Source: Planctomycetia bacterium (GTDB lineage Bacteria > Planctomycetota > Planctomycetia > Pirellulales > UBA1268). From it: a stretch of 64,000 bases of DNA. The stretch spans positions 12,228-76,227 of the forward strand of contig BJHK01000010.1 in NCBI GenBank assembly GCA_014192425.1, read 5' to 3'. Position 1 is the first letter of the stretch. Each line of letters begins with the position of its first letter. The notes under the pieces are model-generated. The model was not told where the DNA came from. It worked only from the letters and a program-made list of their open reading frames with translations, and made no database searches. This document shows positions 1 to 64,000 of this stretch, in pieces. The position numbers and the translations under genes were made by a program.

Positions 1-261
1 GCCGATCCTCCGGCTGCGACCAACCGACGTCGCTACAAACTGCCGGGCTACGCCCGGCAGGGAGCCGGGCTTTGCCCGGCGACCGCAAGCCGGAGCAGAC
101 GCTATGTCGGCTGCGACGGCGCGAAAGTCAGCAAGCCTCACGCTCCTCGAGTTTCCGCCGATCCTCCGGCTGCGACCAACCGACGTCGCTACAAACTGCC
201 GGGCTTTGCCCGGCGACCGCAAGCCGGAGCAGACGCTATGTCGGCTGCGACGACGCGAAAT
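1..261. repeat. tandem GC-rich repeat abutting the efp stop codon
   Basis: Two direct copies lie at about 1–127 and 157–261. Both begin GCCGATCCTCCGGCTGCGAC and both end in a block containing GTCGGCTGCGACG followed by CGCGAAA. The first copy has about 22 extra bases made by duplicating its central inverted repeat (GCCGGGC-TTT-GCCCGGC). The second copy runs right up to the efp stop codon. No convincing gene is seen here; the short ORFs are by-products of the repeat. It could be a REP- or MITE-like intergenic element, and the left edge is cut by the window. Confidence 0.75.
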
Positions 262-831
262 TCAGACCTTCACGCGCTCGAGGTAGTCACCCGTCCGCGT
301 GTCGATCTTGATCATGTCACCCTGCTCGATGAAGGCCGGCACCACGACATCGGCACCGGTCTCGAGCTTGACCGGCTTCGTCAGGTTCGTCGCCGTGTTG
401 CCGCGGATGGCGGGCTCCGCGTACTCGACCTTGAGCACCATGTGATTCGGCGGCTCCATCGAGATCGGGTTGCCGTTGTACAGGAGCATTGAGCAGACGG
501 TGCCCTCCTTGATCCACTTCCAGGCGTCGTCGACCTGCTCCTTGGAGAGCTCATACTGCTCGTAACTGGCGTTGTCCATGAACACGAACTGCTCCCCCTG
601 TTTGTAGAGGAACTGCGCGTCGATGGTGTTGATGTCGGCGGCGTCGAGGGAGTCGCCGCTCTTGTAGGTCCGGTCGAGAACCGTGTTGCGGAGCAGGTTG
701 CGGAGCTTGCACTTGTAGAGCGCCTGGCCCTTGCCGGGCTTCACGAAGTTGCACTCGATCATGATGTATGGGTCGCCGTCGATCTGGACCTTCAGACCCT
801 TCTTGAACTCGCTCGTGTTGTAGCCGGGCAC
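262..831 (-). CDS. efp: elongation factor P
   Basis: EF-P binds ribosomes stalled at consecutive prolines and promotes peptide-bond formation. The 189-residue product has the usual family length. It starts PGYNTSEFKKG, carries the KOW-like N-terminal domain, and has the modification loop PGKG with the lysine at residue 34, the position beta-lysylated in E. coli. The C-terminal OB domains follow, ending GDYLERVKV. The start chosen is a GTG with AGGGAGAG just upstream; the reading frame is open about 60 codons further up, but that stretch is not EF-P-like. Divergent from epmB, whose product prepares the lysine modification, which supports a lysylated rather than rhamnosylated EF-P. Confidence 0.96.
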   Translation of the reverse strand: MPGYNTSEFKKGLKVQIDGDPYIMIECNFVKPGKGQALYKCKLRNLLRNTVLDRTYKSGDSLDAADINTIDAQFLYKQGEQFVFMDNASYEQYELSKEQVDDAWKWIKEGTVCSMLLYNGNPISMEPPNHMVLKVEYAEPAIRGNTATNLTKPVKLETGADVVVPAFIEQGDMIKIDTRTGDYLERVKV

Positions 832-1077
832 GTCTCTCTCCCTGGATCGGATTGGTCGGATGCGGTCGGGCTGGTGCGGATGCCGGTAGGCCGGACGCAA
901 CCGCCGGAAAGCGATGCGTTTCCTTCCGGCTCCGGCAGCCTTATCCTGAATGCGGGACAGGCACCGTCCGGCGCACCACAGGCAGACAAGCGTGGCGACG
1001 ATGCCGCGGCCTGTCAACGTCGCCCGGGAATCGGCCCGCTCCGCGGCTCCAGGCCGCCTCAGCCCTCCAGTGCACCC

Positions 1078-2103
1078 ATGCCGGACACCATTTCACCCGC
1101 CGACCTCGTCGAGCCGCGGCGGCCGGCCGCCCGCTGGCAGCGGGAACTGGCCGAGGCGTTTCGCGATCCGGGCGAACTGTGCCGCTTCCTCGACCTCGGT
1201 CCCGAGGTGACGGCCGCAGCCACCGCGGCGCTGGCCGGGTTTCCCCTCCTCGTGCCCCGGGCGTTCGCGGCCCGGATGCGGACCGGCGACCCGGATGATC
1301 CGCTCCTGCTCCAGGTGTTGCCGCGGCCCGCCGAGAAAAGCGCGGTCGAGGGATTCGGCCCCGATCCGGTGGGCGAAGCGGCGGCCCGCTCCGGCCCCGG
1401 CCTGGTGAGGAAGTACGCCGGCCGCGCCCTGGCGCTCGTCACCGGCGGGTGTGCCGTCAACTGCCGCTACTGTTTCCGCCGTGAGTTTCCCTATGCGGAG
1501 AGCGGGGCATCGCAGGCCGGCCTCGCCGTGGCGCTCGCGGCCGTCGCCGCCGACCCGTCCGTCGAGGAATTGATCCTCTCCGGTGGCGACCCGCTGCTCG
1601 TGGACGACGAGCGGCTCGCCGCCATCTTCCGGGCGGCCGCCGCGATCCCGCACGTCCGCCGGCTGCGGATTCATACCCGGCTCCCAGTCGTGCTTCCGTC
1701 GCGGGTCACGGACGAACTCGTTGCCGTGCTGGCCGCCACGCGGCTGACGTGCGTCGTGGTCATTCATGCCAACCATGCGGCGGAACTCGACGACAGCGTC
1801 GCTCGCTGCCTCGGCCGCCTCGCTGCCGCGCCGGCCCTGATGCTCAATCAGGCCGTGCTCCTCGCCGGGATCAACGACTCGGTCGCGGCCCAGCAGGCCC
1901 TCGCCGAGCGGCTCGTCGACATCGGCGTCGTGCCGTACTACTTGCATCTCCTCGACCGCGTTCGCGGCGCCGCCCACTTCGACGTGCCTGAGGCAGCGGC
2001 GCGGGACCTGCACCGCCGGCTCCGCGAGTCGCTGCCGGGGTATCTTGTGCCGCGGCTCGTCCGGGAGGTGCCCGGCGAGCGGGCGAAGGTGCCGATCGGC
2101 TGA
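1078..2103 (+). CDS. epmB: EF-P-modifying lysine 2,3-aminomutase (radical SAM)
   Basis: Converts (S)-alpha-lysine to (R)-beta-lysine for attachment to EF-P by EpmA. The 341-residue protein has the radical-SAM cluster motif CAVNCRYC (Cys125, 129, 132), followed by the typical RREFPY and, later, the LILSGGDPLL and LRIHTRLPVVLP segments of the lysine-2,3-aminomutase/YjeK family. It is shorter than clostridial lysine aminomutase (about 415 residues) and similar to EpmB. The ATG at 1078 was chosen because family similarity begins there; the frame is open to 874. Its place directly opposite efp strongly favours the EF-P role over lysine catabolism. EpmA is not in the window. Confidence 0.92.
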   Translation: MPDTISPADLVEPRRPAARWQRELAEAFRDPGELCRFLDLGPEVTAAATAALAGFPLLVPRAFAARMRTGDPDDPLLLQVLPRPAEKSAVEGFGPDPVGEAAARSGPGLVRKYAGRALALVTGGCAVNCRYCFRREFPYAESGASQAGLAVALAAVAADPSVEELILSGGDPLLVDDERLAAIFRAAAAIPHVRRLRIHTRLPVVLPSRVTDELVAVLAATRLTCVVVIHANHAAELDDSVARCLGRLAAAPALMLNQAVLLAGINDSVAAQQALAERLVDIGVVPYYLHLLDRVRGAAHFDVPEAAARDLHRRLRESLPGYLVPRLVREVPGERAKVPIG

Positions 2104-2215
2104 GGGCCCGGAGCGAGGCACGGAGTCTGCCCGGCCACGGTCCACGCTCCGTTCGCGTGGCCCTGCCGGCCGGCAGGGCGTACACTGCAACCGTGAAATT
2201 CGCTGCGGAGGGCCT

Positions 2216-3109
2216 ATGAAGATCCTGATTGGTGTCGATGGCTCGGAGACGTCGTTCGACGCGGTGCGGCTCGTGGCCCGCCTCGTCGATCCGACCCGCG
2301 ACGGTGTCGCCGTCTACTTCTCCCCCCTGGAACTCGAGAAGCGGCTGCCGGGCCGTCCGCGGTCGATCGTCGACGGTGCGGCGGCGGCCCTGTTCGAGGA
2401 GGCCTGCGGCCTGCTGCCCGGCGGGTTCGCCCGTGCGCCCGAGATGATCTGCAGCTCCAAGGCGGCCGCCGTCGGGCTGCTCGAATCGGCCGCCGAGTGG
2501 AAGGCCGATCTGCTCGTCGTCGGCGCCCGCGGCCATGGGTCGCTGGAACGGTTGCTGCTCGGCAGCGTGTCCCGGGCCGTGGTCCACGGGGCCAGTCTCC
2601 CGGTGCTCGTGGCCCGCTCGGCCGCGGCCCACGACCCGCTCCGCGTCCTCGCCTGCCATCATCCTGCCAGTGGGGCCGCCGTCGCGCAGACGGTGGGACG
2701 CCTGCGCTGGCCACCGGGCACCGTGGGCAGCGTCATCGGCGTCACCGAATCGCTGCTCGTGGGCCCCGTTCCTGACTGGGTGCGCACCCGGGTCCGCGAC
2801 CCCGATGCGGCCGCGATGGCGCAGGCCTGGCAACGCGAGCACGACGACGAGCGGGCCACGCTTACGGGTCGACTGGCCGCGTTTCAGGAAATGCTCCCGG
2901 AACCGTTCCACGGTCAGGAGCCGATCGTGGCCGAGGGCAATCCGGCGGAACGCATCCTCGAGCGAGCCCAGGCCGATGCGATCGACCTGATCGTGCTCGG
3001 GAGAACGCCGACCGATGCCTTCTCCCGCTGGCTTCTGGGAAGCACGTCCGAGGCCGTGCTGTCGCAGGCCGCCGCCAGCGTGCTGCTCGTTCCCGTGACG
3101 AAGACCTGA
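2216..3109 (+). CDS. tandem-domain universal stress protein
   Basis: Product of 297 residues made of two Usp domains. The first starts MKILIGVDGSE, the classical beta-1/phosphate-loop start, and contains the ATP-binding signature VGARGHGSLERLLLGS. The second, near the C-terminus, has VLGRTPTDAFSRWLLGSTSE, a degenerate version of the same G-x2-G-x9-GS motif. Usp proteins are cytosolic nucleotide-binding proteins tied to stress survival; the specific role here is not deducible. It lies 112 bp downstream of epmB on the same strand and converges with kdsB (13-bp gap). Confidence 0.88.
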   Translation: MKILIGVDGSETSFDAVRLVARLVDPTRDGVAVYFSPLELEKRLPGRPRSIVDGAAAALFEEACGLLPGGFARAPEMICSSKAAAVGLLESAAEWKADLLVVGARGHGSLERLLLGSVSRAVVHGASLPVLVARSAAAHDPLRVLACHHPASGAAVAQTVGRLRWPPGTVGSVIGVTESLLVGPVPDWVRTRVRDPDAAAMAQAWQREHDDERATLTGRLAAFQEMLPEPFHGQEPIVAEGNPAERILERAQADAIDLIVLGRTPTDAFSRWLLGSTSEAVLSQAAASVLLVPVTKT

Positions 3110-3122
3110 CCGGAAACCGCCG

Positions 3123-3917
3123 TCAGCCGGCCGTCCGCATCCGCTCGACGAACGCGGCATAGTCCCGCGGCGTGTCGATGCCGCGGGCCGCATGCTCGAT
3201 CACGCCCGCCACGATCGGGATTCCGGCCTCGATGACCCGCAGTTGCTCGAGGCTCTCGACCGCGGCGAGGCGGGATTCCGGCAGCGCGTTCCAGGCCTGG
3301 AGAACGCTGCGTCTATAGGCATACAGGCCGACGTGCTGCCAGTAGAGCGGCGGCACGGCCCGGAGCAGGTCCGCGGTCCAGTCGCGGGCGGCCGGCACCG
3401 GCGCCCTGCTGAAGACGATCGCCCGCCAGGCCTCGGCGACGACCGCTCCTGTCGCATCCCGCCAGGGCGTGAGCACCGCCTTCACGGCCGCCGGATCGTG
3501 GAGATCGTCCTCGCGCCGCAGCGGTGTCACGAGCGTGGCCGCGCCCGCCTCGGGGCAGCGGCCGAGCAGGTCGACCGCCGTGTCGATCGCCGCGCCTGCC
3601 AACTCCGGCTCGTCCCCCTGCACGTTGACGATGATCTCCGCGTCCGGCAGCCGGTCGAGCGCCTCGACGATCCGTGCCGTGCCGCTCGTGCACTCGGGGG
3701 ACGTCATCACCGCCTCGCCGCCGAAGCCGCGGACGGCCGCGGCGATCTCGGCGCTGTCCGTGGCGACCACCACGTGTCCGGCCGTCCGCGACCGGCGGGC
3801 GGCCAGCCACGTGTGCTCCACGAGTGGGCGACCGGTCTCGGCGAGCAGCATCTTGCGCGGCAGCCGACTGCTCGACAGGCGGGCCGGTACCACGATGACG
3901 ACGGACGGGTGTGGCAT
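3123..3917 (-). CDS. kdsB: CMP-KDO synthetase
   Basis: 3-deoxy-manno-octulosonate cytidylyltransferase activates KDO with CTP for the inner core of lipopolysaccharide. The 264-residue length is typical. The N-terminal signature VVPARLSSSRLPRKML is the nucleotide-binding loop. VVATDS and IIVNVQGDEPE (metal and CTP binding), WQHVGLYAYR and LEQLRVIEAG follow in the family order. Its presence implies an outer membrane with KDO-containing lipopolysaccharide, consistent with a planctomycete. Transcribed away from glmS. Confidence 0.95.
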   Translation of the reverse strand: MPHPSVVIVVPARLSSSRLPRKMLLAETGRPLVEHTWLAARRSRTAGHVVVATDSAEIAAAVRGFGGEAVMTSPECTSGTARIVEALDRLPDAEIIVNVQGDEPELAGAAIDTAVDLLGRCPEAGAATLVTPLRREDDLHDPAAVKAVLTPWRDATGAVVAEAWRAIVFSRAPVPAARDWTADLLRAVPPLYWQHVGLYAYRRSVLQAWNALPESRLAAVESLEQLRVIEAGIPIVAGVIEHAARGIDTPRDYAAFVERMRTAG

Positions 3918-3980
3918 GGAATTATGGCACCGGCGGTGCCGATGGGGTACGCTACGGACGGGAGCGGGCGTCGGGAAAGC

Positions 3981-4055
3981 CCGGTTCGTGAAAGCCCGGT
4001 TCAGGTGGCCCCGGTTCAGGTGGCCCCGGTTCAGGTGGCCCCGGTTCAGGGGGCG
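3981..4055. repeat. 15-bp tandem repeat, five units, just before glmS
   Basis: Five head-to-tail 15-bp units with consensus CCGGTTCAGGTGGCC. The middle three are identical; the first (CCGGTTCGTGAAAGC) and last (CCGGTTCAGGGGGCG) are degenerate. The array ends 20 bp before the glmS start codon and therefore probably lies in its 5' leader or promoter. Copy number could vary by slippage. Confidence 0.9.
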
Positions 4056-4075
4056 CGGCGACGGAGATTCTGCAC

Positions 4076-5962
<1,887 letters not shown>

Positions 5963-6032
5963 GCCGTCGGGCCGGCTTCACAATCAGCCGCGCCGGCCGG
6001 ATCGGGCCCCGGCGGGACGGGTAAACGACCGG

Positions 6033-6060
6033 CGCCGCGGCCGCGCCGCGGCCGTTTCTT
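6033..6060 (+). terminator. probable glmS terminator
   Basis: A very GC-rich inverted repeat built from two GCCGCGGC blocks is followed directly by GTTTCTT. It sits about 70 bp after the glmS stop and before tRNA-Leu. The T tract is short, so termination efficiency is uncertain. Confidence 0.5.
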
Positions 6061-6086
6061 GCAGGCCGAACGGCCGTTGCTAGGAT
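6059..6086 (+). promoter_or_regulatory. putative sigma70-type promoter for tRNA-Leu
   Basis: TTGCAG (6059–6064) and TAGGAT (6081–6086) are separated by 16 bp and placed about 15 bp before the tRNA-Leu 5' end. The -35 overlaps the T tract of the preceding hairpin. Confidence 0.5.
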
Positions 6087-6101
6087 TTGAATCAGTCACT
6101 T

Positions 6102-6185
6102 GCCCGAGTGGCGGAATTGGCAGACGCGCAAGATTCAGGTTCTTGTCCAGGTAACTGGGTGGAGGTTCAAGTCCTCTCTCGGGCA
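6102..6185 (+). tRNA. tRNA-Leu (anticodon CAG)
   Basis: 84 nt with acceptor arms GCCCGAG/CTCGGGC and discriminator A. The anticodon stem CAAGA/TCTTG encloses loop TTCAGGT, and a long class-II variable arm precedes the T arm GGAGG-TTCAAGT-CCTCT. The 3' CCA is not encoded. It decodes CUG, expected to be a major leucine codon in this GC-rich genome. Confidence 0.95.
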
Positions 6186-6289
6186 TTTTGCCGGGTGTTT
6201 GCGAATCCGTGGCGCTCCCGTCGGCCGCCTGCCGAGGGTCAGCCGGCGGCGCGGTTGCCCGTGTCGCAGTCGGCGGTACGATGGCTCTC

Positions 6290-6362
6290 GAGGCTGTAGC
6301 TCAGTCGGTAGAGCATCGGACTTTTAATCCGTTGGTCCTGGGTTCGAGCCCCAGCAGCCTCA
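6290..6362 (+). tRNA. tRNA-Lys (anticodon TTT)
   Basis: 73 nt with acceptor arms GAGGCTG/CAGCCTC, anticodon loop CTTTTAA, T arm CTGGG-TTCGAGC-CCCAG and discriminator A. No encoded CCA. The outermost anticodon-stem pair is a T·T mismatch. It lies 104 bp after tRNA-Leu and is probably cotranscribed. Confidence 0.95.
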
Positions 6363-6406
6363 CTCGTGCTCATCGGCGAACTGCGGCCATCTGGAAGCAG
6401 GCGGCG

Positions 6407-7639
6407 TCAACCCGCTTCGCAGGCGGGCCGGGATGACCGACGCTGGATCCGGCTCCGGACCCGACGCAGGAACCGGCGGCCCTCGGCGACGACGCGCTTG
6501 CCGATCGATCGCCGTCGACGGGCGAGCGTGTCGCGGGCGAGCGTGTCGCGGGCGAGCGTGTCGCGGGCGAGCGTGTCGCGGACGACGCCGAGTTCCGCGT
6601 GCGCGGTGTGCAGGCGGCGTTCCAGGTCGCAGCGCTCCGACTCGAAGGCGGCTCGCTCGGCCTGCCACCGGGCGGCGGCGTCCGCCGCCTGCTGGCACGC
6701 CACCGCGACGTCGTGATCCCGCTCGGCCACGAGCCGGTTCTCCAGCGCGGCGCGGTCCGCCGTCGCGCGGACCTGCGTCTCGCGAACCCGCGCGATTCCC
6801 CGCCACCATTCCGTGATCGCTGCCGTGGTGAGATCCGGGCCGGTCGCATCGGACCGCTCCGCGCTTCCACCAGCACCGGCCAGATCCCGCAACGCTGCGT
6901 ACAGACGGGTCGACTCGGGATGCGCCCCTTCGACGAGCGCGCGCCGCTCGCCGGCCCTGCCGGTCTCCAGCAGTTCCGGCTCGTACACGTCGCGTGGTTG
7001 ATCGAGCGATCTGCCGAGCAGCACGCCGACCTGGTTCACGAAGCCCGCGGGGTCGGCTGCCATCCGGGCGGTGTCGATGACCCTGCACCGCTGGCGGTTC
7101 GCCTGCACGAAGTCGAGGATGCGCCGGTTGTAGGAGACCCAGAGATCGACCGCGAGCCGGGGGTGGATCGCGAACACCTCGTCACCGCGGCGAAACAACG
7201 AGTCGACGACCTCCCACGGCGGCCTGACCAGGAACAGGAACCGGGCCTCGGGAATCAGGCCGGCCCAGAAGTCGAGCACCAGCGTCGTCCGCGGATCCTT
7301 CCAGCCCCACACGCGTCCGGGCGCGCGGCGCCGGTCGCACAGTGCCTGAGCATCGGCATGCAGGGACGGGGGCACGATGATCGAGTCGTGGCACGTGAAG
7401 CCGTCCCGCGACAAGCCGTTGGCGGCGAGGATCTGCTCGTGCAATCGCACGAACTCGAGATCCTCGAAATGGCCCCGCGGATTGCCGGTGGCCGGCCCCA
7501 TCAACTGCTCGCCGACATGCACCCCGGCGCCGGCCAGCAGGGCGGTGGCCAGCGAGGTTCCCGAGCGATGCATGCCCGTGATCACCAGCGCGGCGGCCTG
7601 CGCACCGTCCGGCCGGGAGTCGTCCGCGGAGTGGGGCAT
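6407..7639 (-). CDS. sulfotransferase-family protein with C-terminal coiled coil
   Basis: Product of 410 residues. The N-terminal half has the sulfotransferase P-loop GMHRSGTS (residues 22–29, the PAPS 5'-phosphosulfate loop), then WGWKDPRTT and FLFLVRPPWEVVDSLFRR, matching the 3'-phosphate-binding region. From about residue 270 the chain is Ala/Arg/Glu-rich and predicted coiled coil, then comes four-fold DTLAR and a strongly basic tail (RRFLRRVRSRIQRR). The acceptor is unknown; a polysaccharide or protein is possible. Start ATG has CGGAGCG upstream. The coiled coil and basic tail are unusual for a simple cytosolic sulfotransferase and suggest self-association or binding to an acidic surface. 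Confidence 0.8.
   Translation of the reverse strand: MPHSADDSRPDGAQAAALVITGMHRSGTSLATALLAGAGVHVGEQLMGPATGNPRGHFEDLEFVRLHEQILAANGLSRDGFTCHDSIIVPPSLHADAQALCDRRRAPGRVWGWKDPRTTLVLDFWAGLIPEARFLFLVRPPWEVVDSLFRRGDEVFAIHPRLAVDLWVSYNRRILDFVQANRQRCRVIDTARMAADPAGFVNQVGVLLGRSLDQPRDVYEPELLETGRAGERRALVEGAHPESTRLYAALRDLAGAGGSAERSDATGPDLTTAAITEWWRGIARVRETQVRATADRAALENRLVAERDHDVAVACQQAADAAARWQAERAAFESERCDLERRLHTAHAELGVVRDTLARDTLARDTLARDTLARRRRSIGKRVVAEGRRFLRRVRSRIQRRSSRPACEAG
6520..6579. repeat. 15-bp tandem repeat (four units) inside the sulfotransferase gene
   Basis: Four identical units GGGCGAGCGTGTCGC, read on the minus strand as in-frame DTLAR pentapeptides. Being a multiple of three, copy-number change would lengthen or shorten the coiled coil without a frameshift. 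Confidence 0.92.
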
Positions 7640-7768
7640 GCGAGCGAACGCTCCGGAAACAGGGAAATCTCGGGGGTTGTTTCAATCATTCCGCCGGGCG
7701 TCAAGGCGACTTTGCCCGGGGCGTGTCTCCCGGGCGGCGGAGCCGGCTGCGGGCCGCTGAACGGACCG

Positions 7769-8449
7769 TCAGGCGAGGCCGGGGTCCGCCAGCAGGCGGC
7801 GCGGGGCGCCGATGTCGAGCACGTGCACGACGCCCGTATGGCCGGCCGCAGCCGGCCGGTCGAAGCCGATTTTGCGGGCCACGAACGTGGCGGTGATGTC
7901 GGCCCGCACGCAGGGGCCGAGCGGCTCCCCCGAGTCGCAGTCGAGCCCCGATGGCAGGTCGACCGCGAACACCCTCGCCCCCCCGGCCGCCCTGACCCGC
8001 TCGATCGCCGCGATCGCCGTCGCCGTCGCGCCGCGGGCCGGCCCCGTGGCGCCGGTGCCGAGCAGGGCGTCGACGATCCACCGCGCGTCGGAGAGGGCCT
8101 CGTCCCATGCCGCCGCGGAGGCCGGCTCCAAGGAAACGATCGGCATGCCGGCGGCGACCGCGACCCGGTGATTCGTGGCGGCGTCGCCGGTGAGCCGCGC
8201 CGGATCGGCGGCCATCAGCAGCCGCACGGCATGGCCGGCGAGTTCGAGGTGCCGGGCCATGACGAAGCCGTCGCCAGCGTTGTTGCCCCGGCCGCAGACG
8301 ATCGCGATCGCCGCGCCGGGCGCAAGGTCGTGGAGCAGCGCGGCGGCGTTTCGCCCGGCATTCTCCATGAGCACGATGCCCGGCAGTCCGAAGTCCTCGA
8401 TGGCGCGGCGATCGACGTCGCGCACCTCGGCCCTTGTCAGCGACCTCAT
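7769..8449 (-). CDS. nnrE: NAD(P)H-hydrate epimerase
   Basis: Epimerizes the R form of damaged NAD(P)H hydrate so that the S-specific dehydratase can repair it. The 226-residue protein is the YjeF N-terminal domain only, with [12 protein letters not shown] (about 52–62), VDALLGTG and [15 protein letters not shown]. The C-terminal dehydratase domain (NnrD) fused in E. coli is absent. The ATG overlaps the stop of the DUF2256 gene by ATGA, so the two are probably translationally coupled. Confidence 0.9.
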
Positions 8450-8619
8450 GGCACGCGGCTCGCAGACGGCCCCCGGCCGCGGCAGCGGTCGCTGCAGTAG
8501 CGGACCTGCTCCCAGCAGCGCTCCCATTTCTTGCGCCATGCGAACGGCCGGCCGCAGGCGGCGCATTTCTTCGGCGCCGGCTGCCCCGGTCGTCGGTTCA
8601 GGCTGTCTCGACGGCCCAT
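8446..8619 (-). CDS. DUF2256 small zinc-ribbon-like protein
   Basis: 57-residue basic protein with [15 protein letters not shown] followed by YCSDRC, the CxxC…CxxxC signature of the DUF2256 family, presumably binding one zinc. Its 5' end overlaps the end of cstA by 22 bp in another frame, and its stop overlaps the nnrE start (ATGA), so it sits in a tightly packed operon. The biochemical function of the family is not known to me. Confidence 0.85.
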
Positions 8620-10394
8620 CGGCGCGGCTCCGGCTCGAGGCGGGCCCCGCCCGCCCCCGGCGGCCCCTGGGAGATGACGAGGGCCCGGATCGCCTCGACG
8701 AGCATGATCGCCGCCAGCAGCAGGAGCACGACCCCCGCCCAGGGCACGGGGTCGGCCGGCAGGGCGAACCCGGCATCCGTGCGGAACCGCGGCAGCGTCA
8801 TCGCGGCCAACGCCCAGGTGCTCATCACGTACATGAACGCTGTCGGCAGGCCGGTCACGAGCCAGACCCAGGCCGCGCGGCGCGTCCGCCACAGCCAGAC
8901 CGTGATGCCGAGGAGCGTGAGGGCGGCCAGCAGCTGGTTGCTTGCCCCGAACAGGGCCCAGAACGTCCTCCAGGCGGGCACGGGTTTGCCGGCGGCATCG
9001 AGGCTCGGCCTGAGCAGCAGGAGCAGGGGCACGCCGGCGGTGAGCGCCGTCCCCAGCCAGGAGCCGGCCCGGCCGGAGAGACCGGTCAGCTCCTCGATGA
9101 TGTACCGGCCGAGCCGCGTGCAGACGTCGAGCGTGTCGTAGACGAACGTCGTGAACGCCATCAGGGCGAAGGAGACGCCGAACGCCTTGGGGATCCACAA
9201 GCTTGTCAGAAAATCACCCATCCCGTTGGCGTAGATCTGATTTGGCTGGGGCGTGGCGAGAAGCTCATGCCCCGTCGGGAGCACCATCACGCAGCACAGG
9301 CTGACCACCGCCACCAGGGCCTCGAGGAGCATCGTGCCGTAGCCGATCGGCCGGGCGTCGGTCTCGCGGCGCAGCTGCTTGCTCGTCGTGCCCGAGGCGA
9401 TCAGCGCGTGGAAGCCCGAGCAGGCGCCGCAGGCGATCGTGATGAACAGCATCGGCACGAGCGGCTGGCCATTGGCCGCCTGCCAGCCGGTGAAGGCCGG
9501 ATAGCGGACACAGGCGTCGCCGCCGCAGATGGCGGCCAGCGACCGGTCACCGGCGACGAGGCCGAAGGCGGCGCCGGCGAGCGCCACGTAGAGAAAACAG
9601 CCGCCCAGGTGCCCGCGCGGCTGGAGCAGGAGCCACATCGGCAGCAGCGCCGCCACCAGGCAGTAGCCGAGGAGCAGGCCGCCCCACATCTTCTGGGCCG
9701 TGGCGTCGCCGACACCCAACGCCACACCGAGGTCGAACGGGGCCTGCTGCCCGGCCCAGATCGCCAGGCCCACCAGCGGCAGGAAGATGATCGTCGCCAG
9801 CCAGAGCGGCATCCGCCCGAACCGCATGCACAGGCCCATCAGCAGCGGCAGCACGAGATACAACAGGCTCGACGTGGCGATCCCGCCACCGGAGACGGTC
9901 GCGCCGTTCTCCAGCGTCTGCCGGCCGACGAAGCTCGCCGCGGTGATGTCGGTGAAGGCCACGATGATGTACACCAGCGCGATCCAGATGAAGGCCAGGA
10001 ACAGGACGTAGCAGCGGCCGCTCATGTGCTCGCGAACCACCTCGGCGATCGACCGGGCCTTGTGGCGGACCGAGACCACCAGCGCCGCGAAGTCGTGCAC
10101 GCCGCCGATGAGAATGCTGCCGCAGAGAATCCAGAGCAGGGCCGGCAGCCAGCCGAAGGCGACGCCGGCGAGAATCGGGCCGACGATCGGCCCGGCGGCC
10201 GCGATCGCCGAGAAGTGCTGCCCGAGGAGGAGCTGCGGGGCGATCGGCTCATAGTCGACGTCGTCGCGAAGGGTGACCGCGGGCGTGGCGGCTGCGGCGT
10301 CGAGGCGGAACAGCCGGGCGAGCAGGCCGCCGTAGACCAGGTAGGCGGCGGCGAGGACCGCCGCGCTCGGCAGCAGGACGACGAGCAGGCTCAT
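8598..10394 (-). CDS. cstA: CstA-family carbon starvation / pyruvate-peptide transporter
   Basis: Integral membrane protein of 598 residues with well over ten hydrophobic segments. Family landmarks: an early segment with [10 protein letters not shown] and [20 protein letters not shown], and a central [22 protein letters not shown] stretch. CstA transporters import peptides or pyruvate during carbon limitation. It is shorter than E. coli CstA (about 700), as in many other phyla. The C-terminal charged tail overlaps the DUF2256 gene. First gene of an apparent cstA–DUF2256–nnrE operon. Confidence 0.9.
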
Positions 10395-10537
10395 GCCGAA
10401 ACGCTCCCAAAACCGGCCGATTGCCCGGGCGGGTTTTCCGCCGGGCCGGCACCGTGTACATCATGCGCTGCGGGCGGGGCTGCGTCGATGCGGACGACGG
10501 CGGACCGCCCGCAGACCGATCCCCGAGGAGAGCCCGC

Positions 10538-11602
10538 ATGTCCAGCGCCAGCCCCGAGCAACTCGTCATCATCGGCAGCGGACCTGCCGGCTGGTCGGCC
10601 GCCACCTACGCCGCCCGGGCCCAGCTCCGGCCGCTCGTCTTCGAGGGGGAGATCAGCGAGAAGAACCGGATGGCCGGCACGCTCCCGCTCGGACAGCTGG
10701 CCCTGACCAGCGAGGTGGAGAACTACGCCGGCTTTCCCCACGGCGACCTCGGGGGCTTCCTCGATTCGGCGCTTCCCAAGGAGCGGCGTCAGATGATGGC
10801 CCCGCACGAGGGCAAAGGGGTCACCGGCCCCGAGCTCATGGAATTGATGCGGCAGCAGGCCGTCAACTTCGGCACGCGGATCGTCACCGACGACATCACG
10901 AAGGTCGATTTTTCCGCCCGGCCGTTTCGGCTCTATCCCGCCGCGGGTGGCGTCGTCGAGGCCCGCTGCGTCATCGTGGCCACCGGGGCCAGCGCCAACT
11001 GGCTCGGCCTGCCGAGCGAAGAGCGGTTCAAGAACCGGGGCGTGAGCGCCTGCGCCGTCTGCGATGGCGCCCTGCCGCGGTTCCGCAACCGGCCACTGGT
11101 GGTGGTTGGCGGTGGCGACTCGGCCGTCGAGGAGGCGACCTACCTGTCGAAGTTCGCCAGCCGCGTGCATCTCGTCCACCGGCGCGAGGCGCTGCGGGCC
11201 TCGAAGATCATGGCCCAGCGGGCCTTCGACAATCCGAAGATCGAGGTCCATTTCAACACGGCCCTCGCCGAGGTCCTCGGCGACGACCAGCAGGGCGTGA
11301 CCGGCGTCCGCCTCGCCGGCACCGGCACACCGGCCATGGAGAGCACGCTCGACGCCGCCGGCGTCTTCCTCGCCATCGGCCACACGCCCAACACCACCTT
11401 CCTCGCCGGGCAACTGGAGCTGACCCCGAAGAAGTACATCGTCTGGACGAGGCACTTCCGCACCGCGACGAGCGTGGATGGCGTGTTCGCGGCGGGAGAC
11501 GTGGCCGACGACTACTACCGGCAGGCGATCTCGGCCGCCGGCACGGGCTGCATGGCGGCACTGGACGCGGAACGCTGGCTGGCGCACGCCGCCGGGGGCT
11601 GA
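10538..11602 (+). CDS. trxB: thioredoxin-disulfide reductase-like flavoprotein
   Basis: FAD/NADPH pyridine nucleotide-disulfide oxidoreductase of 354 residues. FAD loop GSGPAG at 13–18, redox-active CAVC at 172–175, NADPH loop [12 protein letters not shown], and the C-terminal FAD motif VFAAGDV. Compared with E. coli TrxB it carries an insertion of roughly 25–30 residues at about 75–100 ([20 protein letters not shown]), so partner specificity may differ. ATG chosen after GAGGAGAG. Transcribed away from cstA and toward the next gene 46 bp on. Confidence 0.88.
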
Positions 11603-11648
11603 TGTAGACTCCGAGGCCGCCTCCCGCCCCGCGTCCGCCGACGGCACC

Positions 11649-13883
11649 ATGTCGACCTCCCGCGACCGTGAACGCTGGCTGGTCCCCATTTTCGCGGTCA
11701 CGGTGTTCAGCAGCGCCTTCCTGCTCTTTCAGGTGCAGCCGCTGATCAGCAAGTTCATCCTCCCCTGGTTCGGCGGCAGTCCCGCCGTCTGGACGGCGGC
11801 GATGCTGTTCTTCCAGGCCGTCCTCTTCGGCGGCTACCTGTACGCCCACCTGACCACGTCGCGGCTCTCCGCCGCGGCGCAGTGGCAGGTTCACATCGCC
11901 CTGCTCGCCGTCGCCGCGGTGGCCGTGCTGGCGACGCGGATCGTGCCCCCGGCATGGCTGCGGCCGAGCGGAGCCGCGGACGAGTCGCCGTTGGCCAGGA
12001 TCTTCATCCTCCTCGGCGTCACGGTCGGGCTCCCCTACTTCGCGCTCTCCTCGACCGGGCCGCTCCTGCAGCGCTGGTTCTCGCAGGTCATCGTCGGCGG
12101 CTCCCCGTACCGCCTGTTCGCCCTCTCGAACCTGGGCTCGCTGCTGGCGCTCCTCTCCTACCCGCTGTGCATCGAGCCGCTGTGGGGCGGGAGGACGCAG
12201 GCGGCCGGGTGGTCGATCGGCTTCGTCGTGTTTGCGGTCTGCTGCGGCGTCTGCGTGAACGAGGTCCGCACCGCCCGGGCACTGGCGGCCGCCACGGACG
12301 CGGCCGCCCACGGGCCGGCCATGGCGGCCGGGCCGAGGCTGCGGGGAAACTGGCTGCGGGGGGCCTGGCTGCGGGGAAACTGGATCGCCCTGCCCGCGCT
12401 CGCCTCGGTGATGTTCCTCGCCGTCACCAACGAGGTCTGCCAGAACGTGGCCACCGTGCCCCTGCTCTGGATCGTGCCGTTGAGCCTGTACCTGCTCTCG
12501 TTCATCATCGCCTTCGATCACCCGCGCTGGTACTCGAGGCGCGGCTGCGCACTGGCAGCCGCCGTCACGCTCCTGTGCATGGCCGGCTACGATCCGATCA
12601 CGGCATGGATCGCGGAACGGTTCGGCAGTCGGGCCGAGGCGGTCTTCGACCACTGGTGGGTGGAGACGGTCGTGCACTTCGTCGGCCTGGCGCTGGTGCT
12701 CGTGATGTGCCACGGCGAACTGGCCCGCCTCAAGCCGGCGGCCGACCATCTCACCGCCTACTACCTGTCGATGTCGTTGGGGGGGGCGATCGGCGGTTTG
12801 CTCGTGAACCTCGTCGCCCCGCAGGTGTTCACCACGTTCCACGAGTTCCCCCTCGGCCTCGTGGCCGCGGCGCTGCTCGCGACGCAGGTGTTGGCGACCA
12901 GCGGATCCGGGGCCGGGCCGGGGGCAGGGGTCCAGGGTGCCGCGGCCGCCGGTCATGGGACGCCCCGCGCGTTGCGTGCGCTGGGTGTGATGTTCGGGCT
13001 GCTGGCGATCGTCGGCATCTGGAGGTGGCGTCTCGCTCCCGACGACGCCGGGGATGCCACGCTCCGCACCGTGCACCGCTCCCGCAACTTCTACGGCACG
13101 CTCAGCGTGGAGGAGCGGGACGCCGGCACGAACGACGCCAGGTTCACCTTCTACAGCGGCCACATCGTCCATGGCCGGCAGTTCGCCGGCGCCGACCGGC
13201 GGCACGAGCCCCTCACCTACTACGGCGCGGGCTCGGGCGTCCGCCTCGCGATCGAGCACGCGCAGTGGCAGTCCGGCCGCTGCCACATCGGCGTGGTGGG
13301 CCTCGGTGTCGGCACGCTGGCCACCTACGCCCGGCCGGGCGACCGGGTCCGGTTCTACGAGATCAACCCGCAGGTCGCCGAGGTCGCGCACAACACCGAC
13401 TGGTTCCGCTATCTCGCCGACTGCCAGGGGGACGTGGAGGTGGTGCTCGGCGATGCCCGGCTGCAACTGGAACGGGAGCTCGCCGCCGCCGGCCCGCACG
13501 GGTTCGACGTCCTCTGCCTCGACGCCTTTTCGGGAGACGCCATCCCCGCCCACCTGCTCACCGCCGAGGCGTTCGCGATCTACGATCGCCACCTCCGGCC
13601 GGGGGGCGTGCTGGCGGTGCACATCACCAACACCTATCTCGACCTGTATCCGGTCGTGCGTCGGCTGGCGGAGCACCAGGGCTTCCAGCACACGCGGATC
13701 TATCGGGCGGCGGTGCCGAACGCGAAGCTGTTCCGCAACTGCTACATGCTCCTGTCGAAGGACCGGGAGTTCATTCTTGCGACGCCTGAGGACATCGAGG
13801 CGATGCCGGCCCGGTTCCGCAAGCCGCGGGACGTGCCGCTGTGGACGGACGAGTACGGCAGTCTGCTGCCGCTGCTGCTTTGA
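11649..13883 (+). CDS. fused membrane / spermidine-synthase-like protein
   Basis: 744 residues. The N-terminal part (about 15–450) holds some ten transmembrane segments, beginning FAVTVFSSAFLLFQVQPLISK. The C-terminal part (about 500–744) is a spermidine-synthase/methyltransferase fold: GVVGLGVGTLATYA (cofactor loop), FYEINPQVAEVA, VVLGDARLQLE and CLDAFSGDAIPAHLLT. Such fusions are widespread in Proteobacteria and Planctomycetes; whether they make polyamines is not established. A linker at about residues 231–245 is three LRG(N/A)W pentapeptides encoded by a 15-bp tandem repeat. Start ATG is 46 bp after trxB, so cotranscription is likely. Confidence 0.85.
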   Translation: MSTSRDRERWLVPIFAVTVFSSAFLLFQVQPLISKFILPWFGGSPAVWTAAMLFFQAVLFGGYLYAHLTTSRLSAAAQWQVHIALLAVAAVAVLATRIVPPAWLRPSGAADESPLARIFILLGVTVGLPYFALSSTGPLLQRWFSQVIVGGSPYRLFALSNLGSLLALLSYPLCIEPLWGGRTQAAGWSIGFVVFAVCCGVCVNEVRTARALAAATDAAAHGPAMAAGPRLRGNWLRGAWLRGNWIALPALASVMFLAVTNEVCQNVATVPLLWIVPLSLYLLSFIIAFDHPRWYSRRGCALAAAVTLLCMAGYDPITAWIAERFGSRAEAVFDHWWVETVVHFVGLALVLVMCHGELARLKPAADHLTAYYLSMSLGGAIGGLLVNLVAPQVFTTFHEFPLGLVAAALLATQVLATSGSGAGPGAGVQGAAAAGHGTPRALRALGVMFGLLAIVGIWRWRLAPDDAGDATLRTVHRSRNFYGTLSVEERDAGTNDARFTFYSGHIVHGRQFAGADRRHEPLTYYGAGSGVRLAIEHAQWQSGRCHIGVVGLGVGTLATYARPGDRVRFYEINPQVAEVAHNTDWFRYLADCQGDVEVVLGDARLQLERELAAAGPHGFDVLCLDAFSGDAIPAHLLTAEAFAIYDRHLRPGGVLAVHITNTYLDLYPVVRRLAEHQGFQHTRIYRAAVPNAKLFRNCYMLLSKDREFILATPEDIEAMPARFRKPRDVPLWTDEYGSLLPLLL
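12339..12383. repeat. 15-bp tandem repeat (three units) in the membrane/spermidine-synthase gene
   Basis: CTGCGGGGAAACTGG, CTGCGGGGGGCCTGG and CTGCGGGGAAACTGG in tandem, codon-aligned, giving LRGNW-LRGAW-LRGNW in a loop before a transmembrane segment. Confidence 0.9.
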
Positions 13884-13899
13884 AGGAAGGGTAACTCAT

Positions 13900-15033
13900 A
13901 TGTGGCGAGCGATCGTCGCGGGTGCCGGGCGCACGCATGTTCGGACCAGGCGCTGGGCCGTGGCCGTGATCGCCTGGTCGATGACGACGCTGGTCGCTGG
14001 TGCCGAGCCGATCGATCGGCGGACGCTCGACGAATGGTCGGCTCCCTATCGCGGCTGGCACTACCATGCCGAGCCCGTCATTCCTGCGGACTTGAAGATT
14101 CCGGGCAGCGAGACGTTCCGGAACTTCGACGTCCCGACCGTCTACCGGATCCCCGGGCAGGAAGGGACGTGGTACCTGAGCTTCATCGGCTTCGACGGCC
14201 GGGGCTACAACAGCTTCGTCTGCGAGAGCACGAACCTCGTCGACTGGAGCCGGCCGCGGCTGGCGATGGGGTTCGGCCGGCAGGGGGAGTTCGACTTCGG
14301 TGGCTGCGTGGTGGGGGGCTACCTCTACGAGTCGTACGACATCAAGTCGCCGCGGCTGCTCAAGAAGCGCGACGGAAAGTACTGGACCCTGTACGGCTCC
14401 TACCCCAGGCAGGGTGGCTACGAACTCGAGCCCGGCTACGAGGGGCTCGCCAGCAGTGACGACGGGCTGACGTGGACGCGGGCCAAGGCGACACCGGTCC
14501 TCTCGGTGCACGACGCGGACTGCGGAGCGTGGGAGACCGCCTGCATCTACCAGCCTTGGCTCGTCGAGCACGACGGCACGTTTTTCGATTTCTACAACGC
14601 CAAGGGGAAGGGGCGAGCGGTCGAGCAGGTCGGCGGCGCCACCTCGGCCGACCTGCTGACCTGGAAGCGATATCCTCACAACCCGGTCGTGGCCGTGTCG
14701 CCGGGCCAGTATGACGAGCAACTCTGCGCCGACCCCAAGGTGTTTCGCGACGGCGATCACTGGGTGATGTTCTACTTCGGCGTCGGCCGGGGCGGGGCCC
14801 ACATCATGGTCGCTTTTTCCCGCGATCTCCGCCACTGGACGCCGCACCCCGAACCGCTCTACAAGGCCGGGGGGCATCCGCAGGGTCTGGATCGGCAGTA
14901 CGCTCACAAGATCGCGCTGGTCTACGACGCGCCGCGTGACACCTTCTTCATGTACTACTGCGCCGTCGGCACCCGGGGCCGCTGCATCGGGCTGCTTACC
15001 AGCCGGCCCCTGGAAGCAGCGCCGAAACGCTGA
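13900..15033 (+). CDS. secreted GH43/beta-propeller glycosidase-like protein
   Basis: 377 residues with an N-terminal signal peptide (basic start, hydrophobic core AVAVIAWSMTTLVAGA, cleavage near A35). The rest is rich in Trp/Tyr/Asp in the repeating pattern of five-bladed propeller glycosidases: YRIPGQEGTWYLSFIGFDG, ESTNLVDWSRPR, GLASSDDGLTWTRA, TSADLLTWKRYP and ADPKVFRDGDHWVMFYFG. This resembles the GH43/GH32-like predicted-glycosidase groups. The substrate is unknown; catalytic acids were not assigned with confidence. AAGGAAGGG precedes the ATG; the start is 16 bp after the previous stop. Confidence 0.75.
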   Translation: MWRAIVAGAGRTHVRTRRWAVAVIAWSMTTLVAGAEPIDRRTLDEWSAPYRGWHYHAEPVIPADLKIPGSETFRNFDVPTVYRIPGQEGTWYLSFIGFDGRGYNSFVCESTNLVDWSRPRLAMGFGRQGEFDFGGCVVGGYLYESYDIKSPRLLKKRDGKYWTLYGSYPRQGGYELEPGYEGLASSDDGLTWTRAKATPVLSVHDADCGAWETACIYQPWLVEHDGTFFDFYNAKGKGRAVEQVGGATSADLLTWKRYPHNPVVAVSPGQYDEQLCADPKVFRDGDHWVMFYFGVGRGGAHIMVAFSRDLRHWTPHPEPLYKAGGHPQGLDRQYAHKIALVYDAPRDTFFMYYCAVGTRGRCIGLLTSRPLEAAPKR

Positions 15034-15093
15034 GGCCATACGAATTGCACTTGATTCCCGCGCACGAGACGATCGTGCCGAACCAGTGGATCA

Positions 15094-15233
15094 GGACGGG
15101 GTTGCCCATGCCCCAGGAGCCGGCGTGAGCTGCCAAGCGCAGGCAGGATGTCGGAGCGCAGGCAGGTTCGAGTGAGTGCAGGCCCGGAGGGCCGAAGCGA
15201 ACGTCCGGCGATGGGGCGTGGGCAACCCCGTCC
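15094..15233. mobile_element. 140-bp MITE-like element, copy 1
   Basis: Bounded by 22-bp terminal inverted repeats (15094–15115 and 15212–15233, core GGACGGGGTTGCCCA) with one mismatch. Its reverse complement matches the 31173–31312 copy over the full 140 bp without gaps, about 86% identical by hand count. Homology continues about 15 bp past the right end (to 15248). It has no credible gene. Together with the hairpins after it, it fills the 330-bp gap between the GH43-like gene and the Cys-rich gene. Confidence 0.8.
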
Positions 15234-15286
15234 AGCGAACCAAACAAGGGTCTGGCGTGAGTCATTGAGGTCTATCACGGCCGAAC

Positions 15287-15322
15287 GTTGCTCTGGGCAC
15301 GCCACAGCGTGCCCAGAGCAAC
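15287..15322. terminator. perfect 15-bp hairpin, probable bidirectional terminator
   Basis: Arms GTTGCTCTGGGCACG and CGTGCCCAGAGCAAC are perfectly complementary around a 6-base loop. It lies between two convergent genes. No T tract follows, so termination is inferred only from position and stem strength. Confidence 0.55.
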
Positions 15323-15323
15323 T

Positions 15324-15358
15324 CAAGCCCGCAGGGGCCATGGATGGCCCTGCGGGCT
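15324..15358 (-). terminator. hairpin after the Cys-rich gene
   Basis: AGCCCGCAGG…CCTGCGGGCT form a stem of about 13 bp with a one-base bulge, loop ATGGAT, 5 bp beyond the stop codon of the minus-strand Cys-rich gene. No strong T run. Confidence 0.55.
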
Positions 15359-15363
15359 CGAAA

Positions 15364-15891
15364 TCAGCAGCCGACGTACGTCACGCAGATGTCGCCGCAC
15401 TTCTTGAAGCGGACGACCACCGACACGCCGCAGGCGTAGTCGTAGCGAACCTGGCCGCAGCCGAAGAGCGTGCACCGCGACGACTCGCACGGGCATCCCT
15501 GGCAGCAGGCCGGCAGGCAGACCGGCACGACCACCGCGCGGCAGGTCTCCGGGCTGACCGGATTGAGCGCCGTCTCGTAGGTCGGCTCGGGGCAGCAGCC
15601 ATGGCCGTGACGATGCCGATGGGCGTGCTTGTGCCGGTAGCGGATGCAGGGATTCGTCGGGCAGACGGTCTCCGCCCCGCAGCCGGGCTCGAACCCACAC
15701 GACGGATCGGCGGCACAACCCGGCTCGGTGGCACAGGCGGGGGCGAACGCCGAGCAACCGGGCTCGACTTCCGCACAGCCGGCGGCGATCCGATGACGAT
15801 GGCCGAAACCAGCCTGGGCGAACGTGGCGGCGACGAGCGTCAGCGCCGTCGCAACGAGCGACAGCATCAACAGACGGGCAAACCTGGCCAT
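15364..15891 (-). CDS. secreted cysteine- and histidine-rich protein, unknown function
   Basis: 175 residues. An N-terminal signal peptide (MARFARLLMLSLVATALTLV, cleavage near AQA) is followed by a chain with more than 20 cysteines spaced as in disulfide-rich or metal-binding proteins, and a His/Arg block (RYRHKHAHRHRHGHG) at about 95–110. No known domain is recognised. GGAGG lies 11 bp before the chosen ATG; the frame is open 29 codons further upstream without a signal peptide. Export plus Cys/His content suggests metal binding or cross-linking in the cell envelope, but this is only inference. Confidence 0.7.
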   Translation of the reverse strand: MARFARLLMLSLVATALTLVAATFAQAGFGHRHRIAAGCAEVEPGCSAFAPACATEPGCAADPSCGFEPGCGAETVCPTNPCIRYRHKHAHRHRHGHGCCPEPTYETALNPVSPETCRAVVVPVCLPACCQGCPCESSRCTLFGCGQVRYDYACGVSVVVRFKKCGDICVTYVGC

Positions 15892-16060
15892 GGAGCGAAC
15901 CTCCGGGACGAGAAGGCGGAGACTGGGGACCGACCGCCAGCGGCCGTCGGTGGAGCCGGGATGCAGCCACGTCTCCAACCCAACTCTGGCACGCCCCGGC
16001 GGTTTGTCAAAAAACCCCTTCCGCAGGCCACAGGAACTGGAAATCCGCCTGCGGCGGCGC

Positions 16061-17206
<1,146 letters not shown>

Positions 17207-17452
17207 GCATCACCCTCCACCGGCGCGGAACCAGCCGCGCGGCACGACGATCGTAGCGGAAAATCAGCCCGGCGAAAGTCGCCGCCCGGCCGCCGCGGGA
17301 AGCCGCGTCAGGTGCTGGCGACATCCGCCGCCGCGGGCACACCGCGCGAGCATCTCCTCGACGCTCGTCTCGTGTCGGTCGAGGCCGAATTTTTTGGCAT
17401 CGGGTCGCGATGGATTCGGGGCACGCCACCGGCGGCCGCTGGACGGAAGATG

Positions 17453-18901
17453 TCAGGGGGCGGCCGTCGGGGCCGCCGTCACGAGCACGTCGTCCGGATC
17501 CTCGACCAGCACCAGCCCCCGAAACCGGACCTCCTGGGGCACCGAATTCGAATGGAGTTGAAGACCGATCGGGCCGCGTTCGCAGAGTTCGGGCTTCGGA
17601 TCGGTCCAGTCGAGCACGTCGCGGCCGTTGACGGCGAAGCGGATCCGGTTGCCGATGGCGAGGATCTCCATCTGGTTCCAGTCGTGCTGCCGGCCGGCGG
17701 CCTTGGCCTTGCCCGCCTGGTCGGTGCTGAGCCCGTTGCGGCGATAGAGGTCGTAGAGCCCCCAGCCCGACGGAAACATGACGAGGTGCCCCTGGTAGCT
17801 CGAGTCCTCGCCGCCGGTGGCGTACTTCTTCCCCCAGATGGCGACGCCCGAGTGCATCTCCGACGTCGCCAACTTGCCCTCGAAGAGGAGGCGGAAGTTG
17901 CGGTAGGTCTTCTTCGTCAGCAGGTAGGTGCTCACCTTCGGGGCATTCTCCTTGGTGTTCCTGGCGACGATCTCGCCATCGGCGATCGACCAGTAGGGAT
18001 CGACGTGCCCCTCCCAGCCGTCGAAGTCGCGGCCGTTGAACAGCCGCACCGCCCGCCCCTGCTCGGCGGCGGGCAGCTTCACCGACGCCGCCCAGCCGCC
18101 GGCCGCGGCCGCCTCGCCGGGCGTGAGTGCCAGGCCCGCGGCCGGCCGGCCGTCGTCCCCGAGCTTGCCCGCCGCCCAGAGCGTGCCCCGGGTGACGAGG
18201 TCGAGGAACTCCGGCAATTCCACTGTGTGGTTGTAGTGGCCGATCGTGGTCGCGAAGACGCGGGCCTTCTCGTACTGATTCACCCAGATCACGGGCTGCA
18301 TCGCCTGCCGCTCCTGGCTCATCCCCTCGGCGAGCGCGGTGGCCGTCGGCCAGAGCTTGTCGACGTAATACAGCTCCTCCTGGGGCAGCTGCCACTCCTT
18401 CGGCAGGCCGCGCATCACGGGATGGTCGACGATCGTCTTGGCGACGTACGGGTAGTGCTTGCCGTGGCCGGGTGACGTGACGCCGATCAACTTCCGCCAG
18501 TCGTCGACGTCGGTCTTGCGGAACGTGTGCATGGCGCAGTGCATCATCACGGCCGGTGTCCCCTTGGCGTGCTCGGCGACGATCGACCTTATGAATTCGG
18601 GATCCTTCTGGTCGCCGAAGCACTCGTTGTGGAACACCACGTCGTAGCCCTTCGACCAGTCGGGCTTGGTGTACACGGACACCTTGTGGTCCTTGCCGTC
18701 GCCCCCCTCGTGGATCACCGTCACATTGATCCTGGCCCGCGATTCCAGCCCGTGGGAGATGATCTTCTTCTGCGCCTCGTAGTCGTGGCAGCAGCCGCCG
18801 GTGATGTACAGCACCTCGAGCGGCTTGGCAGGCTCCGCTGCCGCGGCGAATCCGCCAGCCAGAACCGCGATCAGGCACAGTGCCGAGACGATCACGCGCA
18901 T
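17453..18901 (-). CDS. secreted ThuA–DUF1080 (3-keto-disaccharide hydrolase) fusion
   Basis: 482 residues. Signal peptide at 1–22 (LCLIAVLAGGFAAAA). ThuA-like glutamine-amidotransferase-fold domain at about 25–260 (VLYITGGCCHDYEAQKK, TPAVMMHCAMHTFR, VFATTIGHYNHT). Then DUF1080 at about 285–475 (VRLFNGRDFDGWEGH, YRNFRLLFEGKL, SGVAIWGKKY, RFAVNGRDVLDWTDP, GPIGLQLHSN). These families abound in planctomycetes and are linked to sugar oxidation/cleavage pathways; the fusion suggests action on one substrate in the periplasm. The exact reaction is not known. Confidence 0.88.
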   Translation of the reverse strand: MRVIVSALCLIAVLAGGFAAAAEPAKPLEVLYITGGCCHDYEAQKKIISHGLESRARINVTVIHEGGDGKDHKVSVYTKPDWSKGYDVVFHNECFGDQKDPEFIRSIVAEHAKGTPAVMMHCAMHTFRKTDVDDWRKLIGVTSPGHGKHYPYVAKTIVDHPVMRGLPKEWQLPQEELYYVDKLWPTATALAEGMSQERQAMQPVIWVNQYEKARVFATTIGHYNHTVELPEFLDLVTRGTLWAAGKLGDDGRPAAGLALTPGEAAAAGGWAASVKLPAAEQGRAVRLFNGRDFDGWEGHVDPYWSIADGEIVARNTKENAPKVSTYLLTKKTYRNFRLLFEGKLATSEMHSGVAIWGKKYATGGEDSSYQGHLVMFPSGWGLYDLYRRNGLSTDQAGKAKAAGRQHDWNQMEILAIGNRIRFAVNGRDVLDWTDPKPELCERGPIGLQLHSNSVPQEVRFRGLVLVEDPDDVLVTAAPTAAP

Positions 18902-18957
18902 GGAAACCTCCCTCGTTCGTGGTCCAGACAGGGTACCAGATCGCCCTCGGTTGCTGC

Positions 18958-18987
18958 TCAGCCCGGCTCAGCCCGGCTCAGCCCGGT
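18958..18987. repeat. 10-bp tandem repeat at the mutY 3' end
   Basis: Three consecutive copies of TCAGCCCGGC-type decamers overlap the last codons and stop region of mutY. In-phase stop codons fall inside the repeat. Confidence 0.7.
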
Positions 18988-20120
18988 GCGGTCGCGGCGC
19001 CGGCCGCCAGCCGCGCGATTCGCCGTGCCGGTGCGGTCATTGCCAGCCGGGCCAGTTGACCAGGCGTCACCCAGCGCCGGTCGGCGGCCCGGCGGCCCGC
19101 CCGCCCGGCGGCACAGGTGACGACGTCGAGTTCGATCCGATGGTGCGTGACCGAGTGCGTGATGGTGCCGAGCCGCATTATCCGGCCGCACTCCAGTGCG
19201 GCCAGGCCCGGCGCGGCGGCGATGCCGCGTTGGGCCCGCGCAGCGTTGCCGGGCAGGCGGGGAAAGTCCCACAGCCCGCTCCACCACTCGTCGGCCCCCC
19301 GGCGCACGACGAGGAGCCGCCCGGCGCGGCGCGCGACGACCGCCGTCTCGCGCAGCTGCCTGACCGGCCGGCGCAACGCCGGCGCGGGAATCCGGTCCAC
19401 GGTCCGCTCGCGCCGCGCGGTGCACAGGTCGGCGAGCGGGCAGCCAGCGCACAACGGCCGGTCGGGCGCGCAGACGAGCGCGCCGAGGTCCATCAGGGCC
19501 TGGTTGAACCTGCCCGGCGCGACGCGGGGAACGAGGGCGGCGGCGACCCGCCAGATCGGCTCGTCCCCCGCCGTGTTACCGAGCGGCGCCGCGTGGCCGA
19601 CGAGGCGGGCGAGGACGCGCCGCGAGTTGGCCTCCACGATCGGCTCCGGCTCGTCGAACGCGATCGAGGCAATCGCTGCGGCCGTGTAGCGGCCGATGCC
19701 GGGCAGCCCGCGCAGGTCGGCTGCCGTGCGCGGAAACTCCCCGCCGTGGTCGGCGACGATCTCCTGCGCGGCCGCATGCAGCTGCCGCGCCCGCCGATAG
19801 TAGCCGAGCCCCTCCCAGAGGCACAGCACCTCCGTCTCGCGGGCCGCCGCCAGCGCCGCGACGGTCGGCAGCCGGTCGATGAACCGCGTGTAAAAGTCCC
19901 GCACCCGCTCCACCTGGGTCTGCTGCAGCATCACCTCGCTGACCCAGATCCGATAGGGATCACGCGACCGGCGCCAGGGGAGGTCGCGACCTGCCCGGGC
20001 ATACCAGGCGAGCAGGGCCCGGGCCACGCTCGCGGCGTCCGGCAGTCCGGCACCATCGTCGGCGGCAGCCCGTTTTCGGCGCCGCCCCGCGACGCCCGTT
20101 CGATCCCCTTGCAAACGCAT
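18978..20120 (-). CDS. mutY: A/G-specific adenine DNA glycosylase
   Basis: Removes adenine mispaired with 8-oxoguanine. 380 residues. The HhH-GPD domain starts LLAWYARAGRDLPWR; PYRIWVSEVMLQQTQVERV, the hairpin LPGIGRYTAAAIASIAF and catalytic Asp region follow. The [4Fe-4S] ligands are in CAPDRPLCAGCPLADLC. The C-terminal NUDIX-like 8-oxoG recognition domain carries ADEWWSGLWDFPRLPG. The ATG at 20120 was chosen; an upstream ATG at 20183 would overlap the divergent gene and add non-conserved residues. Confidence 0.94.
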   Translation of the reverse strand: MRLQGDRTGVAGRRRKRAAADDGAGLPDAASVARALLAWYARAGRDLPWRRSRDPYRIWVSEVMLQQTQVERVRDFYTRFIDRLPTVAALAAARETEVLCLWEGLGYYRRARQLHAAAQEIVADHGGEFPRTAADLRGLPGIGRYTAAAIASIAFDEPEPIVEANSRRVLARLVGHAAPLGNTAGDEPIWRVAAALVPRVAPGRFNQALMDLGALVCAPDRPLCAGCPLADLCTARRERTVDRIPAPALRRPVRQLRETAVVARRAGRLLVVRRGADEWWSGLWDFPRLPGNAARAQRGIAAAPGLAALECGRIMRLGTITHSVTHHRIELDVVTCAAGRAGRRAADRRWVTPGQLARLAMTAPARRIARLAAGAATAPG

Positions 20121-20172
20121 TTTCGGTCGGGTCCAAACAGGGAGTTGACCGCGATCATACCGGCTTTCGTGC

Positions 20173-20745
20173 ATGACTCCCACAGATCAGCCATCCGCCG
20201 GCGGCCCCGACCCGCGGCCGCGGCGCCGCGGCCGTCGTTCCGGCCCGCGCGGCATGGGAAGCATCACGGTGGCCCGCCGCGACGCCCCTGGCGGCGCGGT
20301 CTGGGAAATCGTCCAGCCGCGGTGCGCTCGCCAGCGGCACGAGGACATCGAGGAGGTCGAGGCGATGGTGGAGGGGGGCGAGACCGACATCGCCCGCGAC
20401 GAGCTCGTCTGGCTGCTCAGCGAGTGCCCCGATTTTCTCGACGCCCATGTGCAGCTCGGCCTGATCGCGCTGGAGGAAGACGATCCGCGGCTCGCCCGCG
20501 GCCACTTCGGCCGCGCCTACGAGCTCTGCCTGCGGGCGATCGAGGCCGCGGGCGTCGCCGGTCCGTTGCCCTACGCGCTCCCCGGCAACCAGCCGTTTCA
20601 CCAGGCGGCCAAGGGGCTCGCGCACTGCCTCATGGAGACGGGCCGGCCGCGGACCGCCGCGGAGGTCGGTCGCCGCATGCTCGCCCTGGACCCCGCCGAC
20701 GCGCTCGGGCTGGCCCGCATCGTCGGCCCCAAAGGACAGGCATAG
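20173..20745 (+). CDS. TPR-like protein of unknown role
   Basis: 190 residues. A basic, Pro/Arg-rich N-terminus is followed from about residue 55 by alpha-helical repeats resembling tetratricopeptide units: TDIARDELVWLLSECPDFLDAHVQLGLIAL, PRLARGHFGRAYELCL and RPRTAAEVGRRMLALDPADALG. No enzyme motif or signal peptide. Such proteins usually mediate protein contacts. Divergent from mutY with a 52-bp gap. No strong ribosome-binding site was seen, so the ATG at 20254 is an alternative start. Confidence 0.7.
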   Translation: MTPTDQPSAGGPDPRPRRRGRRSGPRGMGSITVARRDAPGGAVWEIVQPRCARQRHEDIEEVEAMVEGGETDIARDELVWLLSECPDFLDAHVQLGLIALEEDDPRLARGHFGRAYELCLRAIEAAGVAGPLPYALPGNQPFHQAAKGLAHCLMETGRPRTAAEVGRRMLALDPADALGLARIVGPKGQA

Positions 20746-20872
20746 CCCGGGGTCGGGGCGGGGGCGCTCGTCCGCAGACGCCGACTCCCGAGGCACGGCC
20801 ATGCCCTCCTGCGCGCGGTATCATGTCGCGCATCCGATTCGCTCCTTCGCTCCTCCCTGAGAGGCCACGACC

Positions 20873-21787
20873 GTGCGCGCACCGACGATCATCTTGACCG
20901 GCCTGTGGATGGCCGCCGCCTGCGGCGCCGAGATCCAGCTCTGGGACGGGACCGTTCCCGCGGCCACTGGAACCGCCAGCACCGACACCCCGATGCTTTC
21001 GTTTTGGAAGGCACCGCAGGCCGAAGGCTCGGCCGGGCCGACGGCCGCGATCGTGATCTGCCCGGGAGGCGGATACGCCAACCTCGCGGTGCACCACGAG
21101 GGATTCGATTACGCCAGGTGGCTGAACCTGCACGGCATCTCCGCCTTCGTCCTGCGCTACCGCCTCGGCACGCACGGCTACCGGCATCCCGTCATGCTCG
21201 GCGACGTCGCCCGGGCCGTGCGGCGCATCCGCCACGATCATGAAACCTTCGGTGTCGATCCCCGGCGGGTGGGCGTCATCGGCAGCTCCGCGGGAGGCCA
21301 CCTCGCGCTCACGCTCCTGACTCACGGCGACGCCGGCGATCCAGCCGCCGTCGATCCGATCGATCGGCAGCCCTCGCGGCCCGACCTCGGCATCCTCTGC
21401 TATCCCGTCGTGAGCATGACGGCGGACAAGGGGCACGGCGGCAGCCGCAAGAACCTGCTCGGCGACCAGCCCCCCGAGGAACTCGTCCGCGACCTGTCGG
21501 GAGAACTGATGCCCGCGGAACGGATCCGGGGCATGCCCCCGGTATTCATCTGGCACACGTTCGAGGATCAGGCCGTGCCGCTCGGCCCGATCCTCGAGCT
21601 CGGCGAGCGACTGACGCGCGAACGCCGCCCGTTCGCGCTTCACGTCTACGAAAAGGGGCGGCACGGCATCGGGCTCGATGTCCAGCCCTTCGATCCGCAG
21701 AAGCTGCACCCCTGGGCGGAGGAGTGCGGCCGCTGGCTCGCCGACCAGGGGTTCGCCCGCCGGCCTGCGGCCGCCGCGTCACGATGA
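20873..21787 (+). CDS. exported alpha/beta-hydrolase (acetyl-esterase/BD-FAE-like)
   Basis: 304 residues, GTG start after GAGAGG. A short hydrophobic N-terminus (IILTGLWMAAACGAE) looks like a signal peptide. Then the hydrolase core: AIVICPGGGYANLAVHHEG (oxyanion-hole HGG-like region), nucleophile elbow GSSAGGH, and late GRHGIG supplying the catalytic His. Asp is probably in the WHTFEDQAVPL segment. The family deacetylates or de-esterifies plant and algal polysaccharides. It lies 16 bp upstream of tmk on the same strand. Confidence 0.82.
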   Translation: MRAPTIILTGLWMAAACGAEIQLWDGTVPAATGTASTDTPMLSFWKAPQAEGSAGPTAAIVICPGGGYANLAVHHEGFDYARWLNLHGISAFVLRYRLGTHGYRHPVMLGDVARAVRRIRHDHETFGVDPRRVGVIGSSAGGHLALTLLTHGDAGDPAAVDPIDRQPSRPDLGILCYPVVSMTADKGHGGSRKNLLGDQPPEELVRDLSGELMPAERIRGMPPVFIWHTFEDQAVPLGPILELGERLTRERRPFALHVYEKGRHGIGLDVQPFDPQKLHPWAEECGRWLADQGFARRPAAAASR

Positions 21788-21803
21788 ACGCCGGAGGGGC
21801 TCC

Positions 21804-22457
21804 ATGACCGATCCGGTTTCGGCGCCGGGCGCCGCCCCGGGCCGTTTCATCTCCCTCGATGGCATCGACGGGGCCGGCAAGTCGTCGCAGATCGCGGCCC
21901 TCGTCGCCTGGCTCGGCGCGCGGGGCCGCCGCGTCGTCACCTGCCGCGATCCGGGGGCCACCGCGGCCGGCGACGCGATCCGGTCGATCCTCCTCGACCG
22001 CCACGATCTGCGGCTCGCCCCGACTGCCGAAATGCTCCTCTACATGGCCGCCCGCGCCCAGCTCGTCGCGGAGGTGATTGCGCCGGCGCTTGCCCGGGGC
22101 GAGTGGGTCGTCTCGGACCGCTACCTGCTCGCCAACATCGTCTACCAGGGGCATGCCGGCGGGCTCGATCCGCAGACGATCCGCGCCGTCGGCGCCGTGG
22201 CCACCACGGGAATCATGCCCGACCTCGTCGTCGTGCTCGACGTCGACCTGGAGACCGCCTCGCGCCGGCTCGACCGGCCGCTCGACAAACTGGAGAATCG
22301 AGGCGCTGAGTACCGGCGTCGGCTCCGCGCCGGGTACCATGCCGAGGCGGCCCGCAGCCCGGAGACGATCGTCGTCGTCGATGCCTGCGCGGACCGCGAT
22401 GCGGTCGCCGCCACCGTGCGCGGTGCGGTGGCGGCGCGATTTCCGGAACTGGAGTGA
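21804..22457 (+). CDS. tmk: thymidylate kinase
   Basis: Phosphorylates dTMP to dTDP. 217 residues, typical length. P-loop FISLDGIDGAGKSSQ, then CRDPGATAAGDAIR (the usual E/D-R-x-P-G-GT region, slightly altered), LLLYMAARAQL, the DRY-type VVSDRYLLANIVYQG, and VVLDVDLETA. GGAGGGG lies 7 bp before the ATG. The stop overlaps the start region of holB, a frequent tmk–holB pairing. Confidence 0.93.
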   Translation: MTDPVSAPGAAPGRFISLDGIDGAGKSSQIAALVAWLGARGRRVVTCRDPGATAAGDAIRSILLDRHDLRLAPTAEMLLYMAARAQLVAEVIAPALARGEWVVSDRYLLANIVYQGHAGGLDPQTIRAVGAVATTGIMPDLVVVLDVDLETASRRLDRPLDKLENRGAEYRRRLRAGYHAEAARSPETIVVVDACADRDAVAATVRGAVAARFPELE

Positions 22458-22462
22458 CGCCG

Positions 22463-23521
22463 ATGGCCTGGCAGGGCATCCGGGGACACGACGCGATCGC
22501 GGCGACGTTTGCACGGGCACAGGCCGCCGGCCGGATCGCCGGCTCGTACCTGTTCATCGGCCCCGCGGGTGTCGGCAAGGCGAGCTTCGCCCGCGCGCTC
22601 GCCGGGGCCCTGGTCTGCCAGTCGCCGCGGCCCGGCCTCGCGGCCTGCGGCGCCTGCGTCTCCTGCCTGCAGGCGGCCGCCGGCACCCATCCCGACATCG
22701 ACGTCGTGGAGAAGCCGGCCGACCGGGGCACGATCCCGCTCGACCTGCTCATCGGCGCCCCGGAGCAGCGCATGCGCGAGGGTCTCGTCTGGCGGCTGCT
22801 CCTCCAGCCGGCGCTGGGCGGCCGCAAGGTGGCGATCATCCTCGATGCCGATCACCTGGCGGACGAGGCGGCCAACTGCCTGCTGAAGACGCTGGAGGAG
22901 CCGCCGACGGCCGCCGTGATCATCCTCGTCGGCACGGAACTGGAGCGGCAGCTGCCCACGATCCGCTCCCGCTGCCAGGTGATTCGCTTCCGTCCGCTCG
23001 CTCCCGACGACGTCGCGGCACTGCTTGCGGAGGAGGTCGGCCGAGCCGGCGGCCAGGTCGACGCGGCCGCGGTGCGGTCGGCCGCCGCCGCGGCGGGCGG
23101 CAGCCTGGCGCGGGCCCGGCAGTTGCTCGATCCCGATCTGACCCAGTTTCGTCACAGGCTCGTGGAACTGCTCGGCCGGCGGCCGCTGCCCGGCGTCGAG
23201 ATCGCCCGTGACGCCCTGGCATTCGTCGAGGCGGCCGGCAAGGATGCCCCGCCGCGGCGCACGCGGCTGCGGGTCGTGCTCGAGACCGCAGTCGACCTGC
23301 TGCGGGCCGCGATCCGCTCCGGCGTGACGGGTGTGCCGCCGGCCGATAGCCGCCTCGCCCCGGCGGTTGCCGCCTGGGCCCGTGACGTCGATGCCGCTGA
23401 GGTCGCCATGCGGCACACGCTCGCCGCGGTCGACGGCATCGATCGCAACGCCCACCTCGGCACGCTCGTCGATGCCTGGACGGCGGTCCTTGAAGAACCG
23501 CGGCTTGCCCGACCTGCCTGA
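22463..23521 (+). CDS. holB: DNA polymerase III delta' subunit (clamp loader)
   Basis: AAA+ clamp-loader component of 352 residues beginning MAWQGIRGHD. Walker A-like FIGPAGVGKASFA, zinc-binding CGACVSC preceded by another Cys (ACGACVSCLQ), DADHLADEAANCLLKTLEEPP, and the sensor IRSRCQVIRF. GGAG is 8 bp before the chosen ATG; a GTG at 22454 overlapping the tmk stop is an alternative. The C-terminal third is divergent. Confidence 0.88.
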   Translation: MAWQGIRGHDAIAATFARAQAAGRIAGSYLFIGPAGVGKASFARALAGALVCQSPRPGLAACGACVSCLQAAAGTHPDIDVVEKPADRGTIPLDLLIGAPEQRMREGLVWRLLLQPALGGRKVAIILDADHLADEAANCLLKTLEEPPTAAVIILVGTELERQLPTIRSRCQVIRFRPLAPDDVAALLAEEVGRAGGQVDAAAVRSAAAAAGGSLARARQLLDPDLTQFRHRLVELLGRRPLPGVEIARDALAFVEAAGKDAPPRRTRLRVVLETAVDLLRAAIRSGVTGVPPADSRLAPAVAAWARDVDAAEVAMRHTLAAVDGIDRNAHLGTLVDAWTAVLEEPRLARPA

Positions 23522-23728
23522 CCCGCCGGCTCGTGGCTCACGCCGGCTTCCGCCGGCCGCCTGGGTTCCGCAGCTTCCCGCGATGAACGGGAGCGGGAAC
23601 AGTCCTGCCGAAGGGATCGATTTTTCCGGCAACGCATGTCGATGGATGGGGCGTGGCGTCGATCGGTCACCGGGCGGACGGAGTCCAGGTGATTGCGCGG
23701 CCGACGCCTTCGCGGGGGCGATCCGGGG

Positions 23729-26422
23729 ATGTGCGACAAGCGATCTGCGGCGTTCGTGTTCGTGTCTTTCGTCGCTGGCCTGATCTGCACCGCCTGGGTG
23801 CACGGTCCCACGCTGCTTGACCCTGTCCCCGAGCCGTTCTTCGGCCTTGACCTCGACACCGTCGCGCCGCCCGTCTCCGCCCCGCGACCAGCCGCTGAGC
23901 AACGACCGCCGGAACGGCTGGCATTTGGCCCGACGGTCGCGCCGATCGCGGCGCGGATCGAGGCGCAGGCCCTGCCGACGTCGGGTGACGATCAGCCGGG
24001 CGGGGTCGAGCAGGCCGCGCCCACGTCCATCCCCAGCGAGAGCGGGGCGGTCCCGCCGGCAGAGTTTCGGCCGGCACACGGGGTGGACGGGGATGCCGCG
24101 GATGCCGCGGGTGCCACGGCCCCCGAGACTGCCCGTCGCGTGGTGCCGACCGAAGCCCTCAAGGCGCTCGTCGATCGGGCGCGGCAGGCGCGAGCCGCGG
24201 GGCCGACGCCAGCACCGACGCCGGCGGAGCCTGTCCCCGCGGAGCCTGTTCCGGCAGCGACCGCCAAACCCCCGCCGCCGCCCGATCACGGGGCGCTGCC
24301 TGCCGAGGCGGCACTCGTCGATCCGCCGGCGGCGGCTGACGACGTCGGTCGCGGGGAGTCGCCCGCACCGCGTTCAGTCGGCCGCCGTTTTGGTTTGCTG
24401 CTGGACCGCCGGGCCGATCCGCAGCCTGAACGTGGCGGAGATGAGAAACATGAACGGCCCCTGTTCGGTGGGCGGCTGCTCGAGCGGGTCCGGAGCGAGG
24501 CCGGCCTCGGCAACGCCGCGAGGGGAAGCGGGGTGTCACCTGACCGCCCGGCCGCGCCCGAGACGCCGGGCGGCCGCTGGCCTCAGCCCGTCCGCCTCTT
24601 CGAGCAACTGGATCAGCTCGAGCGACTCGCCCGTTCCGGGGGCGAGCCGGCGGCCGCCGTCGCGGGCTGGGCGAGCGATGCGGCGCGGAGCCTGCGCGTC
24701 GTGACCGACACCGTCGACTCCGGCACCTGTACTCCCGAGTCGTTCGCTCAGCTCCTCGCCGCCAGCCATGCCGGCATGACCGCTGCCGAGGCTGCGCCGA
24801 CGCTGGAACTCGCCACGCTCGCGCGCCGGTCCGCCATCGCCGTCGGTCGGCGCGCCGCCACGTGGCAGGCCGCGGCCGGTGTGTGCGGCGAATTGCTGGC
24901 GGCCGTCGCACACCCCGGCACGGACGTCGGGCCGTCGCTGGAGGCAGGGCAGAAGGTGGTCGAAGTCGTCGGCCTGCTCCAGGCCCTCGAGCGGTACGAG
25001 ATGACGCAGGCGGCCGCCGATGCCCGCGCGGTGCAGGCCGTGCTCCGGCCGCTCACCGTCGTGCCGCTGCGCACCGCTCCCGCGCTCGTGCAGGCCGTCA
25101 CCGACCACTACCTCGCCCCGAACGTCCGCGTCGCCATTCATCGGGATTTCATCACGCGGGTGCTGCCGGAAAAGACGATCACATCCGGGCGGATGGAGGA
25201 CTTCGTCCTCGGTCGCGCCGTTCGGGGCACGAACACCGTCGAGCAGTCGCTCGGCGTCGGATTCGTCCCGAGCAGGAGCGAGATCCGCTGCGAGCTGCAG
25301 GTCAGCGGTGCGGTCAGTTCCCGGACGGTCACCGACGGCGGCATCGCCGACATCCACTCGCAGGGGACGGCGAACTTCGTCGTCCGCAAACCGGTCATCG
25401 TCTCCGCCCGCGGGCTCGCCTTCGGCACAGCCCTCGGATCCGCCAGCAACTCCGCCCGGCTCGCGGGCATCGACACGCCGTTCAACGGCGTGCCCATCAT
25501 GGGCGGGATGATGCACAAGGCGGTGGTCAGCCGCTACGAGGAAAGCCGCAACGAGGCGGCCCGCGAGGTCAACGACAAGATCATCGTGCGGGCATGCCGG
25601 CAGGTGGACAAGGAGGCGGAGCCCAAACTCAGGGAGATGGCGGAACGGCTCCGCGAGCGGATCTGGATGCCGATGGTCGAGCTCGGCCTCGAGCCCACCC
25701 CGGTGCAACTGGAGACGACGGAGGCGGTGGCCACGGTGCGGCTGCGGCTGGCGGCCGCCGGCCAACTGGCCGCCCACACGCCCCGGTCGCGGGTGCCGGA
25801 GGCGGCGATCCTCAGCCTGCAGGTCCACGAGTCGACGCTCAACAACGGCTCCGACCGGCTCGAGCTCGCCGGCCGGCGCATGTCGGTGGAGGAACTGCTG
25901 CGCACGGTCTGCGTGCGGCTCGGACTGACGCCGCACCTGCCTCCGGACCTGCCCGAGGGGGTCGAGGTGGCGTTCGCCGCGGTGGAACCGCTGCGGGTGG
26001 AGTGCCGCGACGGCCTCGTCCGGCTGCGGCTGACGCTCGACACTCTGCAGAGCGGCCGGCGGGCCTGGCACGACATCGTCGCGCATGTCGCTTACCGGCC
26101 GGTGTCAGCGGGCATGCAGGTCCGGCTGGAGCGGGACGGCAAGGTGAAGCTCTCGGGACCCGGGCAGCGCGGGCAGCTGGAGATCGCCCTGCGGACGATC
26201 TTCGGCAAGATTTTTCCGGCCGAGCGGCCCATCGACCTGCTGCCTGCGTCGTTGGTCGGGAACCCGCGGCTCGCCGACCTGGAGGCGATCCAGGCCGCGG
26301 CGACCGACGGTTGGTTCAGCCTGGGGCTGGCGCCGCGGGTCGAGAGCCCGGCCGTGGCCCCGCAGCCGCCGGCGCCGCCGCGCCGGCAGGCGATCGGACT
26401 GCCGCGGCCGCGTCGGCGGTAG
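23729..26422 (+). CDS. large exported/anchored protein of unknown function
   Basis: 897 residues. A signal-anchor (AAFVFVSFVAGLICTAW) is at residues 8–24. A long Ala/Pro-rich low-complexity region to about 270 includes a PAEPV duplication. The rest is a folded part of about 600 residues without a domain I recognise; it contains NVRVAIHRDFITRVLP, VNDKIIVRACRQVDKEAEP, a region with LERDGKVKLSGPG, and a late IFGKIFPAERPIDLLP. It looks like an envelope protein with a Pro-rich spacer crossing the periplasm. ATG chosen; a TTG 12 codons upstream is possible. Converges with pcrA (21-bp gap). Confidence 0.6.
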   Translation: MCDKRSAAFVFVSFVAGLICTAWVHGPTLLDPVPEPFFGLDLDTVAPPVSAPRPAAEQRPPERLAFGPTVAPIAARIEAQALPTSGDDQPGGVEQAAPTSIPSESGAVPPAEFRPAHGVDGDAADAAGATAPETARRVVPTEALKALVDRARQARAAGPTPAPTPAEPVPAEPVPAATAKPPPPPDHGALPAEAALVDPPAAADDVGRGESPAPRSVGRRFGLLLDRRADPQPERGGDEKHERPLFGGRLLERVRSEAGLGNAARGSGVSPDRPAAPETPGGRWPQPVRLFEQLDQLERLARSGGEPAAAVAGWASDAARSLRVVTDTVDSGTCTPESFAQLLAASHAGMTAAEAAPTLELATLARRSAIAVGRRAATWQAAAGVCGELLAAVAHPGTDVGPSLEAGQKVVEVVGLLQALERYEMTQAAADARAVQAVLRPLTVVPLRTAPALVQAVTDHYLAPNVRVAIHRDFITRVLPEKTITSGRMEDFVLGRAVRGTNTVEQSLGVGFVPSRSEIRCELQVSGAVSSRTVTDGGIADIHSQGTANFVVRKPVIVSARGLAFGTALGSASNSARLAGIDTPFNGVPIMGGMMHKAVVSRYEESRNEAAREVNDKIIVRACRQVDKEAEPKLREMAERLRERIWMPMVELGLEPTPVQLETTEAVATVRLRLAAAGQLAAHTPRSRVPEAAILSLQVHESTLNNGSDRLELAGRRMSVEELLRTVCVRLGLTPHLPPDLPEGVEVAFAAVEPLRVECRDGLVRLRLTLDTLQSGRRAWHDIVAHVAYRPVSAGMQVRLERDGKVKLSGPGQRGQLEIALRTIFGKIFPAERPIDLLPASLVGNPRLADLEAIQAAATDGWFSLGLAPRVESPAVAPQPPAPPRRQAIGLPRPRRR

Positions 26423-26443
26423 GCGGCGTCGGACGACGTCCGC

Positions 26444-28816
26444 TCAATCGAGCGGCGCCAGGCCGCCATGGCCGAGGATGAACTTTCGCGTCCCCGCCGG
26501 GCCGTCGAAGATCACCGTGGCGACGGCCCGGGGGCCGGAACCGCTGACGCCCGCGATCGTCCCCGTGCCGTGGTCGGCGTGGCTGACCCGCTGGCCCGCC
26601 ACGAATGTCACGGCTGCCGGCCGGCGGCCGGCCATGCGTTCCGCGAGATCGGCCGCCCGCTCGATGACTGCATCGACGCGGCGGCGCGGTGGCGCGGGCG
26701 GTCGCGGCGCATCGTCTTCCATCTCCAGGACGAGCCCGTCGGGCCGGTGCACGGCCCGGCCTGCCGGTCCGCGATCGAGTTCCTGGCCGACGTCGTCGAA
26801 GTCATCGGCGGCGGCGGACGGGAACGTTCCGGCGGAAAACGCATCCTCGTCCGGCGCCTCGCTGCCGGTCACGATCGTCTCGCTGCCGCTCATCTCGGCG
26901 AGGAACAGGCTGGGCGGATTCACCCGACACGTGCCCCGGTACTCGCGGATCCGGGCGCTGCTGGCATGCACCTCCTCGCGACCCCGCGTGATGCCGACGA
27001 ACACGAGTCGGCGCTCCTCCTCCAGCTGGTCGGGATGATCGAGGCTGCGCTCGTGCGGGAGGATGCCGTCCTCCATGGCGACCATGTAGACGACGGGAAA
27101 CTCCAGGCCCTTGGCGGCATGGAATGTCATGAGCGAGACGCGGTCGCTCGTCGCGTCCCAGGCGTCGGTGTCGCCGACGAGGGCCGTCGTCTCCAGGAAG
27201 CCGCCGAGCGGGTCGCCAGTCGCTGCACCGGCCGGATCGGCGTTGAAGTCCTCGTCGAACTGCCGGGCGGCGGTGACGAGTTCATCGACGTTCGCCACCC
27301 GGTCGACCTCCGCCTCGTCCTCCTCGGCCTCGGCGGCCAGATGGGCCCGGTAGCCCGTCCGCACCAGCACCTCCTCGAGCAGCGGCGCCACGCCGGCCAG
27401 CCGCCCGGCCGTGGCCACGAGATCCTCGTGCAGCCCGGCGAAGGCCACCAGCGCCCGCGCCGCGCGGGTCGGCAGGCCCGCAATCCCGGCGGCGGCCGCC
27501 GCGGCCTCCAGCCGGCTGACCCGTCGATCCTCGGCCCAGGCTGCCAGCCGCTCCAGCGACTGCCGGCCGATGCCCCGCGGCGGGACGTTGACGACCCGGA
27601 GCATCGCCTCGTCGTCTCGCGGATTGCGCAGCAGTCGCAGCCAGGCGACGACGTCGCGGATCTCGCGGCGCTGGAAGAACTCCAGGCCGCGGACGAGCTG
27701 GTAGGGAATGCCCCGGCCGCGCAGGCCGACCTCCAGCGACCGCGACAGCGCGTTGGTGCGAAACAGCACGGCGAAGTCCCGCGGCGCCCGGCGGCCGGAG
27801 GTCACGGCGGCGGCGATCTCGGCGGCGATCCTGTCGGCCTCGTCGCGGCTGCTGGAGTCGAGCACGATCCGCACGCGGGCGCCGGGAGCGGCCGCGGTCA
27901 GCAGTCGCTTCGGCTTGCGGCGCGAGTTGTGGGCGATCAGCCGGTCCGCGGTGCCGAGGATGTTGGCAGTGCTGCGGTAGTTCTCCTCCAGCGTGACGAC
28001 GACGGCCGACGGGTAGTCGCGCTCGAACTCGAGAATGTTGCGGATGCTCGCGCCGCGCCAGCCGTAGATCGCCTGGTCGGGGTCGCCCGTGACCGCGAGG
28101 TTCGGGTGGTCGAGCGACAGGCCGCGCACGATGCAGTACTGGACGGCGTTCGTGTCCTGGTACTCGTCCACGAGGATGAACCGGTGCCGGGCGTCGAGAT
28201 CGGCGCGGAGCTCGGGGTTATCCGCGAGGAGCCGGGCGACGTGGACGAGGAGGTCGTCGAAATCGACGGAATTGGCCCGCAGCATCAGCTCCTGGTAGAC
28301 CGGCCAGACGAGCTTGGCGACCTCCTCCGTCGGCCGGCCCCAGCGCGGCTCGAACGTCTCCGGCGTCAGCAGGTCGTTCTTGGCCCGGCTGATGATGCCG
28401 GCGATCCGCTCGATGGGGGTGTGCGTCAGGCTGCGGGCGAGCTTCTTGGCCGCCCGCTTGAGCATGGCATGGGCGTCGTCGCTGTCGAGGATCGAGTATT
28501 CGCTCGTCAGTCCGACCAGCGTCCCGTACCGGCGGAGCAGCCGGGCGCCGAACCGATGAAATGTGCCCATCTCGACCGCGCTCGGCCCGACGAGGTGCTC
28601 GACCCGCCGGCGCATCTCGTCCGCTGCCTTGTTCGTGAAGGTCAGGGCCACGATGCGGTTGGCGGGGATGCCGGCGTTGATCAGCCGCGCCACGCGGTGC
28701 GTCACCACGCGGGTTTTGCCGCTCCCGGGGCCGGCGAGGACGAGGAGCGGACCCTCGACGTGCTCGGCGGCCCGGCGCTGGGATTCGTTGAGCGATGCGA
28801 GAGGATCTGCCGGCAC
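26444..28816 (-). CDS. pcrA: UvrD/PcrA-type superfamily 1 DNA helicase
   Basis: 3'–5' helicase for repair and removal of blocked proteins or transcription complexes. About 790 residues. Motifs in order: Q motif LNESQRRAAEH, Walker A LAGPGSGKTRV, Ia ALTFTNKAADEM, II LVDEYQDTN, III VTGDPDQAIYGWRGA, IV FRTNALSRSLE, V LMTFHAAKGLEFPVVY, VI RLVFVGITRGRE. The C-terminus has a PcrA/UvrD Tudor-like tail (QRVSHADHGTGTIAGV). The GTG at 28816 is chosen; a GTG at 28858 in the same frame is possible. Divergent from the alpha-CTD-like gene. Confidence 0.92.
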   Translation of the reverse strand: MPADPLASLNESQRRAAEHVEGPLLVLAGPGSGKTRVVTHRVARLINAGIPANRIVALTFTNKAADEMRRRVEHLVGPSAVEMGTFHRFGARLLRRYGTLVGLTSEYSILDSDDAHAMLKRAAKKLARSLTHTPIERIAGIISRAKNDLLTPETFEPRWGRPTEEVAKLVWPVYQELMLRANSVDFDDLLVHVARLLADNPELRADLDARHRFILVDEYQDTNAVQYCIVRGLSLDHPNLAVTGDPDQAIYGWRGASIRNILEFERDYPSAVVVTLEENYRSTANILGTADRLIAHNSRRKPKRLLTAAAPGARVRIVLDSSSRDEADRIAAEIAAAVTSGRRAPRDFAVLFRTNALSRSLEVGLRGRGIPYQLVRGLEFFQRREIRDVVAWLRLLRNPRDDEAMLRVVNVPPRGIGRQSLERLAAWAEDRRVSRLEAAAAAAGIAGLPTRAARALVAFAGLHEDLVATAGRLAGVAPLLEEVLVRTGYRAHLAAEAEEDEAEVDRVANVDELVTAARQFDEDFNADPAGAATGDPLGGFLETTALVGDTDAWDATSDRVSLMTFHAAKGLEFPVVYMVAMEDGILPHERSLDHPDQLEEERRLVFVGITRGREEVHASSARIREYRGTCRVNPPSLFLAEMSGSETIVTGSEAPDEDAFSAGTFPSAAADDFDDVGQELDRGPAGRAVHRPDGLVLEMEDDAPRPPAPPRRRVDAVIERAADLAERMAGRRPAAVTFVAGQRVSHADHGTGTIAGVSGSGPRAVATVIFDGPAGTRKFILGHGGLAPLD

Positions 28817-29006
28817 GTGTTCGCGGCCGGGGCCGCCGCTGGAAAAGTGGGCAACCACGGCGAACGGCGCACACCCGAGCGGCACGAGTCGCCCCGTGGT
28901 AGGCGAATGTGCAACCGGTCCAGTATAGTGACGGGGGTCTGGGCCCGCCTGCGATCGCCGCATCCGGGCCGTCAGCGACGAGGAGCATCCGCACGGGAGG
29001 GACCCC

Positions 29007-29282
29007 ATGCCGCGCATTCCATACAAGAATCTCACGCAATCGAACGAGTTGGAGGAGAAGCTCGAGATGAGCACGGCCGAAATCGGCCTCTCCGTCCGCA
29101 CCACGAACTGCCTCGAGGAACGGGGCATCTTTACCGTCCACGACCTGCTCAAGTGCACGCGATCCGATCTGCTCTCGATCTCGAACTTCGGCGAAAAGAC
29201 GCTGGAGGAGGTCTACAAGTCCCTGGAAAAGATCGGCTTCTTCCGCACCGGCGAGCGCGAGGCCGTGGGCAACGCCGGCTAG
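29007..29282 (+). CDS. stand-alone RNA polymerase alpha-CTD-like DNA-binding protein
   Basis: 91 residues consisting almost only of the alpha C-terminal helix-hairpin-helix domain (about 27–80): [38 protein letters not shown]. Compared with E. coli alpha, residues that contact UP-element DNA are kept: Arg265, Asn268, Cys269, Gly296, Lys298 and Glu302; Ser299 is Thr. The alpha N-terminal assembly domain is absent, so this is not the RNA polymerase subunit itself. GGGAGGG lies 5 bp before the ATG. Likely a transcription accessory or regulator; in planctomycetes such small proteins are annotated as alpha-CTD domain proteins. Confidence 0.85.
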
Positions 29283-29379
29283 CCGGCAGCCGCCACGGCA
29301 GGCTTCGGCCGGCGCGGCCTCACGCCCCACCGACGCGGGGCATGCGTGCCTCCGCCGTCCGATACGGAGGAGGACCGTC

Positions 29380-30714
29380 GTGAGGCTGCCGCGTTTTTTC
29401 GGCAAGAAACGTGGCCATCGCCGGACCGGGTCGGAGGCCTGGGGGTCGATCGGCGACGGACTGTTTCACGCCGCGATTCTCCTCGCCGGCCTCGCCTTCG
29501 GCGGCCTGCTCGTGTCGGGTGTCGCCGTGCCGGAGTGGCGGATCAACCACGACTTCGTCGCCACCCGGTGCACCGTCGTGGCCAAGGGAGTGGAGCGAAT
29601 CTCGGTCGCCGACGCCGGGCCGAAGGCGGCTTCGACCTACCGACCCTGCATCGCCATCCGCTACGCCGCCGGTGCCACCGAGCGCGAGGCGTGGGTGGCC
29701 GTCCCGCGGGCCGTCGCCGTGGCGGATCGGGAGGCTGCGGTCGCGCGGCTCGAGTCCTGGCGACTCGGTGCCACGCTGCCCGGCTGGTACGATCCGGCGA
29801 ACGCCGGCAGGGTGGTGCTGAGCCGGGGCTACAACTGGTGGACGTGGCTGCTGACCCTCGTCCTGCCCGGGGCCCTGATCGCGTTCGGTGCCAGCGGCCT
29901 CGTGCGCTCCGCCCGGCGCTGGAACACGTCGGAGGAGTGCCGGGCGGCGAGCCGGCCGCTGCGCGGCCTGCTCGCGCCGCTGCCGGTGGTGCCGCGGACC
30001 GCGGACGGCCATCCCGGCGTGCCCGCCTGCGACGACATGATCAATTCCCCCGGCACGATCCTGCGCTATCGGCTGCCGATCGAGAGCCCGGAGAGCTGGA
30101 CCCTGCTCGGATTCGGGCTGTTCGCGGTCCTCTGGAACGCCGTGCTCCTCGTCCTCGCCATCGGCGCCGGTCTGGACCTCGTCGGGGGCCGGGTGGACAC
30201 GTTCCTGCTCGTGCTGCTCGTCCCGTTCGCGCTGGTCGGCGCCACCGGCATCGCCCTGTTCGTCCGTGGACTCGTGCTGGCAACGGCCGTGGGCACGACC
30301 CAGGTGGAGATCAACGAGCACCCGTTGCGGCCCGGCGGCCGGTACGACGTGATCGTCGCCCAGGGGGGCTCGGGCCCGTTCCGCAGATTGGAGATCGCGA
30401 TCGCCATGGAGGAGCAGGCGACATTCCGCCAGGGAACCGACACGCGCAGCGAGCGGCTCACCGTCTGGAGCCGTGCCGTGGAGTCGTGGGAGCAGTTGCA
30501 GCTCTCGCCGGGGACGCGGTTCGAGGCGCGGACGACGTTGGAGATTCCGGCCACGGCGATGCATTCCTTCGCCTCCGAGCACAACGCCGTGCGCTGGCTC
30601 GTCGTGGTCCGGGGCCAGCCGATCCGCTGGCCGGCGTTCAGACGGACGTTTCCGGTCGTCGTGCTGCCCGATCCGGCTGCGGCCGTCGCTTCCGCCGCGG
30701 AGGCCGCCCGGTGA
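29380..30714 (+). CDS. DUF3592-like integral membrane protein
   Basis: 444 residues from a GTG start preceded by GGAGGAGG. About four transmembrane segments: around 29–50 (AAILLAGLAFGGLLVSGVAV), 151–175 (WLLTLVLPGALIAFGASGLV), and a pair at about 245–302. The loop between the first two resembles DUF3592 (CTVVAKGVERI…YRPCIAIRYAAGA…GWYDPANAGRVVLSRG). The C-terminal 140 residues are beta-rich (GTRFEARTTLEIPATAMHSF) and resemble one arrestin-like sandwich. Overlaps the next gene by GTGA, so the two products probably act together. Function unknown. Confidence 0.7.
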   Translation: MRLPRFFGKKRGHRRTGSEAWGSIGDGLFHAAILLAGLAFGGLLVSGVAVPEWRINHDFVATRCTVVAKGVERISVADAGPKAASTYRPCIAIRYAAGATEREAWVAVPRAVAVADREAAVARLESWRLGATLPGWYDPANAGRVVLSRGYNWWTWLLTLVLPGALIAFGASGLVRSARRWNTSEECRAASRPLRGLLAPLPVVPRTADGHPGVPACDDMINSPGTILRYRLPIESPESWTLLGFGLFAVLWNAVLLVLAIGAGLDLVGGRVDTFLLVLLVPFALVGATGIALFVRGLVLATAVGTTQVEINEHPLRPGGRYDVIVAQGGSGPFRRLEIAIAMEEQATFRQGTDTRSERLTVWSRAVESWEQLQLSPGTRFEARTTLEIPATAMHSFASEHNAVRWLVVVRGQPIRWPAFRRTFPVVVLPDPAAAVASAAEAAR

Positions 30715-31139
30715 GCCAGCAGCCCGACACCCCCCGCTTCACGCCGCGCGTGCTCGTCCAGTTCGACCATCCGGACCGGCGCTACATGCCGCTCGATCCC
30801 CTCGGCGTGCGCTACCAGGTGGAGGGCGTCGCGGGCGACCGCGTTCGGGCGATCGAGCAGTCTGTCCTCTGGTACACCGAGGGCAAGGGGGAGGAGGACC
30901 TCGGCGTGCACTTCTTCCAGCGGCTGGTCGATCAGGCGGCGGTCGCGGCGGCGGCCCGCGAGGGTGCGTTCGCCGTGCAGCTGCCCCGCAGCCCGCTGTC
31001 GTACGAGGGAGTCATCGTGAAGATCCGCTGGTGCGTCCGCGTGCGGCTGTTCTTCGCCGCCGCCCGCGACTTTGTTTCCGAGCACGTCTTCGAACTGGGC
31101 GCGATTCCGCCTGCACCCCTGCCGGGAGGCCACCCCTGA
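30711..31139 (+). CDS. small arrestin-like beta-sandwich protein, unknown function
   Basis: 142 residues starting at a GTG that overlaps the previous stop, with GCGGAGG upstream. Beta-strand pattern: VLVQFDHPDRRYMPLDPLGV, SVLWYTEGKGEEDLGVHFF, LPRSPLSYEGVIVKIRWCVR. The P-x-SYxG-x-x-x-x-IxW element recalls arrestin/Spo0M-type sandwiches. Soluble; no catalytic motif. Likely partner of the membrane protein encoded immediately before it. Assigned by pattern only. Confidence 0.65.
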   Translation: MSQQPDTPRFTPRVLVQFDHPDRRYMPLDPLGVRYQVEGVAGDRVRAIEQSVLWYTEGKGEEDLGVHFFQRLVDQAAVAAAAREGAFAVQLPRSPLSYEGVIVKIRWCVRVRLFFAAARDFVSEHVFELGAIPPAPLPGGHP

Positions 31140-31172
31140 GACCGCTCCCATGTGAGGCTTGTGCGGTTCGCT

Positions 31173-31312
31173 GGTCGGGGCTGCCCAAGCCCCGTCGCCG
31201 GACGTTCGCTACGGGCATCCTGCCCTTCGCTCACTCGAACCTGCCCGCGCTTCGCCATCCTGGCTGCGCTCGGCAGCTCACGCCGGCTCCCGGGGTATGG
31301 GCAACCCCTCCC
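31173..31312. mobile_element. 140-bp MITE-like element, copy 2
   Basis: Same length as and inverted relative to the copy at 15094–15233, about 86% identical by hand count with no gaps. Its terminal inverted repeats (31173–31194 and 31291–31312) have decayed to about 17 of 22 matches. Homology to copy 1 continues about 15 bp to the left (from 31158). It sits between the arrestin-like gene and the P-loop ATPase, 53 bp before the latter's start. Confidence 0.8.
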
Positions 31313-31365
31313 GATCCGTTGTCTTCGAGGCGACTTATGGTGCGTGAGAATCCAGGGGACGTCGC

Positions 31366-31986
31366 ATGACATCGCCAGCCACTATCGTGGACCGGCCGGT
31401 GTGCCGGCTCCCGCCGAATCCGTTCGCCACCCGGCATACCCGGCCCGGTGCGTTGCCTCCGCTCGACGAGCACGGAGACCCGCTCGACATCGCCGCGCTC
31501 GCTGACCGCTGCCTCGCGCTGCCCGCGGCGGCGATCGAGGGACCGCATGGGCATGGCAAGACGACGATCAGCACCCGGATCATCGAGCACCTCGGGGAAC
31601 GGGGACTGCCCGTCGTGGTCGTCCGCATGCGGTCGGTGGCAGACGGCGGCCGGGCCTTCCTGGCAGTCGTGCGTGCCGGCCGCGGAACGCTCGTCTGCAT
31701 CGACGGCTGGGAGCGTCTCGGCCGGGTGGCCGCGGCCGCGGTCCGGCTGGCCGCCTTGTGCCGGGGCCTCCGCCTCCTCGTCACGGCGCATCGGGCGACC
31801 GGCCTGCCGGTGGTGATGCGGTGCACGACCTCGGAGCCTCTTCTTCGGGCGCTCGTCGAGCGCTTGCCCGACGACGGCGGCCGGATCAGCGCCGCCGACA
31901 TCGCCGCCGCCTTCGCGCGGCACGGGGGCAATCTGCGCGAGTCGCTGTACGACCTCTATGACCGGTTCGAGCGTCGCATCCGCTGA
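31366..31986 (+). CDS. small P-loop ATPase of unknown function
   Basis: 206 residues. Walker A GPHGHGKTT at 59–67, and a Walker B-like strand TLVCIDGWERLG around 105–115, as in small AAA/ABC-type NTPases; LRLLVTAHRATGLP resembles a sensor-1 strand. C-terminus is helical (ESLYDLYDRFERRIR). No partner domain or transmembrane segment. AGGGGA lies 7 bp before the ATG. The gene follows directly on the MITE-like element. Confidence 0.7.
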   Translation: MTSPATIVDRPVCRLPPNPFATRHTRPGALPPLDEHGDPLDIAALADRCLALPAAAIEGPHGHGKTTISTRIIEHLGERGLPVVVVRMRSVADGGRAFLAVVRAGRGTLVCIDGWERLGRVAAAAVRLAALCRGLRLLVTAHRATGLPVVMRCTTSEPLLRALVERLPDDGGRISAADIAAAFARHGGNLRESLYDLYDRFERRIR

Positions 31987-32251
31987 GCGCTGGTCGGCAG
32001 TGCGCTGGCGACCGCAGGGGATGCGGCGCGCGTCCGGCGTCCGGCTTTCGCCGCGTCCAGGCGGTGCGGGCGGTCCGGATGGAGCGGTGGCAGGGGTGAC
32101 AGCGATCGTAGCGGGTCGCGATCGTGAATTCATGATCCGTGACGGGGATTTTCTCCGGCTGTGTGCCGGGCGGGGAAACTACGCTCAAGTCAGACGTCGT
32201 TCGACACGGGTGGCCCCGCGTCGAGCCCGGGCGTCGCAAGGAGCGTGCGTG

Positions 32252-33475
32252 ATGGTTCGCCGAATCCCCCTCGTCCTGCCGCTGGTGATGGCCGCGGCGT
32301 GGTCCCTGCCGGCCGCGGCGCAGCAGTGCTGCCTGAGCGAATTGTTCGCCGGCTGCGGCGGTTGCTTGAGGCGCCCGCCGGCCTACGCCGTCGCCCCGGT
32401 GATGGCGCCGATGATGGCGCCGATGCCCGCACCGCCACAGCCGGTGATGGTTCCGGTCGCCAAGACGAGCTACGTCCCGGAGACCACCTACCGCACGCAG
32501 ATGCAGACCGTGCCGGTCACGACCTACAAGCCCTCCTGCGAGATCGATCCCTGCACGGGCTGCCCGCGGGAGTGCATGCAGCCGGTGACCGAGTACGTGC
32601 AGCAGGCGGTGAACGTTCCGGTCACCCAGTACCGGGCGGTGACGACCACGCAGTATGTGCAGGTTCCGCAGGGCTATGCCGCGCCCCCCTATGCTCCGGG
32701 ACAGATGCCGCCCGCCCCGATGATGGCGCCGCCGGCGGTGCAGAGCCCGTTCGCTCCGCAGACGATCGCGCCGCCGCCGGCCATCAACACGGCGCCGGGT
32801 GCCTGGGGTGCGGCCTCCAGTGATCTGCGCAATCCGGCGCTCGTGCAGCCCGGTCAGACCAGCATCACGCCCCCCGCGCTGCCGCCGACCACCACCAACT
32901 ACCCGCCGTACGCGGTGCAGCGACCGGTCGCGCCGCCTGTCGGCGGGGTGCCTTACGGTCAGCCGCAGGTGACCTACGGTCAGCCGCAGATCACCTACGG
33001 CCAGCCGCCGGCCGCCGCCGGCCAGCCGATCACGACCTACACGCCTCCGGCGGCACAGGGCGACGTCACCTCGTCGCAGCGACCGCTGCAGCCCGCCCCC
33101 TCCACGGCGCCGCCGCTGGTGCCGATTCCGGAGATCCAGCGGTCATCGCCCCCCGGCCAGGGCTCCGTTGCTCCCGCCTTGCCTGCCGCGCCTGCCGCAC
33201 CGGGGCCGTCGGGCACGGCGCCTGCGACCACACCGGCGAACCCCACGACGCCCAATCCTGCCGCGACTCCCCGCACGACTTCCCCGGCGCCTTCCGCTCC
33301 TGGCATGCCGACCGTGCCGGGCAGCGGACCGTCCTCGGCGACGGGGGCGTTCCCGCGGCTTCTCGAGCCGACCGGTCACACCACCTCCTGGCAGCCCGCA
33401 GCAGCGGCCGGCCGTCCGGCCCTGTTCATGCCCGCCTATCCCACCGCCGCCCTTCCGGCCCGCCTCCAGCAGTGA
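32252..33475 (+). CDS. secreted Pro/Gln/Tyr-rich repeat protein
   Basis: 407 residues. Signal peptide (LVLPLVMAAAWSLPAAAQ) cleaved near residue 24. A Cys-containing N-terminal region (QQCCLSELFAGCGGC) is followed by repeats of the PVT-x-Y/TYxPSC type (ETTYRTQMQTVPVTTYKP, VTEYVQQAVNVPVTQYR), a YGQPQ(V/I)T tandem, then a long Pro/Ala/Thr-rich tail. This composition is typical of planctomycete envelope proteins. AAGGAG lies 8 bp upstream of the ATG. Probably structural; no enzymatic motif. Confidence 0.78.
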   Translation: MVRRIPLVLPLVMAAAWSLPAAAQQCCLSELFAGCGGCLRRPPAYAVAPVMAPMMAPMPAPPQPVMVPVAKTSYVPETTYRTQMQTVPVTTYKPSCEIDPCTGCPRECMQPVTEYVQQAVNVPVTQYRAVTTTQYVQVPQGYAAPPYAPGQMPPAPMMAPPAVQSPFAPQTIAPPPAINTAPGAWGAASSDLRNPALVQPGQTSITPPALPPTTTNYPPYAVQRPVAPPVGGVPYGQPQVTYGQPQITYGQPPAAAGQPITTYTPPAAQGDVTSSQRPLQPAPSTAPPLVPIPEIQRSSPPGQGSVAPALPAAPAAPGPSGTAPATTPANPTTPNPAATPRTTSPAPSAPGMPTVPGSGPSSATGAFPRLLEPTGHTTSWQPAAAAGRPALFMPAYPTAALPARLQQ

Positions 33476-33536
33476 TCCAATGGCGGGCTCCCGCTCGGGC
33501 CGCGGGAATTCCCCGGCAGAGCGGATCCGGGCCGCC

Positions 33537-35312
33537 ATGACCAACTCCGACATCGCCGCGGTCTTCGACCACGTCGCCGACCTGCTCGAGTACCGGGGCG
33601 ACAATCCGTTCCGCGTCCGGGCCTACCGCAACGCGGCGCGGACGATCGGGGCGCTGGTGGAGTCGCTCACCGCTGTCCGTGCCGACCCGGTCCGCGGCCT
33701 GACCGACCTCGAGGGGATCGGCACCGACCTCGCCGCCAAGATCGAGGTCCTGCTCGACACGGGGAAGCTGCCGCTGCTCGAGGAACTCGAGCGCGAGGTG
33801 CCGGCGGTGGTCTTCGACCTGATGCGGATTCCCGGTCTCGGGCCGCGCAAGGTCAAGCTGCTCGTCGATGCGCTCGGCATCGACTCGCTCGACGCGCTCG
33901 AGCAGGCGTGCCGTGACGGCCAGGTGGCCGGCGTCAAGGGATTCGGCGCCAAGACCCAGGCCGCGATCCTCGACAACATCGGCTTCGCCAAGAGCCCGGA
34001 CCGGGACCGGCTGCTGTGGCGGGACGCCGACGCGATCGTGCAGCCGCTGCTGGAGTGGATGCGGGGCTGCCAGGAAGCGCGACGAGTCGAGGCCGCGGGA
34101 AGCTGGCGGCGCGGCAGGGAAACCGTCGGGGATCTCGACATCGTCGTCGAGAGCACGGAACCGGGGCCGGTGATGGACCGGCTCCAGAGCTGGCCCGAAG
34201 CGTCGGCCGTGCTCCTGCGCGGTGACACGAAGACCAGCATCCGCGGGCCGCGCGAGGTGCAGATCGACCTGCGGGTCGTGCCGCCGGAGTCGTTCGGCGC
34301 CGCCCTGCAATACTTCACCGGCTCCAAGGAGCACAACGTCCGGCTCCGCGGGCGGGCCCGCGATCGCGGCCTGACGATCAACGAGTACGGTGTGCACCGG
34401 CTGGCGCCGGGTGCGGCCAACGATTCAGCGTTGGGGAGGGGCGCCGCTGTCGCAGGGCGGACGGAGGAGGAGGTGTACGAGGCCGTCGGACTGCCGTGGA
34501 TCCCGCCCGAACTCCGCGCGGGCGGGGACGAGATCCGGCTCGCCGAGCGCGGCGAACTGCCGGACTTGGTCACGGTCGCCGCCATCCGCGGCGACCTGCA
34601 CATGCACACCACGGCGACCGACGGCGAGGACACGCTCACGGAGATGGTGCGGGCGGCGATCGCCCGCGGGCTGTCCTACATCGCGATCACCGACCACGGC
34701 CAGCGGGTGACGATGGCCAACGGCCTCGACAAGCGCCGGCTGCTGCGGCAGTGGGGGGAGATCGACCGTCTCAACGAGTCGCTCGCCGCCGCCGGCGCGC
34801 CGCCGATCGTGGTCCTCAAGGGGATCGAGGTGGACATGCTGGAGAAGGGTGGGCTCGACCTGCCCGACGATGTCCTCGAGCAGGCAGACTGGGTGGTGGC
34901 GAGCCTGCACTACGGCCAGAACCAGCCCCGCGACAGGATCACGGCCCGGATCGTCGAGGCCGTGGAGAATCCCTGGGTGAGCGTCATCGGCCATCCCACC
35001 GGCCGGCTCATCAACCGCCGGCCGGCCTACGACGTCGACATCGAGGCTGTGATCGAGGCCTGCGCCAGGACGGGCACGTTTCTGGAGATCAACGCCAATC
35101 CGTGGCGGCTCGACCTCGACGACCGGCATGCGGCCGCGGCCCGGCGGGCGGGGGTGAAGCTCGTGATCTCGACCGACGCCCATTCAACCCGCGGGCTGGA
35201 GGTGATGCGCTGCGGCGTCCTCCAGGCGCGGCGGGCCGGCCTGACCGCCGCCGACGTCGCCAACACCCGCAGCCTGACCGACCTCCGTCGCCTGATGGGG
35301 CGTGGCGGCTGA
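33537..35312 (+). CDS. polX: family X DNA polymerase with PHP domain
   Basis: 591 residues. The N-terminal HhH region starts MTNSDIAAVFDHVADLLEYRG with NPFRVRAYRNAAR and two hairpins (LEGIGTDLAAKI, IPGLGPRKVK). The nucleotidyltransferase palm has AGSWRRGRETVGDLDIV (GSxRR and the DxD metal pair). The C-terminal PHP phosphoesterase (from about 355) has GDLHMHTTATDG, AITDHG, GIEVDML and STDAHS, supplying 3'–5' exonuclease-type metal ligands. Bacterial PolX fills repair gaps. The ATG at 33537 fits the family start; 33480 is an in-frame alternative. Confidence 0.93.
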   Translation: MTNSDIAAVFDHVADLLEYRGDNPFRVRAYRNAARTIGALVESLTAVRADPVRGLTDLEGIGTDLAAKIEVLLDTGKLPLLEELEREVPAVVFDLMRIPGLGPRKVKLLVDALGIDSLDALEQACRDGQVAGVKGFGAKTQAAILDNIGFAKSPDRDRLLWRDADAIVQPLLEWMRGCQEARRVEAAGSWRRGRETVGDLDIVVESTEPGPVMDRLQSWPEASAVLLRGDTKTSIRGPREVQIDLRVVPPESFGAALQYFTGSKEHNVRLRGRARDRGLTINEYGVHRLAPGAANDSALGRGAAVAGRTEEEVYEAVGLPWIPPELRAGGDEIRLAERGELPDLVTVAAIRGDLHMHTTATDGEDTLTEMVRAAIARGLSYIAITDHGQRVTMANGLDKRRLLRQWGEIDRLNESLAAAGAPPIVVLKGIEVDMLEKGGLDLPDDVLEQADWVVASLHYGQNQPRDRITARIVEAVENPWVSVIGHPTGRLINRRPAYDVDIEAVIEACARTGTFLEINANPWRLDLDDRHAAAARRAGVKLVISTDAHSTRGLEVMRCGVLQARRAGLTAADVANTRSLTDLRRLMGRGG

Positions 35313-35323
35313 GCGGCCCCGAT

Positions 35324-36436
35324 TCAGGGTCGCTTCACGCAGCGGAAGCCGACGTGGCTCGAACCGCTGGAGATCTCCCCCTTGCCGCGCGTGCCGACGA
35401 TGTACCGCGAGCAGTACTGCTCGGTGCACAGGAACGAGCCGCCGCGCTGCACCCGCTTGCGCTCGGTCGGCTCCTGCGGGTCGCGGCTCGACGTCGGTCC
35501 CCGCGGATCGAAGGCCGCGCCCTCCGTGATCCGGTCCGGCGCCGTGTAGGTGTCGGGACGATACCAGTCGGAACACCATTCCCAGACGTTGCCCGACACG
35601 TCGTGGAGGCCGAAGGCGTTCGGAGGAAACCGCTTCACCGGCGCGATGCCGGCGAAGCCGTCGAGGCCGAGATCGCGGTCGGGAAACGAACCCTGAAACG
35701 TATTCGCCATCCAGCGGCCCGCGGGGCGGAAGTCGTCGCCCCATGGATAGGCTGCGCCGGCCCGCCCGCCGCGGGCTGCGAATTCCCACTCGGCCTCGGT
35801 GGGCAGGCGTTTGCCGGCCCAGCCGGCGTAGGCCTCGGCGTCGGCGTAGGCGACGTGCACGACGGGCTCGTCGTCGCGGCCCTCGACCGTGCTCCCGGGG
35901 CCGAGCGGATGCCGCCAGTCGGCGCCGGGAACGTAGGTCCACCAGCGATGATGATGGTCGAGGGGCACTGGCCCGGCCGGCGGGCTGAAAACGATCGAGC
36001 CGGCCACGAGGTTGGCGGGGTCGGCGCCGGGAAACTCCTCCGGCCGAGGCGGCCGCTCGGCGACCGTCGTGTAGCCCGTGGCGGCGACGAATGCCGCGAA
36101 TTGCCGGTTCGTGACCTCGGTCTCGTCCATCCAAAAGCCGTCGACCCGCACGCGATGCACGGGGCGGGCATCGACCATCGGCTCGTTCCCGCCGTGCGGC
36201 ACACCGCGCGGGTCGGCACAGCCCATCGAGAACTCGCCGCCGGTAATCCACACCATCCCGGCGGGCGTGGCCGCCGGCGGGCCGGCCGGGGACAGCGTGG
36301 TCGGCCCGAACGCGCCCTGCCGTGGCGAGCAACCGACGAGCAGGACGACGAGCAGGACGACGGCGCCGTTCGCCGCGGCTGCGGGCCGGGAACGCTGGCG
36401 GGGTGCGCCGGCAGGGATGGCGATCCCGGGACTCAT
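35324..36436 (-). CDS. formylglycine-generating enzyme (SUMF1 family), predicted lipoprotein
   Basis: Oxidizes the active-site cysteine of sulfatases to formylglycine. 370 residues. The N-terminus has a hydrophobic stretch ending LLVGCSP, a good lipobox. The FGE-sulfatase domain follows: MVWITGGEFSMGC, VTNRQFAAFVAATGY, EPVVHVAYADAEAYAGWAGKRLPTEAEWE, SGNVWEWCSDWY. The C-terminus GGSFLCTEQYCSRY keeps both catalytic copper-binding cysteines (Cys337, Cys342), equivalent to human SUMF1 Cys336/341, whereas many bacterial SUMF-like proteins lack them. Its start overlaps the CHAD gene stop (ATGA). Confidence 0.88.
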   Translation of the reverse strand: MSPGIAIPAGAPRQRSRPAAAANGAVVLLVVLLVGCSPRQGAFGPTTLSPAGPPAATPAGMVWITGGEFSMGCADPRGVPHGGNEPMVDARPVHRVRVDGFWMDETEVTNRQFAAFVAATGYTTVAERPPRPEEFPGADPANLVAGSIVFSPPAGPVPLDHHHRWWTYVPGADWRHPLGPGSTVEGRDDEPVVHVAYADAEAYAGWAGKRLPTEAEWEFAARGGRAGAAYPWGDDFRPAGRWMANTFQGSFPDRDLGLDGFAGIAPVKRFPPNAFGLHDVSGNVWEWCSDWYRPDTYTAPDRITEGAAFDPRGPTSSRDPQEPTERKRVQRGGSFLCTEQYCSRYIVGTRGKGEISSGSSHVGFRCVKRP

Positions 36437-37362
36437 GCCGAATCCAGTCGCAGCGACCTCGTCAACGTGCGGCGCAGCGCCCGCCTCCGCGCCGGCTTCC
36501 ACCACTTGGCGAACGACTTCCGCGCCCGGTCGGCCCTGCTCGACTCGTGGCGTCGCAGGCTCGTCAACGTGCCACGAACGCTGCGCAGGCCGTCCTCCTT
36601 TGCCCAGCGTCGAAAGCGATCGGCGGCCGCCGCGTGGTCGGTGAACGTGCCCAGCGTCGCCTGCAGCCGCTGCAGCGACCCCTCGCAGCGGACCCGCACG
36701 CGCGGGGCGAACACGGGGGCGAAGATTTCAAGCGTGTAACGGAGCTTCTTGCCCTCGATCCGCAGCCGATGTAATTCTCGATCATCCTCCAGCCGCCTGT
36801 CGGCCCGGTCGAAGAACCGGCGCATGAGCGGCTTGAATCGCCGCACGGCGTAGCACGTGAACGTCTCGTCTCGGCCGTAACGTGTCATCCGGTCGAGGAG
36901 CCGCTCCAGTCGCCCGGCCCAGTCCGCGGCGACGAGCCGATCGCGCAACTCGCGGATCGGCTGTCGTGACTGCAGCCGTTGCCGCGAGAGCATCGCCACC
37001 AGCCGGACCCTGGCCCGCGCCCCGGGGGGGATCGCGGCGGCGGCATCATCAGGCTCGAGCGCCTGCACGAGCACGTCCAGGTCACGGGCCTCGCCGGCCA
37101 CGCGCCGGATGCGACGCAGCCGCCGGCGAAACCAGTCCCGATGCCGCCGGGGCACGAGTTCGTCGAAGGCTTCGAGGGCCGCGAGCCCGCGCCGGGTGGC
37201 GACGCGAAGCCGGTGGACGGCATCCGCGTCGGGGCGGTCAACGCAGGCATCCTGGAGGCCCGACCAGACCGTCGCCAGGCGGGACCGGAGAATGCGGCAG
37301 GCAACACGCGACACCGGCATCCGGCCGGCGCCGGCGGGGGACGAACTGCGACTCGATGCCAT
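36433..37362 (-). CDS. CHAD domain protein (polyphosphate-associated)
   Basis: 309 residues of all-alpha, Arg/His-rich sequence: VHRLRVATRRGLAALEAF, GEARDLDVLVQAL, RYGRDETFTCYAVRRFKPL, LHRLRIEGKKLRYTLEIF, LQRLQATLGTFTDHAAA. These are the conserved helices of CHAD (conserved histidine alpha-helical domain), known to bind inorganic polyphosphate. No fused CYTH domain. The C-terminus is very basic. The stop overlaps the FGE gene start; the gene upstream ends 39 bp away, so all three may form one operon. An in-frame ATG at 37320 is an alternative start. Confidence 0.85.
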   Translation of the reverse strand: MASSRSSSPAGAGRMPVSRVACRILRSRLATVWSGLQDACVDRPDADAVHRLRVATRRGLAALEAFDELVPRRHRDWFRRRLRRIRRVAGEARDLDVLVQALEPDDAAAAIPPGARARVRLVAMLSRQRLQSRQPIRELRDRLVAADWAGRLERLLDRMTRYGRDETFTCYAVRRFKPLMRRFFDRADRRLEDDRELHRLRIEGKKLRYTLEIFAPVFAPRVRVRCEGSLQRLQATLGTFTDHAAAADRFRRWAKEDGLRSVRGTLTSLRRHESSRADRARKSFAKWWKPARRRALRRTLTRSLRLDSA

Positions 37363-37401
37363 CGGGCGGCCGCCGACCAGGGACTCGGGAATGACCCCGC
37401 G

Positions 37402-38301
37402 TCACTCTACGCCGTCAGGCACGGCCTTGCCAGCAGGCGCGGCCGCTGCCGCATCCGGAGCCCGGACCTGGTCCGGGGCGGCCTTCGTGACCGTCACCCG
37501 GGACGCGAACAGGGAGCCGGCCCCGTGGCAGCCCTCTCCGGTCCACAGGCGGCCGCGGATCTCGACCCGGTCCCCCGGTGCCACGAGGTTCAGGGAGGCG
37601 GCATCGATCGTGACCACGGCGTCTTCCGCGACTGTGAACGTCAGCCGCCGGAGTTTCCCGGCATCGACGCGGACCTGCATCGTCCGGCCCCGGGCGTTGG
37701 TGACCACGCCGACGATCCGCTCCACGCTGTCGGGGCGGACCTCGTCCGGCACGAAGCCCTGCGGGGGCGTGACGATGTCGAACTTCCGGAGCGGTTCGCT
37801 GCCGCGGCCCTTGGCATCGACCGTGGCAACGATCCGCACCGCCATGCCGGGCTGGACGATGGCCGCGGTCGATCGGCCGAGGACGGAGAAGCTGGTGACG
37901 CCCGCCGGATGCAGATGGGCGACGTACGTTGCATCCGCATCGTCATCGGAGAATGCAACGAGGCCGCCTGCCAGCCCTCCGGCGCTCCCATGCACGATCC
38001 CCGCGTAATCCGCCTCGGGGAGGCGGTCGATGGCGAGTTTGTTGTTCTCGACGGGGATCGTGATCGACTTCTTGGTGCCGCGGCAGGCCCCCATGGTCCA
38101 GAGCCGCTCGTAGGCCAGTTGCATCTCGGCAGACTTGTAGAACGTCCCCCAGCGCAGCGTGCCGTCTGGCGCCACCGGTGCGACCACCGCCTCGGGCAGG
38201 GCGTAGGGATTGAACGGCTCGGCCGCGACGGGCGCGACGAGACAGCCGGCAAGGAAGATGGACGGCAGCAGCCGCCGCGGGCAGTGGATCGAAATCGGCA
38301 T
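37402..38301 (-). CDS. secreted protein of unknown function
   Basis: 299 residues. Signal peptide (CPRRLLPSIFLAGCLVAPVAA) cleaved before EPFNPYAL. The mature part is beta-rich: WGTFYKSAEMQLAYERLW, VENNKLAIDRLPEADYAG, then an OB-like segment of about 110 residues (VGVVTNARGRTMQVRVDAGKL, GDRVEIRGRLW). No domain recognised. The start chosen gives a signal peptide; an upstream in-frame ATG does not. First gene of the apparent secreted–CHAD–FGE operon. Confidence 0.65.
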   Translation of the reverse strand: MPISIHCPRRLLPSIFLAGCLVAPVAAEPFNPYALPEAVVAPVAPDGTLRWGTFYKSAEMQLAYERLWTMGACRGTKKSITIPVENNKLAIDRLPEADYAGIVHGSAGGLAGGLVAFSDDDADATYVAHLHPAGVTSFSVLGRSTAAIVQPGMAVRIVATVDAKGRGSEPLRKFDIVTPPQGFVPDEVRPDSVERIVGVVTNARGRTMQVRVDAGKLRRLTFTVAEDAVVTIDAASLNLVAPGDRVEIRGRLWTGEGCHGAGSLFASRVTVTKAAPDQVRAPDAAAAAPAGKAVPDGVE

Positions 38302-38430
38302 CACGGGCTCCGTGTGTTGAAAGTGCCCGCCTCGCACGATAGTTCGACATACGCGACCGCTCAAATCAAGCGGTGGCTTTTTCTGCCAGGGAAAACGGGC
38401 CTGCGGCCTGTGCGGCCGCGCCAGGCAATC

Positions 38431-38466
38431 CAGGCATCAGGACCCGGCCAGGCATCAGGACCCGGC
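38431..38466. repeat. 18-bp tandem duplication downstream of rpoC
   Basis: Two identical copies of CAGGCATCAGGACCCGGC lie in the 221-bp gap between rpoC and the secreted-protein gene. No terminator with a clear T tract is visible nearby. Confidence 0.85.
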
Positions 38467-38522
38467 CAGGCCCAAGCTCCGTGCGGCCCAAGTTCCGTGG
38501 CCCCCTGACGGGGTCTGTCAGC

Positions 38523-42869
<4,347 letters not shown>

Positions 42870-42985
42870 GTGTCATCTCCCTGTGGTGTTCGAAACCCGC
42901 TCGACGTTCCGCGTGCCAACCGCGCCGGACCGCGATCCCGTCCAACCGGCGGCGACCGCCGGACGGCGTCGCAGCCGGCGGCGGG

Positions 42986-45900
42986 TCAAATCCGCCGCTT
43001 CTCCAACTGCATGTTCAGCGCCAGGCCCCTGATCTCGTTGGTGAGCACGTCGAAGCTCGCCGGCGTGCCGGCCTCGAGCGTGTTCTCCCCCTTGACCATG
43101 CTCTCGTAGATCTTCGTCCGACCCTCGACGTCGTCGCTCTTCACGGTGAGCAGTTCCTGGAGAATGTAGGCGGCGCCATATGCCTCCAGGGCCCAGACTT
43201 CCATCTCCCCGAACCGCTGGCCGCCGAACCGGGCCTTGCCGCCGAGGGGCTGCTGCGTGATCAGCGAGTATGGTCCCGTCGACCGGGCATGGACCTTGTC
43301 GTCGACGAGGTGATGAAGCTTGAGCATGTAGATGTAGCCGACCGTCGTCTCCTGTTCGAGCGGCTCGCCCGTGCGGCCATCGAAGAGCTGCGCCTTGCCG
43401 TGCGCCGGCAGGCCGGCGTCGGCGAGGACGACGTTGATGTCCTCCTCGCTGGCCCCGTCGAAGACCGGCGTGATCGCCTGGAACCCGAGAATCTTGCCGG
43501 CCCAGCCGAGGTGCGTTTCCAGGATCTGACCGACGTTCATCCGGCTCGGCACGCCGAGCGGGTTGAGGAGAATCTGCAGCGGCGTGCCGTCCGCGAGGAA
43601 CGGCATCTCCTCCTTGGGAAGGATCTTGGCGATCACCCCCTTGTTGCCATGGCGGCCGGCCATCTTGTCACCCACGGAGATGACCCGCTTGGCGGCGACG
43701 TAGACCTTGACCATCTGCAGCACGCCCGGGCGGAGTTCGTCGCCGCGCTTCATGCTGTTGAGCCGGCGCTCGCGGGCGTCGATGGCCGCCTCGACGGCCG
43801 GCCACATCGCCTTGTGGAGCTTCTCGATGTCGGCCTTCCGCTGCGGGGAGCGGATGTCGAGCTCCTCGAGGTTGAACTGCGCGGCCCGCTCGGCCACCAC
43901 CTTGTGGTCCTGGTTGCGGACGAGGGGGCTGCCGTCCGCCGCCTGGATGGGCTTCTGCAGCACCTTTTCGATCTCGGTGACGAGCCCGCCGAACGCCTCG
44001 GCGACGCGAAGGTTGCCCTCGTTCTCCGCCTCCTTGAGCTGCTTCTCGAACTCCCGGCGCTCGTCCTCGGAGAGGCTCATGCGCCGCGAGAACTTCTCGG
44101 TCGCGATCACGATCCCCTCGACGCCCGACGGGACCTCGAGCGAGTCGTTCTTCACGTCCTCGCCGGCCCGGCCGAAGATCGCGTGCAGCAGCTTCTCCTC
44201 GGGCGTCAGTTCGGTCTTGCTCTTGGGGGACACCTTGCCCACGAGGATGTCGCCGGGGCGGACGTAGGTGCCGATGCGGACGATGCCCGATTCGTCGAGG
44301 CTGTGCAGGGCCCGCTCACCGACGTTGGGGATGTCGCGGGTGAACTCCTCGCGGCCCAGCTTCGTGTCGCGGATCTCGATGTCGTACTCCTCGATGTGGA
44401 TCGACGTGTAGACGTCGTCCTCGACGAGCTCCTCGCTGATGATGATCGCGTCCTCGAAATTGAAGCCGTCCCAGGCCAGGAAGCCGACGAGCACGTTGCG
44501 GCCGAGGGCGAGTTCGCCCCGGTAGGTGGCGGCACCGTCGGCGATCACGTCCCCCTTCTCGACCTTCTGTCCCGGCTGCACGATCGGCTTCTGGTTCTGG
44601 CAGGTCCGCTCGTTGAGGCCGACGTACTTCCGCATCTTGTAGGTGTCGGCGCCGGAGGTCGTGGTGATCTCGATGCTGTCGGCATCGACGTAGCTCACCG
44701 TGCCCTTGCGGGCAGCGCGGACGAGGAGGCCGGAGTTGGCCGCCACGTCCCGCTCCATGCCGGTGGCCACCACCGGAGGCTCGGTGACGAGCAGCGGCAC
44801 GGCCTGCCGCTGCATGTTGGAGCCCATCAGGGCCCGGTTGGCGTCGTCGTGCTCGAGGAACGGGATCAGGCCCGCCGACACGCCCACCATCTGGCTCGGC
44901 GCCACGTCGATGTAATCGATCTCCTCAACCGGCACGAGGACGAAGTCCCCCTTGTAGCGGGCGATGATGTTGTCGCCAGACAGCCGGCTGGTCGCCTTGT
45001 CGACCAACGCGTCGGCCGGGGCGAGGTGGGCGTTGCTCTCCTCGTCGGCCCGCAGCCAGACGACGTCGTCCGTGAGCTTCCCCTTCGAGACCTTCCGATA
45101 CGGCGTGACGAGGAACCCGTAGGAGTCGACCCCGGAATAGATCGCGAGGCTGGAGATGAGGCCGATGTTCGTCCCTTCCGGCGTCTCGATCGGGCAGATG
45201 CGTCCGTAGTGGGAGATGTGGACGTCGCGGACCTCGAAACCGGCCCGCTTGCGGTTCAGGCCGCCCGGGCCGAGGGCCGACAGCCGGCGCTCGTGGGTCA
45301 GCATGGAGAGCGGGTTCGTCTGGTCCACCACCTGCGACAGCTCGCCGCGGCCGAAGAAGTATTCGATGGCCGCCGAGATGCTCTTGGGGTTGATCAGCGT
45401 CCGCGGCGACATCTCCGCCACGTCCTTGAGGCTCATCCGCTCCTGGACGGTGCGCCGAAGCTTGAGGAAGCCCTTGCGAAGCTCGTCGCTGGCCAGTTCG
45501 TCGATCGTTCGCAGTCGGCGGTTGCCGAGGTGGTCGATGTCGTCCACCTCCACGTCCCCCTCGCCGTCGCTGAGCTTGAGCATGTAGCGGATGGCGGCGA
45601 TCAGGTCCTCCGCCCGCAGGGTCATCTCCGTCTCGGGCACGTTGAGGCCGAGCTTGCGGTTGATGCGGAACCGGCCGACGCGGCCGAGCCGGTAGCGGTT
45701 GGTGTCCTTGAACTTCTCGTCGAACAGGGCCCGGGCCTTGTCGAGGGCCGGCGGATTGCCCGGCCGAAGCCGCTGGTAGATCCGCACGAGGGCGTCCTCG
45801 TGGCTCGGGGCAACGCCGGTCCGGCGCCTCGACTCGTCGGCGTCGTCCCGCAGGCTGTTGACGATCAGGGGAATCTTCTGTTCCTGCATCAGCTCGACGG

Positions 45901-46741
45901 CCTTGAGGCCGGAGGTGGCGATCAGTTCGGCATGGTCGTGGCTGATCTTGCAGCCGGCCTCGACGATGATCTCGCCGGCCCGGTCGGTGCCGCGCGGATA
46001 GACGATGTCGTCGACGGCGAACTTCCCCTCCAGCTTGGGAACACTGCGGCCGCCGCCGACCTTCTCGACGCTGGTCTTGTAGAACAGCTTGAGAATCTCG
46101 GAGTCGCGGCCGTACTTCGGATCCATGGCCCGAAGGAGGGTCAGGGCGGAGAACTTGCCGCTCTGGTCGATCCGCACCTGGAGAGCGTCCTTCTTGGAGA
46201 CGTTGAGCTCGATCCAGCTGCCGCGCTCGGGAATGATCCGGCAGTTGAAGGTCTTGCGATCGCTCGACTCGGTGTCGGCGACGAAGTCGATGCCGGGGGA
46301 ACGGTGGAGCTGGCTGACGACGACCCGCTCCGCACCGTTGATGATGAACTCGCCACCGCCGAGCATGATCGGAATGTCGCCGAGGTAGACCTCCTCCTCG
46401 ATCGGTTGCTCACGGGTGAGCCGGAGCCAGACCCGCAGCGGCCGCCCGTAGGTCAGCCGCAGTTGCCGGCACTCGTCCGGCTCGTAGCGGGGCTTGCCGA
46501 GTTCGTACCGCAGGTACTCGAGCTTGACGGTCTTGTCATAACTCTCGACCGGGAAGATCTCGCGCAGCACGCCCTCGATGCCATGGTCCTTGCGCTTGGC
46601 CGCCGGCACGTCGTACTGCAGGAACAGGTCGTAGAACCGGGTCTGGATCTCGGTCAGGTCGGGAATGTGGTGCCCGGCCCTGTTGCTCCCGAACGGTCGG
46701 ACGTCCTTCGTCTGCAGGCGGCGGACGGCGTGAGTTGCCAT
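42986..46741 (-). CDS. rpoB: RNA polymerase beta subunit
   Basis: 1251 residues. The rifampicin region reads [14 protein letters not shown] then [14 protein letters not shown] (plus-strand about 45270–45345). Asp516, His526 and Ser531 equivalents are present, but Phe514 is Val and Asn518 is Thr relative to E. coli. [13 protein letters not shown] and the C-terminal [20 protein letters not shown] are canonical. The gene has its own promoter-like sequence about 185 bp upstream. Confidence 0.98.
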
Positions 46742-46927
46742 ACTCAGGTGCTCCTGGGCGTGTTCGGACAGTTCCGGCGCAAGGGTGCGGCCGGGACGGG
46801 CGCTGGATCAGGACAGGCCGCTCCGGAGGCCGACCGGTAGCGAACCCGGGAACGGCACGGCGCGGCATCGACGGGGGAAGCGGAATCTGGGCGGCAAAGA
46901 GGAGACGACCAAGCGGGGCAGGCAAAT

Positions 46928-46955
46928 ACTATACCGCTTGCTGGCCGGAACGCAA
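46928..46955 (-). promoter_or_regulatory. putative rpoB promoter in the rplL–rpoB gap
   Basis: Read on the minus strand: TTGCGT (46950–46955), 16-bp spacer, TATAGT (46928–46933). The hairpin at 46936–46973 overlaps the spacer, so transcription from here would begin after the hairpin while read-through from rplL would include it. Confidence 0.55.
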
Positions 46956-46973
46956 AACCCCCGGCCAGCAAGC
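46936..46973 (-). promoter_or_regulatory. rplL–rpoB intercistronic hairpin (attenuator or processing site)
   Basis: Perfect 11-bp arms GCTTGCTGGCC / GGCCAGCAAGC around a 16-base loop, beginning 18 bp after the rplL stop on the transcript. E. coli has an attenuator and an RNase III site at the same place between rplL and rpoB. The loop, not the 3' side, carries the T run, so strong termination is doubtful. Confidence 0.6.
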
Positions 46974-46990
46974 CGCGAAATGTGCCTGAT

Positions 46991-47413
46991 TTACTTGATC
47001 GAAACCTTTGCCTTTGCCTCTTCCAGCTCCTTCTTGAGCTTCTCGGCGTCGGCCTTGGAGATACCCTCCTTGACCTTCGCCGGGCAGCCTTCGACGAGAT
47101 CCTTGGCCTCCTTGAGGCCGAGGCCGGTCGCGGCACGCACGACCTTGATGACGCCGATCTTGTTGTCGCCGAAGTTCTCGAGCACGACGTCGAACTCGGT
47201 CTTCTCCGCGGCAGCTTCGCCAGCGCCGGCACCAGCCGCACCGCCAGCCGGGGCGGCCATCACGACCGCGCCGCCTGCGGCCGGCTTGATGCCGTGAACC
47301 TCGTCGAGGTAGTCGGAAAGCTCCTTGGCAGCTTTGAGGGTGAGACCGACGATCTTGTCGCCGAGCTCCTTGGTTTCCTTCGTGAACTCGCGGGTCGCTT
47401 CAGCCGTTGCCAT
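46991..47413 (-). CDS. rplL: 50S ribosomal protein L7/L12
   Basis: Stalk protein that recruits translation GTPases. 140 residues. N-terminal dimerization helices, an Ala/Gly hinge ([18 protein letters not shown]), then the conserved C-terminal domain [38 protein letters not shown]. Slightly longer than E. coli (121) because of the N-terminal helices. AAGGATC lies just upstream of the chosen ATG. Confidence 0.97.
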
Positions 47414-47604
47414 CGCTCGAGATCCTTTCCCTTCCAAGGTGAACGGTCGCCTGCCCTCGAGTGGACGAGTGCGACCGCGATTGATTGTGTGCTGTCAGTT
47501 GCCGCCGTCGACCATGCACCGGCCGACGCGACGAGCCTTCCTGTTTACCATGAACATTTCCGGAGTGAAGCCCTCCCCGAAAAATTCGGGAAAAACCGCC
47601 CCCG

Positions 47605-48150
47605 TCAGGCGGCCGGCTCTCCCGAAGCCTTCTCCAACTCCTCCGCCCGGGATGCGATCTGGCCGGCCAGGGTGCCCCCCGCGGCGAGAATCTGCCCCGA
47701 AAGCCTGCCGCCGATCGACAAGATCTGGCCGGATAGGAGGGAGAGCTGCTCGGATCGGGTCGGCCACTTCGCCACCCGCTTCACGTCGGCGGACTCGAGC
47801 CGGCTGCCGTCGAGAGCCCCGCCACGGCACTCGAACCCCTCGAAGCCCTTCACGCTGGTGAGGCGATCGAGTTCCTTCGCAAGATCGACGACATCCTCGC
47901 CACCCCAGGCGATGGCCAGCATCCCCTCGGTGCTGGAAAAGGCCGGGGCCAGCGGCGTGCCCTCGGTCGCCCGGCGAGCGAGGCTGTTCTTGATGAGCTG
48001 CAGATGGATCCGCTTCTTTCGCAGCGTCTGGCGGAGCTGGGCCGTCTTGACGGCGTCGAGCTGGCCGACGCTCACGAGGATCACATCGCCGACGCCGGTG
48101 AGCCGGGTGCGGAGGTCGTCGACCAGCATGTTCTTGACGAGTTTGCTCAT
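47605..48150 (-). CDS. rplJ: 50S ribosomal protein L10
   Basis: Stalk base that binds 23S rRNA and L12 dimers. 181 residues. MSKLVKNMLVDDLRTRL, LRKKRIHLQLIKNSLARRA and AKELDRLTSVKGFEGFECRGG are typical. The C-terminal helix that binds L12 (SLLSGQILSIGGRLSGQILAAGGTLAGQI is its span, here summarised) shows repeated SGQIL-type units and may seat several L12 dimers. A 191-bp gap to rplL is longer than usual and holds no gene. Confidence 0.95.
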   Translation of the reverse strand: MSKLVKNMLVDDLRTRLTGVGDVILVSVGQLDAVKTAQLRQTLRKKRIHLQLIKNSLARRATEGTPLAPAFSSTEGMLAIAWGGEDVVDLAKELDRLTSVKGFEGFECRGGALDGSRLESADVKRVAKWPTRSEQLSLLSGQILSIGGRLSGQILAAGGTLAGQIASRAEELEKASGEPAA

Positions 48151-48199
48151 CGGTTCACGTGCCCCGTGACGGGGTCCTGGGAGGCGTTGGGGGTGTGGT

Positions 48200-48880
48200 T
48201 CAGGCGGCGACCATGACGCCGGGCGTCATCGTCGCGCAGATCGAGATGCTCTTCACATACTGGCCGCGGACGCTCGCCGGCGCCATGCCGACGACATGGT
48301 CGATGAACGCGCGGATGTTGTCGGCGAGTTTGGGGGCGTCGAAGCTCACCTTGCCCACCACGGCGTGCACGATGCCCGTGGGGTCGTTGCGGAATTCGAC
48401 CTTCCCCGCCCGGTATTCGCCGACGGTCTTCTTGATGTCGGCCGTCACGGTGCCGGCGCGCGGGCTGGGCATCAGGCCACGCGGCCCGAGCACCTTGCCG
48501 AGCGGTCCGACGAGGCCCATCATGTCGGGAGCCGCGATGCAGACATCGAAGTCGGTCCAGCCCTCGCGGATCTTCTTGGCGAGTTCCTCGGCCCCCACCT
48601 CTTCGGCGCCGGCGGCACGGGCGTCGTCGGCGAGGTTGCCCTTGGCGAACACCACGACCCGCTTCGCCTTGCCGATGCCGTGGGGGAGCACGAGCGAGCC
48701 GCGGATGATCTGGTCGGCCTGCTTGGGGTCGATACCCAGCCGCATGTGGATCTCGACCGTCTGGTCGAACTTCGTGGGCGGGAACTTCTTCAGCACCGCC
48801 ACCGCCTCGGCGATCGGCAGCGGGGCCTCGGTCTTGGGCTTCGTCTCGAGCATCTTTCGCATGCGCTTGCTGTCTGGCAC
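48200..48880 (-). CDS. rplA: 50S ribosomal protein L1
   Basis: Forms the mobile L1 stalk and in many bacteria represses its own operon. 226 residues. [21 protein letters not shown], the [17 protein letters not shown] segment, [27 protein letters not shown] and [16 protein letters not shown] are diagnostic. Confidence 0.97.
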
Positions 48881-48963
48881 GGTCTGGACTCCTTGAATTC
48901 GAACTCGTTGTCTGGGTGGTGTCGGTGGGTGTCGGGGCGGTGCTGTCCGTTCGGCGCGGGCGG

Positions 48964-49389
48964 TCAGCCCTCGACGGTGATCCCCATGCTCCGGGCGGTG
49001 CCCTCGATCATCCGTCGGGCGTGTTCGCCGTCGCGGGCGTTGAGGTCGGCGGTCTTGAGCCGCACGATCTCGTCGAGCTGCGACTTGGTGACCTTCCCGA
49101 CCTTGTCCTTGTTGGGAACGCCCGAGCCCTTGGCGAGGCCGGCCGCCTTCTTGAGCAGGGCCGCCGCCGGCGGGCTCTTGGTGATGAACTCGAACGAGCG
49201 GTCGTTGTACACGGTGACCACGACCGGGATCGGCATGCCCGCGGCCTCGCGGGTGCGATCGTTGAACTGCTGAACGAACTGCCCGAGGTTGATGCCGAAC
49301 CGGCCGAGCGACGTGCCCACCGGCGGCGCGGGGGTGGCCTGCCCACCCGGCACCTGGAACTTCGCCTGCCCGACCATCTGCTTCGCCAT
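48964..49389 (-). CDS. rplK: 50S ribosomal protein L11
   Basis: Binds the GTPase-associated 23S rRNA region. 141 residues, standard length. [34 protein letters not shown], and the C-terminal [20 protein letters not shown] and [12 protein letters not shown]. First of the four ribosomal protein genes, 67 bp after nusG. Confidence 0.97.
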
Positions 49390-49456
49390 CGCTATCCCTT
49401 TCTGCCTGCCTGTGCTGTGTGTTCGTGATTCGTGTCGCGTGTCTCGTTGGCCCCGG

Positions 49457-50221
49457 TCACACGGCCTCGATCTGCCAGTATTCGATGTCGACCGGGGTGG
49501 AGCGACCGAAGATGCTGAGCATCACCGTGACCCGGCCGTTGGCCTCGTCGATCGTCTCGACCTCGCCCTCGAAGTTCTCGAACGTGCCCTCGTTGATCTT
49601 GACCCGGTCCCCCTTCTTGAAGTTGATCTTCAGGCGGGGCGTCTCGTCCGTCCGCTCCTCGTCCTTATGGAGGAGTTTGGCCACGTCCTGGGGCAGCATC
49701 GGGCTCGGCCGGCCGGCCGAGCCGGTGAAGTCGCCGATGCCCCCGGTCTCGCGGACGAGGTACCAGGTCTCGTCGTTGAGGATCATGTTGACGAGGATGT
49801 AGCCGGGGTACAGCTTGCGGGTCACGACCCGCTTCTTGCCCCCCTTGAAGTCGGTGACCTGCTCCTTGGGCACGATCACCTCGCCGAAGAACGGCTGCAC
49901 GCCCTGGAGGGAGATCCTGCGAAGCAGGGCCTCACGGATCGAATCCTCACGGTTGCTCTGCACCTTGAGGATGTACCACTGCATGTCCCCCTTCGGAGCC
50001 GCCTTCTCCGCGACGACGACCTCCACGGGCCGTGCGTTCTCACCGCCGGCGAAGGGGTCGTCGAGTTCGGCGGGCGCGCCGTCGTCCTCGTCGTCGACGA
50101 GCGGTTCCGGCGCAGCGGCCTGCGCGGCCGTCGCGCCGGCTGAAGCCGGGAGGCTGTTCGGTTCCGCGGCGGCGGGTGCCACCGGGGATTCGCTTCCCTC
50201 ATGTTCGAACGCAGCGGCCAT
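49457..50221 (-). CDS. nusG: transcription elongation factor NusG with N-terminal extension
   Basis: Binds the RNA polymerase clamp, couples transcription to ribosomes and Rho. The NGN domain starts near residue 80 ([20 protein letters not shown]) and includes [14 protein letters not shown] and GIGDFTGS. The KOW domain has [19 protein letters not shown]. The first 79 residues are an Ala/Pro/acidic low-complexity tail absent from E. coli NusG (181 residues). The in-frame Met80 is a possible internal start, but the spacing after secE (21 bp) favours the long form. Confidence 0.93.
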
Positions 50222-50242
50222 GACGTGAACCTCGAAAACCGG

Positions 50243-50710
50243 CTAACCCCTCAGCACCGGGCGAAGGAGAAAGGCCCAAAAAAGATCATACCCAGCCAAT
50301 ATTGCCGACAGGGCGAAGATCAGAAAGATGATGACCGCCGAACTGCGGAACACCTCGTCCGCGGACGGCCAGGACACCTTTGCCATCTCCACCTCAACCG
50401 CGATCAGGAACTCGGCGAACGACGGGATGTTGACGATCCGCCAGCAGACCCAGAGGCCGATCGCGAGCAGCGCCGCGGGGAGGACGAACCGCAACAGGCC
50501 ATAGTCGCTCCCAATCGTCGACAGTCCTCCGAACCAGACCGGCAGTTGGGCCGCGAGCTGCCAGGTGCCGATGCCGATGATCGCGGCCAGGGCGGCGAAC
50601 GTGAACTGCCGCGCCATCCGACCCTGGGTTCGCTTGTAGACGTCGGCCCGGAAGAACTCCCCGATGAGAGATCCGCGGTTCAACCGATTTTCAGATGTGA
50701 TGCCTGCCAT
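50243..50710 (-). CDS. secE: preprotein translocase subunit SecE
   Basis: 155 residues with three transmembrane segments (about 35–58, 72–97, 122–150), like the three-span E. coli form. The conserved amphipathic cytosolic helix and SecY-contact element is EVEMAKVSWPSADEV just before the last segment. The ATG at 50710 is chosen, as upstream codons run toward tRNA-Trp and are not SecE-like. Confidence 0.92.
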   Translation of the reverse strand: MAGITSENRLNRGSLIGEFFRADVYKRTQGRMARQFTFAALAAIIGIGTWQLAAQLPVWFGGLSTIGSDYGLLRFVLPAALLAIGLWVCWRIVNIPSFAEFLIAVEVEMAKVSWPSADEVFRSSAVIIFLIFALSAILAGYDLFWAFLLRPVLRG

Positions 50711-50883
50711 GTCCTGCTCGTGATTCGTCCGTGACTCGCTCTGTCCTGCTCGTGTCCTGCTTGCTGCCCGCCGCCGATCACCGCCCAGCACTCGGTCCAC
50801 CACCACGTCCACCACCCGCATCACGACCCACCGCCCGCACGCGGGTCGCGACGCGCCTTACGGCGCGCCGCGACCCACGCGTG

Positions 50884-50956
50884 CAGGGGCGGCGGGGATC
50901 GAACTCGCAACCTCTGGTTTTGGAGACCAGCGCTCTGCCAGTTGAGCTACGCCCCT
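50884..50956 (-). tRNA. tRNA-Trp (anticodon CCA)
   Basis: 73 nt; acceptor arms AGGGGCG/CGCCCCT, anticodon arm CTGGT-CTCCAAA-ACCAG, discriminator G as expected for tryptophan. It lies between tuf and secE. The 102 bp separating it from tuf are too short for rpmG, which often sits here in other bacteria. Confidence 0.96.
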
Positions 50957-51058
50957 GTGGCGCCGGGGCCCCGCGGGCGGGAGCCCCTCAGCCGAACGAC
51001 TTGTGCATGCCGTGTCGAATCCACCTCGCCTCGTGGGTACAGCGCGGGACCTTCCCGC

Positions 51059-52258
51059 TCAGTCGAGGATCTTCGTGACGACGCCAGAGCCGACCGTCTT
51101 GCCACCCTCGCGGATGGCGAACCGGACGCCGTCGTCCATGGCGATCGGCACCATCAGCTCGACCTCCATCTTGACGTTGTCGCCGGGAGACACCATCTCC
51201 ACGCCGCTGAGGAGCTTCGTCGAGCCGGTGACGTCCGTGGTGCGGAAGTAGAACTGCGGACGGTAGCCCGCGAAGAACGGCGTGTGCCGCCCCCCTTCCT
51301 CCTTCGACAGCACGTACACCTCGCACTCGAACTTCCTGTGGGGCTTGATCGACCCCGGCTTGGCGAGCACCTGGCCGCGCTCGATGCCCTCGCGGGCCAC
51401 GCCGCGGAGCAGGCAGCCGACGTTGTCGCCGGCCTGTCCCCTGTCGAGCAGCTTCTTGAACATCTCGACTCCCGTGACGGTGGTCTTCTCGGCCTTTTCC
51501 TTGAGGCCGATGATCTCCACTTCGTCGCCCACCTTCACTTCGCCGCGCTCGATACGGCCCGTGGCCACGGTGCCGCGGCCTTCGATCGAGAACACGTCCT
51601 CGATCGCCATCAGGAACGGCTTGTCGAGCTCGCGGACGGGCTCGGGGATGTAGCTGTCCACCGCCGCGAGCAGATCGGCGATGCACTTGTTCTTTGCCGG
51701 ATCGGCCGGGCTGTCGTAGGCCGGCTTGCCCGCCCCGCGGATGATCGGCACATCGTCGCCGGGGAATCCGTACTTCGTCAGCAGTTCGCGGATCTCCATC
51801 TCGACGAGGTCGAGGAGTTCCGGATCGTCGACGAGATCGACCTTGTTGAGAAACACCACCAGCGCCGGCACACCGACCTGCTTGGCCAGAAGGATGTGCT
51901 CCCGCGTCTGCGGCATGGGGCCGTCGGCAGCGCTGACCACGAGGATTGCCCCGTCCATCTGGGCGGCACCGGTGATCATGTTCTTGATGAAGTCGGCGTG
52001 ACCGGGGCAGTCGATGTGGGCGTAGTGCCGCTTTTCGGTTTCGTACTCCACGTGGCTGACCGCGATCGTGACGGTCTTCGTCTCGTCGCGGACGGTACCA
52101 CCCTTGGCGATGTCGGCGTAGCTCTTGGCGACGGCCAGGTTCTTGGCCGCCTGCACCGCCACGAGGGCACCGGTGAGGGTGGTCTTTCCGTGGTCGATGT
52201 GCCCGATCGTTCCGACGTTGACGTGCGGCTTGCTCCGCGTGAACGTGTCCTTGGCCAT
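51059..52258 (-). CDS. tuf: elongation factor Tu
   Basis: Delivers aminoacyl-tRNA to the ribosome. 399 residues starting [20 protein letters not shown]. GTPase motifs [16 protein letters not shown] and NKVD, with [17 protein letters not shown]. Domains II and III follow, ending [20 protein letters not shown] precedes the ATG. It is flanked by tRNA-Thr(GGT) upstream and tRNA-Trp downstream in one transcription unit. Confidence 0.98.
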
Positions 52259-52374
52259 GCTCTCTCCTGTGTGCTCCTCGGAAGTGAAAAACCGAACTGG
52301 TTGCTGGTGCTCGTCGTGCGTGCCCGATTGGGCGTTGATCCTACTCGAACCGCGGGCCTTTCGGACCCGCGGAG

Positions 52375-52448
<74 letters not shown>

Positions 52449-52553
52449 GAATTGCCTGCGGTTGCAGAGGCCATGGGTTGTGGTGGTGTTTCTATGTGGT
52501 GCGTTGCGGGCGGTGTGTTGGGGACGTCGGTGCGGAAGCGGGACGGGCCTCGA

Positions 52554-52624
52554 AGCGGGTGAAGGGAATCGAACCCTCGTCTTTAGCTTGGAAGGCTATT
52601 GCTCTACCATTGAGCTACACCCGC
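52554..52624 (-). tRNA. tRNA-Gly (anticodon TCC)
   Basis: 71 nt; acceptor arms GCGGGTG/CACCCGC, anticodon loop CTTCCAA (TCC), T arm GAGGG-TTCGATT-CCCTT-type. The closing anticodon-stem pair is A·A. Confidence 0.95.
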
Positions 52625-52706
52625 GTTCTCGCAGCGGTTTCGGCGAGGGTGGCATGCGGCACGGAGTGCCCCATGCTTCGGCAAACCCGACGGGGAGGGA
52701 TGAGAC

Positions 52707-52788
52707 TGGGGAGTGCAGGATTCGAACCTGCGAAGGCATAGCCATCAGATTTACAGTCTGACCCCTTTGACCGCTCGGGAAACTCCCC
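52707..52788 (-). tRNA. tRNA-Tyr (anticodon GTA)
   Basis: 82 nt with a long variable arm; acceptor arms GGGGAGT/ACTCCCC, anticodon arm CAGAC-TGTAAAT-type loop with GTA, T loop TTCGAAT, discriminator A. Confidence 0.95.
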
Positions 52789-52901
52789 TGCTGATGTGGT
52801 GCGTGCTCCTGTCTGGAACGGATGTATTGATGCTAGCGAACGCGTCGGCGCGAATCCGTCCGGGCCGCGCGACGTCGGCCCGGGGCCGCGTCGCCATGCT
52901 G

Positions 52902-52974
52902 AGCTAGCGGCGGGAGTTGAACCCGCAACCTGCTGATTACAAATCAGCTGCTCTGCCAATTGAGCTACGCTAGC
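52902..52974 (-). tRNA. tRNA-Thr (anticodon TGT)
   Basis: 73 nt; acceptor arms GCTAGCG/CGCTAGC, anticodon arm GCTGA-TTTGTAA-TCAGC, T arm GCGGG-TTCAACT-CCCGC. First gene after the promoter at 53001–53028. Confidence 0.96.
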
Positions 52975-53000
52975 GGCCGGTCGAAACCGCGAAACCTTGA

Positions 53001-53028
53001 AGTGTACGGATTCAGGGTTCCCATGCAA
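53001..53028 (-). promoter_or_regulatory. putative sigma70-type promoter of the tRNA–tuf–secE cluster
   Basis: Minus strand: TTGCAT (53023–53028), 16-bp spacer, TACACT (53001–53006), about 27 bp before the 5' end of tRNA-Thr(TGT). Well placed to drive the four tRNAs, tuf and beyond. Confidence 0.65.
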
Positions 53029-53091
53029 GACGGCCCTTTGTTTCGGCCAAAATGCCCTGCCGACGCCCGTTGGACCGGACGGTTCCCGCCC

Positions 53092-54303
53092 TCAGTTCAA
53101 CAGCAGTTCCAGCATCGAGAAGTCGTCGTTGAAGTCGTCTCGGCCGGAAATGCCCCGGATCCGCCGCAGCAGGGCGTCGATCCGGCCATCCGGCCCGGCC
53201 TGGCTTGCCGCGGCTGCGGGCGTTCCGGGAGGAAGTGCGAAGGTGGCGAGAAACTCGCTGAACGCCCACATGCTCCCGTCCGGCCGGCTGATCTCGAAGG
53301 CGCCGTCGCTGTAGACGTAGAGGCTCGCGCCAGGTGGCACGACCACCGCGGCGGAGTCGAATTCCAGGCCGTCCACGGCACCGATCAGGGGCCCGTCGGA
53401 GTCGAGCAGTGCGGGCTTTCCCCCGTCGCCCGGGAGGAGCAGCGCCGGCGGGTGGCCTCCCCCCGCCCAGCGCAGGGTCCGGTCTGACAGCCGGTACACC
53501 CCGTACCAGATGGTGAAGAACATGTCGTTCTGGCGTTCCATCGGGAACGCCTTGTTGAGCGCCGCCAGCACCGCCCCCGGGTCGTGGAAGTCGGTCTGCG
53601 CAAGCGCCTCGCTGCGGATCGCGTTGAGGGCCGATACCGAGAGCAGCGCCGCACCCACGCCGTGGCCGCAGACGTCGAGGAGGTAGACGGCGAAGTGGTC
53701 GTCATCGAGCGCGTGGTAGCCGAAGGCGTCGCCACCGAGGGCGGCCGAGGGGATGAACCGCCAGTCGGCGCGGATGCCCGCCGCGTCGCACGGCGCCGGC
53801 AGCAGGCTGCGGACGTAGCTGGCCGCCGTGGCGAGGTCGTTGGCCAGCACCTGCTGACTGGCCTGGAGGGCGGCGAAGGCCTCGTTGCGCTCCTGGAGGG
53901 CGATGTAGCCCCGGGAATGGTGCCGCAGCCGGGCAATGAGTTCGAGCCTGTCGGGGAGCTTGACGATGTAGTCGTTCGCCCCGAGGGCGAAGGCCTCCGC
54001 CTTGACCGCCGCCTCCTCCTTGGTCGAGAGCACGATGATCGGCACGTCGGCGAACCGCTGGTCGGCTCGGAAGCTGCGGACGAGGTCGAGCCCCTCGATC
54101 TCCGGCATGACGAGATCCTGGAGGATCACGCTCGGCCCCACGGCGGCCGCCATGTCGAGAGCCGCCGGAGCGTCGCGGCAGTAGTGCAGGGCGATCCCCT
54201 CCTCGCCGGCCAGCATTCGCCGCACGGCCTCGCCGATGATCGGCTGGTCATCGACCAGAAGCACGGTGACGCCGCGGGGGACGGGGTGGGCGGGTGCGGT
54301 CAT
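53092..54303 (-). CDS. response regulator with PP2C-type (RsbU/SpoIIE) phosphatase output
   Basis: 403 residues. Receiver domain at about 12–130 with acidic pair Asp18/Asp19, phospho-acceptor Asp63 (ILQDLVMPE), Ser93/Thr94 and Lys115. A helical linker (IALQERNEAFAALQASQQ) leads to a PPM/SpoIIE phosphatase domain from about 180, with GGDAFGYHALDDDHFAVYL, DVCGHGVGAALLS (the usual D-x-x-GHG metal motif), WAGGGHPPALLL and YSDGAFE. This architecture usually dephosphorylates an anti-anti-sigma factor in partner-switching control; no STAS or RsbW partner or sensor kinase is adjacent. ATG at 54303 chosen. Confidence 0.92.
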   Translation of the reverse strand: MTAPAHPVPRGVTVLLVDDQPIIGEAVRRMLAGEEGIALHYCRDAPAALDMAAAVGPSVILQDLVMPEIEGLDLVRSFRADQRFADVPIIVLSTKEEAAVKAEAFALGANDYIVKLPDRLELIARLRHHSRGYIALQERNEAFAALQASQQVLANDLATAASYVRSLLPAPCDAAGIRADWRFIPSAALGGDAFGYHALDDDHFAVYLLDVCGHGVGAALLSVSALNAIRSEALAQTDFHDPGAVLAALNKAFPMERQNDMFFTIWYGVYRLSDRTLRWAGGGHPPALLLPGDGGKPALLDSDGPLIGAVDGLEFDSAAVVVPPGASLYVYSDGAFEISRPDGSMWAFSEFLATFALPPGTPAAAASQAGPDGRIDALLRRIRGISGRDDFNDDFSMLELLLN

Positions 54304-54449
54304 TGGTCTCGCTGATGGGAACGTGCAGGATAGCCGGCGCTGCGTGCCGGCGGCAACGCCCGGTCCCTCGGCCCCGGCCATGACCGCGTTCAGGCCGGCT
54401 CACTTCCGCGGTCCGCGCCGTCACCGTCCGCGACCATGGCCGCGTGACA

Positions 54450-54632
54450 GGGGGCGACGAGCTGCCGCGACGGTGGCGGCCCACCAGTCGTCGGGACGCT
54501 GCTCGCGCAGCAGCCGGACTGCGGGTAGTGGGTGTCGTAGGGAGCGAAGTGCGACGCCAGGCACTCCCCCTCCGGGCCGTAGAGCGAGGCCTTCATCCCC
54601 CCGGTGCCGAGGTCGTAGGCGATGACGTTCAT
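54450..54632 (-). pseudogene. 5' remnant of an FGGY sugar kinase (xylulokinase-like)
   Basis: Starts MNVIAYDLGTGGMKASLYG, the phosphate-1 loop of FGGY carbohydrate kinases, and continues to THYPQSG. A +1/-2 frame change is then needed to continue as EQRPDDWWAATVAAARR, matching the family's WxEQ-x-PxxWW segment. Only about 60 of some 500 residues remain before stops appear. So it is both frameshifted and truncated. Its ATG overlaps the stop of the preceding remnant (ATGA), showing a former operon. Confidence 0.75.
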
Positions 54633-54797
54633 GGGGCGTTCTGCAGGACGGCGAGGATGTCGCCGCGGGTCATGACCGGATTGCAGGCCAGGTTGCCATC
54701 CGCACCGAACGACACCTTCGCCTGCGGCCCGGGTCGCGGTAGTTCACGAGCAGCGCGTGCTTGCCGAGGTCGGCGGTCTCGAAGGTGCCGGCACGGT
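54629..54797 (-). pseudogene. 3' remnant of the gene formerly upstream of the sugar kinase
   Basis: Minus-strand reading gives AGTFETADLGKHALLVNYRD, then after a one-base shift PGPQAKVSFGADGNLACNPV and MTRGDILAVLQNAP, stop. This looks like the C-terminus of a conserved protein whose 5' part is gone. By neighbourhood it may have been a sugar isomerase or related catabolic enzyme; I do not recognise the family. The rest of the 54304–54821 interval shows no other gene. Confidence 0.5.
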
Positions 54798-54821
54798 GTC
54801 AGCGTATGCGGCGGTCGGGCA

Positions 54822-55940
54822 TCAGGCGGGCCGAACGGATCCCGGCGCGGCCCGGCCCGCCGCCGGCAACCGGCGCAGCGCCCCGAGCAGCAGGGGCGCC
54901 GCGATCGATACCACGGCGAGCGCCACCAGCCCATTGACGTCACCCCCCGGCATGCATGCGTTGCCGAAATCATGCAGTGCTTCCGCCGCCGTCGGCCCGG
55001 TCAGCGGCCGGTGACGCATCACGCCCAGCCAGATCAGGAGCGGCTGGAGAAAACCGCAGACCATGATGCCGCAGGTGGGCGGATCGATGTGGGAGTCGCC
55101 GTGGGCGGTGAACTGGAAGGCGAGGATCTCGCAGGCAAAGCCGGCGAGGATCGCGAACGCCAGCCCCCAGGCGACGTTGCCCGTCGCCGCCACCGCGAAG
55201 AAGGCGCAGATCGCGAAGTGATGGCCGGCGATGACCGACTGCCCGAGGATCATGAACAGAAACAGCACGCACATCAGCCCGAACACGAGCAGGTGGGTCT
55301 GTGGATTGACGTAGGCCAGGAACGCGCTCGGCAGGCCGACGGCGACGGTGATGAGGAGGATCTGCAGCGGATCATGCTGCCAGGGGAGCCAGCATGCGTC
55401 GGCGTTGCCGGCCCAGCGGTTGACCCCCGGGGCCACCGTCCCGAACAGTCCCGTCCGGCCCAGCAGCACACGGCCGATCATCGACGCCACGGCCACGCCG
55501 CAGGCGACCGTGTTGCTCGATGCGACCGCCGTGCCGTCCGCCAGCACGTAGGACGGCAGCAGCCAGAACAGCCACGTCATGACCGCGCCGCATACCCCGC
55601 CGATGCCCCCGACGAGGAGTACGTCGGGCCGGTTGAGGGCCACGAGCGGCTTGCAGATGTCGCGGCCATTGTGAAAGCCGGCGTGGTAGCGGGCGTAGAC
55701 CGCGGCCCAGCAGCCGCCGACGAACGCCGTCTGCGGCCCGAGCAAGGGGCCCCAGGTCACCCAGCCGTCGATCGTGCCTCCCGTCGCGGACGCTCCGGCG
55801 AGCATGCACAGCGACGCGGCGATGGCGGCCACGCCGCAGAGCACGAACGAGCACAGGGCACCCACCGCGGCACCGAACACGCCGCCGCAGAATGCCAGGA
55901 TCAGCCAGACGAGGATGGCGTTCGGATCAAGCGTCCACAT
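54822..55940 (-). CDS. multi-span membrane protein, unknown function
   Basis: 372 residues, about ten transmembrane segments rich in Gly/Ala. It begins MWTLDPNAILVWLILAFCGG, with GGIGGVCGAVMTWLFWLLPS, LLVFGLMCVLFLFMILGQSV and a late LVALAVVSIAAPLLLGALRR. Polar loops carry conserved-looking Asn/His/Asp (GFHNGRDICKPLV, TAHGDSHIDPPTCG), suggesting a transporter or permease. GGAGG precedes the ATG; the longer open frame upstream overlaps the opposite gene and is not membrane-like. No soluble partner adjacent. Confidence 0.7.
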   Translation of the reverse strand: MWTLDPNAILVWLILAFCGGVFGAAVGALCSFVLCGVAAIAASLCMLAGASATGGTIDGWVTWGPLLGPQTAFVGGCWAAVYARYHAGFHNGRDICKPLVALNRPDVLLVGGIGGVCGAVMTWLFWLLPSYVLADGTAVASSNTVACGVAVASMIGRVLLGRTGLFGTVAPGVNRWAGNADACWLPWQHDPLQILLITVAVGLPSAFLAYVNPQTHLLVFGLMCVLFLFMILGQSVIAGHHFAICAFFAVAATGNVAWGLAFAILAGFACEILAFQFTAHGDSHIDPPTCGIMVCGFLQPLLIWLGVMRHRPLTGPTAAEALHDFGNACMPGGDVNGLVALAVVSIAAPLLLGALRRLPAAGRAAPGSVRPA

Positions 55941-56130
55941 CGGTCGGACCTCCGCAGGGGTCAGGGTCGCGGGCCGAGCGACCGCCCCGCCCTTCGCCGA
56001 GCTACCATTTTGCCTGCCGGCGTCTTGTTGGCAATCACGCGACGCCGGCGGGGAGTTGCACGTTCGGGCCCGCCGCCGTTGAATCAAGGGATCGTCCGAG
56101 CCCGATCCCTGCCCGCTTCGAGGTGGTTTC

Positions 56131-58659
56131 ATGGCCCCAGCGCCACGCCAGCCGACTCCCAGCAAACCCGCCGGCAAGCGGTCCGTCGCCCGTGCGGCCG
56201 AGCAGGCCGGAGTGCCCTCCGCCATCGAGGGACTCGGTGTCTTCTACCTCGGGCAACGGATCAACGAGCCCGCGGGCGGACCGACCGCCGAACCGGTGCT
56301 CGTCGATGCCAAGCGGTTCACGACTCACGCCGTCTGCGTCGGCATGACCGGCAGCGGCAAGACCGGCCTGCTCATCAGCCTGATCGAGGAGGCCGCGCTC
56401 GACGGCATCCCCACGCTGGTCATCGATCCCAAGGGGGACCTGGCCAACGTCCTGCTCTCGTTTCCCGACCTCGCCCCCGCCGACTTCCTCCCCTGGCTCG
56501 AGCCCGACGCCGCCAAGCGTGAGGGCATCTCGCTCGAGGATCTCGCGGCCCGGACCGCCAGCAAGTGGGCCAGCGGCCTCGCCGCCAGCGGGCAGTCGGG
56601 CGAGCGGATCCGCCGGCTTCACGAGGCCGCCGACATGGCGGTGTTCACGCCCGGCAGCCGCTCGGGACGGCCGCTGGCGATGCTCGGCAGCCTCGATCCA
56701 CCCGACACAGAGGCCACCGACCCGGAGATCCGCCGCGAGCGGATCGAGTCGCTCGTCTCCGGCATCCTGGCATTGGTCGGCATCGATGCCGAGCCGGGCA
56801 ACAGCCGCGAGCACGTCCTCCTCTCGGCGATCGTCGACGCCCTGTGGAAGGCGGGCACGAAGGTCGATTTTGGCGCCCTCGTGCGGGCCATCCCCGCGCC
56901 CCCGATCGAGCGGGTCGGTTTCCTCGACCTGGAAAACTTCTACCCCGCCGGCGACCGTTTTCAACTGGCCAGCCGGCTCAACACCGTGGCCGCCGCCCCG
57001 GGCTTCGAGGCCTGGCTCGACGGCGAGCCACTCGACGTCGGCCGGCTGCTCTGGACCCCCGCGGGCAAGCCGCGGGTCGCCGTCGTCTCCATCGCCCACC
57101 TCTCCGACCCGCAGCGGATGGCGTTCGTCACGCTCCTCGCCGGCGCCGCCGTGTCGTGGATGCGGTCGCAGGGGGGCACGTCGTCACTCCGCGCCATGTT
57201 CCTCATGGACGAGGTCTTCGGCTACCTGCCGCCGACCGCCAATCCACCGAGCAAGACGCCGATCCTCACGCTCCTCAAGCAGGCCCGCGCCTACGGGCTG
57301 GGCGTCGTGCTCGCCACGCAGAACCCCGTCGATCTCGACTACAAGGGGCTTTCCAACGCCGGCCTGTGGTTCCTCGGCCGGCTGCAGACGGCCCGCGACA
57401 AGGCCCGCGTGCTCGACGGCCTCGAGGGGGCGGCCGCGTCGGCGGGGGGCACGTTCGATCGCGGCCGGCTCGACCGGCTGCTCTCCGGGCTCGAGCAGCG
57501 CCGGTTCCTCATGCACAGCGTGCATGGCGACGAGGAGACGCTGTTCCAGACCCGCTGGACGATGTCCTACCTGCGCGGGCCGCTGTTGCGCGAGGAGATC
57601 CGCCGGCTCACGGCGGCGTCGTCGGCTGCCGGTGCGCCTGCCGCGACCGGGCCGACGATGGCCGCGGCGGAGGGACCATCCCGGCCCGGCATGCAGGCGC
57701 CGGCCGGCGGCCCGCGGCCGATCCTGCCCCCGGGGGTGCGCGAGGTGTTTCTCGCACCCGAGTCGGTCGTGTCGGCCGCCACGCCGGTGTACTACCGGCC
57801 GGCGATCCTCGGCCGGGCCCGGGTGCGGTACGCCCGGCCCGCGGCGCGGATCGAGGTCGATCGGGAGGTAATCTGCCTGGCCCCCGCCGGCGACTCGCTC
57901 GGCGAGTCGGCCTGGGAGGCGGCGGAGCAGCTCGCGCAGCCGCCGCGGGTCGAGCCCGGCTCGCGGACGGGCTCGTTCGCACCGGTGCCGGCGGCCCTCA
58001 CGGGCCCGCGCGGCTACGCGACCCTCGCCACGGCGCTCAAGAGCCACCTCGGCCGCAGTTCGCGGATCTCGGTCTGGCACGCGCCGGCCATCGACGCCTA
58101 TTCGCGCCCCGACGAGACGGAAGGCGAGTTTCGCGCCCGCATCGCCCATCGCGTCAAGGAGTGGCGCGACGAGCGGATCGAGGCGCTGCGTGCCCGGCAT
58201 GCCGCCAAGCTGGCGAGCCTTGCCGACCGCATCGACCGCGCCCGGCAGAAGGTTGAGCGGGAGAAGGCCGAGGCCAAGAACCAGTCGCTGCAGACCTACG
58301 TCTCGATCGGCTCGGCCGTCCTCGGCGCCCTGCTCGGCCGGAAGAAGGCGTCGGCCACGAACATCGGCCGGGCGGCGACGTCGATGCGGTCGGCGAGCCG
58401 TGCCGCCCGGCAGCAGGCCGACGTGGCCCATGCCGAGGAGAGCCTGTCGGTTCTCGAGGAGCGGCGCGTGCAGCTCGAGGAGGAGATCGACCGCGAGCTG
58501 GAGCAGATCCGGCTCGAGGCCAGCCCCGAGGCGGTCGCCGTCGAGGAGATCGAGATCCCGGCGAAGAAGACCGACATCACCGTGGACGACGTCGTCCTCG
58601 CCTGGGTGCCGGAGGCCCCCGCGGCGACCCCGCAGGCGGAGCGCACGCCGTGGGCCTGA
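56131..58659 (+). CDS. HerA/VirB4-like ATPase with C-terminal coiled coil
   Basis: 842 residues. Walker A VGMTGSGKTGL at 70–80, then LVIDPKGDLAN (HerA/FtsK-like switch after the P-loop), Walker B AMFLMDEVFGYLPP near 350, and VLATQNPVDLDYKGLSNAG, the sensor/arginine-finger region of DUF87/HerA-type pumps. A middle region of unknown fold and an Ala/Arg/Glu-rich coiled coil (about 670–820: RARHAAKLASLADRIDRARQ, EESLSVLEERRVQLEEEIDR) follow. No NurA nuclease gene is nearby. Likely a hexameric DNA or protein translocating motor; substrate unknown. Overlaps purU by 10 bp. Confidence 0.82.
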   Translation: MAPAPRQPTPSKPAGKRSVARAAEQAGVPSAIEGLGVFYLGQRINEPAGGPTAEPVLVDAKRFTTHAVCVGMTGSGKTGLLISLIEEAALDGIPTLVIDPKGDLANVLLSFPDLAPADFLPWLEPDAAKREGISLEDLAARTASKWASGLAASGQSGERIRRLHEAADMAVFTPGSRSGRPLAMLGSLDPPDTEATDPEIRRERIESLVSGILALVGIDAEPGNSREHVLLSAIVDALWKAGTKVDFGALVRAIPAPPIERVGFLDLENFYPAGDRFQLASRLNTVAAAPGFEAWLDGEPLDVGRLLWTPAGKPRVAVVSIAHLSDPQRMAFVTLLAGAAVSWMRSQGGTSSLRAMFLMDEVFGYLPPTANPPSKTPILTLLKQARAYGLGVVLATQNPVDLDYKGLSNAGLWFLGRLQTARDKARVLDGLEGAAASAGGTFDRGRLDRLLSGLEQRRFLMHSVHGDEETLFQTRWTMSYLRGPLLREEIRRLTAASSAAGAPAATGPTMAAAEGPSRPGMQAPAGGPRPILPPGVREVFLAPESVVSAATPVYYRPAILGRARVRYARPAARIEVDREVICLAPAGDSLGESAWEAAEQLAQPPRVEPGSRTGSFAPVPAALTGPRGYATLATALKSHLGRSSRISVWHAPAIDAYSRPDETEGEFRARIAHRVKEWRDERIEALRARHAAKLASLADRIDRARQKVEREKAEAKNQSLQTYVSIGSAVLGALLGRKKASATNIGRAATSMRSASRAARQQADVAHAEESLSVLEERRVQLEEEIDRELEQIRLEASPEAVAVEEIEIPAKKTDITVDDVVLAWVPEAPAATPQAERTPWA

Positions 58660-59501
58660 TCCGTGAGATCGTGCTCGTCGACTGCCCCGACGAGGTCGGC
58701 CTGATCCATCGGATCACCGGCGTCCTCCAGGATCGGGGACTGAACATCGAGAGCAATCACGAGTTCGTGGACGCGGCGACGCGGCACTTCTTCTTCCGCG
58801 CCGAGGTGACGCAGGCCGCCCCACCGACGGCTGGCGGACCGCTGGCGGCCGGTCTGGCCCGGGTGCTGCCGGCGACCGCCCGGATCCGCGTGACCCGCGT
58901 CGACCGGCGGCCGATCGTGGTCTGCGCCACCCGCGAGCCGCACTGCGTCGGCGAGCTCCTGCTGCTCGACGCGATCGGCGAATTGCCGGGGCGGATCGCG
59001 GCCGTCGTCTCCAATCACGACCTGCTCCGCGGGCTCGTCGAGCGGTTCGGGGTCGCGTTTCACCACGTGCCCGTTCTCGGCGACGACCGCGAGGCCCATG
59101 AGGCCGCGCTGACCGCGGCCATCGATGCCCATGCGCCCGAGTACGTCGTCCTCGCCCGCTACATGCGGGTGCTCTCCGAACCGTTCATCGCCCGCTACCC
59201 GGAGCGGATCGTCAACATCCACCACTCGTTCCTGCCGGCGTTCGCCGGCGCGAGTCCCTACCGGCAGGCCTTCGCCCGGGGCGTGAAGCTGATCGGGGCC
59301 ACGGCACACTTCGTGACCGCGGAGCTCGATGCCGGGCCGATCATCGCCCAGGACGTGATCCCGGTCGATCACGCGTTCACGGCCGAGCGGATGGCCCAGG
59401 CGGGCAGCGACGTCGAGAAGCTCGTCCTCGCCCGCGCCGTGCGGCTGGTGCTCGAGGAGCGGGTCTTCCTTCACGGCGGCCGGACGGTGGTCTTCGGCTG
59501 A
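58650..59501 (+). CDS. purU: formyltetrahydrofolate deformylase
   Basis: Hydrolyses 10-formyl-THF to THF and formate, balancing one-carbon pools and supplying formate for PurT. 283 residues. N-terminal ACT domain (VDCPDEVGLIHRITGVLQDRG), then the formyltransferase fold with catalytic Asn-His pair in VNIHHSFLPAFAGASPY and Asp in the LDAGPIIAQDVI segment. The GTG start lies within the end of the HerA-like gene. Residue order agrees with PurU rather than PurN because of the ACT domain. Confidence 0.93.
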   Translation: MGLIREIVLVDCPDEVGLIHRITGVLQDRGLNIESNHEFVDAATRHFFFRAEVTQAAPPTAGGPLAAGLARVLPATARIRVTRVDRRPIVVCATREPHCVGELLLLDAIGELPGRIAAVVSNHDLLRGLVERFGVAFHHVPVLGDDREAHEAALTAAIDAHAPEYVVLARYMRVLSEPFIARYPERIVNIHHSFLPAFAGASPYRQAFARGVKLIGATAHFVTAELDAGPIIAQDVIPVDHAFTAERMAQAGSDVEKLVLARAVRLVLEERVFLHGGRTVVFG

Positions 59502-59510
59502 CGGCTGGCG

Positions 59511-59969
59511 TCAGGGCGTGCCGAACTGGATGTCCGGCTCGATGCGGCCCGCCTGCGGGGCGGGGGCCGGAATTGCCTCGACCGTGCCGACGGGCGGGCC
59601 GGCCGGCTGTGGCGCGACGGCAGCGGGCGCCGCCTGGTGCGGAGCCGGAACGACGAGTGGCGCTGGGTGCGCCGGCTCCGCCGACGTCGGCGCGGCAACC
59701 AGCGGCACGCCGGGCACCGGCACGAGCACGGCGACCGGCTGGACGAGCGACTTCCGCCACGGCCGCAGCGGCCGCGAGGCGACGACGGGCACCGCGCCGG
59801 GCAGGGGCACGACCACGGCCGGTGCCGGCATGGCCGTCGGCACGGGCACAACGATCACTCCCCGCCGGGCGAGGCGGCGTGCGGGGGAAGCCGAGGTGGA
59901 ACCGGGCATCGCGACGGCGATCACCGTCACGAGCAGCGAAGGGAGAGCGAGCCGGCGGGCAGCGATCAT
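59511..59969 (-). CDS. small exported Pro/Ala/Val-rich protein
   Basis: 152 residues. Signal peptide (LALPSLLVTVIAVAMPGSTSA), then low complexity dominated by VPVP, APAP and Ala/Pro runs, ending DIQFGTP. No known domain. Probably an envelope protein or spacer. Convergent with purU; divergent start region faces the PPIase gene terminus. The low-complexity coding bias makes this less certain than its neighbours. Confidence 0.5.
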   Translation of the reverse strand: MIAARRLALPSLLVTVIAVAMPGSTSASPARRLARRGVIVVPVPTAMPAPAVVVPLPGAVPVVASRPLRPWRKSLVQPVAVLVPVPGVPLVAAPTSAEPAHPAPLVVPAPHQAAPAAVAPQPAGPPVGTVEAIPAPAPQAGRIEPDIQFGTP

Positions 59970-60117
59970 CGATACCTCCTCGACCACGAGACATCGGGCA
60001 ACGCCGGGATGCGATGCTCGCGACTATACGCCGCGGTGCCGATCAGTGCCAGGAAATGACCGGCTCTGGCGGTCCGCGCCCGATGCCCACCCCCACCCGT
60101 CGATGGCCGGCTGCCGG

Positions 60118-62109
60118 TCAGCGGCCGGCGCGGGGCGTGGGCGGACCTTCGTGCGAGGCGGGCACGACCCCCTGGCCACCGGCTGTCGGAGCGGCCGGCG
60201 GCCCGCGCCGGCTGCCGGCCCGTGGCTTGTCCAGTTCGGCCGCTTCCGCGGGCGTGAGCTTGGTCTTCGGCATGCCGGCCGCGGTTGCGGCCGGCCCGGC
60301 GGCCGGCTGCGACGGCGACTGGCTCGTGCCGGCGAGGAGGTTGTCGATCGCGGCGGACTCGCGAAGGTGCGTGAACCTGCGGCCCATCTCGATCCGCTGC
60401 TTTTTCTCGAGGATGTCGGCGTGGAGTTCGTCGCGGACCTCGTCTCGGGTCACCTTCAGGGGCTCCGTGTAGCTCTCGCAGAACAGCACCATGAACCGGT
60501 CCGCCACCTGGACCACGCCCGACAGTTCGCCCGGCTTGAGCGCGAACGCCTCGCGCTCCAGCGCCGGCTGTCCGCCCCAGCGGCGGATCGGCGGCACCTC
60601 GCCGCGCAAGGCCTTTGTCGTGGGATCGACCGAGTAGGCCGCCGCCAGGTTGCCGACGTTGTCCAGCGTCGGATTCTTGCGGGCCAGTTGCCAGACCTCC
60701 TGGGCTCGACGCTGGTTGTCGAGGACGATCACCCGGCACTTGGACCGCGGGCCGAAGGTCGAGGTGAAGGCCTTGTCGAGGTCCTCCTCGAGCACGGGCA
60801 CGCTGCCGACGAGTTTCTTCAGCGCCACCGTCGGCCAGACGATGTCGTTCAAGTAGTGCTGCAGCGGCACCTTTTCCTCCCGGGTCACGTGCCGCAGCCA
60901 GGCAGCCGCGTCCGGCCGGCCGTCGGAGGTGCGAAAGCCCTGCGTCTCGGCCGCCCGAGCGATCTCGGCATCGACGTCGGCCTGGGCCACGACCCGCTGC
61001 TCGCGCCGCAGGGCCTGCTCCAAGAGCGTCCGCGTGATGAGGATCTCGAGGACGTCGGCGCCGTGCCGTTCGAGGCTGGCGGCCCGCACCTGCTCCAGCG
61101 GAACGGGCTGGCCATTGACCCTGGCGGCCATGCCGGGGTCGGCGGCCGCACGGTCCGGATCGTTCATCACGTTCTCCACCCGGGCCGCATCCTGGAGTTT
61201 GCGGAAGAACTCCGTCGATGCCTGGCGGCTGCGGGCCTCGCGGAGTTCCTCCACGAGCCGCGGCCGGACGTCGGCCGGGCGGACGTCGGCGGCCGGCAGG
61301 TGCCCCTCGCACTTGATGACGATGAACTGGTCGGCCACCTGGACGACCTCCGAGATCTCCCCGACCGCGAGCCGGAAGGCCGCCTGGTCGAACCGTGGCT
61401 CGCCCGAGTGGAGCTTGATCGGCTGGACCCAGCCGTCCGTGCTGGCACTCCCGACGTCCACCGAATGCCGCCGGGCGAGCACGGGAAAATCCTCCGGCTT
61501 GGCCAGCGCCCGGGCGCGGAGGTCCTCGGCCTCGCGCCGCGTCCGGGTCACGATGATCCGCGCCTTGACGGCCGGCCCGAACTGTTTCTCGAACGCCGCT
61601 TCGACCTCCTCCGCGGTCGGCTCGGCCGCCCCGTGGGCCAGCCCGCGCAAGGCGAGCATCGGCCAGACGATGTCGTCGGCGTACTGCCGGACGGTCACGC
61701 CGCGCTCGCGCTGGATCAGTTCCAGGTACTTGTCCCGCGGCACGTTGAACCGCCGTGCCAGCGACTCGATCTCGGCATCCACGTCCTGCCGTGTCACATG
61801 CACGCCCGCCTGTCCGCAGGCCTGCTCGATGACCCGCCGGTTGACGATCGATTCGAGCACCGCGCTGCCATGCCGGGCGAGGCATTCGCCGGCCAGTTGG
61901 TCGCTCGTGATCTCGGTGCCGTTGACGATCGCCGCCAGCTTCGCCGGCGCCGCGCCGGCGGCCGGCGGCGCGGCACGATCCGGCGCGGGAGGCAGGGCGT
62001 CGGCCTCACGACCGCCGGCGAGGAGACGCCAGCCGATGCAGGCACCCACGACCGCCAGCGCGAGTCCGACCTCGCGGGCGTAGTTCCAGCCGAATCCCCT
62101 TCGCAGCAT
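60118..62109 (-). CDS. periplasmic peptidyl-prolyl isomerase with duplicated SurA/PpiC module
   Basis: 663 residues. N-terminal membrane anchor (EVGLALAVVGACIGWRLLAG), then two copies of a SurA-N plus parvulin-like unit. First at about 60–310: IVNGTEITSDQLAGECLARHG, DIVWPMLALRGL, SVDVGSASTDGWVQPIKL, VGEISEVVQVADQFIVIKCE. Second at about 340–590: VNGQPVPLEQVRAASLERHG, DIVWPTVALKKL, GELSGVVQVADRFMVLFCES. Pro/Ala-rich tail. Probably a chaperone/foldase for secreted or outer-membrane proteins. Whether either parvulin domain keeps catalysis is not clear. Confidence 0.85.
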   Translation of the reverse strand: MLRRGFGWNYAREVGLALAVVGACIGWRLLAGGREADALPPAPDRAAPPAAGAAPAKLAAIVNGTEITSDQLAGECLARHGSAVLESIVNRRVIEQACGQAGVHVTRQDVDAEIESLARRFNVPRDKYLELIQRERGVTVRQYADDIVWPMLALRGLAHGAAEPTAEEVEAAFEKQFGPAVKARIIVTRTRREAEDLRARALAKPEDFPVLARRHSVDVGSASTDGWVQPIKLHSGEPRFDQAAFRLAVGEISEVVQVADQFIVIKCEGHLPAADVRPADVRPRLVEELREARSRQASTEFFRKLQDAARVENVMNDPDRAAADPGMAARVNGQPVPLEQVRAASLERHGADVLEILITRTLLEQALRREQRVVAQADVDAEIARAAETQGFRTSDGRPDAAAWLRHVTREEKVPLQHYLNDIVWPTVALKKLVGSVPVLEEDLDKAFTSTFGPRSKCRVIVLDNQRRAQEVWQLARKNPTLDNVGNLAAAYSVDPTTKALRGEVPPIRRWGGQPALEREAFALKPGELSGVVQVADRFMVLFCESYTEPLKVTRDEVRDELHADILEKKQRIEMGRRFTHLRESAAIDNLLAGTSQSPSQPAAGPAATAAGMPKTKLTPAEAAELDKPRAGSRRGPPAAPTAGGQGVVPASHEGPPTPRAGR

Positions 62110-62253
62110 CGCGTTGCCCTCCCTGGCACGACATGGTGGGCGGCACCTATGGACCGCCGCCAGCGGGGAGAAATAGGGGGTTCGGGCGCCGGGATCAAGA
62201 GGAGCTCCGGGACAATCCGAACCGGCCAGCAGCGGGCGGACGAGCGGTCCGGC

Positions 62254-63027
62254 ATGCGCACCCTTTCTCCCCGCTCGGGCTTCGATTACCCTGACGAATT
62301 CGTCCTCTCTCCCGCCGGGCCACCAATGCCCCCAGCTCCTCTGCCTTCCGCCGGCGAACCGGACGTGCCGGCCTGCCTCGCGGTCCTCGGCCTGCGGCCG
62401 CCGCTGACGATAGAGGACGTCAAGCAGGCCTACCTCGCCAAGGCCGTCACGGCGCATCCCGACCGCGGCGGCAGCCCCGAGCAGTTCATCCGCCTGCAGA
62501 AGGCCTTCGAGGAGGCGAACGAATACGTCAAGTTCAAGGCCAGCAAACTCGAATGGCTGGCCTCCAAGGTGGAGGCCTATGCCGAGCAGCAGGAGATCGC
62601 CAGCGCCGCGATCGAGCGCGGCGGTGCGATCGAAATGGAGGAGACCGACTGGCTGCGGAAGTCGTTCGGCGAGGACTTCGGGCACGTGGCCGACAAACTC
62701 GTGGCCGTGCGGCTGCGCGGCCCGCAGGCGGACGACGTGTTCGCCATCCTCCTCGGCTTCCGCGCCGAGTCGCTCAAGGACCTCGCCCTGCTCGACCTCG
62801 CCGGGGGAACGATCACCGACGAAGGGCTGCTGCAATTGAAGGGGCTCAAGGGCCTGCGGCATCTCGATCTGCGCGGCACGGCCGTCAGCCGGCTCGCCGC
62901 CGACGTGCCGCAGTGGTTCGAGCGTCTCGAGTACCTCGGCCTGCCGAAGGGCGCTGTCGGCCTGTTTGGCCGGCTGGGAATGCCCCGACGGGTGACGCTC
63001 GAACTGGGCGACGCCCCGGCATCGTGA
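62254..63027 (+). CDS. J-domain protein with leucine-rich segment
   Basis: 257 residues. A J-domain around 38–90 with LTIEDVKQAYLAKAVTAHPD and the HPD tripeptide at 68–70, so Hsp70 stimulation is plausible. A helical linker (KLEWLASKVEAYAEQQE) follows. Residues about 165–230 have a leucine-rich pattern (LKDLALLDLAGGTITDEGLL, LKGLRHLDLRGTAVSRLA). Cytosolic; no signal peptide. The ATG at 62254 is chosen because the J-domain begins soon after; a later ATG is possible. Confidence 0.78.
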   Translation: MRTLSPRSGFDYPDEFVLSPAGPPMPPAPLPSAGEPDVPACLAVLGLRPPLTIEDVKQAYLAKAVTAHPDRGGSPEQFIRLQKAFEEANEYVKFKASKLEWLASKVEAYAEQQEIASAAIERGGAIEMEETDWLRKSFGEDFGHVADKLVAVRLRGPQADDVFAILLGFRAESLKDLALLDLAGGTITDEGLLQLKGLKGLRHLDLRGTAVSRLAADVPQWFERLEYLGLPKGAVGLFGRLGMPRRVTLELGDAPAS

Positions 63028-63054
63028 CGGGGTCGCGACCGCCCCGCACGCGGC

Positions 63055-64000
<946 letters not shown>

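Follow-up and report, generated by a model that had tools for sequence, protein, structure and literature searches.

The window, by which we mean the whole 64,000-nucleotide stretch of planctomycete DNA that was analysed, contains a gene for a free-standing copy of the C-terminal domain of the RNA polymerase alpha subunit (alpha-CTD). In its known form, this domain is tethered to the polymerase as a module. On balance, we consider it somewhat probable that the 91-amino acid product is a detached alpha-CTD paralogue, fixed in the order Pirellulales, which would bind DNA and modulate transcription initiation in trans, with or against RNA polymerase. The intact DNA-binding face, the absence of a split rpoA and the order-wide distribution of the family would fit a role in transcription control, and the slower change of this protein than of the polymerase's own tail suggests that it may be an undescribed detached transcription factor. 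The features discussed are listed in Table 1.

Table 1. Features at and around the stand-alone alpha-CTD gene (positions in the window).
Feature	Position	Strand	Remarks
UvrD/PcrA-family helicase	26444..28882	-	Divergent, syntenic neighbour; start codon putative
Composite element GTAGNCGNNT-N15-TATANT	28899..28929	.	Promoter-like, family-level, in the divergent intergenic region; window copy 12/13
Translation-start context GCACGGGAGGGACCCC	28991..29006	+	Directly 5' of ATG; core GGGAGGGA[A/C]CCC conserved order-wide
Stand-alone alpha-CTD gene	29007..29282	+	91 aa; PF03118 at residues 12-74; N-terminal tail M(P/T)RIP conserved
DUF3592 protein gene	29380..30714	+	Directly downstream; syntenic; possibly co-transcribed

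Domain content and DNA-binding face

The original prediction described a 91-residue protein consisting of almost nothing but an alpha-CTD, with the assembly domain missing, and both parts of this description hold. The open reading frame has exactly the predicted boundaries, with a GC content of 0.88 at codon position 3 versus 0.38 at position 2. Its product scores 69 bits against PF03118 (RNA_pol_A_CTD; cut-off 23.8, E 2.8e-19), covering profile positions 4–66 of 67, and belongs to this family by score; the alpha-CTD region extends over residues 12–78. This match is far above that to another HhH family, HHH_5, which reaches only 22.8 bits. The protein aligns only to the C-terminal part of the NCBIfam RpoA models, with scores under their cut-offs (60.7 bits versus 227.8 for TIGR02027), the N-terminal assembly/dimerisation domain being absent. 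Among solved structures, the closest in sequence is a Bacillus alpha-CTD (3gfk_B), which aligns without gaps over residues 10–78 (E 3.8e-13); this gapless homology suggests that the protein would adopt the alpha-CTD fold. AlphaFold2 models built with alignments of 19 and 52 orthologues had a low confidence (pLDDT 48 and 50, respectively).

It had been recognized from the outset that such a gene might be a fragment of a split rpoA. This is ruled out by the presence elsewhere in the genome, on contig C3 and beside rpsD, of an intact, full-length rpoA encoding 366 amino acids, which also carries the genome's single RNA_pol_L match. PF03118 is matched four times in this genome: once in RpoA, once in the stand-alone protein and twice in a TPR protein (contig C18). 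The TPR protein, of 452 amino acids (L001:1474–2832, minus strand), bears two tandem alpha-CTDs at its C-terminus. Exactly three PF03118 matches are found in most of the 118 Planctomycetota genomes sampled, the number expected because RpoA contributes one and the TPR protein two. Neither the TPR protein with its two alpha-CTDs nor a stand-alone alpha-CTD protein was found to be described in the open-licence literature.

Residues were mapped without gaps onto E. coli alpha: R265, N268, C269 and N294 correspond to R31, N34, C35 and N60 of the 91-amino acid protein, and G296, K298, S299 and E302 to G62, K64, T65 and E68. The DNA-contact set is taken here to include, besides Arg265, the residues N268, C269, N294, G296, K298 and E302. 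Arg265 of alpha is crucial to UP-element contact (PMC2988021). The equivalents of R265, N268, C269, N294, G296, K298 and E302 are invariant in 16/16 orthologues from across the order, with S299 conservatively replaced by Thr, and the DNA-contact residues are also invariant in 52/52 aligned stand-alone sequences. The earlier claim that the UP-element-binding residues (equivalents of R265, N268, C269, G296, K298 and E302) have been kept is therefore borne out. The stand-alone protein has Lys at position 298, where 12 of the 15 host RpoAs, and every TPR-linked CTD in the order sample, have Thr. At the 261-type sigma contact position the residue is Gly, and at position 271 it is Glu rather than Lys, so the contacts need not match those of E. 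coli.

Conservation spans nearly the whole of the stand-alone domain, beyond the DNA face, both in the 52-sequence alignment and among the 16 orthologues, and the protein is net acidic (-3). An almost entirely frozen domain and an acidic net charge would also suit a protein-protein adaptor with an alpha-CTD fold, binding activators or sigma without DNA and using its 265-type face for a protein partner. We consider such an adaptor unlikely, given that the full DNA-contact set is strictly retained, including the K298 that most host RpoAs have lost. DNA binding via the 265-type face would be the most economical reading.

Distribution, selection and origin

In a sample of 136 Pirellulales genomes searched at a threshold of E <= 1e-14, 133 were matched, G163 and G196 only via RpoA, placing the stand-alone gene in about 131. 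In the class sample, about 92 genomes from outside the order matched through RpoA-length frames only, or gave no match, and in a phylum sample of 294 genomes, 16 were matched at E <= 1e-18, all 16 from the order; the stand-alone gene was thus found neither in these other class members nor in about 278 other Planctomycetota sampled. G237 and G163 lack the gene, yet their congeners have it, and the genome of G196 is 82% complete, making assembly gaps the likely reason for its absence from these genomes. The gene is also present in a named, sequenced isolate, Blastopirellula marina DSM 3645 (L111). A scan of viral contigs for a phage or mobile origin revealed no relative. Matches in phage records had less than 45% identity and came from unannotated records, and plasmid matches were mostly annotated as RpoA; the two unannotated matches inspected were full-length RpoA frames.

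Loss of the stand-alone gene is credible in one genus, represented by two species (G158 and G209), and the gene therefore appears not to be universally essential. In the rpoA genes of these two species (L286 and L287), neither of which has the stand-alone gene, the CTD reads NAAEIT where the motif NFG[ED]TT is expected. The rpoA of G014 (L290) encodes a CTD with the changes N268Q and G296D, and the stand-alone alpha-CTD is retained in this genome. The rpoA genes show what appears to be a relaxing of the tethered RpoA CTD in this family, limited to a few events in differing directions.

Mean pairwise identity within the order is 87% for the stand-alone domain, 62% for the RpoA CTD and 79–81% for the TPR-linked CTDs. 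The stand-alone gene has pN values of 0.015–0.11 versus pS values of 0.42–0.73 and, judged from its sequences, is evidently under strong purifying selection. One conceivable, if doubtful, interpretation is that the alpha-CTD function has partly moved from RpoA to a trans-acting subunit, with the stand-alone protein, rather than the tethered CTD, chiefly responsible for reading upstream promoter DNA. This would explain why the protein is more conserved than the RpoA CTD and has kept Lys298, and why it has been retained in G014, where the RpoA CTD lacks N268 and G296.

The stand-alone proteins are monophyletic (support 100/100, and 100 in a reduced set). In the careful tree, based on 58 columns, their clade groups with the RpoA of the class (support 100/97); AU tests on 58 columns did not reject its grouping with the TPR CTDs. 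The domain may have come from the RpoA CTD or from a TPR-linked CTD. A 231-amino acid protein from G026 (L293:494–1188, plus strand) shows weak, below-cut-off HTH matches and, C-terminal to these, an alpha-CTD-like domain (50 bits) that resembles the stand-alone protein; its branch, which is very long, falls with the stand-alone clade. Its combination of putative HTH and alpha-CTD-like domains is suggestive of a regulator.

Gene neighbourhood and upstream sequences

The divergently encoded helicase scores 670 bits with the TIGR01073 (pcrA) model, under the cut-off of 911, and 17.7 bits for a Tudor domain, under the cut-off of 23.9. The original prediction had noted this PcrA/UvrD neighbour and had proposed a shared link; the neighbour is confirmed, whereas the link is weakly supported. 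Divergent uvrD adjoins the stand-alone gene in 45/53 order-wide loci (77/80 loci of a first set) and the HhH fold also serves in DNA binding generally, so that the protein might be thought of as an HhH DNA-binding accessory of the helicase, acting in repair or transcription-coupled repair, off promoters. This seems improbable: outside the family, synteny extends equally to the DUF3592 gene and the two genes after it (9/9, versus 8/9 for uvrD), 8 loci have kept the stand-alone gene with no helicase next door, and its sequence is specific to the alpha-CTD rather than that of a generic HhH. As the whole gene block is syntenic, adjacency to the helicase is weak evidence for a link, and is compatible with plain synteny.

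Two long ORFs on the minus strand of the window (38523–46741), downstream of the stand-alone gene, were identified as rpoC (PF04997) and, from the N-terminus of the ORF, as a putative rpoB. They lie 9–18 kb from the stand-alone gene. Some close relatives show this spacing, but several complete Pirellulales genomes have rpoBC far from the stand-alone gene. Proximity to rpoBC is, thus, ruled out as a defining linkage, the spacing not being held across the order.

The sequence around the start codon is also conserved. An SD-like GGGAGGGACCCC lies directly 5' of the ATG, and GGGAGGGA is found close 5' of the ATG in 96/102 loci, its usual form being GGGAGGGA[A/C]CCC-ATG, a context longer than SD requires. 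The 16-base start context occurs only once in its own genome, even with up to one mismatch allowed, and, in the same genomes, the SD contexts of rpoA and the TPR gene are ordinary and varied, without GGGAGGGA[A/C]CCC-ATG. The start context could form a GGG/CCC mini-hairpin around the SD, and translational control of the stand-alone gene through this context is possible. An Rfam search for a known RNA leader at the gene matched no family.

The composite element GTAGNCGNNT-N15-TATANT is located between the stand-alone gene and uvrD in the window's family, with a fixed internal spacing, and its -10-like part can be read in both directions. A stringent version of the pattern was found once each in 6 of the 8 genomes searched, always just upstream of the stand-alone gene, and had no match in the other two (G000 and G008).

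Relation to known proteins and proposed role

The stand-alone protein resembles the CTD of RpoA (PF03118) in its gapless whole-domain alignment and in the conservation of the DNA-contact residues and HhH core, but it is a free protein of 91 amino acids, without the assembly domain or linker and with an RIP tail of its own, and it forms a clade of its own, with higher conservation than the RpoA CTD of the host. The Planctomycetota TPR protein is another non-RpoA carrier of the alpha-CTD in the same genomes; it differs in its length (about 450 amino acids), its TPR region and two CTDs, its phylum-wide distribution and the Thr at position 298, whereas the stand-alone gene is restricted to the order and constitutes a separate clade. 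NCBIfam NF005841 (PRK07758), a 95-amino acid hypothetical protein with an alpha-CTD-like HhH, is also a small one-domain protein and matches the same domain; the stand-alone protein is not a member of this family, with 20 bits against a cut-off of 115. The HhH/alpha-CTD-like segment of PglW (BREX) gives a weak match, of about 20 bits, over the same domain, but PglW is a 1400-amino acid kinase from a defence system, with no further common feature.

In the mechanism that we propose for the detached paralogue, the 265-type surface (equivalents of R265, N268, C269, N294, G296, K298 and E302) would dock in the minor groove of A/T-rich sequences that lie upstream of promoters, and the other, equally frozen surfaces, together with the RIP tail, would contact sigma, an activator, polymerase or another partner. 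We infer the polymerase partner from homology. Acting in trans, the stand-alone protein may modulate initiation by co-activation or by competition with the tethered alpha-CTD, the direction of its effect on transcription being likewise presumptive. That the protein is purely a decoy, competing with the tethered alpha-CTD and damping UP-element or activator-dependent promoters, as originally suggested and as a domain identical in kind but without the assembly domain might allow, is very unlikely: a free, monovalent domain should bind weakly, and conservation of the RIP tail and of non-DNA positions suggests a role beyond passive competition.

This free copy, selected throughout the order, and the TPR protein with its two CTDs indicate that planctomycetes spread alpha-CTD domains over several proteins. 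The stand-alone gene makes the action of an alpha-CTD in trans testable, and provides a handle on the poorly known transcription of planctomycetes.
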